Source: Pedobacter sp. SYSU D00535 (GTDB lineage Bacteria > Bacteroidota > Bacteroidia > Sphingobacteriales > Sphingobacteriaceae). From it: 64,000 bases of DNA. Under the pieces are notes generated by a model that was not told where the DNA came from, did not search any database, and worked only from the letters and a program-made list of their open reading frames with translations. This document shows, in pieces, positions 1-64,000 of this stretch; position 1 is the stretch's first letter; each line of letters opens with the position of its first letter. The position numbers were made by a program, and so were the translations under genes. The stretch is taken from assembly GCF_017355855.1 (NCBI RefSeq), contig NZ_JAFEWD010000004.1, forward strand, positions 124,001 to 188,000, written 5' to 3'.

Positions 1-645
1 TAGAATCAGAACAGCCGATGAAAGCAGTAAAATGTAACGTAACAGATTTTCCTTGATATCTAAATTTCTGAATTTTAGTGAGATTAGCGGAACTTCCATT
101 ACCAGTAATAGGCTCATTCCCAAACTAAATATAAATAAGAAGAAGGGGTTAAGAAGATAAGCACGCCAGAAAGAACTAGCGTCAGAAATTATTAGAGGAA
201 GTGAGGCAATCAGCATTGCATTTGCCGGCGTGGGAAGTCCGATAAAATTGTCACTCTGACGAGTGTCGATATTAAACTTTGCCAGTCGCAGGGCGGAAAA
301 GATAGCTATCAGAAATGCAGCATAGTTTAAATAAGTGCTTAATCCGGCAATTTGGTCTGCCTCAAGAAACAAGTGATAAACAATTACGGCTGGCAGGACA
401 CCAAAGCTCACCATATCCGCAAGAGAATCTAATTCCTTTCCAATTTCGGAGTAGGCATGCAACAAACGCGCTAATAGACCATCAAAGAAGTCAAGTACTG
501 CAGCTATGATAATAGCATAGCCCGCATATACTAAATTATCCATTCTTGTGGTGGTAGCTAAAGACGTGTTAAAGGCTAGCACGATACCAATACAGCCGCT
601 TAATAGGTTTAAGCAGGTAATCGCATTTGGAATGTGTTTTTTCAT
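1..645 (-). CDS. pssA: CDP-diacylglycerol-serine O-phosphatidyltransferase (partial, 3' end outside window)
   Basis: Makes phosphatidylserine from CDP-diacylglycerol and serine in the inner membrane, the step leading to phosphatidylethanolamine. Translating the minus strand from the ATG at 645 gives 215 open codons to the window edge. The CDP-alcohol phosphotransferase signature DGxxAR-x8-GxxxDxxxD is complete at about residues 55-77 (DGLLAR, then G, D, D), and several hydrophobic segments follow. The protein begins MKKHIPNAITCLNLLSG, typical of the family. It lies 53 nt downstream of rho on the same strand. The C-terminus is not visible. Confidence 0.9.
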   Translation of the reverse strand, partial: MKKHIPNAITCLNLLSGCIGIVLAFNTSLATTTRMDNLVYAGYAIIIAAVLDFFDGLLARLLHAYSEIGKELDSLADMVSFGVLPAVIVYHLFLEADQIAGLSTYLNYAAFLIAIFSALRLAKFNIDTRQSDNFIGLPTPANAMLIASLPLIISDASSFWRAYLLNPFFLFIFSLGMSLLLVMEVPLISLKFRNLDIKENLLRYILLLSSAVLIL

Positions 646-661
646 GTTGCAAGTGCATAGT

Positions 662-690
662 GCATAGCGCAACTTGATGTCGCGCTATGC
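662..690. other. 9-bp perfect inverted repeat between rho and pssA
   Basis: GCATAGCGC at 662-670 and GCGCTATGC at 682-690 form a perfect 9-bp stem with an 11-nt loop. It sits 8 nt past the rho stop codon. No T-tract follows on the minus strand, so it may be an mRNA-processing or attenuating hairpin rather than a terminator. Confidence 0.4.
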
Positions 691-698
691 TCATTGCT

Positions 699-2315
<1,617 letters not shown>

Positions 2316-2541
2316 TCAATTGAAATATTATTTGGATTTTTTAAGTTCTAAGAGTTTACCCGCGATAAGGAAAAGAGATCAAAATGTTGTTGTTCAAGAA
2401 ACGTAAATGATTTTTCCTTTGAACCCGAGGATAAATTTTGAGATAACGCCACAATTGTACTGCAATAATTTTAAAATAACAAAAATTAAAAAAAAATTTT
2501 AATGCACCTGCCGGTTTTGGTTACTTTGACTCCTTAAGAGT

Positions 2542-3369
2542 ATGAACCGGAAATTTTTAATAGATCAAATCAGGCAGAAGCAGTCTTTCCTTTGTATAGG
2601 ACTAGATACAGATATCAACAAAATTCCACGTTTTTTGCTTGATGCTGACGACCCTATTTTTGAATTTAATCGTCAGATTATTGAGGCAACCAAGGATCTT
2701 TGCGTTTCTTATAAGCTGAACACTGCTTTTTATGAAAGCAGAGGCGTGAAGGGGTGGGAAAGTTTGATTAAAACTTGGGAGCACCTTCCCAAAGACGTTT
2801 TTAGTATAGCTGATGCCAAGCGTGGAGACATAGGCAACACTTCTGAAATGTATGCAAGTGCTTTTTTCGATCGTAATTCGTCCGGAATGAGCTTTGATTC
2901 AATCACTGTAGCGCCTTATATGGGTGCCGACTCTGTTACTCCCTTTTTAAAGTTTCAGGATAAATGGGTGATCCTGCTGGCACTTACGTCGAACAGTGGG
3001 AGTCAGGACTTTCAGTTGACCTCTTCGGCAGATGGAGAACATCTTTTTGAAACGGTATTAAAAAGGGCGAATCAATGGGCGGGCCCTGAACAATTAATGT
3101 TTGTAGTCGGTGCAACGCGGGGAGAAGCTTTTCTAAAAATTCGGGAGCACGCCCCGGATAATTTTTTATTAGTACCGGGTGTTGGTGCCCAAGGGGGAAG
3201 TCTAGCCGATGTGTGTAAGTTCGGTATGAATAAGGACTGTGGGCTGCTTGTTAACTCTTCTCGTGCCATTATTTATGCCTCTTCCGAACGTGATTTTGCA
3301 GAAGCGGCCCGCGAAGAAGCGAAGAAAGTTCAAGCAGAAATGGCAGAGGCTCTGAAAGCGATTTTCTAG
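2542..3369 (+). CDS. pyrF: Orotidine 5'-phosphate decarboxylase
   Basis: Last step of UMP synthesis, decarboxylating OMP in the cytoplasm. The catalytic D-x-K-R-x-D motif is present as DAKRGD (residues 91-96), and the phosphate-binding C-terminal region includes [11 protein letters not shown]. Its 275 aa match the longer type-2 PyrF family rather than the roughly 230-aa E. coli type. The ATG at 2542 follows a 226-bp gap that separates it from the divergent rho gene. A DUF2851 gene follows on the same strand 58 nt downstream. Confidence 0.95.
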
Positions 3370-3427
3370 TACATCCGTCTTCATCTTTCTGTAAGACAAG
3401 TGTTTGAAATTATTTTTAAATTAGAAA

Positions 3428-4711
3428 ATGGATTTCAACGAAGACTTTCTCCATTTTGTATGGAAATTTCGCTTGTTCAATCAGAAAGCACTTATTCTTT
3501 CATCAGGAGAACCGCTGGAGGTAATATCCGTTGGAATTCATAACAGCAGCAATGCAGGACCGGACTTTGAAAACGTCAAACTGCGGCTTGGCTCAACCTT
3601 ATGGGTGGGATCCGTAGAAATTCATAAATACTCGTCCGACTGGGAGCGCCACAACCATAGCTCCGACAAGGCATATGATAATACAGTGCTCCATGTGGTG
3701 TACGAGCATGATCAGGACTGTTACCGATCAGATGGAACCTTGATCCCGGTTTTGGTTCTTAAAGAGTATCTGGCTGCAGGCGTTGTGAATCGTTACAAGG
3801 ATTTGATGCTGAACTTGTCATGGATTCCCTGCGAAAATAATCTGGCTGTTGTCGGAGAGCTTCATGTTGAAAACTGGCTCTCAAGAGTTTTGATCGAAAG
3901 ACTTGAAGAGAAGTCGCGAATTGCTTTTGAGGTGCTGAAGAGTGTAAAAGGAAGCTGGGATGATACTTTTTACATCTTATTGAGCCGCAACTTTGGGTTT
4001 AAAACCAATGCACTTCCATTTGAGCTGTTAGCTAAATCGCTTCCCCAGCAAATTCTAGCCAAGCATAAGGACAACAGCCATCAAATTGAAGCCTTAATAT
4101 TTGGACAATCGGGTTTTCTCCACGCTCCTTTAGATGAATATACCGCCGAATTGCGAACAGAGTATTTATTTCTCGCCAAAAAGTATGGTTTGAAACCACT
4201 GGAGCAGTATCTCTGGAAGTTCCTTCGATTACGTCCCCAAAATTTTCCAACTATACGCCTGGCTCAGTTCGCCGCACTAGTACTAAAGTCGAGTCATCTT
4301 TTCTCCAAAATTCTTGAGGTAGAAAACGTGAAAGAAATCCGAAACCTATTTAGAGACTTGCCGGTGAATGATTATTGGAATAGTCATTATCGTTTTGGTA
4401 TAGCCACCGGGTCTGCATCAGCCCGACTGGGCGAAGAGTCAATAAATAATATTTTAATCAATTCTGTAGCCGTCACTTTATATAGTTACGGAAGTTTTTT
4501 GAAAAACAAGGAGTATGCACAGCGGGCAGTTTTATTACTGGAATCCGTGCCATTTGAAACAAATTTAATAACCAGGAAGTTTATTGCATTAGGACTCAGA
4601 GCGGGTAATGCAGATAAGTCGCAAGCACTAATTCAGTTAAAAAAGTCTTATTGCGATACGAAAAAATGCCTAACTTGTGCTATTGGAGCAAAGATTGTAA
4701 ATGCAGATTGA
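3428..4711 (+). CDS. DUF2851 family protein
   Basis: A 427-aa soluble protein with no signal peptide. The N-terminal part (GIHNSSNAGPDFENV, WVGSVEIHKYSSDW, HVVYEHD) matches what is known of the DUF2851 family, which is common in Bacteroidota; its function is unknown. The last residues contain three cysteines (CDTKKCLTC, about 411-419), a possible metal-binding cluster. Its stop overlaps the region of the next gene's start, indicating co-transcription with the mini-PspC gene. Confidence 0.8.
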   Translation: MDFNEDFLHFVWKFRLFNQKALILSSGEPLEVISVGIHNSSNAGPDFENVKLRLGSTLWVGSVEIHKYSSDWERHNHSSDKAYDNTVLHVVYEHDQDCYRSDGTLIPVLVLKEYLAAGVVNRYKDLMLNLSWIPCENNLAVVGELHVENWLSRVLIERLEEKSRIAFEVLKSVKGSWDDTFYILLSRNFGFKTNALPFELLAKSLPQQILAKHKDNSHQIEALIFGQSGFLHAPLDEYTAELRTEYLFLAKKYGLKPLEQYLWKFLRLRPQNFPTIRLAQFAALVLKSSHLFSKILEVENVKEIRNLFRDLPVNDYWNSHYRFGIATGSASARLGEESINNILINSVAVTLYSYGSFLKNKEYAQRAVLLLESVPFETNLITRKFIALGLRAGNADKSQALIQLKKSYCDTKKCLTCAIGAKIVNAD

Positions 4712-4712
4712 T

Positions 4713-4934
4713 ATGATACAGCGAATTTTGGCATATTTTGAGAAGCGATCTTTCGGAGTTTCCACCTATCTCGGAGAGCGGTACAATATGTCCATTTCCA
4801 AGATCCGATTGTTTTTTATCTACTCGTCTTTCCTTGCAGTAGGGTTTCCTCTTATCTTTTACTTCCTGGCAGCATTCGTACTGGGAATCCGTAACTACAT
4901 GAAACGGATCCGCACACGTATATGGGACTTTTAA
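4713..4934 (+). CDS. Small PspC-domain membrane protein
   Basis: A protein of about 73 aa resembling the PspC domain alone: amphipathic start (IQRILAYFEKRSFGVSTYLGE), then one long hydrophobic segment (LFFIYSSFLAVGFPLIFYFL) and a basic tail. PspC in enterobacteria belongs to the phage-shock envelope stress system; the role of these mini versions in Bacteroidota is unknown. I start it at the ATG at 4713, just after the upstream stop (4709-4711). An ATG at 4701 would overlap the upstream gene and add four residues. Confidence 0.75.
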   Translation: MIQRILAYFEKRSFGVSTYLGERYNMSISKIRLFFIYSSFLAVGFPLIFYFLAAFVLGIRNYMKRIRTRIWDF

Positions 4935-5584
4935 TAAGCTAAGATAGAAGCGATGTCGGTGTGTCCTGCAGCTTGTGCCATGTCGGACGGGCTTTTGCCG
5001 TCATCCGTTTTAGCAGTAATATTTGCTCCCGCTTCCAGCAGCAAAATCAGAACCTCGATATTGCCGAGATGGGCAGCAGAGTGAAGCGGTGTTAGCCCAG
5101 AGGCCTGACTTACATTAACTTCAGCTCCGGCCTCCAGCAAAATTTTTGTAATCCCAGTATAATTAGCTGCTACCGACGAGTGCAAGGGGAATACCCTGAA
5201 CCCGTTTTGTGAAGAAATGTTGGGATCTGCACCCTTAAGAAGCAGATATCTTGCCACCTCCTCATTCCCAAAATAACTTGCGAGTCCAAGGGGCGTAAAG
5301 CCGTCGGAGGAAAATGCATTTATTGATTGGGGATAGTGATAGATGATATTTGCTACGCTATCAAACTTACCTACTGCTGCTGCTTCATGGATATTTGGGT
5401 CTTTAATGTAGGAAAGCAGGGTGCTGGCAATCTCCGGTTTCTTGTAGTAACAGGAGAGCATGAGTGGAGAAATGTTAAAACTGGTACTGCAGTTTGCAAG
5501 GGATGGATCAGTTTTTAAAAGGTTTGTTAGGGCCAGATTATTGCCCGTTTGAATATATTCCTCTAGTAATTCTACCGTGCTCAT
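4931..5584 (-). CDS. Ankyrin repeat protein
   Basis: About 217 aa made almost wholly of ankyrin repeats; recognisable units include DGFTPLGLASYFGNEEVARYL, ASGLTPLHSAAHLGNIEVL and DGKSPSDMAQAAGHTDIAS. No signal peptide or membrane segment is visible, so it is probably a cytoplasmic protein-binding scaffold; partners are unknown. The ATG at 5584 is preferred to a TTG at 5593. The gene converges on the mini-PspC gene and their stop codons overlap within 4 bp (4931-4934). Confidence 0.85.
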   Translation of the reverse strand: MSTVELLEEYIQTGNNLALTNLLKTDPSLANCSTSFNISPLMLSCYYKKPEIASTLLSYIKDPNIHEAAAVGKFDSVANIIYHYPQSINAFSSDGFTPLGLASYFGNEEVARYLLLKGADPNISSQNGFRVFPLHSSVAANYTGITKILLEAGAEVNVSQASGLTPLHSAAHLGNIEVLILLLEAGANITAKTDDGKSPSDMAQAAGHTDIASILAY

Positions 5585-5676
5585 GTAGAACAATATTAAT
5601 GAAAAATGCCTCGCTTATGCAAGTAAAATTTGTAGCTTTAATCAAATCAAATTAACTCTCCGTATATTAATAACCT

Positions 5677-5684
5677 TATATTTG
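5677..5684 (+). promoter_or_regulatory. Candidate -7 promoter box for ftsK
   Basis: TATATTTG fits the Bacteroidota -7 consensus TAnnTTTG and lies 25 nt before the ftsK ATG. No good TTTG -33 box is seen at the expected distance. Confidence 0.5.
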
Positions 5685-5709
5685 TGAGTTTAAAACCCGT
5701 CCACAGTAG

Positions 5710-8373
5710 ATGCCGTTGAGAGCAAATCAGTTTAAAACCAATACTTTTAGAGGAGAGCAGGGGGCTAGGCCAACTGCACGTGAGCGTGTAACAAAAGAAA
5801 GGGGCGAAGTTTTACCAAAGTTTACATTTAATGATGGACGGGTAATCAAAATCGCAGGCCTTTTCTTTTTGATCCTGTCGCTTTACTTTCTAGTCGCTTT
5901 CTTCTCCTATTTATTTACCTGGCAGGAGGATCAAAGCTATGTTATCGATTCGAACGGAGGATGGAGTAATCTCTTTAAGACAGTCGAGGAGTTAGAGAAA
6001 GCAGGCATTGCGAATCCTGTGGTCGAGAATTGGCTGGGGAAATTCGGCGCGCTGTTGTCCCATCAGTTCATTTATGAGTGGTTCGGGATAACCTCATTTA
6101 TCTTCATAGGTGTATTCTTTATTATCGGCTACCGACTTCTATTTAAAGTTAAGATCTTTTCAATACCCAAAACCCTGGGATACTCTTTGTTCCTGTTGGT
6201 GTTTCTATCGCTTACACTTGGTTTTTTCCATGGATTTGCATCTGACTATCCTCATTTTCTTGAAGGGGAGTTTGGGTTCTGGTCAAATCAGCTATTGCAA
6301 GCTCAAATAGGAAATGCCGGGACTGCCGGCCTTATTGGCTTCGCTGGTTTAACGGCTCTTATCATTGCCTATAATATCGACTTTAAACTTCCGGAAAGGA
6401 AAAGAAAAGTAGAAGAACCAATGGCTCCGTTTAGAGCAACAGTAGAAGAAGAGGATTTGGAGCTGGAATCGGAATTCAGGTCAGAGCCTGTTGAATTTCC
6501 GCTAAAAAGGAATAACGTTATCAAGCAGGACCTGCAAGTAGAGGAGTTGTCTCCAGAGAGCGCGGAGCCAATAAAGCAGGAAAGAGTAAAACTACCCATT
6601 GTTTTGGAACCAGATCTAGAACCGGAAGTTTTGCTACCAAATACACCTGCCATTGCCGCTGCAGTGGCTGGTACTGCGGTTACTTTTGATGTTTCCAAAG
6701 CTGAACCTGAGCTAAATCGAGTGTCGAAGGAGCAGGAAACAAGGCCCGAACCGGAGCTGACAATTGAGCCGCCGATTCAGGATAAAGAAGAGCCAGTGCA
6801 GCGTGTCTCAAAATCAGAGGCGGAGAAAACAGCAGAAAGTTTAGTAGAGCAGTTTGGGCAGTATGATCCGAAGCTTGATCTTTCTTCCTATAAGTATCCA
6901 ACACTTGATCTTCTTGAAAATTACGGAACAAATAAGATTTCGGTTAATGCAGAAGAGCTGGAGGCAAACAAAAATAAAATTGTTGAGACGCTCAATCACT
7001 ATAATATTGAGATTGAAAAAATTAAGGCTACTATCGGGCCTACCGTAACTCTGTATGAAATAATACCGGCCCCCGGTATTCGGATTTCGAAAATTAAGAA
7101 TCTGGAAGACGACATCGCGCTGAGCCTGGCTGCCCTGGGTATTCGTATTATCGCACCCATGCCAGGTAAGGGTACAATAGGTATTGAGGTTCCGAATCAA
7201 CATCCGGAGATGGTGGCAATGCGCTCCGTGCTTGCTACAGATAAGTTTCAAAATACGACCATGGATTTGCCTATTGCACTTGGTAAAACCATTTCTAATG
7301 AGGTCTATATTGCCGATTTAGCAAAAATGCCTCACCTTTTGGTTGCTGGTGCCACGGGGCAGGGTAAATCGGTTGGTATCAACTCCATTTTGGTGTCCCT
7401 GCTGTATAAGCTTCATCCTTCACAGCTCAAGTTTGTGCTAGTAGATCCTAAGAAAGTCGAGCTTACTCTTTTCAGGAAAATTGAAAGACACTTTTTAGCG
7501 AAACTTCCTGGAGAGGAGGACGCGATTATCACCGATACCAAAAAGGTTATCAATACGCTCAATTCTCTTTGTATCGAGATGGATCAACGTTACGATTTGC
7601 TAAAAAATGCGCAGGTTCGGAACTTGAAGGAGTATAATTCAAAATTTATCAACCGCAAATTAAACCCTGAGGAGGGTCACAGGTTCTTACCATTTATAGT
7701 GCTGATAGTCGACGAGTTTGCGGATTTAATGATGACAGCGGGTAAAGAGGTAGAAACTCCTATAGCGCGATTGGCTCAGTTGGCTCGGGCGGTCGGAATT
7801 CACCTGGTGATTGCAACGCAGCGTCCGTCCGTAAATATCATTACCGGAACAATCAAAGCAAACTTCCCGGCGCGACTGGCATTTAGAGTTCTTTCAAAGA
7901 TCGATTCCAGAACCATTCTCGATTCAGGCGGCGCAGACCAGTTGATCGGTAGGGGAGACATGCTTTTCTCAACAGGAAACGACCTGATCAGGTTACAATG
8001 CGCTTTTGTCGATACTCCTGAAGTTGAACGCATCTCGGACTATATCGGCGAACAGCGAGGATATTCGTCCGCTTGGATGTTGCCGGAGTATATCGATGAA
8101 AATGGGGAAGGAGGAAGTGTTAAGGACTTCGACCCAAGCGATCGTGATCCGCTGTTTGAGGATGCAGCCCGCTTGATTGTGATGCATCAGCAAGGTTCTA
8201 CTTCGCTTATCCAGCGGAAGCTGAAGCTTGGATATAATCGGGCAGGGAGGCTGATAGATCAATTGGAGGCTGCCGGCGTAGTCGGTCCATTTGAAGGAAG
8301 TAAAGCCAGGGAGGTATTGCTGCCAGACGAGTATTCGCTGGAGCAGTTTTTAGAGAATTTGAACAACAATTAG
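5710..8373 (+). CDS. ftsK: DNA translocase FtsK
   Basis: Septum-anchored motor that pumps chromosome DNA during division. The 887-aa protein has four N-terminal membrane segments (about 48-70, 125-145, 157-177, 203-222) and a charged Pro/Glu-rich linker (about 230-390). The FtsK/SpoIIIE motor has Walker A GATGQGKS at 547-554 and Walker B LIVDEFADLMM. A C-terminal winged-helix gamma domain (about 815-885, ISYIQRKLKLGYNRAGR-like) recognises polar DNA sequences. The ATG at 5710 has no in-frame rival before the first membrane segment. lolA follows after 20 nt. Confidence 0.95.
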   Translation: MPLRANQFKTNTFRGEQGARPTARERVTKERGEVLPKFTFNDGRVIKIAGLFFLILSLYFLVAFFSYLFTWQEDQSYVIDSNGGWSNLFKTVEELEKAGIANPVVENWLGKFGALLSHQFIYEWFGITSFIFIGVFFIIGYRLLFKVKIFSIPKTLGYSLFLLVFLSLTLGFFHGFASDYPHFLEGEFGFWSNQLLQAQIGNAGTAGLIGFAGLTALIIAYNIDFKLPERKRKVEEPMAPFRATVEEEDLELESEFRSEPVEFPLKRNNVIKQDLQVEELSPESAEPIKQERVKLPIVLEPDLEPEVLLPNTPAIAAAVAGTAVTFDVSKAEPELNRVSKEQETRPEPELTIEPPIQDKEEPVQRVSKSEAEKTAESLVEQFGQYDPKLDLSSYKYPTLDLLENYGTNKISVNAEELEANKNKIVETLNHYNIEIEKIKATIGPTVTLYEIIPAPGIRISKIKNLEDDIALSLAALGIRIIAPMPGKGTIGIEVPNQHPEMVAMRSVLATDKFQNTTMDLPIALGKTISNEVYIADLAKMPHLLVAGATGQGKSVGINSILVSLLYKLHPSQLKFVLVDPKKVELTLFRKIERHFLAKLPGEEDAIITDTKKVINTLNSLCIEMDQRYDLLKNAQVRNLKEYNSKFINRKLNPEEGHRFLPFIVLIVDEFADLMMTAGKEVETPIARLAQLARAVGIHLVIATQRPSVNIITGTIKANFPARLAFRVLSKIDSRTILDSGGADQLIGRGDMLFSTGNDLIRLQCAFVDTPEVERISDYIGEQRGYSSAWMLPEYIDENGEGGSVKDFDPSDRDPLFEDAARLIVMHQQGSTSLIQRKLKLGYNRAGRLIDQLEAAGVVGPFEGSKAREVLLPDEYSLEQFLENLNNN

Positions 8374-8393
8374 TAGAGTAACGGAGAGTAGAT

Positions 8394-9044
8394 ATGAGAA
8401 AATTTGTTTTGAGTGCTTTGTTGGTGATCGGGTCTGTAGGGGGAGTGTTAGCACAGACAGATGCAAAGGCAAAGGCGATTTTAGCTGAAGTTAGTAAAAA
8501 GTACCGCGCATATGATGTAATCAAAACTGATTTTACTTTTACCCTGAACAATCCTCAGGCAAAGTTAACTGAGACGCAGACTGGAACGCTTTACGCGAAG
8601 TCGAAGGCTAATAAGTATAAGGTGGTGATGAAAGAGCAAGAGCTCATTTCTGACGGCCGGAATCAGTGGACGTATTTGAAAGATGACCAGGAAGTACAGC
8701 TGGATGTGGTTGATAACAGTCCAAATGCATTAAATCCTGCTAAAATCTTTACCATTCATGAGAAGGGGTTTAAGTACTTGTATACCGGAGATGTTAAAGT
8801 TGCAGGGAGGACGCAGCACGTTATTGATTTAACTCCTATAGACAGCAAACGATCTTTTTTTAAGGTGAGGTTGAATATAGATAAAGTGACTAAGCAAATT
8901 AACAAGGCAGTAATCTTTGATAAAAACGGTAATCGTTATACGTATGCAATCAGGAGCTTTACGCCAAATGTGAAGGTGTCAGATTCAATCTTCGCGTTTG
9001 ATACTAAAAAATATCCCGGGGTAGAGGTTGTAGATCTGAGGTAA
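8394..9044 (+). CDS. lolA: Outer-membrane lipoprotein carrier protein LolA
   Basis: Periplasmic chaperone that ferries lipoproteins from the inner to the outer membrane. It has a clear signal peptide (MRKFVLSALLVIGSVGGVLAQ, cleavage after about residue 20), then a 195-aa LolA-like domain including the DFTFTL strand and LYAKSKANKYKV. Length (216 aa) is normal. It sits 20 nt after ftsK and just before a strong terminator, so the two form an operon, a pairing also seen in other Bacteroidota. Confidence 0.88.
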   Translation: MRKFVLSALLVIGSVGGVLAQTDAKAKAILAEVSKKYRAYDVIKTDFTFTLNNPQAKLTETQTGTLYAKSKANKYKVVMKEQELISDGRNQWTYLKDDQEVQLDVVDNSPNALNPAKIFTIHEKGFKYLYTGDVKVAGRTQHVIDLTPIDSKRSFFKVRLNIDKVTKQINKAVIFDKNGNRYTYAIRSFTPNVKVSDSIFAFDTKKYPGVEVVDLR

Positions 9045-9063
9045 AAAAAGAGGGCAGTAAAAA

Positions 9064-9097
9064 AGAGCGATAGGAGTATTTCTATCGCTCTTTTTTT
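9064..9097 (+). terminator. Intrinsic terminator after ftsK-lolA
   Basis: A 10-bp stem AGAGCGATAG / CTATCGCTCT (9064-9073 / 9082-9091) with an 8-nt loop is followed by a run of T to 9097. Confidence 0.9.
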
Positions 9098-9134
9098 ATT
9101 CACAGATTGAGAAGTTGAAACCTCTGGAAAATAA

Positions 9135-9165
9135 AAATCCCTGCTACGACGGGTAACAGGGATTT
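9135..9165 (-). terminator. Intrinsic terminator after the tRNA-Cys/small-protein unit
   Basis: The stem is AAATCCCTG at 9135-9143 and CAGGGATTT at 9157-9165. On the minus strand it is followed by TTTATTTT, fitting termination of the unit that includes the gene ending at 9187. Confidence 0.75.
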
Positions 9166-9186
9166 ATATGCAGTAAGTTTAAATAA

Positions 9187-9366
9187 CTATTTCGACTGTG
9201 CTACGATCTGATCCAGAACTGCGTTGTTTTTTACAACCTGGCTGTTCTTCGGTTCTCTAGAACGGCTTCCTGATTCCAGGTTACGTCCAAGTTTAAGGAA
9301 CTGAACCTCCAGGCGTGAAACCGTTTTATTTCTTCTGTCTTTTCTTTTTAAACGTGTAACTCCCAT
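9187..9366 (-). CDS. Small basic conserved-looking protein downstream of tRNA-Cys
   Basis: A 59-aa protein starting MGVTRLKRKDRRNKT and rich in Lys/Arg, with a hydrophilic second half (SQVVKNNAVLDQIVAQ). No membrane segment or signal peptide. I recognise no named family. The charge suggests RNA binding, but that is inference. The reading frame stays open upstream through the tRNA gene, so the ATG at 9366 is chosen as the first start after the tRNA, 28 nt from the mature tRNA end. It is bounded downstream by a terminator. Confidence 0.7.
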   Translation of the reverse strand: MGVTRLKRKDRRNKTVSRLEVQFLKLGRNLESGSRSREPKNSQVVKNNAVLDQIVAQSK

Positions 9367-9394
9367 GGTTTTCTTTTTAATAAGTTTAATCCTG

Positions 9395-9465
9395 AGGTCG
9401 GAAGCGGATTCGAACCGCTGTAGGAGGTTTTGCAGACCTCTGCCTAGCCACTCGGCCATCCGACC
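9395..9465 (-). tRNA. tRNA-Cys (GCA)
   Basis: A cloverleaf folds on the minus strand. The acceptor stem is GGTCGGA / TCCGACC, the anticodon stem GAGGT/ACCTC encloses loop CTGCAAA with anticodon GCA, and the T arm is AGCGG-TTCGAAT-CCGCT. The discriminator base is T (U in RNA), as in bacterial tRNA-Cys. A full CCA is not encoded (TCAGG follows). Confidence 0.95.
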
Positions 9466-9484
9466 TTATTTGTTTTAAGGAGTG

Positions 9485-9514
9485 CAAAAATAGCAATTAT
9501 TCTTTTCTACCAAA
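9485..9514 (-). promoter_or_regulatory. Promoter of tRNA-Cys and the small-protein gene
   Basis: Minus strand: TTTG (9511-9514), 18 nt, then TATTTTTG (9485-9492), matching Bacteroidota TTTG / TAnnTTTG. The box ends 19 nt before the tRNA 5' end. The -33 box lies inside the 3' end of the neighbouring methyltransferase gene. Confidence 0.7.
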
Positions 9515-10264
9515 CATTTTTGTTGAATTTCTTTTTATTTCGGAACAAAAGATAGCAGCTGACACGCCAACGTTAAGAGATTCCGCTCCGCCGAAGCGGG
9601 GAATAGTGACTGCAGCTGTAATCAAATCTTTAACTTCCGTTGAAATTCCTTTTCCTTCGTTCCCTAAAATGACAATTCCTTCATTGCCAAAATCTGTTTC
9701 GTAGATATTGCTTCCATCCAGCAGTGCCCCCCACAGAGGTAGTTTAGTAGGTTGCAATAGCTTCTTCAGATCCTGGTAATAAACTTTTACTCTTGCAAGA
9801 GATCCCATGGTTGCCTGGACTACTTTGGGATTATAAGCTTCAACAGAGTCAACAGAGCAAACGAGCTCACTAAAACCGAACCAGTCAGCAGTACGTATAA
9901 TGGTGCCTAAGTTCCCCGGATCCTGTACCCCGTCGAGGATTAAAGTAAATTTACCCTTAAAACTTTCAGCACTTACATTCGTTTCTTCTGGTATCTTAAT
10001 AAGGGCCAGCGCATCTTGTGGATTTGTGAGGGTACTTATTTTCTTCAGTTCGGCCTCCGTAACTTCGAAAAGTTTTACTTTTTGCGGTAATTTGCCCAAC
10101 TTTGACAGAGAAGCTGAAATGCAAAAAACAGTGTCAATCGAATAATCAGATGCTAAAAATTCTGTTATTAGCTTGGTACCTTCTGCAATGAATAAGTTAT
10201 GCTCCTTGCGGTATTTTTTATGGTGTAATGCGTTTACAAAACTGATTTGAGATTTTGAAAGCAT
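9497..10264 (-). CDS. TrmH/SpoU-family RNA 2'-O-methyltransferase
   Basis: A 255-aa SPOUT methyltransferase acting on rRNA or tRNA; the target base is not predictable here. An N-terminal substrate-binding domain (FIAEGTKLITEFL) is followed by the trefoil-knot SAM-binding domain with its three motifs: LDGVQDPGNLGTIIRTADWF, ILGNEGKGIS and the terminal SLNVGVSAAIF. The ATG at 10264 is preferred over a TTG at 10294, since MLSKSQISFVNALHHKKYR is the usual family start. It runs divergently from the outer-membrane protein gene and overlaps its 5' end. Confidence 0.88.
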   Translation of the reverse strand: MLSKSQISFVNALHHKKYRKEHNLFIAEGTKLITEFLASDYSIDTVFCISASLSKLGKLPQKVKLFEVTEAELKKISTLTNPQDALALIKIPEETNVSAESFKGKFTLILDGVQDPGNLGTIIRTADWFGFSELVCSVDSVEAYNPKVVQATMGSLARVKVYYQDLKKLLQPTKLPLWGALLDGSNIYETDFGNEGIVILGNEGKGISTEVKDLITAAVTIPRFGGAESLNVGVSAAIFCSEIKRNSTKMFGRKE

Positions 10265-12609
10265 ATTTTTCTGTTCGTCTTTTCTCCGCTGCAAGTATAC
10301 TCTTTTTACTAGTTATTTTCTCTGGTTGCTCTGCTACAAGGTACCTGGAGGACGATCAGGCTTTGGTGAAAAAAGTACGCTTGGAGGGCATTGACAAGGA
10401 GTTTACAGAGCAGGCCTATTTGTATATCCAGCAGCAGGTACGCCCTAACTCACGCCTGAATCTGGCCTTGTATAATCTCTTTAATACTAAAAATGGCAGG
10501 TACCGAACAGATCGGATTAAAAACATCGGAGAAGCTCCGCACATACTTGACACGCCCCTGGTAGAGCTTTCTGCAAAAGAGATACAGAAATTCTTGTTTT
10601 ATAAGGGTTTTTTTAATGCCAAAGTTACCAGCAACATTGAAGTTCGAAAGAAGAAGGGCTTCATAACCTTTGTTGCGAACATGGGTCCTATGTTCACCAT
10701 TCGCGAATACACTTATGACATCGCCGATTCGGTTGTTAAAGAACTTTATGAACAAAACCGGTCCCAATTCACTCGCATAAGTAAAGGGATGCGGTTTGAT
10801 AACGACTCGCTAAAGAATGAAAGCCAGGAGATATTCTACCTTCTGAAAAAAAACGGCTATTATGATTATCTGCAGCAGTACGTTCGTTTTGAAACAGATA
10901 CCGGTTTAAGCGGGAATCAGGCTAATTTGAGGATGCTGCTTCAAAATCCTCCCAACAGAAACTCCCACCCGATTTACGCTATAAATAATACAAGTATTGT
11001 CATACGAGATAGCAATGGAAGGCTGACTAGCTCGGCTGACTCCGCTGTAGTAGACTCTCAGTACTTTTTCAAAGATTTTTCACTTCGATTCGATCCTGCC
11101 CCAGTAACTCGCTACGTTTTTATTGAGGAGGGGGAGAAATACAACATCGAGAGTACAGCCTTGACGTACGACCGACTGTATGATCTGAATGTCTTTAAAA
11201 CTATCAGGATCGATTATGAGAAGACAGGTGCAGACAGTCTTAAACTGAATGCGACGATAGACGTTGTTCCCCTCAAAAGGATGAGTAACAGAGTAGAGGG
11301 CGAGTATACTTTTAATTCCGGGCGGAACGGTTTCAACGTGGGGAACACCTATACGAACCGCAATTTATTTGGCGGAGCGGAACAGTTAGATATCCGATTC
11401 AGATACGGGATTCTTTTTAATACGGGGGCGACTACTGGATCAAGGGTGTTTAACCGGGATTTTCAAATTGGGGCCAACTTCATTATTCCTAAGCTTTTGT
11501 TGCCCTTTAACATTCCCCCACTCGGTAAAAACGGGGTGCCGCATACTACGTTTTCGAGCAGCTTGCAGCTTTTCGATCAGCCGAATGCTTTCTCCAACCG
11601 ACTTTTTGTTAACTCCATCACCTACAACTGGGTGGAAACAAGGTACCGGCTGCATAGTTTAACTCCTCTTAACATTGAATTTAGAGATGGACGCCTGGAC
11701 CCGGATACGAAACGAACTTTGTTGGATTCGGGCTACGTACTATATGTAAGAACTAATGACCGGCGGTTTTTCAACCTGGGAAGTATATATAACTACACCT
11801 TGAATGCAGCTCGCCTAAACAGCTATGAAAGCTTCTCGTATTTCCGAGGAGGGTTCGAGCTGGCTGGCAATACCGTTTCTTTGATTGCCAACGCTTTTAA
11901 TTTCCGCACAGATAGCTTGGGAAGTAGGACGTTTTTAGGCCTTCCATATCTTCAATACGCTAAGACGGACCTGGATTTCAGACTTTATCGTCACCTTGGC
12001 GGTGAACGCCAATTTATTGCTCGCTTTAATCCGGGTATTGTGATTCCTTTTGGTAATACTAATGCGGCTGAGCTCCCTTTCGAGAGGAACTTCTTTGCCG
12101 GAGGAAACACGGGTATCAGGGCCTGGCAGGCAAGAACACTGGGGCCTGGAAACTACAATCGATCGTTTTTGCCAGCTGAAGCTCGAAAAAACCTTGCCTT
12201 TCTGGATCAGTATGGGGAGATCAAATTAGTAACGAATCTAGAATACAGGTTTAAAATAGCTAATAGTTTTTTCGGTGCCAAACTCAAGGGAGCAACTTTC
12301 GCGGACGCAGGCAACGTGTGGAGGCTTAAGCCGATCAGTGAAGTGCCAGGCGGTGAACTGCGTTTTGATAGGTTATTTAAACAAATTGCCATTGGCGTAG
12401 GGGCGGGCCTTCGTTTCGACCTGGACTATTTTGTGTTTCGCTTCGACGCCGGAGTCAAAGTCAAAGATCCGCAGTTTCAAAATTCTGATCAGTGGGTGAT
12501 CAAACATCTTTTCAACGATAGAGAGTTTAAGGAGCAATATGAAAGAACGAATGGGCCAGATCAGTACCGCTTTGTTCAATATAACTTTGGAATTGGTCTC
12601 CCATTCTAA
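10255..12609 (+). CDS. BamA/TamA-family outer-membrane lipoprotein (surface antigen D15 barrel)
   Basis: A 784-aa Omp85-superfamily protein. Its signal peptide ends in a lipobox (VIFSGC), so it is probably a lipoprotein. The N-terminal half holds POTRA-like regions (KKVRLEGIDKEFTEQAYLYIQQQV, IRIDYEKTG) and the C-terminal half (from about 345) a beta-barrel, with motifs such as FFAGGNTGIRAWQARTLGPG and the terminal FNFGIGLPF-type strand (seen as QYNFGIGLPF). It likely inserts or moves substrates at the outer membrane. The only credible start is a TTG at 10255: an in-frame stop lies at 10243 and no ATG precedes the signal peptide. Confidence 0.88.
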   Translation: MKAYFSVRLFSAASILFLLVIFSGCSATRYLEDDQALVKKVRLEGIDKEFTEQAYLYIQQQVRPNSRLNLALYNLFNTKNGRYRTDRIKNIGEAPHILDTPLVELSAKEIQKFLFYKGFFNAKVTSNIEVRKKKGFITFVANMGPMFTIREYTYDIADSVVKELYEQNRSQFTRISKGMRFDNDSLKNESQEIFYLLKKNGYYDYLQQYVRFETDTGLSGNQANLRMLLQNPPNRNSHPIYAINNTSIVIRDSNGRLTSSADSAVVDSQYFFKDFSLRFDPAPVTRYVFIEEGEKYNIESTALTYDRLYDLNVFKTIRIDYEKTGADSLKLNATIDVVPLKRMSNRVEGEYTFNSGRNGFNVGNTYTNRNLFGGAEQLDIRFRYGILFNTGATTGSRVFNRDFQIGANFIIPKLLLPFNIPPLGKNGVPHTTFSSSLQLFDQPNAFSNRLFVNSITYNWVETRYRLHSLTPLNIEFRDGRLDPDTKRTLLDSGYVLYVRTNDRRFFNLGSIYNYTLNAARLNSYESFSYFRGGFELAGNTVSLIANAFNFRTDSLGSRTFLGLPYLQYAKTDLDFRLYRHLGGERQFIARFNPGIVIPFGNTNAAELPFERNFFAGGNTGIRAWQARTLGPGNYNRSFLPAEARKNLAFLDQYGEIKLVTNLEYRFKIANSFFGAKLKGATFADAGNVWRLKPISEVPGGELRFDRLFKQIAIGVGAGLRFDLDYFVFRFDAGVKVKDPQFQNSDQWVIKHLFNDREFKEQYERTNGPDQYRFVQYNFGIGLPF

Positions 12610-13139
12610 GGCATAAAAGACTTTAGCGCTTCAATAATAGTGTCGAGATAGCTAGAAATACTAAGTCCCTTGCTGGTGCTAAAGTAAAATAGACCGATTA
12701 AGATAGCCGCTACGAAAAGTAGAAACCTCTTGAAAATACTTGCAATGACGACAAGTGCAAGAGGGATAAGCAAAAGGAGTTTCAAACTGACTTTTATTGG
12801 ATTAAGTCCCTCATTTTTTTTGATCACGTAATACAACTTCACACTGCTTGTGCTATCATTTCGGTGTTTGAGGTAGACAAAAGTTGACTTATCTATTTGC
12901 TGAGGGGGAACTGCAACACCGTCACGGAAGAGTAGTTCTTGTTTAAAGCCATTAATTGTAAAGGTAAAAGTACCGTCAATTTCTTCCAGTGGCGTTTCAT
13001 TCTCGTCGGCTGCTATTATGGCAAGCTTGTCGTTCTTGGTCAAGCTTTCCTTAACGATAAAGTTCTTTATTAGAACAGGTTGTGCCATCACGCTGATAGT
13101 CAATCCCAGAAAGAAAAGAAAGATCGAGATTTTAAGCAT
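12606..13139 (-). CDS. Hypothetical exported/membrane protein
   Basis: 177 aa with no family I recognise. An N-terminal signal peptide ends near VMAQ (about 20). A soluble beta-rich segment follows (DGTFTFTINGFKQELLFRDGVAV), then two close hydrophobic segments (about 116-135 and 139-155), and a short tail. The gene converges on the BamA-like gene with a 4-bp stop overlap (12606-12609), so it may be unrelated in function. Confidence 0.6.
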   Translation of the reverse strand: MLKISIFLFFLGLTISVMAQPVLIKNFIVKESLTKNDKLAIIAADENETPLEEIDGTFTFTINGFKQELLFRDGVAVPPQQIDKSTFVYLKHRNDSTSSVKLYYVIKKNEGLNPIKVSLKLLLLIPLALVVIASIFKRFLLFVAAILIGLFYFSTSKGLSISSYLDTIIEALKSFMP

Positions 13140-13191
13140 TCCGTTACGCTGTAGAGAGTAAAAATAGCTTAAAAAGAGGATAGTTGATGAT

Positions 13192-13222
13192 AAAAAAAAT
13201 CCGCCCGGAGGCGGATTTTTTA
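13192..13222 (-). terminator. Terminator after the PorT-like barrel gene
   Basis: The stem ATCCGCC / GGCGGAT (13199-13205 / 13210-13216) has a CGGA tetraloop, with A-run and T-run on opposite sides. It ends minus-strand transcription from the gene at 13260 before the next minus gene begins at 13139. Confidence 0.85.
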
Positions 13223-13259
13223 TAGGTAGATGAGTTGAGAAATGATTAATGTTTAGCCT

Positions 13260-13952
13260 TTAAAAAGAGTATCCAAGGGAGAATGACCATACTCGCTGAG
13301 TCAATTTTCCTTCGCCACCTTCCCCATTAGGACGAAGGTCATTTAAGCCAAGTCCGTATTGTGCACCAACTAGCCATCCGCTACCTAATCTCACGCCTCC
13401 CATGAAGTTAACTCCTAGGTCTAGCGATTTCAAATTACCAGTAGCTAAACTACCACCTTGTTCGTCGCCAAATTTAATTTTCTGACTGGTATCGGTGCCA
13501 TTGTTAGTATCTGTTACTCTTTCACCCGATACACCAAGCGCTGCATACGGGCCTGCTCCTAAGAAAATGTTGCTACCGGTGGCACCCAAAGGAATTTTAC
13601 CAACTAAGTTTACTGGTACTTCAATCCACATAGTGTTGTCTTTTATCTCAGCATCGCCGATTTGCCCTACTTCCCCTCCTTTACCTTCTAATCCAATTCC
13701 TGGCTGAATAGAAAACATTGCGCCGACAGGAAGGTCGACGAAAGCACGAACGTGGAAGTTTGTAGTTGTTTTAGTTTCGGGATTTTCTGCGTCCTCCGCA
13801 TGAAAGCTGTATTTGGGCAAGTTAACGCCTACTTTTAGACCCCAAGATGGACCAGTTGTAGTTGTTGTAGTTGTTGTTTGTGCGAATGCAGATGATCCTG
13901 CCATCAGGAACCCTACTGCTAGTAAAGCTATTTTTTTCATAGTAATTTTCAT
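13260..13952 (-). CDS. PorT-like outer-membrane beta-barrel protein
   Basis: 230 aa with a signal peptide (cleaved after SSAFAQ), a threonine run (TTTTTTTT), and alternating beta strands ending in an aromatic C-terminus (WSFSLGYSF), as expected for an outer-membrane barrel. Repeated GxxxGL and GLEGKGGEVG segments fit the outer-membrane beta-barrel family seen in Bacteroidota. Function unknown. Start at ATG 13952 or a second ATG at 13940 (MKKIALLAVG); the second gives the more usual signal peptide. Monocistronic, with its own terminator. Confidence 0.75.
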   Translation of the reverse strand: MKITMKKIALLAVGFLMAGSSAFAQTTTTTTTTGPSWGLKVGVNLPKYSFHAEDAENPETKTTTNFHVRAFVDLPVGAMFSIQPGIGLEGKGGEVGQIGDAEIKDNTMWIEVPVNLVGKIPLGATGSNIFLGAGPYAALGVSGERVTDTNNGTDTSQKIKFGDEQGGSLATGNLKSLDLGVNFMGGVRLGSGWLVGAQYGLGLNDLRPNGEGGEGKLTQRVWSFSLGYSF

Positions 13953-14306
13953 TTTTGTTAATTTTCAGTGTGTTTGTACTCCAGACATTCAATTTGTAGG
14001 CCAATAAACCGTATGAAATGGCAAGAGGCTAAAAACGAGTTGGTTAATAGGTCAGTAAGTAGTTCCTGAGTGCTTGGCAGCAGAAACGGAGCTAATTTTT
14101 GTACCAGAAAAAGTACAAAAATGTACTTTAAAGTTTATAATTGATGAATTGAAGAACTTTAGTCGAAGTTAAGCTCCTTGTTATCTTCAATTAAATAAAT
14201 CAAACTTTCTAATCATAATTGCTTTCTAACAAAGCTTGCCATAACTTTAATGTTGTAAAACGCGTATACCTCAGTTCTTTTTTACTCTACAGCTGCTACA
14301 TTCCTA
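13953..14306. other. Intergenic region between divergent genes
   Basis: 354 bp, AT-rich, no credible ORF. It must hold the promoters of the barrel gene (-) and the first glycosyltransferase (+), but no clear TAnnTTTG box is seen in either direction. The only structured element is the inverted repeat at 14110-14129. Confidence 0.6.
14110..14129. promoter_or_regulatory. Possible operator: inverted repeat AAAGTAC-N6-GTACTTT
   Basis: A perfect 7-bp inverted repeat separated by AAAAAT, lying 158 bp from one start and 178 bp from the other. The size and spacing suit a dimeric regulator site; no regulator is identified. Confidence 0.3.
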
Positions 14307-15092
14307 ATGGTCAAATTTAGCTACCCTAATGTTAGTTTGTTAATTACCCATTATAACAGGAGTGCCTCACTGCATCGCCTTCTTACTGCTTTTCAGCGAC
14401 TAGGTTTTGAGTTTGGGGAGATAGTTGTGTCTGATGATGGAAGTAATAAAGCTCACTTGAGCAGGATCTGTGCGATGCAGGAGAGGTTTCAGTTTAAGCT
14501 AGTTACTACTCCTGTTAACCTGGGCCTGGGAAACAATCTAAATAAAGGACAAGACGCTGTGACCAAGCCTTTCACCCTTTACGTGCAAGAAGATTTTATT
14601 CCTTTCGAGGCTTTTAGAGATGAGTTTCCTAATGCCTTACAATTTATGCAAAAGGATGCTGACCTCGATATTATTAGGTTTTATGCTTATTTTAGGTACC
14701 CGTATACCAGACCTTACGGTAAAGGGTTCTCTGAAATGATTTTTAAGCTAAATCTTTGGTATATAGATCATTTAAAATTCTATTTTTATAGCGATCATCC
14801 GCATCTGCGGAGAAGTAACTTTTTCCAGAAGTTTGGAAGGTATCCGGAAGGATTAAAAGGGGATTTAACGGAATTTTCAATGTGCTTGTCTTTCGTAAAA
14901 CATGGGGCAAAAGGGCTGTTTTACGATAAGTTCCGTGATCTATTTGATCAGGTGAATTACGATGAAGAGCCAAGTACGATGAGAAGAAGTCGTTGGAAGC
15001 AGCAAAATACCTTTCCAATTTTTGTCTTAAGGGCCTTGTATCAAAAGTATAGACTAGTTAAAAATACAGTACAATTTCTTTTACTAAAGTAA
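14307..15092 (+). CDS. Family 2-like glycosyltransferase (first of tandem pair)
   Basis: 261 aa with a GT-A-like N-terminal nucleotide-binding half: LLITHYNRSASLHRLL near the start, DDGS at about 45-48, and TPVNLGLGNNLNKGQ. LYVQEDF probably provides the acidic metal/acceptor-site residues. The C-terminal half holds the conserved block YFYSDHPHLRRSNFF and PSTMRRS. No membrane segments. It probably adds a sugar during surface polysaccharide synthesis; donor and acceptor unknown. The ATG at 14307 directly precedes the first beta strand. It is followed after 1 nt by a clear paralogue. Confidence 0.82.
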   Translation: MVKFSYPNVSLLITHYNRSASLHRLLTAFQRLGFEFGEIVVSDDGSNKAHLSRICAMQERFQFKLVTTPVNLGLGNNLNKGQDAVTKPFTLYVQEDFIPFEAFRDEFPNALQFMQKDADLDIIRFYAYFRYPYTRPYGKGFSEMIFKLNLWYIDHLKFYFYSDHPHLRRSNFFQKFGRYPEGLKGDLTEFSMCLSFVKHGAKGLFYDKFRDLFDQVNYDEEPSTMRRSRWKQQNTFPIFVLRALYQKYRLVKNTVQFLLLK

Positions 15093-15093
15093 A

Positions 15094-15873
15094 ATGGAAG
15101 AAGTTTATTTTAAGGGGGTTACGTTATTAATCACTCATTATAATCGCAGTAATTCTCTGGAACGTTTGCTGTCAGTCTTCAAAGAAGGAGGTTTTTTATT
15201 TGAGGATATTGTTGTCTCTGATGACGGAAGTAAAGTTGAACACCAGCAGAAGTTGCAGGAGATCCAAGAGAAGTACCAGTTTCGTTTAATAACGACACCG
15301 CAAAACAGGGGCCTGGGAAATAATCTTAACAAAGGGCAGCAAGCAGTAATTACGCCGCTTACCTTATACGTGCAGGAAGACTTTGTCCCCTTGCCGCCAT
15401 TTAAAGAAAAGTTAAAGGATGCCTTGTATTTTTTGGAGGAGCAGAGTGACCTTGATATGGTTAGGTTTTACGCCTATTTCAAGTACCCGTTCCTTAAACC
15501 GTTTAAAAACGGTTTTTCTGAAATGGTGTTTAGTCCCTGGCCCTGGTACTGGGGGTATCGAAAATACTATTTCTACAGCGATCATCCGCACCTGCGAAGA
15601 AGCAACTTTTTGGATAAATTCGGAAAATATCCAGAAGGTATTAAAGGTGACGCAACTGAATATCACATGATGTTTTCAGTGCTTCAGAAAAAGCCTAAAG
15701 CTTTGTATTACAATGATTTTAAAGGATTATTCGATCAAAGCAATTCAGCGGCAGAGCCGAGTACGATGAAAAGGAATTATTGGAGAGAAGCGGGAAATCC
15801 GCTTGTTACTGCTATGCGGCATCTATATCGTCACATAAAGTTCAATTTCGATTATCACTTTAGAAAGTGGTAA
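15094..15873 (+). CDS. Family 2-like glycosyltransferase (second of tandem pair)
   Basis: 259 aa, paralogous to the preceding gene along its whole length: LLITHYNRSNSLERLL, DDGS, TPQNRGLGNNLNKGQ, LYVQEDF, FYSDHPHLRRSNF, KYPEGIKGD and PSTMKR occur in the same order. The previous stop (15090-15092) is one base from this ATG, so the pair is co-translated. Divergence is greatest around the acceptor-side segment (PWPWYWGYRKYY versus LNLWYIDHLKFY), hinting at different acceptors. A terminator follows. Confidence 0.82.
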   Translation: MEEVYFKGVTLLITHYNRSNSLERLLSVFKEGGFLFEDIVVSDDGSKVEHQQKLQEIQEKYQFRLITTPQNRGLGNNLNKGQQAVITPLTLYVQEDFVPLPPFKEKLKDALYFLEEQSDLDMVRFYAYFKYPFLKPFKNGFSEMVFSPWPWYWGYRKYYFYSDHPHLRRSNFLDKFGKYPEGIKGDATEYHMMFSVLQKKPKALYYNDFKGLFDQSNSAAEPSTMKRNYWREAGNPLVTAMRHLYRHIKFNFDYHFRKW

Positions 15874-15881
15874 TGGTGAGG

Positions 15882-15933
15882 AGAAGACATAAAAAAAGAG
15901 AAAGGAAGTCCTTTCTCTTTTTTTATGTCTTCT
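15882..15933. terminator. Bidirectional terminator, 25-bp perfect inverted repeat
   Basis: A 25-bp perfect palindromic stem with a 2-base centre (15882-15906 / 15909-15933) contains A7 on one side and T7 on the other. It lies between convergent genes and serves both. Confidence 0.9.
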
Positions 15934-15943
15934 ATTTCATCAA

Positions 15944-16678
15944 CTAAGAACGTTTTAAAATCTTACTTTTAAACACCGAACCCGTGATTTCTACAATTGC
16001 TGACAATGCAGCAAGACCTTCCTGACCTAAAGAACGTGGTTGAAATACTTTGTCATAAAACTTTTCATCCCAAGGCTTGGTAAAAAACTCCCGATAATAG
16101 GAGCTATCCGGGTTCACTAAAATCTCAATATTATCTTTCCATTCATGACGAAGGGTGAATAAGTCGGGCTGCGTGCGCTCGATAATCTTATATCCGACGG
16201 ATATTTTGGGAAGATAGTAAAGAAACAAATCTCCAAAATCATATTGGGGTCGGAAGTCTATCTTCTCTTTCTCATACAACACGATTTTATTATCAATTTC
16301 CTGTAGTACCCATTTATGAGATTCCTTTGGAGCTAAAAACTCTCCTAAAAGCGAGGGCGTCTCAATATAACCTCTTGGTGCAACTCTCGATTGTTCTGCC
16401 ACAAACTGCTCTGGGTTTTCTACATGTTCAAGTACGTGACAACAAATAACGTAGTCAAATTCCTTGTCTTTAAAGGGGAGATGCTCGCCATCAGCGTGGA
16501 TAAACTCCTGGTTATGAAGAACCCTAATGTCCCGTCCCCGATGCGTGTTATCATTAATGTACTTGTCTACAACTACATTCGCTCTCGGATGCGGGTTGTG
16601 TCCTCCTCCAATATCCAGAACTCTAAATTCTTTTCTGATCGAAAGGTCTTTCCGCGAAGCCGGTTTTCTTACTTTCAT
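15944..16678 (-). CDS. Class I SAM-dependent methyltransferase (type 11)
   Basis: 244 aa. SAM-binding motif I is VLDIGGGHN (about 20-28); post-motif region DGEHLPFKDKEFDYVICCHV is followed by LEHVENPE. Some such enzymes in polysaccharide loci methylate sugars or cap chains, but the substrate here is unknown. It lies 15 nt after the glycosyltransferase on the same strand, in the acyltransferase-glycosyltransferase-methyltransferase group. Confidence 0.82.
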   Translation of the reverse strand: MKVRKPASRKDLSIRKEFRVLDIGGGHNPHPRANVVVDKYINDNTHRGRDIRVLHNQEFIHADGEHLPFKDKEFDYVICCHVLEHVENPEQFVAEQSRVAPRGYIETPSLLGEFLAPKESHKWVLQEIDNKIVLYEKEKIDFRPQYDFGDLFLYYLPKISVGYKIIERTQPDLFTLRHEWKDNIEILVNPDSSYYREFFTKPWDEKFYDKVFQPRSLGQEGLAALSAIVEITGSVFKSKILKRS

Positions 16679-16693
16679 ATGGGTATAATAAAA

Positions 16694-17893
16694 TCAGTTA
16701 TAATTGATGTCTAATAGTGATAAAAAGTCTTGCGCCCGTTTGTCCCAAGTGTTCTTTGCAGCTACTGCCAGACGCTTTTCTACTTTTACTACAGTTTCTG
16801 TATTAATTGCCTCTTTAATAGCTTGTTCAAATGAATCCGTATCAGGGCAGTAAGCTACTGTACCTTCAGTCCAGCTCTCCAGATCCGGGTTAAAATTTGA
16901 CGCGACAACCGGTTTCCCAGCTCCCAGATATTCAAAAAGTTTCAGAGGGAAAATAGTAGCACTAACTTCATCCGTTTTAAAAGGGATAAGAGCTACGTCT
17001 ATGCCTTTGTATATCGAGGGTAAGTCCTGGTAGGGCACTTTTCCAACCATATGCACGTTGTCTGAATTGACGAACCATTGAGGGAGAAAGGTTTCATCAA
17101 CAGGCCCTACAAAAACAAAGGATTTGTCCGGGTTTTTCTCAATAGCTGGTTTTAGTAGGTCGAAATCAATTCGTCGTTCAATATTGCCCACATAGCCAAT
17201 GATTGGCTTTTTAATTTCTTTGATGCTCGGATGAATGATCAGATCTTCTGCAAGTGCTTTTTGACTATGGCTGACATCGGCCGCATTGGGAATAAAAAAT
17301 GTCTTTTTGTTATGCTTTTTGTTTACCTCAAAGAGATGTTTGCTCGTACAGATAACCAGGTTGCTTTCTTCTAATAATTGCTTCTCCGAGACATAACCGT
17401 GCTTCATGTCGTAAGGCACAATTATGGGGTCAACAGAATGGTACACCGTTAGTTTCGGCTTTATTAATTGGGCAATGCCAGGGTAGTGGAAGTTAAATGA
17501 ATTGATATAGACGAAGTCTTCTATCCCTCGCATTTTAAGTACTTTTCTTATTCTGTTGGCGATAATCGACTCGTTAATCTTCAGAATCTTGCGGTATAGA
17601 GCACCTTCAGGGAGGAAGTTTATAGAAAGAACCGGCGGCGTTATTAATATGTCGAGATTGGGAAGATCCGTTTTGATGATTCCAGTAGCATTCCATGTAA
17701 AATGAGGCTTGCGAACTTTGTATTGCTCCGTGTTTCTCAGGCTAACGCAATCGTTAATAGTGAAGGGGTATTCAACGTAGAGAACTTTGTGTTCTTTAGC
17801 AAACAAGCGGGCAAGGGTAAATATCGTAGAAGGGTATTCGCCGTCAAACTTTCCGGAGCCGAGAATTACAATATTTTTCGGAGAGCTTGCCAT
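16694..17893 (-). CDS. Glycosyltransferase (GT-B, family 1/4-like)
   Basis: 399 aa. The N-terminal Rossmann half begins NIVILGSGKFDGEYPSTIF; the C-terminal half has GYVGNIERRIDFDLLK, VGKVPYQDLPSIYKGIDVALIPF and KLFEYLGAGKPVVAS, the donor-binding E-x7-E-like region of GT4 enzymes. The ATG at 17893 is chosen over a GTG at 17911: it overlaps the upstream stop as TAATG, the usual arrangement of translational coupling to the acyltransferase gene. Likely a cytoplasmic sugar transferase in polysaccharide assembly. Confidence 0.85.
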   Translation of the reverse strand: MASSPKNIVILGSGKFDGEYPSTIFTLARLFAKEHKVLYVEYPFTINDCVSLRNTEQYKVRKPHFTWNATGIIKTDLPNLDILITPPVLSINFLPEGALYRKILKINESIIANRIRKVLKMRGIEDFVYINSFNFHYPGIAQLIKPKLTVYHSVDPIIVPYDMKHGYVSEKQLLEESNLVICTSKHLFEVNKKHNKKTFFIPNAADVSHSQKALAEDLIIHPSIKEIKKPIIGYVGNIERRIDFDLLKPAIEKNPDKSFVFVGPVDETFLPQWFVNSDNVHMVGKVPYQDLPSIYKGIDVALIPFKTDEVSATIFPLKLFEYLGAGKPVVASNFNPDLESWTEGTVAYCPDTDSFEQAIKEAINTETVVKVEKRLAVAAKNTWDKRAQDFLSLLDINYN

Positions 17894-18510
17894 TATACTA
17901 ATTTCTCCCACTGTTTAGATTCGAAATTGTACTTTTTAATTATGCGGGCCGGGTTTCCAACGGCTACCGAATATTCAGGCACATCTTTGGTTACAACGCT
18001 TCCTGCTCCAATTACAGAATGTTTGCCGACGGAGGTACCAGCGGTGATAACACTGTTAGCGCCAATCCAAACATTATCTGCGATGTGTATGGGAGAGGTA
18101 ACTACTTTCTGCTCGCTAGGGGGTATGCTAATATCTTCATAGGCATGGTTAAGGCCTGAGACCACAATGTTTTGTGCAAACATAACATTGTTCCCGATGG
18201 TCACCGGACCAATTATTACATTTCCAATTCCAATAATGGTTTTGTCGCCTATTAAAACGTCTCCTACGCCGTTATTTATCGTTGCAAAGTCCTCTATTGC
18301 CGAACAGGATCCAAGAGAAAAAGAGTTGAAAGGGAAGACATCCAGGCGGGTATTTCTGCGAATGATTGAGGAGCGGCCGCGGCTATGTTTGAACGGGTTG
18401 AGCAGAACTTTTACCCACAATCTCGGACGATGCTCGTTCCTAGGCATTAACAAACGTAGTGCAAGCTTTTTAAGTGTCGGATGTGATTTAAGACTTTCTA
18501 CTAAACTCAT
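17893..18510 (-). CDS. Left-handed beta-helix acyltransferase (sugar O-acetyltransferase-like)
   Basis: 205 aa with hexapeptide repeats (VLIGDKTIIGIGNVIIGPVT, IADNVWIGANSVITAG, KHSVIGAGSVVTKDV) and the family ending VGNPARIIKKY. A catalytic-type histidine is present in GLNHAYED. It probably acetylates a sugar of the polysaccharide. First gene of a three-gene minus-strand group; its stop shares a base with the next gene's ATG. Confidence 0.88.
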   Translation of the reverse strand: MSLVESLKSHPTLKKLALRLLMPRNEHRPRLWVKVLLNPFKHSRGRSSIIRRNTRLDVFPFNSFSLGSCSAIEDFATINNGVGDVLIGDKTIIGIGNVIIGPVTIGNNVMFAQNIVVSGLNHAYEDISIPPSEQKVVTSPIHIADNVWIGANSVITAGTSVGKHSVIGAGSVVTKDVPEYSVAVGNPARIIKKYNFESKQWEKLV

Positions 18511-18800
18511 GGTTACAATTAAGAGAACATACTTCTAAAGCGTTTGTCTAATCCCAATTACAGGTACCGGCGGTAGCACTTGTTTTGTTGATGCATCTTG
18601 TTAAGCTATTCTTTCTCATGCTTTTACATTCACAGTAAGCTTGGCAATGCAGGTTATACGGTGATGGAAGATGTATTGTTACTAGTTAAAATTAATTTCT
18701 GGTTAAATCAGCTCTTCTGTTTTTAACTTTCAGGCAGTGTTAGCAGCGAACGATTCAGCTATCGCCTCTTGAATTACTTGTTTTATCAGTGCTGCTAGTC
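18511..18800. other. Intergenic region within the polysaccharide locus
   Basis: 290 bp without an ORF or recognisable RNA. It separates the end of the polymerase gene from the start of the acyltransferase group. No obvious terminator or TAnnTTTG box was found. Confidence 0.5.
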
Positions 18801-20324
18801 TCAGATAAACTGCGGCTCGTTCTTGGTTATCTCCTCGGCCGATTGCTGTTTGTCGAGCTTTGGAGCAACGTTGATGATAGCGACTACCATGTAGAAATAG
18901 ATACTCGTTGGAAATTGCACGAAGGCCTCCTGCGGATAGTTTCCGATATTTAGAGCGAAAGCTATCAGTAACATGGATAGCGCTATTGATTTTAGGAATG
19001 GGTCCTTTATTTTATAAAAGTTTTCTACCCCTGTTTTTAGTACCAGAAACATGAAGGTGCAGAAGATGATCAATCCCAACCAACCTAATTCTACCGCTAC
19101 GCGCACATATCCGCTATCTGGCGGGAAACTTGCAAGAAAGGAGTGAGGAGCAAAACGTTGTCCCCAAACACCTGTAGCTCCCAACCCACCGCCCATGGGG
19201 TGCGACTGGATGTAAGGCTGAATCCGCTTTTGATTATTTTTTCTCACGTTAAAGGAGGCGTCGTCTGAGGGTTTAAACGCTGACTGAAAGCGGTAGAGCG
19301 TCTGGTTGCTGGTTGGAATCGAGATGATGAAAGCAAGCATAAATCCGGCGACGGCACTAAAGATCATAATTCGTCTGTTGAAATTGAGTATCGCCAGCAG
19401 TACCAGCGCTACAGGCACCAATACGTATGCTCCCCGCGTTCCGGAGTAGAGCATATTCATAAAGAAGAAGATCACCATAGCGCCTAGTATCTTTTTCTTT
19501 GTTGCTGAAATGGGACCGAACATTAAGCCGATGCAAAGTAGAATACTTATCGCCATGTTGTAAGCGAAGGCAACCGGATCTGAGAATATCGAGAAAACCC
19601 GCCAGTGCCCGTTGATAAAAAGAAGGCCAATGATCTCAGGATCGTTGAAATTAGCTGACTCAAACCCAAAAAAGCCTATATGCTCTTGCTTGAAGGCGTA
19701 CAGAGCCGAGAAGAGCGCGAGCCCAAGCCAAAGCTTGATAATAAACTTCAGGAAGCTGATTGTTTTTATCTGGTACATAAAAACGAAGTACATCGTCATT
19801 ACAACCGCCATGGAACGAATGGTATAGAGCCAGGCCATTCGTGATTCAGACGCTGGGTTAGCTACCTGTAGAACGTTATAACCGATCCAGATGAGAATCA
19901 CGATGGATAAGGGGTCCTTAAACATCTTCCAGTCTGGATTACTTTTCTGGTTTATAAAAAAGCCAAGTAGCAGTAAGGCCTGAAGTGCATCCATCAATGT
20001 GCCGGCAGGGAAAGGAACCCCAAGTCGCATGAGTACAAATAGAAAAAAGGCCATTACCAGCAATACCACAATTCCAAATCGAGGATAGGCCACAACGGCT
20101 GTCACTATCGGTATTCCAATAAATGGCGCTAGTATCAGGATGCCAGGAGCTGGCCCAAACTTTCCTGTGAGGAATCCCAAGGTTAAACAGATTCCTAAGA
20201 GGAACGTTACGCCATACATATTCAGTAACTTCTCTGTTATTGTAATCCGTTTCAGAAACAATAGAACTTTGTTTCCTTTTTCAGGAGTTGGCGTGCTGTC
20301 TAGAGGTAGTTGCAACTTTTCCAC
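18801..20324 (-). CDS. O-antigen polymerase/ligase-like membrane protein
   Basis: 507 aa with about a dozen hydrophobic segments and a large periplasmic loop between late segments (about 325-405, including RKNNQKRIQPYIQSHPMGGGLGATGV and PHSFLASFPPDSGYVRVAVE). This architecture and the loop motif are typical of Wzy polymerases and WaaL ligases. It probably polymerises repeat units at the periplasmic face. The start is a GTG at 20324 overlapping the TAG of the tiny upstream gene (TAGTG), which supports the choice. Confidence 0.82.
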   Translation of the reverse strand: MEKLQLPLDSTPTPEKGNKVLLFLKRITITEKLLNMYGVTFLLGICLTLGFLTGKFGPAPGILILAPFIGIPIVTAVVAYPRFGIVVLLVMAFFLFVLMRLGVPFPAGTLMDALQALLLLGFFINQKSNPDWKMFKDPLSIVILIWIGYNVLQVANPASESRMAWLYTIRSMAVVMTMYFVFMYQIKTISFLKFIIKLWLGLALFSALYAFKQEHIGFFGFESANFNDPEIIGLLFINGHWRVFSIFSDPVAFAYNMAISILLCIGLMFGPISATKKKILGAMVIFFFMNMLYSGTRGAYVLVPVALVLLAILNFNRRIMIFSAVAGFMLAFIISIPTSNQTLYRFQSAFKPSDDASFNVRKNNQKRIQPYIQSHPMGGGLGATGVWGQRFAPHSFLASFPPDSGYVRVAVELGWLGLIIFCTFMFLVLKTGVENFYKIKDPFLKSIALSMLLIAFALNIGNYPQEAFVQFPTSIYFYMVVAIINVAPKLDKQQSAEEITKNEPQFI

Positions 20325-20452
20325 TATAGAAATACTATTTTAATAAACCAGTAATAGGTGCTTACAACTGCCAGCGCGAGAGCCACCTTTCTGGTTATCT
20401 TATTGATCTTTTCTTGGTCAACTTTTTCTTCTTCTTCGGGATCAAATCTCAT
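20324..20452 (-). CDS. Tiny membrane protein (42 aa) inside the polysaccharide operon
   Basis: The minus strand encodes 42 residues beginning MRFDPEEEEKVDQEK: an acidic/basic cytoplasmic-looking head, then a single hydrophobic helix (VALALAVVSTYYWFIKIVFL). It starts at an ATG one base after the upstream glycosyltransferase stop, and its TAG overlaps the polymerase GTG (TAGTG). This tight fit on both sides is strong evidence that it is translated. No family recognised; it could be a small subunit of the polymerase or the glycosyltransferase. Confidence 0.72.
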   Translation of the reverse strand: MRFDPEEEEKVDQEKINKITRKVALALAVVSTYYWFIKIVFL

Positions 20453-20453
20453 G

Positions 20454-21668
20454 CTACTTCAATGGTTGCTCCTGCAAGTCTATAATCTCTTCAATCTTGG
20501 TCTGGCTTGAATGTCGTGTAGCGACAGACCGCTGATTGGCTTTCCTGGCACTTAATAGAGAAAGTACTTGGAAAAACATAAACCTGGGGATGTTAATTAA
20601 CGAACGATATATTCTCTTATCGGTGTTTGAAGACATTAGCGCTAACGCAAATCCAAGTACAAAGGCAAAAAAAGCAGCAACCCACACGAGCGATATAAAG
20701 GGATCGATGAAGAGATTGATAGCGCCGAAAAATGCGGAAAGAATCAAAAATATGAAGAGTGGTGGTCGAAGCAGAATCAGGCCAAACAGAGTTTGATTTG
20801 TACTGAAATTTTTGATGCCCTCAGCAATCAGATTAAATCCAAATTTGAAATACTTAAACCACGTATTAATCCAGCGGGAGCGTTGGTTGACCAGTTGATC
20901 TGATTTTGCCGTTTTTTCATCGTAAACAATGGCCTGTTCAGCGAAAGCAATCCTCGCTTCCTGCTTCAAGATTTCGTATTGAAGCACTTTGTCGAAACCG
21001 GCTCCTGATACATCTCTGCCTTCCAGACATGAACGGTAGAGAGATGTCGAAAATGCCATTCCTGAACCTGCTAGCGTGGCTGATGATCCAAGGTTATAAA
21101 GAATCTTGCCATCGTAAAAGTGGTAATATACATCTCTTGCGGCATCCAGGCAGGCGAGAGTAGTGTTTAAGTTTTTCGCAGCTCTGACACCCTGCACTGC
21201 ATTGTAGCCCTGATCAAAGAACACATTCAGTTCGTTCAGATAGTCAGGATGTACCAAGTTATCGCTATCGATAATTGTTATTCTGTTATGTGCCCTTCTA
21301 AAGTTTCGAATCGCGTAGAAGTGTGAACGCGTATTGCTTGCTAAGGTTTCTTCAGGTCGTAGAAGGATCACCTTTTCGCTTGCAAAACTTAGCCTGCTAA
21401 TATCGCACTTATCAGCAACGATGTAGATCAGAAAGTTTTCATATTTCAGCTTCAGCAGTGACTCTACTACAGCGGGTAGGGAGTCAGTCTGTTCATAGGC
21501 TGTTACGATTATCCCGTAGTCGTTTTCCTCACCGACAGATTTAATTACCTGGTCACGGTCCTTTCCTTTAAGCAGGTTCCATATGAAAAGAACCAAAGGC
21601 AAAATTAGGTTATATCCTATAATAACCTGAATAGCGATCCATAACCCGGTAATTAAGCTATCAAACAT
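20454..21668 (-). CDS. Membrane-anchored family 2 glycosyltransferase
   Basis: 404 aa: an N-terminal membrane helix (about 5-32), a GT-A domain with IIVTAYEQTDSLPAVVESLL, the DSDN metal site (IIDSDNLVHPDYL), and the SGMAFS acceptor-region block with RSRWINTWFKY (QxxRW-like RSRW). Two or three C-terminal membrane segments follow (about 300-370). This layout is like processive or lipid-linked transferases. Its start overlaps the end of the Wzc-like gene by 8 nt. Confidence 0.85.
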   Translation of the reverse strand: MFDSLITGLWIAIQVIIGYNLILPLVLFIWNLLKGKDRDQVIKSVGEENDYGIIVTAYEQTDSLPAVVESLLKLKYENFLIYIVADKCDISRLSFASEKVILLRPEETLASNTRSHFYAIRNFRRAHNRITIIDSDNLVHPDYLNELNVFFDQGYNAVQGVRAAKNLNTTLACLDAARDVYYHFYDGKILYNLGSSATLAGSGMAFSTSLYRSCLEGRDVSGAGFDKVLQYEILKQEARIAFAEQAIVYDEKTAKSDQLVNQRSRWINTWFKYFKFGFNLIAEGIKNFSTNQTLFGLILLRPPLFIFLILSAFFGAINLFIDPFISLVWVAAFFAFVLGFALALMSSNTDKRIYRSLINIPRFMFFQVLSLLSARKANQRSVATRHSSQTKIEEIIDLQEQPLK

Positions 21669-23904
21669 TTGCTAATTCTTTTTCAGGTAAATCAATTGTT
21701 TGTTTTTTACGAGTGAAGAACCAGGTTTTGCTCTTTTTCTTTTTGGCTTCTTTCTCGTTCTTGGTTTTGTTCAGAACCCAACCAGCAAACTGATCCGAAA
21801 GAGCTTTCAGGTAGTTAATGTTCTGGCGTTTGTATTCGTTAATACTTTGTCCTGCTTCAAACACACCTAATACCTTATTCGTGAAAACAAACCACTCCTT
21901 GGCCTTGCTGAGTGAATCAAGAGGAGATGTTTCAATAATGATAATATCAAACAGATCCTGAAGTTCTTTTAGCTTATTTTTTATATTCTGCTCCGAACTC
22001 AGTTCAAGCAGAGAATTATCACCTCCTCGATTGCTTAAAACGACAATCGGCGCTTCCTTGACAGACAAAAAACTGTCCTGATTTTTTTCTTTTAGGATAT
22101 CTTCCAGGAATAAGTTCGAGTTTACCGTCTTGCTGATGGACGGGCTGATGAAGTTGCCATCAATCAACAGTACTTTTTTGCCGATCATCGCGAAGGCATA
22201 AGCAAGATTGAGGGTTACAAAAGTTTTTCCCTCATTCCCTCTCAAGCTGGTGATTCCCAGTATCCGTTCCTTTCCGCTAAATTCCTTCTCCAGCTCAAAC
22301 CTGATCGATCGCAATTGTTCTTTGAGTAGCACAATCTCCTTGTCCTGGTTCTGCCCTTTCCAAATATTATTGATATCCAGCAAATTTCCGGGAAGCGCAT
22401 TAAGATACCCGAGTACGGAAGATTTGGTCCTCTGAGCCAATTCTTTTGGTGTGGTAATAGAGTTGTCCAGGAAGAACAACAGGAAAATAATCACAAAGCA
22501 GAAGACAAAACTGATCATCCCACTCAGGATTACAAGCAGCATCTTTTTGGACGGCTGGGCTAAACCTGGCATGGCCATCTGAACCTGCTTTAATTTTATT
22601 GAATAACCTGATTCCATGCTTGTCAGGTTATACTTATTCAATATCTCCAAATATTCCCGGCTGGTAATGTCAATGTCCCGTTCGAAAGTTTGAACAACTG
22701 CCTCGTTGGGCACTAATTGATCGAACCGGTTGTTTAATTCTTCCAGCTCTTCCTCGTATCGTTGTAAACTGTACTGATCCAGATCGTGCTGAATTTCAAG
22801 CATAATCTTTCTTGAGACGAGATCTTGTTTGGCATTGAGCGGATTGGTAATGTATTTATCAGAAAGATTGTTAATCTCAAGTGTGAGGATTCTTTTCATC
22901 GAGTCTATACTCGTCTTATACCTAGGGTCGTAACCGCTCTGAATATACTGGTCGCTTAATTGCATCAGCTTTCTCTTAGAATCCAGAATATCTTGATTGA
23001 TACGAGTTTGAGTAGCCTCGATATATCTCCTGTCTTGTGGTGAAAACTTGCCGTCGATATTTTTAAGTGCCCCCTTCGCTGCAATTACATCTTTTTCTGC
23101 CAATACCTTTTTAGCCTCAAACTCAATAATCTGCCCGTAAAGGATCCGCGATTGCTCGTAAAGGTTAAGCACCCGATTTTGAATTTTGTAATTCTTCAGG
23201 CCCAGTATCTTTTCGTTCATCGCCTGATACTTTTCCTGCAACAGCTTCGCCCAGAAATCTTTAGCTTTATTTTTGTTTTCCTTTACCAGGACGGTGTAGT
23301 ACTTGATAAACTCTTCGCAAATAGCGTTTGCGACGAAGGCCGACAGTTCAGGGTTTTCTGAAGAAAACTCCACATAGATAAAGTCGCTATTACCGGCACG
23401 GTACACCAAAAGCTTTTGCTTGATCGCTTCCTCCTCGTAGCGCATAGAACGAAGCAGCCTGTGCAGGCCGTTCTGATCCGCATTCCACAAGTTCAGGCCC
23501 TCTCTGTTCTGATATTTCTTTTTGTAGACCTGATAAGCATGTTTCTTTGCAGCTGGATCAAGTTCTGTCAGAAGACTACTATGTTTCCGGAATGGTTCCT
23601 TCGAAGTCAGATCATGCATGATGAGCTTGTAAGAAACCTGATCTATGATCTTCTTCATTTTCATCATCTCGATCAGGTTGCTGAACTCCTGTTGCACTTG
23701 AGCTTCCTGCCGGTTCTGGTTGTCTGAATCAACAGATGATTTTTGTGTCTCGTCAACTATACCTGTGGATATTTGTGCTTGTGACTGATAGCTATCCGGA
23801 AGATGCGTGACAATGTAGTAGGTAATAATAACTGCGACAGCGGGTAGAATGATGAGAGTAAGCTTGTGGCGCAGTAGGAGGTTGATAAATTTTTGTATTT
23901 CCAT
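21661..23904 (-). CDS. Wzc-like polysaccharide co-polymerase with degenerate tyrosine-kinase domain
   Basis: 747 aa. Membrane helices near 15-35 and 480-505 flank a long coiled-coil periplasmic domain, as in Wzz/Wzc chain-length regulators. The C-terminal cytoplasmic domain is BY-kinase-like: Walker A GNEGKT with Lys560. Walker A' reads LLIDGNF (582-585) where D-x-D is usual, and Walker B reads IIIETSP with Glu658 replacing the usual Asp. The tail is Lys-rich (KEAKKKKSK) and lacks the tyrosine cluster. It probably controls chain length or export and may have lost phosphotransfer. Confidence 0.85.
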   Translation of the reverse strand: MEIQKFINLLLRHKLTLIILPAVAVIITYYIVTHLPDSYQSQAQISTGIVDETQKSSVDSDNQNRQEAQVQQEFSNLIEMMKMKKIIDQVSYKLIMHDLTSKEPFRKHSSLLTELDPAAKKHAYQVYKKKYQNREGLNLWNADQNGLHRLLRSMRYEEEAIKQKLLVYRAGNSDFIYVEFSSENPELSAFVANAICEEFIKYYTVLVKENKNKAKDFWAKLLQEKYQAMNEKILGLKNYKIQNRVLNLYEQSRILYGQIIEFEAKKVLAEKDVIAAKGALKNIDGKFSPQDRRYIEATQTRINQDILDSKRKLMQLSDQYIQSGYDPRYKTSIDSMKRILTLEINNLSDKYITNPLNAKQDLVSRKIMLEIQHDLDQYSLQRYEEELEELNNRFDQLVPNEAVVQTFERDIDITSREYLEILNKYNLTSMESGYSIKLKQVQMAMPGLAQPSKKMLLVILSGMISFVFCFVIIFLLFFLDNSITTPKELAQRTKSSVLGYLNALPGNLLDINNIWKGQNQDKEIVLLKEQLRSIRFELEKEFSGKERILGITSLRGNEGKTFVTLNLAYAFAMIGKKVLLIDGNFISPSISKTVNSNLFLEDILKEKNQDSFLSVKEAPIVVLSNRGGDNSLLELSSEQNIKNKLKELQDLFDIIIIETSPLDSLSKAKEWFVFTNKVLGVFEAGQSINEYKRQNINYLKALSDQFAGWVLNKTKNEKEAKKKKSKTWFFTRKKQTIDLPEKELANV

Positions 23905-23905
23905 C

Positions 23906-24583
23906 TTACTTTACTTCTTCTAATTTTTTACCTAATAGTTCTTCCAGGCTGGCTTTAGCTACCAGCATCTCGTTCTCTGCCTGAAGTTTGGTTTGATTTT
24001 GTTCATAGAAGGCAAGTAAAGCCTGACTATAATCTCCAAAAGTTATCTCGCTCTTTTCATATTTGAATTTCATTCCACCCAACATGTTCTCGGCATCAAG
24101 CATGCCCCGCGACCGAAGCTTCAACGTGGCCATCTTTTGAACATACTGATAATAGCGCGTTTTTACCTGCGCTTCAATGTTCAGAAGATAAGCCTCTTTC
24201 TCAAACTGTAGCGTCTTGGTTTCAGCCTTTGCCTGTTTTACATTCCAGGGGTTCTGGATTATGGATCCAATATTAAGGGTAAATCCAATCTGAATACCAC
24301 TAAACAAGCTAGGTTCCACAATATTTAGAACGGCGTTTGGCTGGTAAACATAGGAAACAGAAAGTGGAGCAAGCCATCCCAGTTTGGCTCGGACTACCCC
24401 GTATTCTGCACTTTTAATTCTTGAATCCAACCCTTTAATAGTTGGGTAGTTTTCCTTCGCCGTCTCAACCAATCTTTCTAGGAAAGGGTAGGAGATGTCC
24501 TCCATAATACTTTCCTGAGAAAAGGAGCGGGTTGATATGACGAGAAAGAAAACAATGATGAGAGCGTTATATTTGTATTTCAT
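23906..24583 (-). CDS. Half-length TolC-family protein
   Basis: 225 aa with a signal peptide (LIIVFFLVISTRSFSQ) and one TolC-type helical/strand repeat: YPTIKGLDSRIKSAEYGVVRAKLGWLAPL, then long helices ending LLAFYEQNQTKLQAENEMLVAKASLEELLGK. Normal TolC proteins carry two such repeats and 430-500 aa, so this is about half. It may form a higher-order oligomer or a periplasmic adaptor. The ATG at 24583 fits the signal peptide; an upstream ATG at 24631 would overlap the previous gene. The Wzc-like gene starts one base after its stop. Confidence 0.75.
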   Translation of the reverse strand: MKYKYNALIIVFFLVISTRSFSQESIMEDISYPFLERLVETAKENYPTIKGLDSRIKSAEYGVVRAKLGWLAPLSVSYVYQPNAVLNIVEPSLFSGIQIGFTLNIGSIIQNPWNVKQAKAETKTLQFEKEAYLLNIEAQVKTRYYQYVQKMATLKLRSRGMLDAENMLGGMKFKYEKSEITFGDYSQALLAFYEQNQTKLQAENEMLVAKASLEELLGKKLEEVK

Positions 24584-24590
24584 TTTCGTT

Positions 24591-25679
24591 TTATACCTTT
24601 TCTTTCTGTAAAAGAGCAGGGAAAGTTCCAATTATGATCTTTAGATCAAGCCAAAAAGAATAATTAGCGGCGTAGTAGTTGTCCAACTTTTTACGCTCCC
24701 GCTCAGACATTTCCTCTTTCCCTCGTTTACTTATCTGCCACAATCCTGTTAGTCCAGCGGGACCTAAAAACCTTGTTGTCCATTCATTGGATGTCAACAT
24801 TTCTGCTTCATACAGGGGTAGGGGACGATTGCCTACCAGTGACATGTCCCCCTTCAAAACATTAAATAGTTGAGGAAGCTCATCAATACTCGTATTTCTG
24901 ATGAATTTTCCGATGCGTGTAATCCGCGGATCATCTTTGATCTTGACGAAAGCAGATTTTCCCGTTTCCGTATCTGTATATTGATTCAGGGCGGCAAGTT
25001 TAGCTATCTCCTGATCTGCTCCAGTCCGCATGGATCTGAACTTGTAAAAGTTGAAGACCTTGTATCCCGTGCCTACTCTTTTACTTTTGTATATTACCGG
25101 TCCTTTTGACTCAAGCCTAATCAGGGCAGCAATGATCAAAAAGAAAGGTGACAGCATAAGGAGGGCACCGCCGGAAACTGCAATGTCAAAAAGTCGCTTG
25201 TAGTAGGGCATTTGATATCGCACGTCAACAGTTTGCGAAAGTTCCGCCAGCTTCGGTTTTATTAGCTTGAACTTTACCAGGAAGCCTAATCGCTCAGTAA
25301 GATCTTCAATAGGGAAGGGATATGTATAAAAATCATGGATTTTCAACTGCATTGCCTTTCCTTTCCATGTCTTATTTGAAAACACGGACAGCACAACAAT
25401 GATCATCCCTTGAAGCAGCGGATTTTTCCTTATTTTGGAAATCAGGGATACCCATTGCTCCTTTTTATCCGCCTCAATAATGAGGATGTCAGGAAGGGTT
25501 AGCAAAGATTGATCGTTAAGGTACTGCTCCAGATTATTTAAGTCAAGCTCGTGCTGGTCTACATCAAATTGACTAGCTAACTCCGTTACGACAAAATCTC
25601 TTAGTTCAGTGCCGGTATATGCGATCTTTGCATGTACACCGGTTTGATGTGAAAGATTAATTTGGGACGCTAATGTCAT
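24591..25679 (-). CDS. Pseudo-receiver domain fused to polyprenyl-phosphate sugar transferase
   Basis: 362 aa. Residues about 15-140 look like a response-regulator receiver, but Glu69 (DILIIEAD) sits where the phospho-acceptor Asp is expected, the usual acidic pair is missing, and the conserved Lys is Tyr (YPF, 120-122). Residues 160-362 are a bacterial sugar transferase: one membrane hairpin (about 165-188), then KRVG, FYKFRSM, DELPQLFNVLKGDMSLVGNRP and PGLTGLWQI-like GPAGLTGLWQIS. The enzyme moves a sugar-1-phosphate to undecaprenyl phosphate, starting repeat-unit synthesis. It overlaps the response-regulator gene by 23 nt. Confidence 0.85.
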   Translation of the reverse strand: MTLASQINLSHQTGVHAKIAYTGTELRDFVVTELASQFDVDQHELDLNNLEQYLNDQSLLTLPDILIIEADKKEQWVSLISKIRKNPLLQGMIIVVLSVFSNKTWKGKAMQLKIHDFYTYPFPIEDLTERLGFLVKFKLIKPKLAELSQTVDVRYQMPYYKRLFDIAVSGGALLMLSPFFLIIAALIRLESKGPVIYKSKRVGTGYKVFNFYKFRSMRTGADQEIAKLAALNQYTDTETGKSAFVKIKDDPRITRIGKFIRNTSIDELPQLFNVLKGDMSLVGNRPLPLYEAEMLTSNEWTTRFLGPAGLTGLWQISKRGKEEMSERERKKLDNYYAANYSFWLDLKIIIGTFPALLQKEKV

Positions 25680-26049
25680 TTGTACGTGTTAAAAGATCAC
25701 TTATCACTGATTTTAAGGCTGTGGGGTTGAAAGGTTTTTGCATGTAACTTTCAACTTTAATGGACAAGCTCCTCACTTTTTCATCCAAATCGTCAGCTCC
25801 GGATAAAAGAATTACAGGAGTGTCACGATAAAAGCCGCTGATTTTTAAATTTCTAATGAAGGAACTTCCATCAAAATAGGGCATGTTTAAGTCCGAGATG
25901 ATGAGAGCTGGGTCGTTACCTTGTTCAAGCCAACTGATGGCTTCTACTCCGCTGTTTTTTATAACCAGATTATAGTCCTTCGACAGTACGAAATTCAAGA
26001 GTTTTAAGATGCTAACTTCATCATCTACGATTAGTATTTGTTTCTTCAT
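25657..26049 (-). CDS. Single-domain response regulator (CheY-like)
   Basis: 130 aa, receiver domain only. All the phosphorylation residues are visible: acidic pair Asp9-Asp10 (IVDDE), acceptor Asp53 (IISDLNMP), Ser83 and Lys105 (QKPF). No output domain, so it must act by protein contact. It is the first gene of the polysaccharide chain and its 3' end overlaps the sugar transferase gene, suggesting the two products work together. The ATG at 26049 is preferred to a TTG at 26055. No histidine kinase is in the window. Confidence 0.9.
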   Translation of the reverse strand: MKKQILIVDDEVSILKLLNFVLSKDYNLVIKNSGVEAISWLEQGNDPALIISDLNMPYFDGSSFIRNLKISGFYRDTPVILLSGADDLDEKVRSLSIKVESYMQKPFNPTALKSVISDLLTRTNDISVPN

Positions 26050-26684
26050 ACGCAAGATCGACCAGAATTATAAACCTTTGTCCTTTCAGAGGCTCTCCCT
26101 GATACGAAAAAGCAATACAAGAGTTTCATATTAGTGTAAGCTGTTAAGCCGGTGGTCCTAAAGTTGCAAGCCATATGCCATTTTATATCAATAATTGAAA
26201 GGTGGCTCATTTTCAGGGGTATAAAAGAAAAAAAAATGAAACTATCCTTATTTTTATGTGTTTGCGGACTAATTTTCTTATCCTAGTTGCAAACCCGGTA
26301 AAGCAATTTCTACGAGTTGGGGAAAAATGACCCCACAGTTTTAACCTTTTAACTTTCCGTAAAAAGCGGTGCGTCTTGCCTTATCTTAAAAGTGTCTTTC
26401 TGCAAGTGGCTACCATCGGTCGGGGTAGGAATATTACATGCGCTTGCCGAAAATTGAAAGTGAGCCTCTTGCTAGCGCCGAATATTACCGCTTGATCTAT
26501 AGCGTGTGGTAAATAGTTAGGCGAAAAAAAGTAAACAAGCTACTTGAGCTTAGATTTTGACATAGATGCTCGAGGTAAACTTGACCCTGAAATTACAAGC
26601 GACTAAAATCAAGTCCCAACTTTTTCAGGTTTTGCTTGTTGAGGATGAAAATTATTAACGGAAACGTTACTAAATGAAATCAAC
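26050..26684. other. Long intergenic region upstream of the polysaccharide operon
   Basis: 635 bp between divergent genes, the longest gap in the window. No consensus TAnnTTTG box was found facing either gene, so control may depend on an alternative sigma factor or activator. It contains only the possible lipoprotein remnant at 26236-26344. Confidence 0.5.
26236..26344 (+). pseudogene. Possible frameshifted remnant of a small lipoprotein gene
   Basis: From the ATG at 26236 the frame reads MKLSLFLCVCGLIFLS and then hits TAG (26284-26286). Shifting by one base continues as SCKPGKAISTSWGKMTPQF and a stop at 26344. Joined, the product would have a proper lipobox (FLSSC) after a hydrophobic signal. 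It may be a decayed gene, a sequencing error, or chance. Confidence 0.25.
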
Positions 26685-27197
26685 ATGAAAAGATCTATTA
26701 AATTTATAGCTACAGCAGCAGCTGTTGTAGCTCTCTTTTTCTCTACAAATTCAAGCGCTCAAACATCCGATGGCGATTCTAAGGATACTCGTCTTGGCGT
26801 CGGCTTGAGTTTAGGTATTCCAACTCATGAGTTTTTCAATTTTGCTGTAGGTGGCGACTTAAAACTTCAGAAAGATTTCTACAGCAATGTTTCAGGAACT
26901 GCATCAATCGGTTATACCAATTTCTCAGCTGAAGGTGAGGATGCCGGAAGTATCGGATTTATTCCTTTAAAAGCCGGTATCAAGGTTTTTCCACTAGAGC
27001 GTTTCTATTTATCAGGGGAAATAGGTGCAGGGTTTGGTACTGATGATAACCAACCAACCAGCTTCGTATGGTCTCCTGGGATTGGATTGGGTTTCAATAA
27101 TGGTTTAGATCTTGGACTGCGTTATGAGCGCTTTTCTAAATATGACCTGGGTCAAGTAGCTCTTCGAATTGCTTACGGCTTTAACCTTAGTCGCTAG
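26685..27197 (+). CDS. Small outer-membrane beta-barrel protein
   Basis: 170 aa with a signal peptide (cleaved after SSAQ, about residue 26) followed by alternating strands: LGVGLSLGIPTHEFFNFAVGGDLKLQKDF, SGTASIGYTNFSAEGE, FYLSGEIGAGFGTDD, NGLDLGLRYERF and the terminal VALRIAYGFNLSR. This fits a small eight-strand barrel. Function unknown. It is alone between the long intergenic region and its own terminator. Confidence 0.75.
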   Translation: MKRSIKFIATAAAVVALFFSTNSSAQTSDGDSKDTRLGVGLSLGIPTHEFFNFAVGGDLKLQKDFYSNVSGTASIGYTNFSAEGEDAGSIGFIPLKAGIKVFPLERFYLSGEIGAGFGTDDNQPTSFVWSPGIGLGFNNGLDLGLRYERFSKYDLGQVALRIAYGFNLSR

Positions 27198-27216
27198 TTG
27201 ACCTTTGAAAAACTTT

Positions 27217-27246
27217 AAAAGTCCTGCTAAGAAACAGGACTTTTTT
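27217..27246 (+). terminator. Terminator after the small barrel gene
   Basis: Stem AAAAGTCCTG / CAGGACTTTT (27217-27226 / 27235-27244) with an 8-nt loop and a T-run. Confidence 0.88.
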
Positions 27247-27391
27247 GTTTTAAAAATTGGCATTTGTAACAAAAATGCGAAACATTCCCTTCGTTTGTGA
27301 TGAAAAAATAAGAATTCGGTCATAATAAATAAACGAAAGCAAAAATTACTCGGCTAATCGAAAATAAAATTTCAAAAAAGGCAGATTTGAT

Positions 27392-27399
27392 TATTTTTG
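27392..27399 (+). promoter_or_regulatory. Candidate -7 box for gltA
   Basis: TATTTTTG matches TAnnTTTG and lies 19 nt before the gltA ATG. A weak TTTC (27370-27373) sits 18 nt upstream in the -33 position. Confidence 0.5.
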
Positions 27400-27418
27400 C
27401 GTTGCAACATCCAAATAT

Positions 27419-28705
27419 ATGTCAGAAACAGCTTCTATAAACCTCGGCGAGAAAACTTACGAATTGCCGGTAATAACGGGTACTGAGAATGAGAAAGCGA
27501 TCGATATTTCTAAGCTTCGTGATCAAACCGGATACATTACCATTGATAGCGGATTTAAAAACACGGGTAGTACTAAAAGTGCTATAACCTATCTTGACGG
27601 CGAGCAGGGAATTTTGAAATATAGAGGCTACCCTATTGAGGTATTAGCTGAAAAGTGCTCTTTTCTAGAAGTTGCTTACCTGCTCATTTATGGTGATTTA
27701 CCTAGTCAGGCAGCACTTGACGAATTTCAGAGAGAGTTAAGCTATCATGCTTTACTGCATGAAGATATGAAAAAGTTTTATGACGGTTTCCCGTCGAAGG
27801 CACACCCAATGGGGCAGCTTTGTTCATTGGTAAGTTCCTTAACAGCTTTTTCTCCTGAGAGCTTGAATCCCAATCCTACCCAGGATGATATAAATCTAAC
27901 TGTTCTTAAGCTGCTGGCGAAAATGCCAACAATCGTTTCGTGGATACACAAAGGGTCGCTCGGTGAGCCTTTCATTTATCCCCAAAACAGGTTGGATTAC
28001 GTGTCGAATTTCATGCATATGACCTTTGGACAGGTGACACATGAAATAGATATTGACCCGGTAGTTGTAGATGCAATGAATAAGCTATTAATCCTGCATG
28101 CGGATCATGAGCAAAACTGTTCTACTTCAACCGTTCGTATCGTCGGATCTTCGGAGTGTAATCTTTATGCCTCGATATCGGCCGGAATTTCTGCCCTTTG
28201 GGGGCCTCTTCATGGCGGTGCCAATCAAGCCGTTATTGAAATGCTGGAGAAGATCAAGGATGATGGGGGAGATACTGACAAGTGGATCGCGAAAGCAAAA
28301 GATAAAAATGATAATTTCCGGTTGATGGGATTTGGACATCGGGTTTATAAGAACTTCGACCCGCGGGCGAAGATTATCAAGAAAGCTTGTGATGACATTC
28401 TAGCAAAACTCGGAATCAATGATCCGGTGTTAGAGATAGCAAAAAGGCTGGAAGAAGCAGCGTTGAGCGATCCTTATTTCGTTGAGCGTAAACTTTATCC
28501 TAACGTGGATTTTTACTCTGGTATCATTTACAGGGCCCTAGGGTTCCCAACTGATATGTTTACTGTTTTATTCGCTCTTGGTCGCTTGCCTGGTTGGATT
28601 GCACAGTGGAAAGAGATGCGTGAAAATAAAGAACCGATCGGACGTCCAAGACAAGTGTATGTAGGTGCTGTGGACAGAGATTTTGTAGAAATGGCGAAAA
28701 GATAA
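27419..28705 (+). CDS. gltA: Citrate synthase
   Basis: Condenses oxaloacetate and acetyl-CoA, entering the TCA cycle. The 428 aa match the hexameric type-II enzymes. Active-site blocks are visible: GPLHGGANQAV, the catalytic-His region MGFGHRVYKNFDPRA, and the Asp region NVDFYSGIIYRALG with AQWKEM. The N-terminal domain (YELPVITGTENEKAIDISKLRDQTGYITIDSGF) is also typical of the type-II group. Single gene with its own promoter and terminator. Confidence 0.97.
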   Translation: MSETASINLGEKTYELPVITGTENEKAIDISKLRDQTGYITIDSGFKNTGSTKSAITYLDGEQGILKYRGYPIEVLAEKCSFLEVAYLLIYGDLPSQAALDEFQRELSYHALLHEDMKKFYDGFPSKAHPMGQLCSLVSSLTAFSPESLNPNPTQDDINLTVLKLLAKMPTIVSWIHKGSLGEPFIYPQNRLDYVSNFMHMTFGQVTHEIDIDPVVVDAMNKLLILHADHEQNCSTSTVRIVGSSECNLYASISAGISALWGPLHGGANQAVIEMLEKIKDDGGDTDKWIAKAKDKNDNFRLMGFGHRVYKNFDPRAKIIKKACDDILAKLGINDPVLEIAKRLEEAALSDPYFVERKLYPNVDFYSGIIYRALGFPTDMFTVLFALGRLPGWIAQWKEMRENKEPIGRPRQVYVGAVDRDFVEMAKR

Positions 28706-28728
28706 TTTAGACTCTCTAGCGTAGAAAT

Positions 28729-28762
28729 AAAAAGCCCGTCGATCACTCGACGGGCTTTTTTG
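28729..28762 (+). terminator. Terminator after gltA
   Basis: A 14-bp stem AAAAAGCCCGTCGA / TCGACGGGCTTTTT (28729-28742 / 28747-28760) with loop TCAC; can act in both directions between convergent genes. Confidence 0.92.
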
Positions 28763-28787
28763 TTATTAACACTTTTGTCGGTTGCCG

Positions 28788-30047
28788 CTAAGCATTCGCT
28801 ATTGCTGATTTCAGAGCGGCGTTATGCTTGTATTTAAATACAAATGGGAAAATTATAGCCAAAACAAGCGCGTAAGCGGCGAAAGTGATCCAGATTGCAG
28901 TCCACTCTTTGCTCCCGTCCGGAAGTGTAAAGAAGCGCTCAATCAATACTCCGCTGGTAAAACTTCCAAAAAGGGCGCCAAAGCCGTTCACCATCATCAT
29001 GAATAAGCCCTGAGCACTCCCCCTGATCTTCGCGTCGGTTTGCGTCTCTACGAAAAGTGAGCCGGAAATATTAAAAAAGTCAAAAGCCATTCCGTAGATA
29101 ATGCAGGATAAAATAATCATCCAAAGCCGTTCATCAGGGTTAGCGAAAGCAAAAAGTCCGAAGCGTAAAACCCAGGCCAGCATGCTGAAGAGCATCACGT
29201 TCTTTATGCCGAATTTCTTAAGGAAAAAAGGAATTGCAAGAATGAACAGCGTCTCTGAGATCTGAGAGATGGACATGATAATGGCAGGATAGCGCACGGC
29301 TATTAGGTTTTGATATTCGGGGACGTTGTTGAAGTCATGAAGAAACGTATCCCCATAGGCATTTGTCAACTGAAGGGCGGCGCCGAGTAGCATCGAAAAA
29401 ATAAAAAATACAGCGATCCGCGCTTCTTTAAATAATGAAAAAGCGTTCAGTCCAAGAACGTCTACGAGCGATTTTCCTTCCGTTCGACTAAGCAACGGAG
29501 GACATTTGGGTAGCGTAAACGAATAGAGTCCGAGTAGAAATGAGGCCGCACTAGCAATATAAAATTGATTTGGAGAGGTTTCGTTGTGTGTAAGACTAAC
29601 TACCCATAATGCAACGATAAAGCCGATGGTGCCCCAGATCCGGATAGGAGGATAATCTTTTATAACATCTTTTCCACTGTTTCTAAGGGCCGTGTAGGCC
29701 ACGGTTATGGACAGGGAAAGGGTGGGCATGTAGCAGATCATATTCAACAAGATCACCCAAAAAAAAGTGGAGGGATTATTTACGAGAGGGATGCAGAATA
29801 ATACTGCGCCTGCTAATAAGTGTAAACTACCGTAAAGTTTTTCTGCATTGACGAAACGGTCGGAAATGATACCAGTAATGGCGGGCATGAAGATTGACGC
29901 AATGCCGATAGTTGAAAAGATAGCGCCGAACTCCGATCCCGACCACTGCTTGTTTTGGAACCAATATGCACCGATAGTAATTAACCAGGAGCCCCAGATG
30001 AAAAATTGCAGAAAATTCATCGCTATTAAGCGGAATTTAATACTCAT
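28788..30047 (-). CDS. MFS transporter, nucleoside:proton symporter family
   Basis: 419 aa with twelve hydrophobic segments. The start (MSIKFRLIAMNFLQFFIWGSWLITIGAYWF) and the DYPPIRIWGTIGFI motif are characteristic of the NupG/XapB nucleoside permease branch. It likely imports nucleosides across the inner membrane. Bacteroidota carry several members of this branch that may move other substrates, so the specificity is uncertain. It lies 112 nt downstream of the bifunctional-nuclease-domain gene on the same strand. Confidence 0.85.
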   Translation of the reverse strand: MSIKFRLIAMNFLQFFIWGSWLITIGAYWFQNKQWSGSEFGAIFSTIGIASIFMPAITGIISDRFVNAEKLYGSLHLLAGAVLFCIPLVNNPSTFFWVILLNMICYMPTLSLSITVAYTALRNSGKDVIKDYPPIRIWGTIGFIVALWVVSLTHNETSPNQFYIASAASFLLGLYSFTLPKCPPLLSRTEGKSLVDVLGLNAFSLFKEARIAVFFIFSMLLGAALQLTNAYGDTFLHDFNNVPEYQNLIAVRYPAIIMSISQISETLFILAIPFFLKKFGIKNVMLFSMLAWVLRFGLFAFANPDERLWMIILSCIIYGMAFDFFNISGSLFVETQTDAKIRGSAQGLFMMMVNGFGALFGSFTSGVLIERFFTLPDGSKEWTAIWITFAAYALVLAIIFPFVFKYKHNAALKSAIANA

Positions 30048-30158
30048 ATAGTACGCAGATTATGTGTTAAAGCAGTAATGTATAAATATTTGCAGCAACA
30101 AACAACAGAAGAGTTAAGGAACTCAGTTGCTTATTACCCAAGGGCGCATTCGGAATAT

Positions 30159-30755
30159 TTAAGAAGATTTTCTCTTCGATAGTTCGTCTCTTATGCTGGC
30201 GGCCTTTTCATAAGCTTCCTCTGCTAGGGCCTGCTGCAACTTTTCTTTCAACTCCTCATCACTTAGAGATGAGTAGCTGCCCTGAGCTGACGGTGTTTTC
30301 TCTTCGGTTGGAGCTTCAATGTTCTCCAAAAAAACAAAGTCGTTACCTTCAATCATAATCCCTGCAGTCGCCAAAATAAATTCATAGGTATGTATCGGGC
30401 AGTCAAAGCGTACAGCTAAAGCAATGGCGTCTGAAGTGCGGGCGTCGATCTCCACAGACTTTTTTCCGTCATTACAGATAAGCTTCGCGTAAAAAATGCC
30501 GTCAACCAAATTGTAGATGATTACTTCTTCAATGTTAATCTGAAAGGCTTGCGCGAAAGACTTAAACAAATCGTGAGTGAGGGGACGACTAGGAGTCATC
30601 TTTTCAATTTCAATCGCAATAGCTTGTGCTTCAAAACCGCCTATGATAATTGGCAATCGCCTGCGTCCGTTCACTTCTCCTAGTACCAGTGCATAGGCAC
30701 CAGATTGTGTTTGACTATATGATAATCCTACTATGTCTAATTTTATTTTCTTCAT
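30159..30755 (-). CDS. Bifunctional nuclease (BFN/DUF151) domain protein with UVR motif
   Basis: 198 aa. Residues about 1-130 are the BFN domain (LPIIIGGFEAQAIAIEIE, RPLTHDLF, IDARTSDAIALAVRFDCPI). After a linker, the C-terminus carries a UvrB/UvrC-type coiled motif (DEELKEKLQQALAEEAYEKAASIRDELSKR). Members of the BFN family have been reported to have DNase/RNase activity; the Bacteroidota form with a UVR tail is common but poorly studied. No membrane segment. Confidence 0.88.
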   Translation of the reverse strand: MKKIKLDIVGLSYSQTQSGAYALVLGEVNGRRRLPIIIGGFEAQAIAIEIEKMTPSRPLTHDLFKSFAQAFQINIEEVIIYNLVDGIFYAKLICNDGKKSVEIDARTSDAIALAVRFDCPIHTYEFILATAGIMIEGNDFVFLENIEAPTEEKTPSAQGSYSSLSDEELKEKLQQALAEEAYEKAASIRDELSKRKSS

Positions 30756-31185
30756 GACAGCATCAAGTCTTCAGCGACTTTATCCTTTGCTTTAAATTCT
30801 TTTTATTGCTCTATCAATTTTGGAACCACTCCCATCCTTGTCAAACACGTTTTTCTCTAATGAACCAGATCCTGGTTTTAATTCCAATCTAATTATCGTT
30901 TTCTAAATTGTACTTGCAGCCTAAACTAAGAAGACATGCCCAATCACTTGCAGCGCCCCTCAGGAAAGATGTCAAAAGTACCAGTCACGCTTGCCCAATT
31001 CTGTATTGTCATTGGTAAAAGCTACTTTTGTTTTTGTTTTTTAAGGCATCAGCAATGTCTATTTATGTTTTCATTGCTTCGTCTTTTTTGCAAACTTACA
31101 TAAAATTTACCTTTGGGGTTTTTACAAAAAACTATTTTCGGCCCCTCAGACTAACAGTTTCATTACACTTGCTAACACAAATCAA
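30756..31185. other. Intergenic region between divergent genes
   Basis: 430 bp with no ORF. It holds the candidate promoter at 31087-31115 for the TPR gene; nothing comparable was found facing the BFN-domain gene. Confidence 0.55.
31087..31115 (+). promoter_or_regulatory. Candidate promoter for TPR-chromate transporter operon
   Basis: TTTG (31087-31090), 17 nt, TACCTTTG (31108-31115), matching TTTG / TAnnTTTG with slightly short spacing. It implies a 5' leader of about 65 nt. Confidence 0.5.
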
Positions 31186-31521
31186 ATGAACGGAACGCGT
31201 TTACAGAAGCTATTGGAATTCTATAACAACGAACCCAACGACCCGTTTTTAAAATATGCACTTGCCACAGAATATTTATCGGCTGGCGATTCTGACAGTG
31301 CCCTTAAGTATTTTGAGGATCTGAAAGAGAACCATCAGGAGTATGTAGGCACTTATTACCATCTTGGGAAATTGTACGAGAAGCTTGATCGGAAGGAGGA
31401 CGCAATTTCGACGTATCAGAAAGGAATGCAGATAGCCCGGGCGGCAAGAGATAATCATGCTTATGCAGAGCTTCAAACAGTGTACAACTCCGCTATGGGC
31501 TTAGATTACGAAGACGACTAG
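31186..31521 (+). CDS. TPR-repeat protein
   Basis: 111 aa, all helical, about three tetratricopeptide units (DPFLKYALATEYLSAGDSDSALKYFEDL, YVGTYYHLGKLYEKLDRKEDAISTYQKG). No signal peptide. A small cytoplasmic adaptor of unknown partner. It is followed after 2 nt by the chromate transporter gene, so the two are co-transcribed. Confidence 0.8.
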   Translation: MNGTRLQKLLEFYNNEPNDPFLKYALATEYLSAGDSDSALKYFEDLKENHQEYVGTYYHLGKLYEKLDRKEDAISTYQKGMQIARAARDNHAYAELQTVYNSAMGLDYEDD

Positions 31522-31523
31522 CT

Positions 31524-32723
31524 TTGACACCAAGAAAACTTCTTTTCATTAAAGATGTATTCATCTTTACCCTTACAGCTTTTGGCGGAGCACAGGCTCA
31601 TATCGCCATTATGTTGAAGGATTTTGTGGTAAGAAGAAGGTACATTTCAGAAACGGAGCTACTTGAACTTCATGCCCTTACCCAGGTGCTGCCAGGCCCT
31701 TCTTCAACTCAAACTTTGGTAGGTATCGCCTATAAGGTGGGCGGTCTTTGGCTGGCCTTGTTAACTTTTGTAATCTGGATTACTCCGTCTGCAGCTGCAC
31801 TTTGTTTTTTTGGGATAATCTACTCTATGCTGGGAGAGAAAGACCGGTTTGATCATGTACTGAGCTACGTACAGCCTATTGCAGTAGGTATTGTAGCGTA
31901 CGCGGCCTTTAAACTGGCAAAATCTGTTCTGAAAACCAAAATAACTATCTGGCTCGCCTTGTCGGCTGTGGTAGTGACGCTGATATTACGGAATGCCTAT
32001 GTGTTTCCAATCCTTATTCTGCTCGGAGGCATTATATCGTCAGCCCTTGACACTACCCCTGAGGAAAGCGAGCTCCGGGTAAGGCTTTTTTCCAGCATCA
32101 ACCGTAATAAAGTACTATACTTTCTTGGAGTCCTGCTATTGTTCGCAGCTTTGGGAGCTTTGATCAACCAAACGTCTCCCTTCAGCTTGCCAATCCGTCT
32201 TTTTGAGAATTTCTACCGTAACGGCATCATTATTTTCGGTGGGGGACACGTTCTGGTGCCCCTAATGTTTACCGAATTCGTGGAAATGAAGCAGTATCTC
32301 TCAGCTAATGAGTTTCTAAGTGGTTACGCTTTGCAGCAGGCCTTACCAGGACCGACTTTTTCTTTTACCTCTTTTGTAGGGACGGTGACGATGAAAAATG
32401 CTAACTACGGTATCTTAGGTCAGATAATTGGAAGTATTGTAGCTACTCTGGGGATAAATCTACCCGGCTTAATCTTGGTCTTGTTCTTTGTGCCCTTCTG
32501 GAATGATCTCAAAAAAATCGCTCACATTCGAAATTCCCTTTCGGGGATAAATGCAGTGGCGGTAGGGTTCATTATTGCAGCTTTTATTTTCCTGCTTCAG
32601 CCCATCGGTTTAAACCTGATGTCTGTCGCCATCGTTCTCGGTACCTTCCTGATACTGAATTTTACAACGATCAGGACGCCCATTTTAATTATTGCCGGTA
32701 TTCTGCTTGGGCTTTACCTGTAG
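31524..32723 (+). CDS. Chromate transporter family (ChrA-like) protein
   Basis: 399 aa with two homologous halves, each with the family signature: LTAFGGAQAHIAIML / LTQVLPGPSSTQ in the first and NGIIIFGGGHVLVPLM / LQQALPGPTFSF in the second. Around ten hydrophobic segments. Characterised CHR proteins export chromate; many members have no known substrate. The start is a TTG at 31524, two bases after the TPR stop; no ATG precedes the first conserved segment. Confidence 0.85.
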   Translation: MTPRKLLFIKDVFIFTLTAFGGAQAHIAIMLKDFVVRRRYISETELLELHALTQVLPGPSSTQTLVGIAYKVGGLWLALLTFVIWITPSAAALCFFGIIYSMLGEKDRFDHVLSYVQPIAVGIVAYAAFKLAKSVLKTKITIWLALSAVVVTLILRNAYVFPILILLGGIISSALDTTPEESELRVRLFSSINRNKVLYFLGVLLLFAALGALINQTSPFSLPIRLFENFYRNGIIIFGGGHVLVPLMFTEFVEMKQYLSANEFLSGYALQQALPGPTFSFTSFVGTVTMKNANYGILGQIIGSIVATLGINLPGLILVLFFVPFWNDLKKIAHIRNSLSGINAVAVGFIIAAFIFLLQPIGLNLMSVAIVLGTFLILNFTTIRTPILIIAGILLGLYL

Positions 32724-32731
32724 GTGGTGAG

Positions 32732-32762
32732 GAATGAGCAAACCCGGAGGGAATGCTCATTC
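32732..32762. terminator. Hairpin between convergent chrA-like and dnaB genes
   Basis: GAATGAGC / GCTCATTC (32732-32739 / 32755-32762) with a 15-nt loop, lying 8 nt after one stop and 15 nt after the other. No T-run, so only a possible terminator. Confidence 0.4.
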
Positions 32763-32777
32763 AAAATATATGCTCGA

Positions 32778-34367
32778 TTAAAACGGAGGCTCGTCGTCCA
32801 GGTCGTCCATCCGGGAAGGACGAATGATGAAGTTGCTTGGTTTTTCAAAGTCCTGAGAAGGAGTAAGTCCAGCAAAAGGATTGTCTCCACCGCCACCACC
32901 AAAGCCTCCTGGTACCGCTCCACCGCTGAAGTCTTCTTCCAAATCGGCAAACTTCACGTATTTACCAATAAAGCGCAGTGGAACAGTTCCGGTTTCACCA
33001 TTACGGTGTTTTGCGATGATAACTTCACCCACACCAACGGTTGATCTTCCTTGCTCATCTTCGGTTAGTCCATAGTATTCCGGACGGTAGAGGAACAATA
33101 CCATATCCGCGTCCTGCTCAATTGAACCAGACTCCCGCAAGTCGGAGAGCATGGGCTTTTTACTTGCTCCAGGACGACTTTCCACCGCACGACTTAACTG
33201 TGAAAGCGCCAGTACTGGCACGTTTAGTTCTTTCGCTACCGACTTCAAGGCTCTGGAAATACTACCAATCTCCTGCTCACGGTTTCCACCGCCTTTTCCT
33301 TCGCCTTTACCGTGCATCAACTGAAGGTAGTCGATGATGATCATTTGGATATCGTATTGCGCCTTAAGTCTCCGGCATTTAGCACGGAACTCAAAAATAT
33401 TAAGAGCTGGGGTGTCGTCAATAAACAGGGGAGCTTCGGTCAGCGTACCAATCTTTGAGTGCAGCTGCTGCCATTCCCACTCTTGTAAATTTCCTTTTCT
33501 AAGCTTTTCCTGTTCAATCTCGGCTTCCCCGGAAATCAGACGATTTACTAGCTGCACCGAGGACATCTCTAATGAGAACACTACCACCGGCTTTCCAAAC
33601 TGAACGGCTGCGTTTCTGGCGCAGCTAAGTACGAAGGCCGTTTTACCCATCGCTGGACGAGCAGCGATGATCACCAGGTCGGATGCCTGCCAGCCGGAGG
33701 TCATACGATCGAGTGCGGTAAATCCGGAGGGAACCCCTGTTAAGCCGTCCACACGATCCCTTAGTTTCTCTAACGCTTCCAAAGACTCCCGTACGATATC
33801 GTCCATTTTCCGAGAGTCGCGACGCAGGTTGTTCTGAGCGATGTCAAACAAGTTTTTCTCGGCGTGGTCCAGCAGATCGAAAATATCGGTGGTGTCTTCG
33901 TAAGCACTGTTGATGATTTCAGTAGAAATCCGGATTAGTTCACGCTGAATGTATTTTTGAGAGATAATTCGGGCGTGGTATTCAATATTGGCTGCAGAAA
34001 CTACCCGGTTAGTAAGCTCGGTGATATAATAAGCGCCACCAACCATTTCCAAATGCCCCTGCGCTCTCAGCTGAGAGGTTACCGTGAGGATATCAATGGG
34101 TGAAGATTTTTGAAAAAGTGTGTGAATCGCCTCAAAAATCCGTTGATGGCTTTCTTTGTAAAAAACTTCAGGTTTTAGAATGTCAATTACAGCTGAAAGG
34201 GCGTCTTTCTCCAACATCAAAGCTCCCAGCACTGCCTCTTCCAGGTCCACGGCTTGTGGAGGAAGCTTTCCCAGTCCGCTTACGAGATTGTTCAACCGGG
34301 TCCGTCTCTCATTTCCTTGCGAACTTCTCCTTGCGGGATTGTAATCGTTTTCCTTTTCTAAGCTCAT
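32778..34367 (-). CDS. dnaB: Replicative DNA helicase DnaB
   Basis: 529 aa, no intein. N-terminal DnaB domain (LPPQAVDLEEAVLGALMLEKDALSAV, about 35-135), RecA-like ATPase with Walker A ARPAMGKT (236-243), Walker B MIIIDYLQLM, and the arginine-finger region FLYRPEYYG. A Gly-rich then acidic tail ends MDDLDDEPPF. It unwinds DNA at the replication fork. The ATG at 34367 lies just 4 nt after a TAnnTTTG box, implying an almost leaderless mRNA. Confidence 0.97.
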   Translation of the reverse strand: MSLEKENDYNPARRSSQGNERRTRLNNLVSGLGKLPPQAVDLEEAVLGALMLEKDALSAVIDILKPEVFYKESHQRIFEAIHTLFQKSSPIDILTVTSQLRAQGHLEMVGGAYYITELTNRVVSAANIEYHARIISQKYIQRELIRISTEIINSAYEDTTDIFDLLDHAEKNLFDIAQNNLRRDSRKMDDIVRESLEALEKLRDRVDGLTGVPSGFTALDRMTSGWQASDLVIIAARPAMGKTAFVLSCARNAAVQFGKPVVVFSLEMSSVQLVNRLISGEAEIEQEKLRKGNLQEWEWQQLHSKIGTLTEAPLFIDDTPALNIFEFRAKCRRLKAQYDIQMIIIDYLQLMHGKGEGKGGGNREQEIGSISRALKSVAKELNVPVLALSQLSRAVESRPGASKKPMLSDLRESGSIEQDADMVLFLYRPEYYGLTEDEQGRSTVGVGEVIIAKHRNGETGTVPLRFIGKYVKFADLEEDFSGGAVPGGFGGGGGDNPFAGLTPSQDFEKPSNFIIRPSRMDDLDDEPPF

Positions 34368-34371
34368 ACAG

Positions 34372-34403
34372 CAAAAGTAAAGATAAGCCTCTCATCTGAG
34401 AAA
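34372..34403 (-). promoter_or_regulatory. Candidate promoter for dnaB
   Basis: Minus strand: TTTC (34400-34403), 20 nt, TACTTTTG (34372-34379). The -7 box is a full match to TAnnTTTG and ends only 4 nt from the ATG. Confidence 0.5.
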
Positions 34404-34476
34404 AATCTTTGTGAACAGAACGTCATTTACACTTTCGCCTAGCTGTTGAAAAACAGATTTTATCTTAACAATTGAT

Positions 34477-34540
34477 TGTGGATAACTTGTTAACTACCTG
34501 AAAAAGCTGTATGCAACTTCGATTTGGCGAGTGTTGATAA
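34477..34540. promoter_or_regulatory. DnaA-box-like sites upstream of dnaB
   Basis: TGTGGATAA at 34477-34485 is the exact complement of the consensus DnaA box TTATCCACA. TGTTGATAA at 34532-34540 differs by one base. Both lie in the 266-bp AT-rich gap between divergent dnaB and rlmB. Confidence 0.4.
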
Positions 34541-34633
34541 CTTTAGTCGCTGTTAAAAACAAAACAATTTGTTATGTGTAAACCTATTTATTGACTAAAA
34601 TATCGGTACTTTGCCCTGCTAATTTTTTTACTA

Positions 34634-35413
34634 ATGAACACTAACCCTCAACGGACGAAGCGAGAATCTAATCAGATGGTTTTTGGCATCCGGGCAGTTA
34701 TAGAAGCGATAAAAAGCGGAAAGGATATCGAAGCTATTTATGTGCAGCGGGGCTTGGGCGGAGGTTTGTTTTTGGAACTCAAAAGCCTGTTGAAAGAGCA
34801 GGAGTTGAGTTATCAGTTGGTGCCGGTAGAGAAGCTGAACCGGATTACTCCAAAGAACCATCAGGGAGTAATTGGTGTAATATCGCCGGTGACTTACGAG
34901 AAAATTGAGAACATTATCCCACAGATTTATGAAAGAGGAGAAACCCCATTTGTGTTGATGTTGGATGGAGTAACAGACGTGCGGAATTTAGGTGCTATCG
35001 CCCGCACTGCCGAGTGTGCAGGAGTGCATGCGATCGTTATTCCTGCCAAAGGCTCTGCTCAGATCAATCCGGATGCCATTAAAACATCGGCGGGTGCTCT
35101 TTTTAAGATTCCTGTGTGCCGGCACGAAAGTTTGCAAAAAACAGCAAGGTTCTTGCAGGAGTCGGGTTTGCAGCTGGTAGCTTGCACGGAGAAGACGAAT
35201 GATTACTTGTACAAGCCCGATTATAAACTTCCAACTGCTGTGATTATGGGATCTGAGGAGGATGGGATATCGAATGAGTTGATACGCATAGCGGATCATC
35301 TTGCTAAAATTCCTATGTATGGGGAGATATCCTCCTTGAACGTATCTGTGTCCGCGGGGATTATTTTGTACGAAGCAGTACGGCAGCGGGGAATTGGTTC
35401 TGAAGGCTTCTGA
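34634..35413 (+). CDS. rlmB: 23S rRNA (guanosine-2'-O-)-methyltransferase RlmB-like
   Basis: 259 aa SPOUT methyltransferase. N-terminal substrate domain (MVFGIRAVIEAIKSGKDIEAIYV, HQGVIGVISP), then the knot domain: LDGVTDVRNLGAIARTAECAG, VIPAKGSAQINPDAIKTSAGAL, IMGSEEDGIS and SLNVSVSAGIILYEAVRQR. These match RlmB, which methylates G2251 of 23S rRNA in E. coli, better than the other SpoU gene of this window. ubiX follows after 22 nt. Confidence 0.9.
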   Translation: MNTNPQRTKRESNQMVFGIRAVIEAIKSGKDIEAIYVQRGLGGGLFLELKSLLKEQELSYQLVPVEKLNRITPKNHQGVIGVISPVTYEKIENIIPQIYERGETPFVLMLDGVTDVRNLGAIARTAECAGVHAIVIPAKGSAQINPDAIKTSAGALFKIPVCRHESLQKTARFLQESGLQLVACTEKTNDYLYKPDYKLPTAVIMGSEEDGISNELIRIADHLAKIPMYGEISSLNVSVSAGIILYEAVRQRGIGSEGF

Positions 35414-35435
35414 TCACTGTCCTTGATTTATTTCT

Positions 35436-36002
35436 ATGCCACGGAAAATAATAGTTGCAATTACAGGGGCCAGCGGCTCGGTTTACGCGAAGTTGCTGCT
35501 GGAGAAATTGGAGCAGTTGTCTTCGCAGATCAGCGCGGTAGGTGTGGTCATGTCGGACAACGCGAAACAGGTGTGGGAGTATGAATTGGACAATGCGGAT
35601 TATAGGTCTTTCTCTTTTCAATTCTATGATAAGATGGACTTTATGGCTCCCTTTGCCTCCGGATCAGCCAAATATGATACGATGATAATTATTCCCTGTT
35701 CAATGGGGACTTTGGGCAGGATTGCAGCAGGGATTTCAAACGACCTTACAACCAGGGCTGCGGATGTCATTCTAAAAGAAAGAAGGAAGCTGATCCTGGT
35801 AGTTCGTGATACACCCTTTAACTTGATCCATATTAACAACATGAAAGTGGTAACAGAGGCAGGCGGCATTATTTGTCCGGCAGTGCCTTCTTTCTACAGT
35901 AAACCGCAAACGATAGAAGAGGTGGCTGCTACGGTTGTAAATAGGGTAATCGACCTGATCGGCTTGGAAAGCGAAAGCTACCGCTGGGGTGAGGAAGAAT
36001 AG
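35436..36002 (+). CDS. ubiX: Flavin prenyltransferase UbiX
   Basis: 188 aa. Makes prenylated FMN, the cofactor of UbiD-type decarboxylases. The flavin-binding GASGSVYAKLLLEKL start, the CSMGTLGRIAAGISNDLTTRAADV block and LILVVRDTPFNLIHI-MKVVTEAGG are all family signatures. It lies in the same operon as rlmB. No ubiD is in the window. Confidence 0.93.
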   Translation: MPRKIIVAITGASGSVYAKLLLEKLEQLSSQISAVGVVMSDNAKQVWEYELDNADYRSFSFQFYDKMDFMAPFASGSAKYDTMIIIPCSMGTLGRIAAGISNDLTTRAADVILKERRKLILVVRDTPFNLIHINNMKVVTEAGGIICPAVPSFYSKPQTIEEVAATVVNRVIDLIGLESESYRWGEEE

Positions 36003-36063
36003 CCCAGGATTAGCAGCAGCTTATTGGGTGTTTGAAATACTGTCGTTGTTATCTAAACCCGAT

Positions 36064-36139
36064 GGCAGCGGAAAGCCCGCAGTGAGCGAAGGGCGTGAGC
36101 AAGGCGGAACGAGGACTTGCAGCGAACAGCGGGACTGCC
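36064..36139. repeat. GC-rich hairpin element (REP-like, possibly dispersed)
   Basis: A GC-rich island of about 80 bp in an AT-leaning gap. The ends pair: GGCAG (36064-36068) with CTGCC (36135-36139), and CCCGC (36076-36080) with GCGGG (36129-36133). Inside are three related short units, GAGCGAAGG, GAGCAAGG and GAACGAGG. From memory it resembles the GCGGAAAGCCCGC-type elements scattered between genes in Bacteroidota. Only one copy is seen here. Confidence 0.6.
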
Positions 36140-36251
36140 GGTGATAGTTGTGGTGTCGCTGTTTTCCAATCATCTAAAACGCCCTTCTCTAACACCTCTT
36201 TGCACTTGCTTCAAATCACTATTCTCTGACCAAACTAATCTCTCAAAAAGC

Positions 36252-36259
36252 TATCTTTG
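36252..36259 (+). promoter_or_regulatory. Candidate -7 box for mtaB
   Basis: TATCTTTG matches TAnnTTTG and ends 8 nt before the mtaB ATG, implying a leader of only a few bases. No clear -33 box. Confidence 0.45.
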
Positions 36260-36267
36260 CGCTGATT

Positions 36268-37587
36268 ATGAGCAGGAAGGTAGCATTTTATACTTTAGGC
36301 TGTAAGCTTAATTATTCTGAAACATCCACTATCGGCAGGCAATTTGCCGCTGCGGGCTTCGAAACTGTTGAATTTACTGAGAAAGCAGACGTTTACCTGA
36401 TAAATACCTGCTCTGTAACAGACAACGCGGATAAGAAATGCCGAAAGGTGGTGAAGGAAGCTTTGAAGTACTCGCCGAATGCTTATATCATGATTGTGGG
36501 CTGCTATGCACAGTTGAAGCCCAAAGAAATTTCTGAAATTCCAGGAGTAGATGTGGTGCTGGGAGCTGCGGAGAAGTTTCAGCTGATTGACTACGTGAAA
36601 GACTTTACGAAGCAACCCAAGGCTTTAGTCTATAACCAGCCAATTTCGGAGGCGAATCAATTTGTTGCATCTTATTCGTATGGAGACAGAACCAGGACTT
36701 TTTTGAAGGTTCAGGACGGCTGCGACTATTCTTGTACGTTTTGCACCATCCCACTGGCTCGTGGTTCTAGCCGGAGTGATACGATTGAAAGTGTAGTGAA
36801 GCAAGCTGAAGAAATTGCTGCTTCAGGTGTGAAAGAGATCGTGCTTACCGGAGTAAACATTGGTGATTTTGGGATCCGGAATGGAAACCGGGAAGATAAA
36901 TTTATTGACCTGGTGAAAGCCCTTGATGGGGTGGATGGGATTGAACGGATCCGTATTTCCTCTATCGAGCCGAATTTGTTGACCAATGAAATCATTGAGT
37001 TTGTGGCGCAGTCAAAACGGTTTGTGCCCCATTTTCATATTCCTTTACAGTCGGGTTCTAACAAGATTTTAGGTTTGATGCGCCGTCGCTACCGTAGGGA
37101 GTTGTACGCCGAACGGGTAGCGAAAATTAAGGAGGTGATGCCCGATTGCTGTATAGGTGTTGACGTGATTGTCGGTTTTCCGGGGGAGACACGAGAGGAT
37201 TTTATCGATACCTACAATTTCCTGAACGAACTTAATATTTCTTATTTGCATGTATTCACTTACTCGGAGCGTGATAATACGCCCGCAGCCGAGATGAGCG
37301 GTTCTGTTCCTGGTTCACAAAGGGCGGACAGAAGTAAGATGTTACATATTCTATCGGACAAAAAGCGCCGGGCTTTTTATGAAACGCAACTAGGGAAGGA
37401 CAGCGAGGTGTTGTTTGAAGCGGATCAGAAAGAGGGATATATGCACGGATTTACACCAAACTATGTAAAAGTGAGGGCAAAGTATGATCCGGTTTTGGTG
37501 AACGAGTTGCGGAATGTAAAGCTTGTGGCGATATCTGCAGAAGGGGAAGTGGAGGTGACGGAAGCCGCAGAAGTTCTTTCGCATTAA
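36268..37587 (+). CDS. mtaB: tRNA (t6A37) methylthiotransferase MtaB
   Basis: 439 aa radical-SAM enzyme that converts t6A37 to ms2t6A37 in tRNAs reading ANN codons. N-terminal methylthiotransferase domain with the three cluster cysteines Cys12, Cys48 and Cys79. The radical-SAM motif CDYSCTFC gives Cys152, Cys156 and Cys159. The C-terminal TRAM-like segment is about 370-430. The TLGCKLNYSE start is characteristic of MtaB rather than MiaB or RimO. tsaB, a gene for the t6A pathway, is also in the window at 57.6 kb. Confidence 0.93.
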   Translation: MSRKVAFYTLGCKLNYSETSTIGRQFAAAGFETVEFTEKADVYLINTCSVTDNADKKCRKVVKEALKYSPNAYIMIVGCYAQLKPKEISEIPGVDVVLGAAEKFQLIDYVKDFTKQPKALVYNQPISEANQFVASYSYGDRTRTFLKVQDGCDYSCTFCTIPLARGSSRSDTIESVVKQAEEIAASGVKEIVLTGVNIGDFGIRNGNREDKFIDLVKALDGVDGIERIRISSIEPNLLTNEIIEFVAQSKRFVPHFHIPLQSGSNKILGLMRRRYRRELYAERVAKIKEVMPDCCIGVDVIVGFPGETREDFIDTYNFLNELNISYLHVFTYSERDNTPAAEMSGSVPGSQRADRSKMLHILSDKKRRAFYETQLGKDSEVLFEADQKEGYMHGFTPNYVKVRAKYDPVLVNELRNVKLVAISAEGEVEVTEAAEVLSH

Positions 37588-37621
37588 TTCCATTTTCAAA
37601 TTCAATAGGTATCTTTAGCGC

Positions 37622-38782
37622 ATGTTTCCAACTTTATCCTATCTCATAGAATACCTTACGGGAGTTAATATCCCCTTACCAATACAAACTTTTGGTTTCT
37701 TTGTGGCGCTGGCTTTTGTAGCGGGTTATTGGGCATTTTCTGCTGAATTGAAGCGCAAGGAGGCCCAGGGGATCCTTCATCCTACCAAACAAAAAGTGAA
37801 GGTTGGCGAACCTGCTTCAGCTGGGGAACTTGCGTTGAACGCGCTTTTCGGTTTTCTGGTAGGCTATAAATTCCTGTACGCTATTTTAAATTACAGCGCC
37901 TTTGTTAATGATCCGCAAGGAGCTATTTTGTCTACAAAGGGAAACTTCTTTGGAGGACTAATTTTAGCTGCCGTTTTCGCGTATATGACTTATGCGGACA
38001 AGAAAAAGCAGGAGCTTGCTAAGCCGAAAATAGTTGAGGAGACTGTTCATCCCTATCAGTTGATGAGCACCATGATCGTTTGGGCAGCGATCTGGGGTTT
38101 TCTTGGAGCGAAGATTTTTCATAATCTGGAGTATTGGGATGATTTTGCTAAAGATCCTATCGAAGGCTTATTGTCTTTTAGCGGTCTGACCTTTTACGGA
38201 GGTTTGATCTGCGGTGGTGCTGCGGTACTTTATATTGCTTATAAAAACGGTATCAAACCGGTCCATATGCTGGACGTGGGTGGCCCGGGGATGATGCTGG
38301 CCTATGCGGTAGGACGGATCGGCTGTCATATGTCGGGTGATGGTGACTGGGGAATTCCCAATACCCAACCAAAACCGGATTGGTTAGCCTGGGCGCCAGA
38401 TTGGGTATGGTCGTTTCGTTATCCTCATAATGTTATCAACGAGGGAATCCCAATGCCGGGCTGTGAAGGTAAATTTTGCCATATTCTTCCTGTTGGCGTG
38501 TATCCTACACCTTTTTATGAGGTACTCATGGGACTGGTCTTATTCGCCATTTTATGGTCTTTGAGAAAACGCATTCAAGTTCCGGGCGTCATCTTTGCCC
38601 TGTATCTTATTTTTGCCGGGATAGAGCGTTTTCTAATCGAACAAATTCGTGTTAATTCTCTTTATCATGCATTTGGTATGGCCTTTACCCAGGCAGAACT
38701 GATTTCAACGATCATGATACTTGCGGGTATTTCCTGGATTATTTGGGCTGTACGCAAAGACAAACAAGCATCACTATCTTAA
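37622..38782 (+). CDS. lgt: Prolipoprotein diacylglyceryl transferase
   Basis: 386 aa with about eight membrane segments. It attaches diacylglycerol to the lipobox cysteine of lipoproteins in the inner membrane. The family signature appears as [17 protein letters not shown], and [11 protein letters not shown] and [12 protein letters not shown] are also conserved. It is longer than E. coli Lgt, partly from a charged insert (about 120-145, [17 protein letters not shown]). A near-match -7 box TATCTTTA lies 5 nt before the ATG. The next gene starts 1 nt after its stop. Confidence 0.92.
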
Positions 38783-38783
38783 C

Positions 38784-39578
38784 ATGAACTTAGAGCATTT
38801 AACCAAAGAAGTAATTGAACTAGCTAAAGAAGTAGGCGGCTTTATCAGAAATGAGGCGGCTAACTTCAGCGGAGACAGCATTGAGTTTAAAGGATATAAC
38901 AACTTGGTTTCTTATGTCGATAAAACGGCAGAGGAAAAGATTGTAGCACGACTTTCCGAGCTGTTACCAGAGGCGGGTTACATCACCGAAGAGGAAACGA
39001 TCAATAAAACGGGTGAAGTATATAACTGGATCGTTGATCCCCTAGACGGCACCACCAACTTTATTCATGGTCTACCTATCTTTTCAGTAAGTATCGCCCT
39101 GGAGCAGAATAAAGAGCTTGTACTTGGAGTGGTTTATGAAATAAATTTGGACGAGTGTTTTTATGCCTGGAAAGATGGAGGTTCGTATGTGAACGGTAAG
39201 CCTATAAAGGTGACGGCTCATACAGAACTCTCACAAACGCTGCTAGCGACGGGCTTCCCGTACTTTAACTTCGAAAAAGAAAATCAATACCTTAATGTAG
39301 TGCGCGAGCTGATGCAGAAGTGCCATGGAATAAGAAGGATGGGATCAGCGGCTGTAGATATGGCTTATGTAGCATGCGGCCGCTTTGATGGTTATTTCGA
39401 GTATAATATTAATCTGTATGATATTGCTGCCGGTGTAGTCATTGTAAGGGAGGCAGGAGGCTCAGCCTTTAATTTTTCTGGCGAAGACGAATTCTTTCAA
39501 TCGAGGGAGGTGATAGCGAGCAACGGAAAAGTGGGAGAGGCAATGAAGGAAGTAATCCAAAGAAACTTCCAGAGCTAA
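38784..39578 (+). CDS. Inositol monophosphatase family protein
   Basis: 264 aa. Mg-dependent phosphatase fold: motif 1 WIVDPLDGTTNF, upstream EEE (about 75-77), and motif 2 INLYDIAAGVVIVREAGG in place of the usual WDxAAG. It may hydrolyse inositol phosphate or related sugar phosphates, or act as a SuhB-like factor. The ATG at 38784 lies one base after the lgt stop; upstream in-frame codons overlap lgt and are not part of the family. Confidence 0.9.
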   Translation: MNLEHLTKEVIELAKEVGGFIRNEAANFSGDSIEFKGYNNLVSYVDKTAEEKIVARLSELLPEAGYITEEETINKTGEVYNWIVDPLDGTTNFIHGLPIFSVSIALEQNKELVLGVVYEINLDECFYAWKDGGSYVNGKPIKVTAHTELSQTLLATGFPYFNFEKENQYLNVVRELMQKCHGIRRMGSAAVDMAYVACGRFDGYFEYNINLYDIAAGVVIVREAGGSAFNFSGEDEFFQSREVIASNGKVGEAMKEVIQRNFQS

Positions 39579-39600
39579 AACTTCGGTAGCGAGGATATAA

Positions 39601-39633
39601 GAAAAGCCGCTCAGATTGGGCGGCTTTTCCTTT
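39601..39633. terminator. Bidirectional terminator between suhB-like gene and nfu
   Basis: A 10-bp stem GAAAAGCCGC / GCGGCTTTTC (39601-39610 / 39620-39629) with a 9-nt loop, then CTTTTT; it lies between convergent stops. Confidence 0.85.
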
Positions 39634-39652
39634 TTATATCAGAATGAAAAAC

Positions 39653-40210
39653 TTACAAAGCCTCAGAAACTACTTCCTGTACTTCAGGAACCATTCTCTT
39701 TAACAGATTTTCAATACCAGCCTTCAACGTGTAGGTTGAAGAAGGGCAGCCACTGCAGGAACCTCTTAGTTCAACCGTTACAATTCCGTTTTCGAACGAT
39801 TTATAGCTGATTGCTCCACCGTCTTGTTCAACGGCAGGGCGAACATAGTCGTGCAGAATTTGCTGAATTTTTATTTCTTGTTCCGATCCTTCGAATGCAG
39901 GAGCTTCTTCCTGCGCTTTTTCCTGAACTTTTAATTCAGACTCGACAGCTCCCTTTACAAATTCTTTTAAAATTTGCTCGATGTCTGCCCAGTTCGCGTC
40001 TTCACTTTTAGTAATAGTCACGAAGTTGCTGGCGAAAAAGACACCATTAACGAAGTTAAATTTGAATAGTTCTTTAGCGAACGGAGAGGCCTCCGCACTT
40101 TCTTTAGTCGGAAAATCCACACTTCCATTGATCAGAAGCTTGTTCACCAAGAACTTCATAGTCGCTGGATTGGGTGTCGACTCGGTATATACATTAATGT
40201 TGATAGCCAT
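39653..40210 (-). CDS. NifU/Nfu-family iron-sulfur cluster protein
   Basis: 185 aa. An N-terminal Nfu_N domain (TPNPATMKFLVNKLLI) is joined to a C-terminal NifU-like domain with the cluster cysteines in CSGC (Cys152, Cys155). It carries Fe-S clusters to target proteins, which here could include complex I and the radical-SAM enzyme MtaB. Length is typical for bacterial/mitochondrial-type Nfu. Single gene with a -7 box 19 nt upstream. Confidence 0.93.
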   Translation of the reverse strand: MAININVYTESTPNPATMKFLVNKLLINGSVDFPTKESAEASPFAKELFKFNFVNGVFFASNFVTITKSEDANWADIEQILKEFVKGAVESELKVQEKAQEEAPAFEGSEQEIKIQQILHDYVRPAVEQDGGAISYKSFENGIVTVELRGSCSGCPSSTYTLKAGIENLLKRMVPEVQEVVSEAL

Positions 40211-40229
40211 ACGTAAAGTATTTGAATTA

Positions 40230-40237
40230 CAAAAGTA
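40230..40237 (-). promoter_or_regulatory. Candidate -7 box for nfu
   Basis: On the minus strand TACTTTTG matches TAnnTTTG, 19 nt before the ATG at 40210. No clear -33 partner. Confidence 0.45.
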
Positions 40238-40296
40238 CCAAGAATTAAATCGGTGTAAACCCCGTCATTAAGTTTTGACAGGTTTTAGACAATTAA

Positions 40297-41646
40297 TTAT
40301 CCGACGATTCCCGTGTAAGTGGACGGACTAATCCTTCTGATCTCCTGTTTAACCTCATCAGAAACGTCCAACGTTTCCACAAAGGAAGCAATCGTATCGG
40401 CATTCACCTTCTGATTAGTGCGGGTCAATTCTTTCAGCGCTTCATACGGGTTCGGATAGGCTTCCCTTCTGAGAATGGTCTGAATTGCTTCTGCAACTAC
40501 CGGCCAGTTATCCTCCAGATCTTGTCGAATGGCGTCCTCGTTCAATAATAGCTTGCCAAGTCCTTTCTTCGTAGATTTTATCGCGATAAGTGTATGAGCT
40601 AAGGGAACACCAATATTTCTGAGGACAGTAGAATCGGTCAGGTCGCGCTGGAGACGTGAAATAGGGAGTTTAGCCGCCAGGTGCTCGAACAGGGCGTTCG
40701 CCAAACCTAGATTTCCTTCCGAATTCTCAAAGTCGATTGGGTTAACCTTGTGTGGCATAGCTGATGAACCTACTTCGCCTGCTTTAATCTTCTGTTTAAA
40801 GTAGTTCATGGAGATGTATGTCCACATGTCGCGGTCTAAATCGATTAGAATGTTATTAATTCGCTTTAATGCATCACAATGAGCGGCGAAATTATCGTAA
40901 TGCTCAATTTGGGTGGTGTATTGAGACCGGGACAATTTCAAGCGATTGTTCACGAATTCGTTTCCGAAGATCACCCAATCTATTTGAGGGTAGGCAATTG
41001 CATGCGCGTTGAAGTTTCCTGTTGCCCCGCCGAACTTAGCTGAATAAGGAATGTGATTTAAGAGTTGTACCTGCGCTTCCAAGCGTTCAACAAATACCAG
41101 AATCTCTTTGCCCAGCTTAGTCGGAGATGCAGGTTGCCCATGTGTATGTGCGAGCATTGGGATGTGTTTCCACTCCTCAGCCAGTTTCTTTAAGTCGGCA
41201 ATTAAATCATGCAAGGCAGGCAGGTACGATTTTTCAACCGCCAGCTTGAAAGAATGGGGGATTGAGGTATTGTTTATATCCTGAGAGGTTAGTCCGAAGT
41301 GAATGAACTCCTTGTGATCAGCAAGACCAAGCTCGTCAAATTTTTCCTTTATGAAATACTCAACAGCCTTTACATCGTGGTTGGTAATGCTCTCAATATC
41401 CTTAATGCGTTGTGCATCGTCTTCATGGAAACGTTCGTAGATTTTCCTCAGGTCAGCAAACTTCTCCTTCGGGAAGTTTTGCAGTTGCGGTAGGGGCAGC
41501 TCACATAAAGCAATAAAGTATTCAATCTCTACGTAAACTCGGAATTCAATTAAAGCGGCCTCCGAGAAGTAAGCAGCAAGCTCGTGAGTAGTTTTTCGGT
41601 AGCGTCCGTCAACCGGAGAAATAGCATATAAGGGTGATAAGCTCAT
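40297..41646 (-). CDS. purB: Adenylosuccinate lyase
   Basis: 449 aa. Catalyses two fumarate-releasing steps of purine synthesis (SAICAR to AICAR, and adenylosuccinate to AMP). The fumarase-superfamily signature is GSSAMPHKVNPIDFEN, with catalytic-His region AHTHGQPASPTKLGKE and FGLTSQDINNTS. The start LYAISPVDGRYR is typical of the longer E. coli-like form. The ATG at 41646 is preferred to a TTG at 41667. purE and purK lie at 54-55 kb. Confidence 0.96.
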   Translation of the reverse strand: MSLSPLYAISPVDGRYRKTTHELAAYFSEAALIEFRVYVEIEYFIALCELPLPQLQNFPKEKFADLRKIYERFHEDDAQRIKDIESITNHDVKAVEYFIKEKFDELGLADHKEFIHFGLTSQDINNTSIPHSFKLAVEKSYLPALHDLIADLKKLAEEWKHIPMLAHTHGQPASPTKLGKEILVFVERLEAQVQLLNHIPYSAKFGGATGNFNAHAIAYPQIDWVIFGNEFVNNRLKLSRSQYTTQIEHYDNFAAHCDALKRINNILIDLDRDMWTYISMNYFKQKIKAGEVGSSAMPHKVNPIDFENSEGNLGLANALFEHLAAKLPISRLQRDLTDSTVLRNIGVPLAHTLIAIKSTKKGLGKLLLNEDAIRQDLEDNWPVVAEAIQTILRREAYPNPYEALKELTRTNQKVNADTIASFVETLDVSDEVKQEIRRISPSTYTGIVG

Positions 41647-41664
41647 ACAAATTAACTTTGGCCG

Positions 41665-41672
41665 CAAAGTTA
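41665..41672 (-). promoter_or_regulatory. Candidate -7 box for purB
   Basis: On the minus strand TAACTTTG matches TAnnTTTG, 18 nt before the chosen purB ATG, which also supports that start. Confidence 0.45.
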
Positions 41673-41739
41673 CATTTTTCGGGTCGATCGCGTATAGCAG
41701 GAAAAGCTATTAAGTAGATGTTAATTTTTTTCAGGAAAC

Positions 41740-41770
41740 TTTGGATAAGAAAAAAGTTTCCATAGTTTTG
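41740..41770 (+). promoter_or_regulatory. Promoter of the tetR-RND efflux operon
   Basis: TTTG (41740-41743), exactly 19 nt, TAGTTTTG (41763-41770): a full match to the Bacteroidota promoter consensus, 23 nt before the regulator ATG. The repressor may bind here; no strong palindrome stands out. Confidence 0.75.
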
Positions 41771-41793
41771 CTTCGTATTGATCAAGAAAAAGA

Positions 41794-42408
41794 ATGACCG
41801 AACTAAAGGATAGAATTTTGAAGGAGACCGAGACGCTTTTCTGCCAGTACGGAATAAAGCGGATTACGATGGACGATATCGCTAAACACCTCGGTATATC
41901 TAAAAAAACTATCTATCAGCATTTTAAGGATAAGAACGAGATCGTGCATATGGTGATTGCCGAAATGTTAAGTAGAGAAACTTGTGTGATGGACAGGAAT
42001 GAGACAGAGTCTGAAAATGCAGTGCACGAGATATTTTTAGTTGTAACACATCTGCGGGAAATGCTGTCTAAGATCAATCCCATGATCTTTTTTGATATGA
42101 ACAAATATCATCCGGCTACCTGGCAGCTGTTCAAGGATTATCGTTTTCAATACATGAAAAGTTGCGTCATGCGGAACATGGAGCGGGGTATTGCAGAAGG
42201 ATATTTCAGAAAAGAAATCAACATGGAAATTATGGCCATCATGCGGATGGAGCAGGTAGACTTGGTTTTCAATCAGGTAGCTTTTATGCCCGGGAAGTAT
42301 AACCTTTCGGAAGTTTTGACCGAAGTGACCGAACATTATCTATACGGCTTATGCAATCTGAAAGGGCATAAGCTGGTAAACAAATACAAGCAAATAACAG
42401 AAGAATAA
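41794..42408 (+). CDS. TetR/AcrR-family transcriptional regulator
   Basis: 204 aa. The N-terminal helix-turn-helix is clear (ITMDDIAKHLGISKKTIYQHFKDKNEIVHMVI, about 24-55); the C-terminal ligand-binding part is Met-rich (MEIMAIMRMEQVDLVFNQVAFM). It is the first gene of an efflux operon, 12 nt before the TolC gene, and probably represses that operon until it binds a pump substrate. The ligand is unknown. Confidence 0.9.
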   Translation: MTELKDRILKETETLFCQYGIKRITMDDIAKHLGISKKTIYQHFKDKNEIVHMVIAEMLSRETCVMDRNETESENAVHEIFLVVTHLREMLSKINPMIFFDMNKYHPATWQLFKDYRFQYMKSCVMRNMERGIAEGYFRKEINMEIMAIMRMEQVDLVFNQVAFMPGKYNLSEVLTEVTEHYLYGLCNLKGHKLVNKYKQITEE

Positions 42409-42420
42409 TTACTAAATTTT

Positions 42421-43821
42421 ATGAGAATCCCCTTACTTATCACGCTCATAATTCTCGCTGCGCTGCAAGTGCAGGGGCAGGAGAATCCCCAGAATAAAAC
42501 CTTTAGATTCAATTTGCAGGAATGCCTTGAGTATGCCTATGAGAATCAGGACTCCCTTAAGAACGCTCGTCTGGATATAGAAAGCGCCAACTATAGGGTC
42601 AAGGAAACAATAGGCATCGGCTTGCCGCAGGTGAGTGGAAGTGCCCAGTTTATGGATTATTTGAAGATTCCTCAAATACCGTTCCCGAACTTAACCTACA
42701 TGTTTCAGAAATACCTATATGATCAGAAGGTACGGACGGAAAATGGGACCATTCCTGAGCCTGACGATGATCCGATGAGTTTGATCGGCTTCCAGCAAAA
42801 GTATAATGCCAACTACAACGTAAATGTAAGCCAATTGCTTTTTAACGGCACCTACCTGGTCGGCTTGCGCGCTTCTAAAACATTTAAGGAGCTGAGTCAG
42901 AAGAACTATAGCCGTACAAAAATAGCAACGACTATAGCGGTGACCAAGGCTTACTATCAGGTTTTGGTGAGTAACGAACAACTCAGGCTATTAGACGCAA
43001 ACTTGGCTCAACTTAGTCAACAACTTAAGGAAACTACCGAGCTTAATAAGCAAGGTTTTGTTGAGAAGATTGATTTAGACCGGTTGAGAGTAGTGTATAA
43101 TAATCTGGTAACAACACGGGAGAATACAAGCAACTTACTCGAGCTTTCTATTCAATTACTAAAATTCCAGATAGGAATGCCGGTTACTTATTCGCTGGCA
43201 GTGAAAGATAAAATCGATAATATTTCTTTAGAGTTGAATGATGGGCTTGTGGTTGACACTACAGCCTATAGAAATCGTATCGAGTATAGTTTACTTGAAA
43301 CTCAGAGAAGGTTGAATCAGCTTGATCTCGATAGGATCAAATCCCAGGCCCTTCCTAGCCTCGCGGCAATTGGCAGCGCCGGAAACGCCTATCAGGCAGC
43401 CAGGTTCGGCGACTTGTTTGACATGAATCTGCCTTCAGTCTACATCGGTCTGCAGTTAAACGTGCCTATATTTTCAGGCTTTCAACGCTTAAACCAGGTT
43501 CGACAGGCAAAGATTTCTGTTCAGAAAACAGACAACATGCTCAACATGGCGAAAAATGGCTTTCTCTTGCAGCAGCAGCAAGCGCGCACCACCTATCAGA
43601 ATAGTATGAGAGCTCTTAACAACCAGAAAGCCAACATGGAACTTGCCAGGGAAGTTTTACGGGTTTCAAGGATCAAATACCAGGAAGGCGTTGGTTCCAG
43701 CATTGAAGTAACGCAGGCTCAGACCGAGCTGGAACAGGCAGAAAATAATTATATCCAGGCATTGTATGACGTACTGGTAAGTAAAGTAGATTTAGATAAT
43801 GCCTACGGGCGAATCCAATAA
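42421..43821 (+). CDS. TolC-family outer-membrane efflux protein
   Basis: 466 aa, full length with two outer-membrane-factor repeats. Signal peptide (LITLIILAALQVQGQ); LQECLEYAYENQDSLKNARLDIESANYRVKE-type first helix and the second repeat SLLETQRRLNQLDLDRIKSQ. It forms the outer-membrane exit duct of the RND pump encoded by the next two genes. Contrast the half-length TolC-like protein of the polysaccharide locus. Confidence 0.92.
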   Translation: MRIPLLITLIILAALQVQGQENPQNKTFRFNLQECLEYAYENQDSLKNARLDIESANYRVKETIGIGLPQVSGSAQFMDYLKIPQIPFPNLTYMFQKYLYDQKVRTENGTIPEPDDDPMSLIGFQQKYNANYNVNVSQLLFNGTYLVGLRASKTFKELSQKNYSRTKIATTIAVTKAYYQVLVSNEQLRLLDANLAQLSQQLKETTELNKQGFVEKIDLDRLRVVYNNLVTTRENTSNLLELSIQLLKFQIGMPVTYSLAVKDKIDNISLELNDGLVVDTTAYRNRIEYSLLETQRRLNQLDLDRIKSQALPSLAAIGSAGNAYQAARFGDLFDMNLPSVYIGLQLNVPIFSGFQRLNQVRQAKISVQKTDNMLNMAKNGFLLQQQQARTTYQNSMRALNNQKANMELAREVLRVSRIKYQEGVGSSIEVTQAQTELEQAENNYIQALYDVLVSKVDLDNAYGRIQ

Positions 43822-43842
43822 CCATTCATCACAACATATATT

Positions 43843-44931
43843 ATGAAGAATTTAATTTATCTGACTGCAATCGTTCTTTTAGCAGCTTGTGCAAAGCCAA
43901 AGGATAAAAAAGCGGAACTGGAGAATTTGAAGAAAGAGCGGAATGAACTGAATGCAAAAATAGCTCAGCTCGAAAAAGAGGTGGGGGTAAAATCGGTGCA
44001 GGAGGTAAAAGATGTTTCGGTGGTCGAAGTAGTACCGGCAGTGTTTAAGAGTTATGTAGAGGTGCAGGGCAAGGTAGATGCACAGCAAAATGTTCAGGTA
44101 AGTCCCGAAACTCCCGGAGTAATCACTGCCATCTATGTAAAGGTAGGACAAAGGGTTAGCAAAGGACAGGTACTCGCTCAGTTGGATGACAAGGTGCTTC
44201 GCCAAAACCTGGCTCAACTGCAAACACAGTACAAACTTGCTAACACGCTTTATCAGAGACAAAAAAATCTCTGGGATCAAAAGATCGGTACCGAAGTGCA
44301 GTATCTAAACGCTCAAACCCAAAAAGAAGCAGTAGAAGATCAAATCCGAATGGTGCGTTCGCAATTAGGAATGTATAAAATTAATTCGCCTATTTCCGGT
44401 ACAATAGATCAGATGGATCTAAAGTTAGGCCAGGCTGTTTCCCCGGGTATGCCTGGTATTACAGTGGTAAATGCTGCTAACCTAAGGGTAAAGGCAGAAG
44501 TTGCTGAGTCGTATGCCGGAAGAGTGAATACAGGTGATGAAGTGAACGTGAGTTTGCCAGATGTTCCGGACAATATCAGCACCAAAGTGACCTTCGCTTC
44601 AAAGGTTATTGATCCTGTTTCCCGCAGCTTTGATGTAGAGGTGAAACTTCCTTCGAAGAGTACGTACAGACCAAACATGCTGGCTGTCCTGAAGATTGCT
44701 GATTATATCGCGCCTCTGGCGATTTCAGTGCCTATCAATGCGGTTCAAAAATCTGAAAGTGGTGAATTTGTGTGGGTCGCCGAAAATGGAAAGGCAAAGC
44801 GCACTGATATCACTACCGGGAAAGTTGCCGATGGACAGGCCGAAGTACTGACGGGATTAAAACGTGGAGATAAAGTGATTACTGTAGGTTTTCAAGACCT
44901 AAATCCAGGCGAGCCTGTTCGGTTCCAGTAA
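43843..44931 (+). CDS. RND efflux periplasmic adaptor (membrane fusion protein)
   Basis: 362 aa lipoprotein: lipobox LLAAC (Cys16). A Lys/Glu-rich coil follows (about 20-50), then the split lipoyl-like domain (VGQRVSKGQVLAQLDDKVL ... YKINSPISGTIDQMDLKLGQAV) around a helical hairpin, beta-barrel and membrane-proximal domains. It bridges the RND pump and TolC. The extra coil just after the lipid anchor is longer than usual. 21 nt from tolC and 35 nt from the pump gene. Confidence 0.92.
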   Translation: MKNLIYLTAIVLLAACAKPKDKKAELENLKKERNELNAKIAQLEKEVGVKSVQEVKDVSVVEVVPAVFKSYVEVQGKVDAQQNVQVSPETPGVITAIYVKVGQRVSKGQVLAQLDDKVLRQNLAQLQTQYKLANTLYQRQKNLWDQKIGTEVQYLNAQTQKEAVEDQIRMVRSQLGMYKINSPISGTIDQMDLKLGQAVSPGMPGITVVNAANLRVKAEVAESYAGRVNTGDEVNVSLPDVPDNISTKVTFASKVIDPVSRSFDVEVKLPSKSTYRPNMLAVLKIADYIAPLAISVPINAVQKSESGEFVWVAENGKAKRTDITTGKVADGQAEVLTGLKRGDKVITVGFQDLNPGEPVRFQ

Positions 44932-44966
44932 CAATATTATCTCCCCTCATCACAAACTAAGAAACG

Positions 44967-47900
44967 ATGAAAGACGTATTCAAAGAATTTAAACCATCCA
45001 GTTGGGCGATAGATAATAAGATGGCCATTTATGTGCTGACGCTTATTGTTACCCTATTAGGCATCAACGCTTATAATAATCTGCCGAAGGAGAACTTTCC
45101 GGAGATTATCATTCCCAAAATATTCATACAGACAGTCTACCCGGGTACTTCTCCCGAGAACATGGAGAACCTCGTGACTAAGCAGATTGAAAAGGAGCTT
45201 AGAGGTATAAAGGGGTTGAAGAAAATCACCTCCAACTCATACCAGGATTTCTCTATGATTACGGCAGAGTTTAATACCGACGTGGAGATCGCGGATGCGA
45301 AGCAGCGCGTAAAGGACGCGGTAGACAAAGCTCGCCCCGACCTTCCCAATGACCTTCCGACCGATCCTAATATCCTCGATATTAACCTTTCGGATATACC
45401 CATCATGTTCGTCAATATTTCAGGCGACTATGATCTGAAGACGCTTAAAAAATACGCTGACGACCTTTCCGACAGGATTGAAAGCATGAAGGAAATATCT
45501 GGTGTAGACATCGTGGGCGCTCTTGAGCCAGAGATTCAAATCAATGTGGATCTGCAGAAGATGAATGCTGCGCAGATATCTTTCATGGATATTGAAAACG
45601 CGGTGCGGTATGAAAACATGACCATCTCCGGTGGAACGGTGAAAATGGATGGAGTAAGGCGGACATTGAACGTTAAAAAGGAGTTTAAAACGGCAGAGGA
45701 GATAGGAGGGGTAGTAGTCAAGACCCCTACGGGCGGATCTGTTTATTTACGGGATATCGCAGATGTAAGGGATTCTTTTAAGGAGCAGAACAGTTACGCT
45801 CGCTTGTATGGAAAGAACGTAATCACTCTCAACGTTAAGAAACGAAGCGGCGAGAACCTCATTGAGGCTTCCGATAAAATCAATGCTTTGATCGCAGAAA
45901 TGCATGGCACAACATTGCCAAAGAACTTAAATATTACCCTTACGGGCGATCAGTCTGATCAGACACGCGTTACCCTGCATGACCTGATCAACACGATCAT
46001 CATTGGATTTATCCTGGTAACCGTGATTCTGATGTTCTTCATGGGCGTTACGAATGCGCTGTTTGTGGCTTTGTCAGTCCCGCTGTCCATGTTTGTGGCT
46101 TTCCTAACTATGCCTGCCCTAGGTGCGTTGTTTGGCTTCAGCTTCACTATGAACATGATTGTGCTCTTCTCCTTCTTGCTTGGATTGGGCATTGTGGTGG
46201 ATGACGCGATCGTTGTAATTGAAAATACGCACCGTATTTTTGATAATGGAAAAGTGCCTATCGTGAAGGCCGCGAAGATGGCCGCCGGAGAGGTGTTTTT
46301 GCCAGTGCTTTCCGGTACGTTAACAACGTTGGCTCCCTTTGTTCCGCTGCTGTTTTGGCCCGGGATCATCGGGGAATTCATGTTCTTCCTTCCGGTTACG
46401 CTCATCATTACCTTGTTGGCTTCCCTTTTGGTTGCATATATCATCAACCCAGTATTTGCAGTCGATTTTATGCACCCTCATGACGAGCATGAGCATGCAA
46501 AGCCTACACTTAACAGGTCTGTTAAAAGGACTTTGCTGGTCTTCCTTGGGATCGCGGCTGTGTCTTACCTGTTTAGTTTTGGAATGGGGAATTTCGTTGT
46601 ATTCCTGGCATTGCTTTATCTGCTAAACCATTTCTACTTATCAGGGGCGGTGAAGAATTTCCAGGAGAAAATTTGGCCTCGATTTCAAAACAGATACGTA
46701 CGAGTTCTCACCTGGGCCCTTGATCGCCCGAGAACTATGATTCTCAGTACGGTTGGTCTGTTCTTCTTCTCCATTATACTGACTTCAGTAGTACCTCCAA
46801 AGGTTGTATTTTTCCCTGAAGCTGATCCCAACTTCATCTACGTATATGTTCAGTTGCCTGTTGGAACTGACCAGGCCTATACAAATGAAGTGGTTAAAAA
46901 GGTGGAAGATCGTGTGACGAAGGTAGTCGGCCGTGATAATAAGATCGTCTCTTCCATCATATCGAACGTTACAGTGGGGGTAACAGATCCACAAGATGAA
47001 GATCAGGGAGAATATCCTAACAGGGGAAAGGTGACGGTTGCTTTTGTCTCTTTTGGAAAACGTGACGGAGAAAGTACTTCCTTATATCTGGATAAAATCC
47101 GAAATGCAGTGAAAGGTATTCCAGGAGCTGAAATAACCGTTACCAAGGAACAGTCCGGCCCACCAACGGCAAAACCTATTTCTATTGAAATCACAGGTGA
47201 TAACCTGGATTCTATAGTGAAGGCGTCTGACAGATTGAAAAAATACCTTGATGCGAAACAAATTGCAGGAGTGGAGGAGCTGAAGTCGGATTTCATGAAC
47301 AACAAACCTGAGATCATTTTTGATGTAGATCGCGAAAGAGCAAACCGGGAAGGAATTTCAAGTGGACAGGTAGGTTTAGAACTTCGCACAGCGGTATTTG
47401 GAAAGGAAGTGTCTAAGTTTAGAGATGATGACGAGGATTATGAGATTAACGTCCGGGCTCAGGAAGATCAGCGCAACAATCTACAGGCCTTGAGAAATTT
47501 AAAGGTTACCTATCGGGATATGGCGTTAGGAGGGCAAATTCGTCAGGTACCACTTTCAGCATTTTCCGAAATTGACTACGTCAACACGTACGGCGGTATC
47601 AAGAGGAAGCAGCAAAAGCGAATTATTATCCTTTCTTCCAATGTTTTGGGTGATTACAACCCCAACGAAGTAGTTGCAGCAATTCAATCGGAAATCGATC
47701 AATTTAATGCACCGGATGGAGTAGAAATTAAGATGGCCGGGGAGCAGGAAGAGCAGATGGAAACTGCCGCATTCCTGGGCTCTGCCTTAATGTATGCCTT
47801 TGGTTTAATTCTCATCATTCTGGTGTTGCAATTCAACTCCGTTAGTAAGCCGCTGATTATCCTAAGTGAGATTTTGTTCAGTGTGATTGGGGTATTGTTG

Positions 47901-48350
47901 GGAATCATTATCTTCCAAATGGAAATGTCTATTGTAATGTCAGGAGTAGGGATTATTGCCCTTGCGGGAATAGTTGTTAGAAATGGAATTCTACTTGTAG
48001 AGTTTACTGATTTGATGGTGCAGCAGGGGATGAGTGTAAAAGAGGCTGCCATCGAAGCCGGAAAAACAAGGATGACTCCGGTATTGCTTACTGCCACCGC
48101 CACAATGCTGGGATTGATTCCTCTCGCTGTTGGTTTGAATATCGATTTTGCAAAACTCTTCAGCGAGTTTAACCCTCACTTGTACTTTGGAGGAGATAAC
48201 GTAGCCTTTTGGGGGCCACTTTCATGGACCATGATTTTCGGTTTGAGCTTTGCAACATTCCTTACACTGATCTTGGTTCCGTGTATGTATGTAGTGTCCG
48301 ACAGAAATTCAAAACGGGTGAAAAGTTGGTTCAGGCGCTCGCCGAAATAA
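44967..48350 (+). CDS. RND efflux transporter permease (AcrB/HAE1-like)
   Basis: 1127 aa proton-driven pump. The TM4 proton-relay pair is visible as Asp412-Asp413 (GIVVDDAIVVIENTHR), and two large periplasmic porter loops flank it. It is 80-100 aa longer than AcrB. A His-rich cytoplasmic patch (HPHDEHEH, 503-510) and two extra hydrophobic stretches (about 520-560) lie in the linker between the two halves, and a further insert (NIDFAKLFSEFNPHLYFGGDNVAFWGPLS) sits near the C-terminus. The substrate is unknown. Confidence 0.93.
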   Translation: MKDVFKEFKPSSWAIDNKMAIYVLTLIVTLLGINAYNNLPKENFPEIIIPKIFIQTVYPGTSPENMENLVTKQIEKELRGIKGLKKITSNSYQDFSMITAEFNTDVEIADAKQRVKDAVDKARPDLPNDLPTDPNILDINLSDIPIMFVNISGDYDLKTLKKYADDLSDRIESMKEISGVDIVGALEPEIQINVDLQKMNAAQISFMDIENAVRYENMTISGGTVKMDGVRRTLNVKKEFKTAEEIGGVVVKTPTGGSVYLRDIADVRDSFKEQNSYARLYGKNVITLNVKKRSGENLIEASDKINALIAEMHGTTLPKNLNITLTGDQSDQTRVTLHDLINTIIIGFILVTVILMFFMGVTNALFVALSVPLSMFVAFLTMPALGALFGFSFTMNMIVLFSFLLGLGIVVDDAIVVIENTHRIFDNGKVPIVKAAKMAAGEVFLPVLSGTLTTLAPFVPLLFWPGIIGEFMFFLPVTLIITLLASLLVAYIINPVFAVDFMHPHDEHEHAKPTLNRSVKRTLLVFLGIAAVSYLFSFGMGNFVVFLALLYLLNHFYLSGAVKNFQEKIWPRFQNRYVRVLTWALDRPRTMILSTVGLFFFSIILTSVVPPKVVFFPEADPNFIYVYVQLPVGTDQAYTNEVVKKVEDRVTKVVGRDNKIVSSIISNVTVGVTDPQDEDQGEYPNRGKVTVAFVSFGKRDGESTSLYLDKIRNAVKGIPGAEITVTKEQSGPPTAKPISIEITGDNLDSIVKASDRLKKYLDAKQIAGVEELKSDFMNNKPEIIFDVDRERANREGISSGQVGLELRTAVFGKEVSKFRDDDEDYEINVRAQEDQRNNLQALRNLKVTYRDMALGGQIRQVPLSAFSEIDYVNTYGGIKRKQQKRIIILSSNVLGDYNPNEVVAAIQSEIDQFNAPDGVEIKMAGEQEEQMETAAFLGSALMYAFGLILIILVLQFNSVSKPLIILSEILFSVIGVLLGIIIFQMEMSIVMSGVGIIALAGIVVRNGILLVEFTDLMVQQGMSVKEAAIEAGKTRMTPVLLTATATMLGLIPLAVGLNIDFAKLFSEFNPHLYFGGDNVAFWGPLSWTMIFGLSFATFLTLILVPCMYVVSDRNSKRVKSWFRRSPK

Positions 48351-48371
48351 AATTCGCAATTTTACAATCGG

Positions 48372-48401
48372 GTCTGCTTCCTTCTGGGGGCAGACTTTTT
48401 T
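48372..48401 (+). terminator. Terminator after the RND efflux operon
   Basis: GTCTGC / GCAGAC (48372-48377 / 48390-48395), 12-nt loop, followed by six T. Confidence 0.75.
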
Positions 48402-48444
48402 ATTTATCGAGAGTAGGATAGTGTTATGGAAGGGGAGAAACTAA

Positions 48445-48472
48445 AAAAAGCCGCCCACAGGGCAGCTTTTTA
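48445..48472 (-). terminator. Terminator after the low-complexity lipoprotein gene
   Basis: On the minus strand AAAAAGC and GCTTTTT enclose an inner GCCC/GGGC stem with one mismatch and a 3-nt loop, ending in a T-run. Confidence 0.8.
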
Positions 48473-48492
48473 TTTCAAGTTTTGCTTTCTAA

Positions 48493-48708
48493 TTAGTGAG
48501 CAGCTGGAGCAGCAGCAGTATCAGTAGCACCTGCAGCAGCAGTATCAGTAGTAGCAGCAGCAGCAGTATCTACAGTCATTGCAGTATCAACAGCAGCAGA
48601 ATCAACAGCTGAAGAATCACCAGCACCTTCTGATTTGTTACCTGAACAAGCTGCAACTGACAAAGAGATAGCTAAAGCAGCGAAACCGAATTTGAATAGA
48701 TTTTTCAT
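48493..48708 (-). CDS. Small Ala/Thr/Asp-rich lipoprotein with internal repeats
   Basis: 71 aa. Signal peptide with lipobox (SVAAC, Cys21), then a low-complexity mature part made of variants of VDTA/TDTAAA with no hydrophobic core, so probably a disordered surface or periplasmic lipoprotein. The DNA has two perfect 19-bp copies at 24-bp spacing plus looser ones, so its length may vary between strains. No function known. It has its own terminator and runs divergently from the sigma-factor gene. Confidence 0.72.
   Translation of the reverse strand: MKNLFKFGFAALAISLSVAACSGNKSEGAGDSSAVDSAAVDTAMTVDTAAAATTDTAAAGATDTAAAPAAH
48509..48551. repeat. In-frame imperfect tandem repeat (24-bp period)
   Basis: GCAGCAGCAGTATCAGTAG occurs perfectly at 48509-48527 and 48533-48551; degenerate versions continue to about 48605. 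The 24-bp period keeps the reading frame. Confidence 0.75.
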
Positions 48709-48854
48709 TTTTTGGGTTAAAGTTTAATGATTAAACAAATAATATTTACTGATTAATACCCAGCATTTAAAAAGGTAACCTCTGGTTTGATAAAATTTTT
48801 AATTTTTTTTTTACTTATCATTGGGTTACAATTACCACGATAGCGTATTAAATA

Positions 48855-49421
48855 GTGAGCAACGAGATAAAAAGGTCAGTACCAACGGATAGTGAAGTTA
48901 TATTGGGTATTCTGAATGGCTCAAAAGATGTCCTGGAAAAAATTTACAAGGCACATTTCCCGATGATTCTGCAACTAGTTGTAATGAACAGCGGAACGGA
49001 GGATGATGCAAAAGACGTTTTTCAGGAGTCTATAATAGTTCTTTATGACAAGGTGAAGGGTGGCAACTTCGAGCTGAACAGTAAACTGAAGACATTCATT
49101 TATTCAGTATGCCGGAGACTCTGGTTGAAACGTTTAAGTCAGATGAGCAGAAATAGTGGGAATATCCGAGATTACGAAGATATTATCCCTGTGGAGCACG
49201 ATTTGGAGAAACACGAAGAGCGAGATCTGCAGTTCAAGCAAATGGAGGCGTCTCTGCATCGGCTGGGTGAACCTTGTAAAACTATTATTGAGGACTTTTA
49301 TATCAATAGCAAATCGATGCAGGAGATCTGTGCAAAGTTTGGTTATACCAACGCTGATAATGCAAAAAATCAGAAGTACAAATGTCTGCAGCGTTTGAAG
49401 AAATTGTTCTTTCAGGTTTAA
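48855..49421 (+). CDS. ECF-type RNA polymerase sigma factor
   Basis: 188 aa. Region 2 (LEKIYKAHFPMILQLVVMNSGTEDDAKDVFQESIIVLYDKVKG, split here into LEKIYKAHF and DDAKDVFQESII) and region 4 helix-turn-helix (CKTIIEDFYINSKSMQEICAK) are recognisable. Directs RNA polymerase to a specific regulon. Starts at GTG 48855; no ATG is available before region 2. The next gene, 13 nt downstream, begins with an anti-sigma-like segment, so the two very probably form a sigma/anti-sigma pair. Confidence 0.88.
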   Translation: MSNEIKRSVPTDSEVILGILNGSKDVLEKIYKAHFPMILQLVVMNSGTEDDAKDVFQESIIVLYDKVKGGNFELNSKLKTFIYSVCRRLWLKRLSQMSRNSGNIRDYEDIIPVEHDLEKHEERDLQFKQMEASLHRLGEPCKTIIEDFYINSKSMQEICAKFGYTNADNAKNQKYKCLQRLKKLFFQV

Positions 49422-49434
49422 TTAACGCATTGAA

Positions 49435-50535
49435 ATGAAAATGACAGAACGTATTGAGGCTTATTTGAGGGGAGAGATGACAGCTGAAGAGAAAACAGCT
49501 TTTGAAGAGTTGAGGGCCTCTGATCCGGTGTTGGACCAAGAAGTAGTAGTTCACAAACCCTTTTTGGAAACGCTGCATGAGTTTGGTGAAAAGAAAAGGC
49601 TGCTGTCTGAGATGAACGCCATTCATGAGCAACTTGATGTTGCGGCCATCCGGGAAGAAGTTATCCCTAAGTCTACCATTATTCGCACACTTTGGACTAA
49701 GTACCGTATGAATGCGGCCGTAGCTGCATCTGTAGCTGTTGTAGCAGTCTTTGCTACCTTGCTAACCACAGGATATTTCGCGAAAACAAACTCTATTGCA
49801 TCTGGCTATAATGCTCTTCGCAGGGAGATGAGTAAAGAGGTGGATAGGAAAATTCAGCGCTCAAAGAATGAGCTAATGAAGGATATTAATGCAGGATCTG
49901 CCCGTAAAGGCCCTGCTGCTCCAAGCACTTATACAGGAACCGGCTTTGCCTTAACTGCAAGTGGATACATTGTAACAAACAATCATGTTATCGATGGCGC
50001 TGATTCAATATATATCCAGGACAAAAACGGAAATTCGTATAAAGCGAAGAAGGTTTACGGCCATCCTCAATATGATATTGCCGTTCTTCAGGTGGTAGAT
50101 CTTAACTTTTCGCCATTGAGATCCTTGCCTTACACCTTCAAAAAGCAGTCTTCTCGCTTAGGTGAAAATGTATTTACCTTGGGTTACCCGAGGGAAGATG
50201 TGGTTTTAGGGACAGGCTATGTGAGTTCGAATACCGGCTACAAGGGCGATACGGTTCAGTATCAAATTGATATTTCTGTTAATGGTGGAAACAGCGGAAG
50301 TCCACTTCTAGATAACAAGGGTAATGTAATAGGAATTATTAGCGGAAAGCAAGATAACGCAGATGGAGCATCTTTCGCAGTAAAATCTAAATACCTCCTG
50401 GAAGTGTTGGAGGATCTGCCAGAGGAGGTTAGATCAGGGATAAGCTCAAATAAAAAGAGCTCGTTGGCGGGTTTAAGCAGAGCAGATCAAATTGAGAAGA
50501 TTCAGGACTACGTTTTTGTAGTGAAGGTATACTAG
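49435..50535 (+). CDS. Putative anti-sigma factor fused to periplasmic trypsin-like serine protease
   Basis: 366 aa in three parts. Residues 1-90 are cytoplasmic and resemble the helical start of membrane anti-sigma factors (ERIEAYLRGEMTAEEKTAFEE). Residues 92-115 are one membrane helix. The rest is an HtrA/DegP-like protease with the full triad: His184 (TNNHVI), Asp214 (YDIAVL) and Ser287 (GGNSGSP). No PDZ domain follows. It may release the neighbouring sigma factor in response to envelope damage, or the protease may have other targets. Likely co-transcribed with the sigma gene. Confidence 0.82.
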   Translation: MKMTERIEAYLRGEMTAEEKTAFEELRASDPVLDQEVVVHKPFLETLHEFGEKKRLLSEMNAIHEQLDVAAIREEVIPKSTIIRTLWTKYRMNAAVAASVAVVAVFATLLTTGYFAKTNSIASGYNALRREMSKEVDRKIQRSKNELMKDINAGSARKGPAAPSTYTGTGFALTASGYIVTNNHVIDGADSIYIQDKNGNSYKAKKVYGHPQYDIAVLQVVDLNFSPLRSLPYTFKKQSSRLGENVFTLGYPREDVVLGTGYVSSNTGYKGDTVQYQIDISVNGGNSGSPLLDNKGNVIGIISGKQDNADGASFAVKSKYLLEVLEDLPEEVRSGISSNKKSSLAGLSRADQIEKIQDYVFVVKVY

Positions 50536-50556
50536 AAAAATGTTTCAAGTTTTTAG

Positions 50557-50590
50557 AGAGCCTTTCTGATTGCAGAAAGGCTCTTTTTTT
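50557..50590 (+). terminator. Terminator after the sigma/anti-sigma-protease operon
   Basis: A 12-bp stem AGAGCCTTTCTG / CAGAAAGGCTCT (50557-50568 / 50573-50584) with loop ATTG and a T-run. Confidence 0.92.
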
Positions 50591-50630
50591 GTTGAAGGTT
50601 GTTTTACCTTGATGTCGATCAACCGCGATT

Positions 50631-51839
50631 TTACCTGTCCAGTTCTCCTAATACAATATCGATAGAGCCGATAATCGCGACCACATCTGCAATCAGTATA
50701 CCTCTGCTGATTTCGGAGATAACAGAAAGGTTATGAAAACTGGGAGCTCTCGCCTTTACCCTTTTCGGGATTTCACTCTTTCCGTCTGTTATAAAGTAGT
50801 ATCCAAGCTCTCCCCGAGGACTTTCTGCCCGGAAGTAGAACTCCTGTGCTTTCGGAATGATCTTCTTAGGAAGTTTCGCCCTTGGGTCGAAATCGGGGGT
50901 TCGTTTGAGGTCTGACTGTAGGCGATCCAAACACTGCTCAATAATGACAAGGCTTTGCTCGATTTCGTCCACTCTCACCTTGAACCTGTCCCAGCAATCG
51001 CCAGTGGTGCCCATTTCGCCTTTTCCTATCGGTACGTCGAACTCCAGTTCCGGATATACCGAATAGCCATCAACTCTTCGCAGATCCCATTTTAAACCCG
51101 AAGCTCTTAACATTGGTCCGGAACATCCGTAGCTAATTGCAACATCCAACGGTAATATCCCTACATTCGCAGTCCTGGAGATAAAGATCTGATTGTCTGT
51201 CAGCAACTCATTCAATTCGCCCATCTTCGGCTTGAAGTAGTTCACAAATTCCCGGCACCGTTCTTCAAATCCAACCGGAAGGTCGTAAAATAAACCACCT
51301 ACCCATATGTAATTGTAGAGCATCCTCGAACCTGAGGCCCATTCCAGCATGTTCATGATATGCTCTCTATCGCGGAAGCACCACAAAAAGGGAGTGAAAG
51401 CCCCAACGTCTATACCATAGGTTCCCAAAGCAATCAGATGAGAACCAATGCGGTTTAGCTCCGACACTAATACCCTAATATATTCTATCCTTCTTGGGAT
51501 CTCCTTTTCGATACCTAGCATTTTTTCAACTCCCATCACCCATGTATGAGCGTTGGTCATCGAAGCCAGGTAGTCCATGCGGTCGGCAAAGGGAATAGTT
51601 TGCTGGTAGGTGAGGTTCTCCGCATGCTTCTCGAAGCACCGGTGCAGATAGCCCATGTGCGGAATTACCTCCTTTACGATCTCTCCATCTGTTATCAGCT
51701 CCAGGCGTAGCACCCCATGCGTGGAAGGGTGCTGAGGGCCCATGTTTAGAATCATTTCTGTCGACTGAGCCTCAGCGATCAATTTCTCATACCGAGTCTT
51801 ATATGTTTTGCCTGTAACTGCCGATGTTAAAGTCTCCAT
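50631..51839 (-). CDS. nuoD: NADH-quinone oxidoreductase subunit D
   Basis: 402 aa, the 49-kDa subunit that helps form the quinone site of respiratory complex I. Signatures: [44 protein letters not shown] and the hydrogenase-like ending [36 protein letters not shown]. Separate from NuoC (not fused). It follows nuoC by 8 nt. No nuoE follows: the next gene downstream is on the other strand. Confidence 0.96.
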
Positions 51840-51847
51840 TAAAACTA

Positions 51848-52342
51848 TTAAACTTTTATTCCGTGGTAATATTCCTGGGCCTTGTAGTCTTTTCTAAGTG
51901 GGTAACCCTCCCAGTCGTCGGGCAAAAGAACCCTTCTTAAATCAGGATGATTCTCAAAATGAATGCCTACCAGGTCAAATGCTTCTCTTTCGTGCCACTC
52001 GGCAGTGCGCCAAACTGAACTTACAGAAGGGATGGAGGGAAGTTCTTCGCGACTTCTATCGTGGTACCTAACTACCTTAAGTGCCAGCTTGTGCTTATAC
52101 GGGATTGATGTGAGATGGTAAGCAACGCCAAACATATTTTCCTCGACTCCATAATCAATACCTGATAAACAATCCAGGTAGTCGAAATATGTCTTCTCAT
52201 TATTCCGGAGCTCGAGGCAAACCTCGGCGATCTTTTCGGGCAGAATAACTAACGTAGGCTGATTGACATGCAGTTCCTCCCTGACAATAACTTCTGCCCC
52301 AAATTTTTCTATTAGTATATCTTTTATTTCCTCAAAACTCAT
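51848..52342 (-). CDS. nuoC: NADH-quinone oxidoreductase subunit C
   Basis: 164 aa, the 30-kDa subunit of complex I, located in the peripheral arm next to NuoD. Signature [43 protein letters not shown] is complete, split as [12 protein letters not shown] and [15 protein letters not shown]. Its ATG lies one base after the pdxH stop, so it is translationally coupled to a vitamin-B6 gene rather than to nuoB. Confidence 0.95.
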
Positions 52343-52343
52343 A

Positions 52344-52997
52344 TCAGGGAGCTAGGCGTACAATTTTCCAGGTGTTCTTATTCGTTTTCTTATAAACAAT
52401 CCGGTCGTGTAACCTTCCGGGCCCGCCTTGCCAGAATTCAACTATTTGCGGTTTCACAATATATCCTCCCCAGTGCGATGGTTTTGGCACTTCCTTATCC
52501 TGATACTCTGTTTGTAGGCGCTCCAGAGCGCTCTCCAGCACTTCTCTGCTGCCAACTTCCTGGCTTTGCTGAGAGGCAAGGGCACCCAATTGGCTTTGTT
52601 TAGGCCGCGAGTGGAAGTATCTTTCTGAGTCTTCTTTACTTACCTTTTCAATATGCCCTTCAATTCGAACTTGTCTCTCCAGCTCCCCCCAGAAGAATAG
52701 TAGAGCGGCATTCGGATTTTTATTGAGCTCTCTACCTTTTCGGCTCAGGTAATTCGTGTAGAATGTAAAGCCGCTCTCATCAAAGCCCTTCATCAACATT
52801 ATCCTGGCTGAGGGTTTTCCATCAGGGGTTGCTGTAGCTACAGTCATGGCATTAGGTTCAAAAATGCCCCCATCCATTGCTTCAGTAAACCACTTCGCAA
52901 ATTGACTGATTGGGTCGGGTGCGACTTCGTTTTCACTCAGTCGGGCAGCTTTGTATTCCTGCCGTAGATTTTGGATTGTTTCTTTACTTAAGGCCAT
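52344..52997 (-). CDS. pdxH: Pyridoxamine/pyridoxine 5'-phosphate oxidase
   Basis: 217 aa. FMN enzyme forming pyridoxal phosphate, the last step of the pathway and of salvage. Typical segments: MTVATATPDGKPSARIMLMKGFDESGFTFYTN (start MTVATATPDG), NPNAALLFFWGELERQVRIEG, FWQGGPGRLHDR and the terminal WKIVRLAP. First gene of an operon with nuoC and nuoD; a -7 box lies 6 nt before its ATG. Confidence 0.96.
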   Translation of the reverse strand: MALSKETIQNLRQEYKAARLSENEVAPDPISQFAKWFTEAMDGGIFEPNAMTVATATPDGKPSARIMLMKGFDESGFTFYTNYLSRKGRELNKNPNAALLFFWGELERQVRIEGHIEKVSKEDSERYFHSRPKQSQLGALASQQSQEVGSREVLESALERLQTEYQDKEVPKPSHWGGYIVKPQIVEFWQGGPGRLHDRIVYKKTNKNTWKIVRLAP

Positions 52998-53003
52998 TTA
53001 CTG

Positions 53004-53011
53004 CAAACTTA
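53004..53011 (-). promoter_or_regulatory. Candidate -7 box for pdxH-nuoCD
   Basis: Minus strand TAAGTTTG matches TAnnTTTG and ends 6 nt before the pdxH ATG, implying a leaderless or near-leaderless mRNA. Confidence 0.45.
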
Positions 53012-53091
53012 CTAATAGAAATATTTTAAACGGCATTCACATCTCAGATCATTGTAAAAACATATATTAGAAAGGGATTGTTAAAGAATTT

Positions 53092-53655
53092 ATGCTAAAT
53101 CAGATCAAACCAACAACAGGTAGTTTATTAATTTCGGAGCCCTTCATGCTGGATCCCAATTTCAAACGTTCGGTGGTTTTGCTTGCTGAACATAACGAGG
53201 AAGGGACGGTGGGCTATGTGCTAAACCAGAAAAGCGATTTTTTGCTAAGGGATATTATTACTGAATGTCCTGAAGCTAATTATCCCATTTATGTTGGTGG
53301 CCCTGTGGGTACTGATGCCCTCCATTTTGTTCATCGTTGTTTTGACAGAATGAACAGTGGTACTGAAATAGCGAAGGATATTTACTGGGGAGGCAATTTT
53401 GAGACGTTGAAACTTTTGATCAATAATAATCAGATAGACGAAAGTGAGATTCGTTTTTTTGTAGGATACTCAGGCTGGGATGTTGGGCAACTGGACCGGG
53501 AACTGGAACAAAACTCGTGGCTGGTAACGAATAAGTATAATCCTACTTTTTTATTTACTGATGAGGAGGAAAACTTGTGGAGAGATATTGTAATCGGCCT
53601 TGGGCCTAAGTACGCTCATATTGCGAACTTTCCGGAGAATCCCTTATGGAACTAA
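53092..53655 (+). CDS. YqgE/AlgH family protein
   Basis: 187 aa. Family hallmarks are clear: GSLLISEPFMLDPNFKRSVVLLAEHNEEGTVGYVLN (starts GSLLISEP), YVGGPVGTDALHFVHR and FVGYSGWDVGQLDRELEQNSW. The cellular role is unsettled; AlgH in Pseudomonas affects alginate regulation. It stands alone on the plus strand inside the minus-strand pdxH/nuo and pur genes. Confidence 0.9.
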   Translation: MLNQIKPTTGSLLISEPFMLDPNFKRSVVLLAEHNEEGTVGYVLNQKSDFLLRDIITECPEANYPIYVGGPVGTDALHFVHRCFDRMNSGTEIAKDIYWGGNFETLKLLINNNQIDESEIRFFVGYSGWDVGQLDRELEQNSWLVTNKYNPTFLFTDEEENLWRDIVIGLGPKYAHIANFPENPLWN

Positions 53656-53666
53656 GTATGTAATAA

Positions 53667-53701
53667 GTTGAAATGTGAATCATGACCATTCACATTTCAA
53701 C
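53667..53701. terminator. Perfect 14-bp hairpin between convergent yqgE and purE
   Basis: GTTGAAATGTGAAT / ATTCACATTTCAAC (53667-53680 / 53688-53701) with a 7-nt loop; no T-run. Its position between two stops suggests a shared terminator of the stem-only type. Confidence 0.6.
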
Positions 53702-53708
53702 GAATCTA

Positions 53709-54200
53709 CTAATGGTTTCCTTCCAATTCCCTCGCAGTTTCCTCTATTTTCTTTTTCAAATCCTCTTTATAGTTTAAAAGATTCTTTGCAATCACTTCAT
53801 CTGCAGTTCCCAAAATTTGAGCAGCCAGCAGTCCCGCATTTTTTGCAGCATTTAAGGCCACTGTAGCTACAGGAATGCCATTAGGCATTTGGAGGATGGA
53901 AAGAATGGAGTCCCAGCCATCGATAGAGTTGGATGATTTTACCGGTACTCCGATAACGGGCAAGTGAGTGATAGAAGCAACCATTCCCGGAAGATGGGCG
54001 GCGCCGCCAGCACCTGCAATAATTACCTTTAGACCTCGCTCTGCTGCGGTCTTAGCGTAATTAAACATTCTTTCCGGAGTACGGTGGGCAGATACTACGG
54101 TTATTTCATATGCTACCCCCATCTCTTTCAATATATCGGCAGCATCCTGCATGACAGGTAAATCTGACTTGCTGCCCATTATTATGCCTACTTTAATCAT
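53709..54200 (-). CDS. purE: N5-carboxyaminoimidazole ribonucleotide mutase
   Basis: 163 aa. Converts N5-CAIR to CAIR in purine synthesis. Class I signatures: [31 protein letters not shown] and [16 protein letters not shown]. It needs N5-CAIR from PurK, whose gene lies 43 nt upstream in the same operon. Confidence 0.96.
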
Positions 54201-54243
54201 TTGACAGTTGAATTTTTTGGATTTGATTGTAAAGATGAATCGG

Positions 54244-55383
54244 CTAAACGATTACCTTCAATTTTTTCTGCACATATCTCGCTTTTGAAATCGCACTTTC
54301 ACGATCCTCGTCCACAATGGTAACGTGCCCCATTTTTCTAAATGGCTTGGTGAATTTTTTACCATAGAGATGTACATACACCCCCTCAAGTTTTAAAATA
54401 TCTTTGATTCCCTGATAGTCAGCTAAACCCTCATAGCCCTTTTCGCCCAAAAGATTAACCATCACTGCATGCCCGATGGTCCGAGTGTCACCAAGAGGCA
54501 GATTAAAGATTGCCCTGAGGTGCTGATCAAATTGAGAAGTGTAATTGCCTTCGATGGTCTGGTGTCCTGAATTATGTGGACGAGGAGCAATTTCGTTTAC
54601 CAGCAGCTTTCCGTCTTTCGTTAAAAACATCTCCACCGCTAGCAATCCTGTGATTTTGAACGTCTCTGCTACCTGAAGAGCGAGCAATTCCGCCTGCCTT
54701 TCCAAATCAGCAGACAGACTGGATGGTGAAATAAGAAACTCTACCAGATTAGCGTCGGGATTAAATTCCATTTCTACACATGGGAACGCTTTTGTTTCGC
54801 CATGCTCATTTCTTGCCACAATTACTGAGATTTCTTTTTCGAAATCTATCCATTCCTCAATAATGCTGGGAGCCTCAAAGGCGCCTTCAAGGTCAGCAGC
54901 GGATTGGATCTTGTATACACCTCGGCCATCGTAGCCATCTTTCCTCAACTTTTGGATATAGGGATATTGTAATGCTGCGTCTTTAAGTGCTTCTTTCGAA
55001 GATATCAGCTGATAAGGTGCTGTAGGAATATTGTTTTGCTTGAAGAACTCCTTCTGTAAGCCCTTATCCTGGATCAGTCGGATTACCCTTGGCTGAGGAT
55101 ATACAACGACGCCTTCTTCCTCTAGTTTTTGAAGTGCGTCCACATTTACCTTTTCAATTTCAATTGTAAGGAGGTCAACTTGCTTCCCGAAGTTATAAAC
55201 GGTCTCGTAATCGGTGAGGGATCCTTCGGTGAATTTGTCGCAGAGATTTTTGCAAGGGGCGTCAGGGTCAGGGTCAAGAACGCGTACACTTACGTTATAA
55301 TTGATAGCTTCCTGGATCAGCATGCGCCCTAATTGTCCGCCTCCTAGAATGCCTAAACGTAAATCGCCATAAAATGCTTTCAT
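54244..55383 (-). CDS. purK: N5-carboxyaminoimidazole ribonucleotide synthase
   Basis: 379 aa ATP-grasp enzyme making N5-CAIR from AIR, ATP and bicarbonate. Visible signatures: [48 protein letters not shown], and [17 protein letters not shown]. First gene of the purK-purE pair. It starts 68 nt after the nuoB stop, with a stable hairpin in between. Confidence 0.96.
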
Positions 55384-55418
55384 CGGTACAAGTTTACGTA
55401 AAACTAAGGAATTTATAA

Positions 55419-55450
55419 GACGAGAGGGGCCTTGATTTGCCCCTCTCGTC
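55419..55450 (-). terminator. Strong hairpin after nuoB
   Basis: A 12-bp stem GACGAGAGGGGC / GCCCCTCTCGTC (55419-55430 / 55439-55450) with an 8-nt loop abuts the nuoB stop. The following minus-strand bases TTATAAATT are only weakly T-rich. Confidence 0.65.
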
Positions 55451-55936
55451 CTATTTGCTTGTCAATAAGCTCTCTTCCTGGATCTTTTTCTGAAGTTCGA
55501 GGATCGATCCGATTAAAGATTCGGGCCTCGGCGGGCAGCCTTGCACGTAGACATCTACGGGAATAATTCTGTCTACGCCTTTTACTACGTGGTAGCCGTG
55601 CTGCCAATAAGGACCTCCACAATTGGAGCAGGATCCCATTGAAATTACATATTTCGGCTCTGGCATCTGCTCATAAAGCGTCTTGATTCGCTCTGCCATC
55701 TTGAAAGTAACTGTGCCCGCAATGATAATCACATCTGCTTGTCGGGGAGAAGGTCGGGGGAACACACCAAGTCGATCGAAATCGAAATTCGATGCATAAG
55801 AACCCATCATTTCGATGGCGCAACAGGCTATACCAAAGCTAACAGGCCAAAGTGACGACAGTCTGGCCCAATTTAAAAGATCATCTAATTTGGTGACAAT
55901 TACGCCACCATCTTGTTGCATTTTATCAAGACTCAT
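55451..55936 (-). CDS. nuoB: NADH-quinone oxidoreductase subunit B
   Basis: 161 aa, complex I subunit carrying the terminal cluster N2. Cysteine ligands visible: Cys38-Cys39 (IACCAIEMM), Cys103 (GSCSNCGGP) and Cys134 (VQGCPPRPE). The ATG at 55936 is chosen as the first Met before the conserved core; it overlaps the end of nuoA by 11 nt. The extra in-frame codons upstream are only the nuoA tail read in another frame. Confidence 0.95.
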
Positions 55937-56522
55937 TTTGCTGCTTTCTGAAGGTGGGTTTAAACGCAGGTTTTGGCGCTGTGGTTGACGTTGCTGATGC
56001 CGCTGAAATTGTTTCATCGGCAGCGGTAGCCTGAGAAGGTCTCACTGCGTATACCTCATTGTTTATACGTTCATATAGTGATCTTGGTATAGCTGTATCT
56101 ACAGTAGGTAATTTTTGCTCCGGTTTTATCCAGTCCAGGTCTCCCCGAACCCAAACATAAACGAGTCCGAGTAAAAGTATTCCCACAAAAATGAACATTT
56201 CAGTAAGGGTTAGCCATCCCCAGGACGGTGTTGCTGCCAGCAGACTTTTCTGCCCAAATACAGTTGTCCACGGAAAAATGAACACCATCTCTACATCAAA
56301 TAGCAGGAAGACAAGAGCAATTACGTAAAAACGGGTGTTAAACTGTACCCACGAGTTTCCGGTTGGTTCTTCCCCACATTCGTAGGAGCTTAATTTAAGA
56401 GGTGTGGGCTTGTTAACGGCAAGAAGTTTTGAAATAAACAGGGTTACCGACACCAATATGATGCCTATTATTAAATAGATAAACACCTTTCCAAACTCTG
56501 TAAGCTGTGAAACCTGCTCCAT
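55926..56522 (-). CDS. nuoA: NADH-quinone oxidoreductase subunit A with long C-terminal tail
   Basis: 198 aa with three membrane helices (about 12-32, 75-95, 105-125) and the family signature [34 protein letters not shown] (core SYECGEEP and FDVEMVF). Subunit A is normally about 120-150 aa; here residues from about 130 form a tail rich in Ala, Thr, Ser and Pro, ending basic (FKPTFRKQQ). First gene of a nuoA-nuoB pair with a -7 box only 5 nt before its ATG. Confidence 0.93.
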
Positions 56523-56527
56523 GCCTG

Positions 56528-56535
56528 CAAATTTA
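56528..56535 (-). promoter_or_regulatory. Candidate -7 box for nuoAB
   Basis: Minus strand TAAATTTG matches TAnnTTTG and ends 5 nt before the nuoA ATG, which would give a leaderless or near-leaderless transcript. Confidence 0.45.
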
Positions 56536-56623
56536 TGGAAAATTATTGTAGGCGGTTTCTCCGGGACGAAAAAGACATGTCTCTTACAATTACTGAAATA
56601 ATTTGAGTAATATTAAAAGGTGC

Positions 56624-56655
56624 TTTGGATATTAATAAAAATGCCCCTATATTTG
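56624..56655 (+). promoter_or_regulatory. Promoter of rpmH-rnpA-yidD
   Basis: TTTG (56624-56627), 20 nt, TATATTTG (56648-56655): a full Bacteroidota consensus match, 39 nt before the rpmH ATG. Confidence 0.75.
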
Positions 56656-56694
56656 CACTCTTGTTTTTAAAAGCTACAATTTTGATATAAAGTC

Positions 56695-56853
56695 ATGAAA
56701 AGAACATTCCAGCCTTCTCAGAGAAAAAGAAGAAATAAGCATGGTTTCAGAGAGCGTATGGCCACTGCAAACGGTAGAAGGGTATTAGCGTCAAGAAGAG
56801 CCAAAGGCAGAAAAAGATTAACTGTATCTGACGAGCGTCGTCATAAAGCATAA
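56695..56853 (+). CDS. rpmH: 50S ribosomal protein L34
   Basis: 52 aa, translated directly from the DNA: begins [19 protein letters not shown], then [22 protein letters not shown], the whole L34 signature. The normal length is about 45-52 aa. It is the first gene of the conserved rpmH-rnpA-yidD order, 69 nt before rnpA. Confidence 0.97.
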
Positions 56854-56922
56854 TTTGATTGCAGGCGTTCCACATTATAGTGGGCTGCAGGTAAATTGCA
56901 GTAAAGCTTAGTTCAATCAATA

Positions 56923-57315
56923 ATGTATACATTTAAAAAAGAAGAACGATTATGTAGTAAAAAGCTTTTAGAAAGGCTTTTTCATAATGGTTCTTCTTTT
57001 CTTTTATACCCTTTCCGCATAGTTTATCTGCCAGAGGTTCTCCCTGAATCTTTAAACAGCCAAGTGGTTATTGGGGTTTCCAAGCGGAAGTTCAAGCGGG
57101 CGGTCGATCGCAATTTAATCAAACGCAGAATACGCGAGGCCTATAGACTTAATAAGGAAGAGGCTCTTTATGCCTTTCTTCGGGATAATCAGCTTCAACT
57201 TGTTTTTTCTATCAATTACGTTGGTAAAGAGATAGGTAGTTTCAAATTTATTGAGAAGAAGCTTATGGCGGCTCTCAAGCAATTGGTAAAGGCAAATGCT
57301 CAAAGCGATAGTTGA
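56923..57315 (+). CDS. rnpA: Ribonuclease P protein component
   Basis: 130 aa, basic. The protein partner of RNase P RNA in tRNA 5'-end maturation. The RNR signature is [18 protein letters not shown] (about 52-69), preceded by the N-terminal [17 protein letters not shown]. It overlaps yidD by 20 nt. The RNase P RNA gene is not in the window. Confidence 0.95.
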
Positions 57316-57541
57316 CGGTATTATGTGGGCGATCAGTGCTGTCTTCCTGATTTTAATCCGGCTTTACCAATATTTGCTTTCTCCAATTCTCGGTGCATCC
57401 TGCCGATATACGCCAACCTGTTCTCAATACGGAATCGAAGCTATTAAGAAACATGGCCCCTTTAAGGGCGGCTGGTTGACTATCAAACGAATCGGTCGCT
57501 GTCACCCCTGGGGAGGACATGGTCATGACCCTGTTCCATAA
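57296..57541 (+). CDS. yidD: Membrane protein insertion efficiency factor YidD
   Basis: 81 aa. One N-terminal amphipathic/hydrophobic helix and the family core [26 protein letters not shown] (core [14 protein letters not shown]) with [22 protein letters not shown]-type ending. It helps insertion of membrane proteins in the YidC pathway; yidC itself is not here. Translationally coupled to rnpA. Confidence 0.95.
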
Positions 57542-57584
57542 ATAATTTCCTTTCATTCCTCCTTATTTGCATCTTTGCCCCACA

Positions 57585-58271
57585 ATGGCACTGATCTTAC
57601 AAATAGAAACTTCCACTACTTCATGTTCTGTAGCGTTGGCCCAAGATGGCTTGCTGCTGGCGGTTAAGGAACAGACAGAACGCAATATACATGCTAGTCA
57701 TATAACGGTTTTTATTGAGGAAGTATTGAAATCAGCAGGCTATACCGCTAAAGATCTTGATGCGGTGGCAGTATGTATGGGACCAGGGTCTTATACTGGA
57801 TTGCGCATCGGGGTTTCGACAGCAAAAGGATTGTGTTATGCACTAGACATTCCCCTTGTGGCTTTGAGTACTTTAAAGGTAATGGCAGCAGGACTGGTGA
57901 AGCAATTTGAAGATAAAGACGTTCTTCTTTGTCCGATGATCGATGCAAGGAGAATGGAGGTGTATACCGCGTTATTTGACAAAGCATTGGAGGAAATAGC
58001 AGCTGTCGAGGCTAAGATCATAGATGGAGAATCTTTTGCGGACATCCTCGCAACCAGAAAAGTGGTTTTCTTTGGTGACGGGGCAGAAAAATGTCGCGAA
58101 ATGTTGGGAGATCATCCTAACTCGATATTTGTGAATGATTTTAATAATTCAGCTGCTCATGCAACGGCCATGGCTTACGAGAAATTCAAGTTGGCGCAGT
58201 TTGAGGACGTTGCTTATTTCGAGCCCTATTATCTGAAGGATTTTATCGCAGGAAAGCCTAAAGCTCAGTAA
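57585..58271 (+). CDS. tsaB: tRNA threonylcarbamoyladenosine biosynthesis protein TsaB
   Basis: 228 aa, ASKHA-fold partner of TsaD in t6A37 synthesis. Signatures: ILQIETSTTSCSVALA, the helical VAVCMGPGSYTGLRIGVSTAKGL block and PLVALSTLKVMA. The ATG at 57585 is preferred to a TTG at 57567 because the family starts right at the first beta strand. t6A is also the substrate of MtaB, encoded at 36.3 kb. 43 nt after yidD, so perhaps part of the same unit. Confidence 0.94.
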   Translation: MALILQIETSTTSCSVALAQDGLLLAVKEQTERNIHASHITVFIEEVLKSAGYTAKDLDAVAVCMGPGSYTGLRIGVSTAKGLCYALDIPLVALSTLKVMAAGLVKQFEDKDVLLCPMIDARRMEVYTALFDKALEEIAAVEAKIIDGESFADILATRKVVFFGDGAEKCREMLGDHPNSIFVNDFNNSAAHATAMAYEKFKLAQFEDVAYFEPYYLKDFIAGKPKAQ

Positions 58272-58277
58272 GCGGGA

Positions 58278-59756
58278 CTACTCCGTTTCTTGTCCCTTCT
58301 TTTTCTTTTCTTTAGCCTGTTTTTTATCCTTTTTCTCTTCCTCGGTTTTCTTTGTGAAAATCCGGTTGAACAGCCCCTGAAATTCTACGTTCTTGACGCC
58401 ATAAATGGTGTTAGCATTCTGATCTCTTTCTAGAATCCGCCCAAATTTCATAGACATTCCCAGATATGCTGAAGCACCTAAAGACCCGCCTCCCATGCTT
58501 TGATCAGGATTCGAAAGCCCCCTTGCTGCCCTGTAGGTGTTAAAAAGCTGATCGCTTCCCATGAAGAAATCAAAATTGGGGCTTCTGAATAAGAACTGTC
58601 CTCCCAGCATAAAAACCTGTTGGAAGTTGTAGCCAGTTAGCAGGCTGAAGCCAAAATTGTTCAACTTATACGTGTTTATCAGCGTCGCATTGCCGCCGGG
58701 GAAGAAGATGTTTTTGGATATGATGAGGTTGGGGTGGTAGTTATTGAAGCTTCTGTTGACAAGGATTTCTGCTTTCCCATTAATAAATGTGTTGATTGCA
58801 GAGGTGTCCGGATCGTCGAAAACTTTCCTCTTGATTTCTTCCTGGAATCTCTTTGTAGCGCCTGCTGACGAAGCGTTGGTTATACTAACGTTGGTGTTGA
58901 AATTATAGAAATACGAGTTTTTCGTCCAGCGAATAGCGCCCAGATCCTTGAGATTTCCCATAAAATACCAGCCACTTCTTGTTCGGTAATTGGCACTTAA
59001 TGTTATTGCCAGACCTGGATTGCGGAAGCCAGGCTTGTAGGGAATCGCGCGAGCATCAGTGAAGATGAAATTGGATTTATAAAAGCCTCTGACAGAGGCA
59101 TTGAAGCTTTTCGCAACCGTGTCAACACTAATTTCTGATTTGTCTATAGATAATTTACTGTACGCAATCCCGCTGAGGTAGCTCAGCTTTGCTCCAAATG
59201 CTAATTTCCTGTTGTAATTCTCGCGATAGCTAAGGCTAAATTGGTGGTACGCTATAGCCTGCCCGCTGTTGTTAAAGATGTTTTCATTTTCTTTAGTCGG
59301 ATCGAAAAGTCGGTAGTTGTGAAAAATGGCGAAAGTGCCATTGCTAATGTTTGTACTACCTTCTGCTTTTACTTGCCAGGAGAGGCCGAGTTCTTTGTTG
59401 TATTGCGTGGCTAAATGTTTTCTCAGCATCAGTAGGTAGGTGTTCTCGCTGGTGAAAATCCTGTTTTTTTCAGGACTGTTAATATCGACACTTCGCGCAT
59501 CAATCTCTCTTTCCTGAAGCATTTTTTCGATGGTTGTCTTTGCCGGTCCCTTTGCAGAGATGGAAAGCCCTCCATTAGGGATGAAAAAGTTGAAGGCAAT
59601 ACGGCGGCTGCTGTCTGTTACAAAAGTTCGGTGGGAGGGGTTCTCGAATGCATCATACAAGGTACCTGTATTGTACAAGCCCAATTGCTGGGCTTTAAGG
59701 GTACCGGCAGCAAAAAGCATCAGGCAACAGATCCCAATCTTAACTTTTATTCTCAC
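58278..59756 (-). CDS. DUF5723-family outer-membrane barrel protein
   Basis: 492 aa with a signal peptide (cleaved after LKAQ) and many amphipathic strands of the Bacteroidota DUF5723 type (YNTGTLYDAFENPS near the start, SGWYFMGNLKDLGAIRW later). The C-terminus is a long lysine/glutamate-rich tail (KKTEEEKKDKKQAKEKKKKGQ), unusual after a barrel. Starts at GTG 59756, sharing GTGA with the stop of the upstream gene, hence tightly coupled. Function unknown. Confidence 0.7.
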   Translation of the reverse strand: MRIKVKIGICCLMLFAAGTLKAQQLGLYNTGTLYDAFENPSHRTFVTDSSRRIAFNFFIPNGGLSISAKGPAKTTIEKMLQEREIDARSVDINSPEKNRIFTSENTYLLMLRKHLATQYNKELGLSWQVKAEGSTNISNGTFAIFHNYRLFDPTKENENIFNNSGQAIAYHQFSLSYRENYNRKLAFGAKLSYLSGIAYSKLSIDKSEISVDTVAKSFNASVRGFYKSNFIFTDARAIPYKPGFRNPGLAITLSANYRTRSGWYFMGNLKDLGAIRWTKNSYFYNFNTNVSITNASSAGATKRFQEEIKRKVFDDPDTSAINTFINGKAEILVNRSFNNYHPNLIISKNIFFPGGNATLINTYKLNNFGFSLLTGYNFQQVFMLGGQFLFRSPNFDFFMGSDQLFNTYRAARGLSNPDQSMGGGSLGASAYLGMSMKFGRILERDQNANTIYGVKNVEFQGLFNRIFTKKTEEEKKDKKQAKEKKKKGQETE

Positions 59757-62377
59757 AATTTAAAGGCGTATAGCTTGTTGTCTTTCTTTGTGCTTAGGAG
59801 ATATTTGATCCCGTTGCCTTTAATTGTACCGACAGAAAATAAGCCGGTCCCTTCGGCAGGGAAGCCTTTTACCAAACTCCCATCATCATTGAATAAAAAT
59901 AGTTTATTCTCTTGGCTTAATGAAATTCCAATCTGGTAGAAATATTGGTTAGTGTTGAAAAACTGGGGTCTTGATTTGACTTCCGCGGGGAACTCGTAAT
60001 TGAAAATTGGATTCCCCTCCGCCGTCATAACATTCAAGTGATTTTTGTCTACAAGTATTAACTCCGGCTGCTCATCCCCAGCTACATTTCGGCTTTCGAA
60101 ATAGTGATTGCTGGTATATGTGCCAAGGGACACTTTTTCCATTTGCCCATTCGGGGAAATGCTCAGAAGCGCTCCGGTCGCATCGGTAGTGATAACTCTA
60201 GTATCGGCGGAAGTTGTACCGGTTTTTATGAAGATTGGGTTTTTTAGTCCTCCAGAGGATGAAGCTGTTGTTTTTGAGATCAAGGTCCCGTTTTGATTGT
60301 AGAAGTAGATTCTTCCGGTCGTAGTGCCGGCGATAAGATACTTCACGTTTCCTATCTCCACCGTTTTCAAGTCAAACAAGATCCTCGAGTCAACCGACTT
60401 ATTCCATCCTTCTATCGGTTCTCCCCGCGTATTGTAGGCCATAACTACGTTTCCAGCAGGAATAAATAAAGAGGCGCTGCTCGGATCAGAGGTGGTAAGT
60501 GTGCCGCCAAAAGAGGCATTAAAAGGCAAATTTACAGGGAAACCTTCAAAGGGTTGGCCATTAGGGAGAAGGCGATAAAGCCGATTACTTGTGTTAAATA
60601 TGATCGATCGATCATTGAGTTGTTGGAGACTGCCTAAAACCTTGTCCTTGAGTGAAATGGACCACTGTTTTTTGCCTTCCGGCGATATTGCCTGCAAAGT
60701 ATTCGAGTTGTCTTGTACGAGAATTAAGTTCCCCGAATCGCCCTGTACTAGTTGCGGACTAATAACAAGCCGGCCGTTCAGATTGACCGACCAGTCGGCG
60801 TCCTTTTTCGCTGTTTCGTTCGGCTTGTAGTTCAGATAGAGGTTCGAGAAGAAGTGATCACCGTCTGCGCTCCATTGGTAGGACAGACCGTAGAAGTTCT
60901 GAAGTTTGTAATTCTTGTCGGAAAAAAGTTTTGAGTAGGCGGGCTTTAAATTTGCCGCGAAAGCTTTTTTCGAATTTTTTGTATTGATGAAGTAGAGGAT
61001 ATTGCTCTTGTTAGCTACCAGCTGATTGTACTGGGCGAACTCCGGTGTTTTGATCAGGAAACGTTGCTTTTCGTAATCGCTAAGATAACTCTGCACTACG
61101 CCGGGACTGGCCGATAAAATGAGATAATTGTCCCTTACGGCAAAAAAAGGACGAGAAAACGCTTTAAGAGGGTCGCCGAAATAGTAATAAAATATATTGG
61201 AGTGATTCAACTGACTCATGGAGGAACCCAATGAAGTGCTGATCAGTTGCAGTGTAAAGTTCACGGATCTTCCGTTTTTGAGTTTAATGATTGCAAATTT
61301 CTCCCTATCGGCACGTTCAACAACGATAAACTCGTTTCCAAGGAGGGGTTTCAAATCTTTCTCAAGATCGACACCATCCTTTGACTTTATGCTCGTCAAT
61401 TGCGACTGCAATTTGCTGAGGTCTTTCTTTTTATTTAGATACGACCTTAAGCTATTCTGGAACCGATTTTGGTCTGAAAAACCGAAGGCGATGAAGTTGG
61501 AGGCGTCGTCAGGAACAAGGTTCTTGATGTCATTTTTCACCGGCTGCTGATTTAGATAGAGATTCATATAATTCAGGGAGCTGGTGTCTACTGTGCTTAT
61601 CCCGCTAAACATGAGGGCATCACTCTTAAAATTCATGTTTAAAGAAGATATTCCTTTAAGTTTAAGTAGCAGAGAAGAATTTCCTACAGGTTTTCCTCGG
61701 GTGAAACTCGAAGCGAAATCAGAAAGCGTTGCGTGGTTGACGAACAGATTTACTGGCGAGTTTTGATTTCTGCTAACTGTCTTGTTAATCTCCCCAATAA
61801 AGTCGGCTTCCAGTTTTTTTCCTTCCTGATTTAAACTTTCCTGCAACAGCTCCTTTGAGTAGCTGCCTAACGCAACGCCCTTGTTGACAAAAAAGTAGAA
61901 CTTTTTATCAACTGTGCCCAGTTGCAGCGAAAAAAAGCCTGCATCCTCCTTCGCTAACCTTACTCCTTTAAGTTCTTTTAGCAACTCCTGGATCTCTGCC
62001 GGAGATTGCTCTCCTTTCAGGTTCATTGAAAAAAGCAGATCGACTGAGTCGGCTTCGTTAGGGTGGAAAGACACAAAGATCTGATTGTCGCCACTAAGTT
62101 CCCTGAGATCCGGTTGTCGGAGAATCAATTCCTGGAGTTGCTGAATTTCCCCAGCTCTGCTTTCTCCTATAATAGCATCGAAAAGCTCGTAATCTTTAAA
62201 AATATCGTAGAAAGACTCGTCGTTACTAAAATTTAGTACCAGGGCGGCGTCGGCGGGAACTTGTTTTAGTACTTTCTCCAGATTATTCGCTTTTGCTGAT
62301 ATTTCTGAAAAGTACATCACTGCCATCGCAACCACCACCCCAAATAATACTAAAGTTAAGATTATTGCTTTTCTCAT
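59753..62377 (-). CDS. Large membrane-anchored protein with C-terminal propeller-like repeats
   Basis: 874 aa. One N-terminal membrane helix (about 4-24), an N-terminal half starting VLKQVPADAALVLNF that is reminiscent of DUF3352-type proteins, then from about 530 a set of PQQ/WD-like blades (NTLQAISPEGKKQWSISL, GRIYFYNQNGTLISKT, NKLFLFNDDGSLVKGFP, KYLLSTKKDNKLYAFKL). It is periplasmic with a membrane anchor. Its stop overlaps the start of the barrel gene by 4 nt. The family is uncertain. Confidence 0.7.
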   Translation of the reverse strand: MRKAIILTLVLFGVVVAMAVMYFSEISAKANNLEKVLKQVPADAALVLNFSNDESFYDIFKDYELFDAIIGESRAGEIQQLQELILRQPDLRELSGDNQIFVSFHPNEADSVDLLFSMNLKGEQSPAEIQELLKELKGVRLAKEDAGFFSLQLGTVDKKFYFFVNKGVALGSYSKELLQESLNQEGKKLEADFIGEINKTVSRNQNSPVNLFVNHATLSDFASSFTRGKPVGNSSLLLKLKGISSLNMNFKSDALMFSGISTVDTSSLNYMNLYLNQQPVKNDIKNLVPDDASNFIAFGFSDQNRFQNSLRSYLNKKKDLSKLQSQLTSIKSKDGVDLEKDLKPLLGNEFIVVERADREKFAIIKLKNGRSVNFTLQLISTSLGSSMSQLNHSNIFYYYFGDPLKAFSRPFFAVRDNYLILSASPGVVQSYLSDYEKQRFLIKTPEFAQYNQLVANKSNILYFINTKNSKKAFAANLKPAYSKLFSDKNYKLQNFYGLSYQWSADGDHFFSNLYLNYKPNETAKKDADWSVNLNGRLVISPQLVQGDSGNLILVQDNSNTLQAISPEGKKQWSISLKDKVLGSLQQLNDRSIIFNTSNRLYRLLPNGQPFEGFPVNLPFNASFGGTLTTSDPSSASLFIPAGNVVMAYNTRGEPIEGWNKSVDSRILFDLKTVEIGNVKYLIAGTTTGRIYFYNQNGTLISKTTASSSGGLKNPIFIKTGTTSADTRVITTDATGALLSISPNGQMEKVSLGTYTSNHYFESRNVAGDEQPELILVDKNHLNVMTAEGNPIFNYEFPAEVKSRPQFFNTNQYFYQIGISLSQENKLFLFNDDGSLVKGFPAEGTGLFSVGTIKGNGIKYLLSTKKDNKLYAFKL

Positions 62378-62455
62378 CAGATACTACAAAATTAACCTTT
62401 TAATGCCAAAGAAATCTTAAGCACGATTGTTATTTTAGCATCTTTGCGGACATTT

Positions 62456-62839
62456 ATGAACAAGAAAATTCTTGCTACTGCCTGTTTTTTCGCAGCCCTG
62501 GCTGTAATTCTGGGAGCGTTTGGAGCTCATGGACTGAAAGGTCAGATTTCGTCCTCTGCTTTAGAAAATTGGAAGACTGCCGTCGACTATCATTTCTATC
62601 ATGTTCTTGGCTTACTGTTCTTGTCAATTTTTCCCGGACGCGCAAGTAAGGCACCTGGACTTACTTTCTGGTGTTTCCTCATCGGGATCCTATTTTTCTC
62701 AGGTTCCTTATATCTTCTTTCAACCCGCGAAATTACCGGTCTGCAGGCTTCTTTTCTTGGTCCGATAACGCCACTGGGAGGGATGTTCTTCATCATAGGC
62801 TGGATCAGTTTATTTGTAGAGGCTATCAGAAGTAAATAA
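62456..62839 (+). CDS. DUF423 family small membrane protein
   Basis: 127 aa with four hydrophobic segments. Family core: AVILGAFGAHGLKGQ near the start, NWKTAVDYHFYHVLGLLFLS, and GPITPLGGMFFIIGWISLF (core GPITPLGGM). Function unknown. The ATG at 62456 is preferred to a TTG at 62444. Its stop and the priA ATG share a base (TAATG). Confidence 0.9.
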   Translation: MNKKILATACFFAALAVILGAFGAHGLKGQISSSALENWKTAVDYHFYHVLGLLFLSIFPGRASKAPGLTFWCFLIGILFFSGSLYLLSTREITGLQASFLGPITPLGGMFFIIGWISLFVEAIRSK

Positions 62840-64000
62840 TGCTTGAATTAAACTATGGCAAAGGCGGGCGGGTGACTTATTTCGTAGAGGTAATTCTGCC
62901 ACTGGCGATCTCTAAAACTTATACCTACCGGGTGCCAAATGAAATGGCCGAGCGAGTAGGTATTGGGAAACGAGTGGTCGTTCAATTTGGCAAAAGCCGG
63001 ATTTACACTGCCATAATCAACGCGATCAGCACAACGCCTCCTGAGCTTTACGAGGCTAAATATATTTTAGATGTCCTCGATAACGAGCCAATTGTTAACG
63101 AAAAGCAATTGCAGCTATGGCATTGGATCGCGGATTATTACATGTGCAATGTAGGAGATGTGATGCAGGCAGCTCTTCCTTCAGCTCTAAAGTTGGCCAG
63201 TGAAACGAAGGTGCTATTACTAAAGGATGTGCTTGTTGATAAGGCTGAGCTAAGCGACAAAGAGTTTTTGATAGTTGATGCACTTGAAATTCAGCCAGAA
63301 CTGAAGGTGAGTGATATAGCGAAGCTGCTGGGTCAAAAAACAGTGTTTCCGCTTTTGAAATCCCTGTTTGAAAAAGGGGTAATTCATATTTCGGAGGAGG
63401 TGGTGGAGCGTTATAAGCCACGGAAGAAGTCGTTCCTCCGTATTAATCCTCTTTATGAAGCAGCTGAAGCCCGAAAGGAACTATTTGAGGCGTTAGAGCG
63501 TGCTCCAAAACAGCTCGACGCTTTCCTTGCATTCTTGAAGTTAAGCAAGCAAAACGGGGAGCTAACCCGGTCGGAGATTCAGGAGGAGTGCGGCTGCGGC
63601 CCGTCTGCAATAAAGGCTTTGCTGGACAAGGAGATATTTCTGCAGGAGGAACGGGTAGTAAGCCGGCTTGGCGAATCGGAGATTCTGGAACTGCAAAATT
63701 TCACCCTTAGTGCTGCTCAGGAGGAGGCGCTGGATAGCCTTCGGAGGCAGTTCGAGGAGAAAGATGTAGCGCTGTTGCACGGATTTACCTCTTCAGGGAA
63801 AACCCAATTGTATATTCGGTTGATAGAAGAAGCCTTAGCGAAAGGGCGCCAAGTCCTTTATTTGCTGCCCGAGATTGCATTAACCACTCAGCTTATCGAA
63901 AGACTGCGATTGTATTTTGGAAATAGAATAGGAATTTACCATTCTAAATTCAGCGATAACGAAAGGGCCGAAGTCTGGAACAAAGTATTGAAGCAGGAAT
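62839..64000 (+). CDS. priA: Primosomal protein N' (replication restart helicase PriA), partial at right edge
   Basis: 387 codons visible from the ATG at 62839; the frame is open to the window end. An N-terminal 3'-OH DNA-binding domain (YFVEVILPLAISKTYTYRVP, VGKRVVVQFGKSRIYTAII-like VQFGKS), a winged-helix segment (about 125-280), then the helicase domain with Walker A as GFTSSGKT (315-322) and LPEIALTTQLIERL. The DEAH box and zinc-binding part lie beyond the window. A downstream GTG at 62872 is an alternative start. Coupled to the DUF423 gene. Confidence 0.93.
   Translation, partial: MLELNYGKGGRVTYFVEVILPLAISKTYTYRVPNEMAERVGIGKRVVVQFGKSRIYTAIINAISTTPPELYEAKYILDVLDNEPIVNEKQLQLWHWIADYYMCNVGDVMQAALPSALKLASETKVLLLKDVLVDKAELSDKEFLIVDALEIQPELKVSDIAKLLGQKTVFPLLKSLFEKGVIHISEEVVERYKPRKKSFLRINPLYEAAEARKELFEALERAPKQLDAFLAFLKLSKQNGELTRSEIQEECGCGPSAIKALLDKEIFLQEERVVSRLGESEILELQNFTLSAAQEEALDSLRRQFEEKDVALLHGFTSSGKTQLYIRLIEEALAKGRQVLYLLPEIALTTQLIERLRLYFGNRIGIYHSKFSDNERAEVWNKVLKQE

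Follow-up and report, generated by a model that had tools for sequence, protein, structure and literature searches.

A response regulator gene paired with a gene for a pseudo-receiver phosphoglycosyl transferase in polysaccharide loci of Bacteroidota

Overlapping genes at the head of a polysaccharide locus

The window analysed here is a stretch of 64,000 nucleotides from Pedobacter sp. SYSU D00535 (Sphingobacteriaceae; contig NZ_JAFEWD010000004.1, positions 124,001 to 188,000). Coordinates are given as window positions, and features lie on the minus strand unless stated otherwise. A chain of polysaccharide genes begins with a stand-alone response regulator of 130 aa (RR; 25657..26049, with an ATG at 26049), followed by a phosphoglycosyl transferase of 362 aa (PGT; 24591..25679). 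The two reading frames overlap by 23 nt (25657..25679). Overlapping frames were observed at 67 of 79 adjacent pairs from relatives, and 23 nt is the commonest spacing (35/79); start codons for this count were fixed by rule, and the start of one locus (L029, gap 198) is wrong.

The next gene of the chain encodes a short outer membrane efflux-like protein (OEP; 23906..24586, PF02321, E 3.8e-23), which directly follows the PGT in 63 of 80 relatives. It is followed by a Wzz/Wzc-like chain-length protein with an ATPase domain (21661..23904; PF02706 and PF13614), which 68 of the 80 relatives also have at most 3 kb downstream, a family 2 glycosyltransferase (20454..21668; PF13641, E 2.4e-35) and a Wzy-like polymerase/ligase (18801..20324; PF04932, E 1.7e-14). 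The TolC/OEP-like protein is short (226 aa); at this place beside the Wzc-like gene, one might have expected an export protein of the Wza type. Diverging from the RR gene is a gene for a small secreted protein that looks barrel-like by eye (26685-27197, plus strand). It has matches at 5 of 80 named loci, and in Hufsiella a relative has remained next to the PGT (L217). Elsewhere in the window, two adjacent, paralogous-looking genes on the plus strand (14307-15092 and 15094-15873) are glycosyltransferase-like by eye.

In the RR, PF00072 covers residues 5-116 (Pfam profile search, E 3.2e-19). The acidic pair Asp9-Asp10 (codons 26020..26025), the predicted phosphorylation site Asp53 (25891..25893), Ser83 (25801..25803) and Lys105 (25735..25737) are all intact in 80 of 80 RRs (77 distinct sequences). 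With a receiver alone and all five phosphorylation residues present, the protein is a single-domain response regulator. No DNA-binding domain was matched in either the RR or the PGT, and matches to transcription factors span the receiver part only. A simple motif search revealed no linked histidine kinase; kinase-like frames flank 4 of 80 loci, all on the opposite strand.

The PGT matches PF02397 over residues 161-357 (E 1.6e-61), as do all 94 aligned PGTs. Counted from the re-entrant helix, the catalytic domain (residues 159-357; 24609..25205) contains the pattern D165-X12-P178 and the catalytic dyad Asp266-Glu267 (24879..24884). These four residues are invariant in the 94 sequences, and the dyad is that described for PglC, WbaP and EpsZ in the accessible text of PMC12802240. 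Residues 156-360 of the predicted structure superpose on PglC (8e37) with Z 20.4 and rmsd 2.8 over 180 residues (VIA-align). Thus the protein has the PF02397 domain, the DX12P pattern and the Asp-Glu dyad that define monotopic phosphoglycosyl transferases. Every NCBIfam match is under its cut-off, the nearest being TIGR03025 (249.9 vs 295.55 bits). The N-terminal transmembrane bundle that marks large monotopic PGTs (monoPGTs) is absent: the Kyte-Doolittle maximum in residues 1-158 is 1.22 (19-residue windows), and windows above 1.6 begin only at 163-173. Judging from the models, this is a bare monotopic PGT with a receiver in the place where large monoPGTs carry a transmembrane bundle and a DUF.

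This N-terminal domain (residues 16-140; 25260..25634) is poorly recognised by the receiver profile. The sole PF00072 match in the PGT is sub-threshold (residues 78-131, E 0.029), and E values of 0.01 or below are reached in 36 of 94 aligned PGTs. Its fold was predicted consistently: AF2 with 18 sequences placed residues 21-130 at pLDDT 83-91, and with 94 sequences the whole PGT had a mean pLDDT of 80.5 and pTM 0.60, with ten-residue blocks from 21 to 140 at 84-92. The modelled domain is a (beta-alpha)5 fold in which Glu69 ends beta3 and Tyr120 occupies the place of the conserved Lys. It superposes on solved receivers with Z 15-16.7 (VIA-align), the best example being residues 16-136 on 3dgf (Z 16.7, rmsd 1.6, 116 residues), and Foldseek agrees with VIA-align on both the receiver and the PGT domain matches. 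A profile of diverse pseudo-receivers aligns with the RR profile at E 7.5e-13 (hhalign), compared to 4.8e-5 for a narrower family profile. A non-receiver fold of this domain is rejected on the strength of the models and of the VIA-align and Foldseek matches to solved receivers.

Four of the five phosphorylation residues are missing from the domain. In the set of 81 PGTs (the window and 80 named loci), the place of the phosphorylatable Asp is taken by Glu in all sequences (Glu69, codon 25473..25475), the Lys is replaced by Tyr in 68 and retained in none (Tyr120, codon 25320..25322), and no sequence has adjacent acidic residues around positions 21-25; Ser98 is kept at the place of the conserved T. 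The register at the acceptor depends on the alignment: Glu69 stands opposite RR Asp53 according to the fold and the diverse profile, and Asp71, kept in 80 of 81 PGTs, according to the narrow profile, which opens a gap. Distant relatives have Glu or Asp at the acceptor place and no visible acidic pair, except that L202 retains one Asp of it. Since Glu69 is found in 81 of 81 PGTs and the five RR residues in 80 of 80 RRs, chance is an unlikely source of this pattern. On the predicted structure, the domain is a pseudo-receiver (PsR) as defined in the accessible text of PMC12632262, that is, a receiver fold with at least one of D, DD, T and K missing; going by its residues, it probably can no longer be phosphorylated. 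We call the protein PsR-PGT.

A previous sequence-only reading of this DNA had described two genes overlapping by 23 nt, a receiver with the residues listed above, an undecaprenyl-phosphate sugar transferase with a receiver-like N-terminal domain in which the acceptor Asp is Glu69 and the Lys is Tyr, and no DNA-binding output. The reading frames, profile searches and predicted structures bear out this description, Glu69 subject to the register just mentioned, and the predicted receiver fold passes the check on which that reading had staked its proposal. The loss of the acidic pair from the transferase is an addition to what that reading had noted.

Pairing and inheritance of the two genes

In a first set, 19 of 60 genomes matched, one of them (G037) only via a 1382-aa protein, and at 17 of the remaining 18 loci the RR immediately precedes the PsR-PGT. 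The same was observed at 79 of 80 named loci, which are the best 80 of 119 relatives retrieved with one peptide pattern. Finally, 201 genomes of the family contain 88 PsR-PGT loci in 87 genomes, and at 87 of these loci the RR is adjacent, upstream and on the same strand. These latter two counts rule out the pair as a one-off. The handles L005, L106 and L142 all stand for the window itself. The sequence-only reading had asked whether the pair co-occurs in other Sphingobacteriaceae, and it does; loci with the transferase and without an adjacent RR gene, which that reading would have counted against its proposal if interaction were absent as well, exist but are rare (one of the 88 family loci, and one genome of another family without such an RR), the link being conserved otherwise.

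RR matches of at least 120 bits were found in 86 genomes of the family, all 86 with a PsR-PGT, and in none of the 114 genomes without one (Fisher p 3.9e-57, uncorrected for shared ancestry). Linked RRs were the source of the profile, and the line was drawn after seeing the gap from 124.5 to 115.9 bits; the adjacent RR of one genome (G562) falls under it with 107.8 bits. The family scan scored up to 19 and 21 candidates in each genome, and its absences hold among those. No RR was found upstream of conventional PGTs at 33 control loci, 30 from a single search and three from the genome of the window; these represent 31 informative genes, as one gene is entered twice (L003 and L188) and L186 lacks upstream sequence. 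Given 86 of 86 against 0 of 114 genomes and 0 of 33 conventional loci, the RR tracks PsR-containing PGTs and not PGTs at large.

In other families of the phylum, the RR is adjacent at 12 of the 13 PsR-PGT loci fetched (L115, L116, L117, L119, L120, L121, L131, L133, L202, L203, L204 and L205), one of which, L202, comes from outside the class. The gene order RR-PGT-OEP-like-Wzc is repeated at L202, L203 and L205, and L206 has the same order minus the RR, the distant OEP-like genes being judged by place and by eye. The phylum search with the PsR alignment (A6) was too broad, as 356 of 395 genomes matched, mostly with frames unlike PGTs; the 20 stretches taken from it gave five PsR-PGTs (L202-L206), one Hufsiella region and 14 other receiver proteins, which were dropped, and further PsR-PGTs may exist among the remaining matches. 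L206 is the locus without an adjacent RR. Its genome (G872; one contig, 99% complete) has no linked-type RR anywhere: the best match among all 72 candidates, every one of them scored, has 78.5 bits, whereas in G739, which belongs to the same genus, the adjacent RR reaches 114.5 bits; candidates were scored exhaustively in three genomes in this comparison. Upstream of the PGT of G872 (L206/L222) there is a frame resembling a histidine kinase, and two ordinary receivers (48.9 and 56.2 bits) are located about 5-6 kb off.

A tree was constructed for 22 PsRs, 22 linked RRs and 36 other receivers (80 rows, 135 columns, L105 dropped). The PsRs are on one side of a single branch (support 100/98; 100% of bootstrap trees), and the sampled PsRs thus likely form a single clade, with the reservation that some long PsR branches meet (L133 with L203). 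The linked RRs require two changes on the tree, as two long-branch receivers (L249 and L253) fall among them. Several groupings recur in the PsR and linked-RR halves: L120 with L121, L204 with L205, L117 with L115 and L119, and L116 with L131. This fits co-inheritance of the PsR-PGT and the RR, largely in parallel. In pairwise distances, the PsR correlates with the RR modestly better than the catalytic domain does (partial correlation 0.58 vs 0.44; 90% of resamplings), in a comparison of linked genes made with no independent species tree. Inter-protein mutual information over 80 pairs showed no pattern (Neff 20.8).

The sole exception in the family is Hufsiella ginkgonis (L012 and L036 are the same locus), where the RR has been kept on another contig, beside OEP and Wzc and away from the PGT. 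One possibility is that the RR partners something else, such as the Wzc-like protein, the OEP, a phosphorelay or a phosphate sink; the PGT would then be its neighbour via the operon only, and the PsR would be structural or ligand-sensing. The conservation of RR-PGT-OEP-Wzc as a block would agree with this, as would the PsR-PGT of G872 without a linked-type RR and the fact that EpsW, a response regulator discussed below, was first proposed as a phosphorelay intermediary (accessible text of PMC4671073). On the other hand, RR presence follows PsR-containing PGTs, as described above, and the pair is found at L224, L231, L233, L234 and L236 with no Wzc match following it in a single-sequence search, which may miss diverged ones. 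We consider such a different partner unlikely. The lack of a linked-type RR in G872 slightly lowers the case for a PGT controlled directly by this RR and slightly raises the case for another partner.

Natural variants of the pair were also observed. The RR at L018 (G014; 1968-2360, minus strand) has Asn for Asp10 and Ser for Asp53 beside an intact PsR-PGT and is, by its sequence, a variant without a phosphorylation site. A second, inverted RR-PGT copy lies about 5 kb from the first at L237 (G480:C1:2120000-2139000); its N-domain scores the same, and its PGT frame has only 223 aa. Extra unlinked PGT-type RRs retaining W40 and S71 occur at L238 (G455:C126), where two stand side by side, and at L239 (G536:C9). 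A second RR-PGT pair (L236, G014:C6; PGT frame 404 aa) exists in a genome that also holds the main one. At L130 (G119; PGT frame 412 aa) the pair is present and the PsR model does not match the N-domain. The L236 and L130 pairs look like other subfamilies.

Conserved surfaces and the candidate mode of control

Two positions mark the PGT-linked RRs. Position 40 in alpha2 (Trp40; 25930..25932) carries W or Y in all 100 linked-type segments and in 2 of 20 other single-domain RRs; Ser71 of the pair Ser71-Gly72 at the end of alpha3 (25834..25839) is present in 100 of 100 and in 1 of 20. The two occur together in all 100 linked-type segments and in one of the 20 others, and Gly72 is near-constant in linked RRs and found in 3 of 59 other receivers. 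The linked-type segments are distinct, run from stop to stop and score above 120 bits; several belong to other families, and a few are extra copies that are unlinked. Frame length was the basis for choosing the 20 comparison RRs, which come from the genome of the window and two related genomes (G014 and G026); none of those from the first two is at a PGT of the search that gave the 30 control loci, and those of G026 were checked against the known PGT only.

The two receivers are conserved on different elements. In the RR, mean entropy is 0.37 bits in alpha1 and 0.56 bits in alpha2, against 1.36, 1.53 and 1.63 bits in alpha4, beta5 and alpha5; its conserved and family-specific residues map to alpha1, alpha2 and the alpha3 end. 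Conservation of alpha1 in the RR may also reflect kinase docking. In the PsR, alpha5 (0.62 bits) and beta5 (0.77 bits) are conserved, and alpha1-alpha4 have 1.6-1.9 bits. The residues invariant in 81 PGTs are Glu69, Asp116, Tyr118, Pro121 and, in alpha5, the most conserved helix of the domain (residues 124-140; 25260..25310), Glu129, Arg130, Phe133, Leu134, Phe137 and Leu139.

The model proposed from the sequence alone, in its strict form, is a classical heterodimer of the phosphorylated RR and the PsR through their alpha4-beta5-alpha5 faces. A dimer of the two receivers that depends on phosphorylation is conceivable. Both partners are indeed receivers, beta5 and alpha5 are among the most conserved elements of the PsR, an aromatic residue three positions before the Lys place is kept (F or Y in 78 of 81), and phospho-dependent heterodimers of a pseudo-receiver with a receiver have been raised as a hypothesis (accessible text of PMC12632262). 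However, beta5 and alpha5, but not alpha4, are conserved on the PsR side, whereas all three elements are the least conserved of the RR. By its conservation, the RR does not look built around this face. A classical heterodimer is not favoured for this reason, and we regard it as distinctly improbable.

The PsR, with its invariant alpha5 face, could have another role. It may be a homodimerisation domain that gives a dimeric PGT without the bundle and DUF of large monoPGTs, the RR stabilising the dimer or competing with it, or else binding only when unphosphorylated and inhibiting the enzyme. According to the accessible text of PMC12802240, large monoPGTs form dimers, and in a model EpsW favours the dimer of its target EpsZ, which would be in line with such a role; the same text has small monoPGTs functioning as monomers, which argues against it. 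This scheme seems rather doubtful.

Direct control of the PsR-PGT by a dedicated RR, gating polysaccharide synthesis at its committed first step, is the reading we favour, at slightly better than even chances. It is suggested by the near-constant pairing, the largely parallel inheritance, the intact RR residues, the W/Y40 and S71 marks, and the precedent of EpsW and EpsZ. An unlinked histidine kinase would phosphorylate Asp53 of the RR, and the phosphorylated RR would bind the pseudo-receiver, or its junction with the catalytic domain, and change the activity of the PGT, so that synthesis would be gated at the protein level. The pseudo-receiver would serve as a built-in docking or relay domain, presumably not phosphorylatable itself to judge from its residues. 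Its invariant beta5-alpha5 face probably passes the state on, either to the catalytic domain or to another copy of the PGT; a candidate site for docking is the family-specific patch that the RR has at alpha2 and the alpha3 end. By analogy with EpsW and EpsZ, activation of the PGT is likelier than inhibition. Several observations speak against direct control. Genes can stay linked in an operon without contact between their products, and the RR might act for Wzc, the OEP or a phosphorelay; the L018 RR, apparently without an acceptor, stands beside an intact PGT, the PsR-PGT of G872 seems to do without an RR, and no linked kinase was seen in the motif search.

A broader scenario is offered tentatively, as somewhat short of an even bet. 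A receiver may have been fused to a bare monotopic PGT early in Bacteroidota. After loss of its phosphorylation site, it would have diverged in step with a single dedicated receiver, still phosphorylatable and encoded next door. The outcome would be a two-receiver enzyme switch in which the phosphorylated partner operates the pseudo-receiver by docking via a non-classical face.

Comparison with known systems

A literature search, in which subscription papers are poorly covered, gave no paper describing the RR/PsR-PGT pair in Bacteroidota among the entries listed. Fusions of receiver domains to small monoPGTs were noted in an earlier sequence analysis, O'Toole et al. 2021, as cited in the accessible texts of PMC12802240 and PMC10942596, and are in this respect comparable with the PsR-PGT. 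Control of PGTs by response regulators beyond myxobacteria has also been suggested in PMC12802240, as far as its accessible text goes. Because of that suggestion and its mention of receivers in small monoPGTs, the scheme proposed here is not a wholly new principle.

The structurally characterised PglC (8e37) and WbaP (8t53) share with the PsR-PGT the catalytic domain, the DX12P pattern and the Asp-Glu dyad. PglC consists of the catalytic domain only, and in WbaP a transmembrane bundle and a DUF accompany that domain (accessible text of PMC12802240); this DUF has been proposed to respond to UMP (accessible text of PMC10942596).

The systems BldM-WhiI and CmrT, as presented in the accessible text of PMC12632262, likewise involve a receiver fold without phosphorylation residues, and regulation through receiver contact has been proposed for them. 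They regulate gene expression, whereas the output of the PsR-PGT is an enzyme and its candidate partner is a phosphorylatable RR from an overlapping gene.

The closest functional precedent is EpsW of Myxococcus xanthus, for which we rely on the accessible text of PMC12802240. EpsW is a single-domain response regulator encoded in an exopolysaccharide locus together with the initiating PGT, EpsZ, as the RR is here. Phosphorylated by the kinase DifE, it acts on EpsZ, and stimulation has been shown by experiment, with support from proximity labelling and heterologous activity. This post-translational action is thus experimental, whereas the RR-PGT pair is known here from sequences and predicted folds. 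As a large monoPGT, EpsZ possesses a transmembrane bundle and a DUF; the PsR-PGT has no bundle and carries a pseudo-receiver instead. EpsW accompanies 9 of 15 myxobacterial EpsZ orthologs, compared to the near-complete RR/PsR-PGT pairing within Sphingobacteriaceae. The pair offers a test case that is widespread, can be read out through an enzyme and has this close functional precedent. It also comes with natural variants, namely an RR without Asp53, an RR and PGT that are unlinked, and a PGT without an RR. If the favoured reading is true, control of the committed step of polysaccharide synthesis by response regulators extends from the large monoPGTs to another PGT architecture and another phylum.
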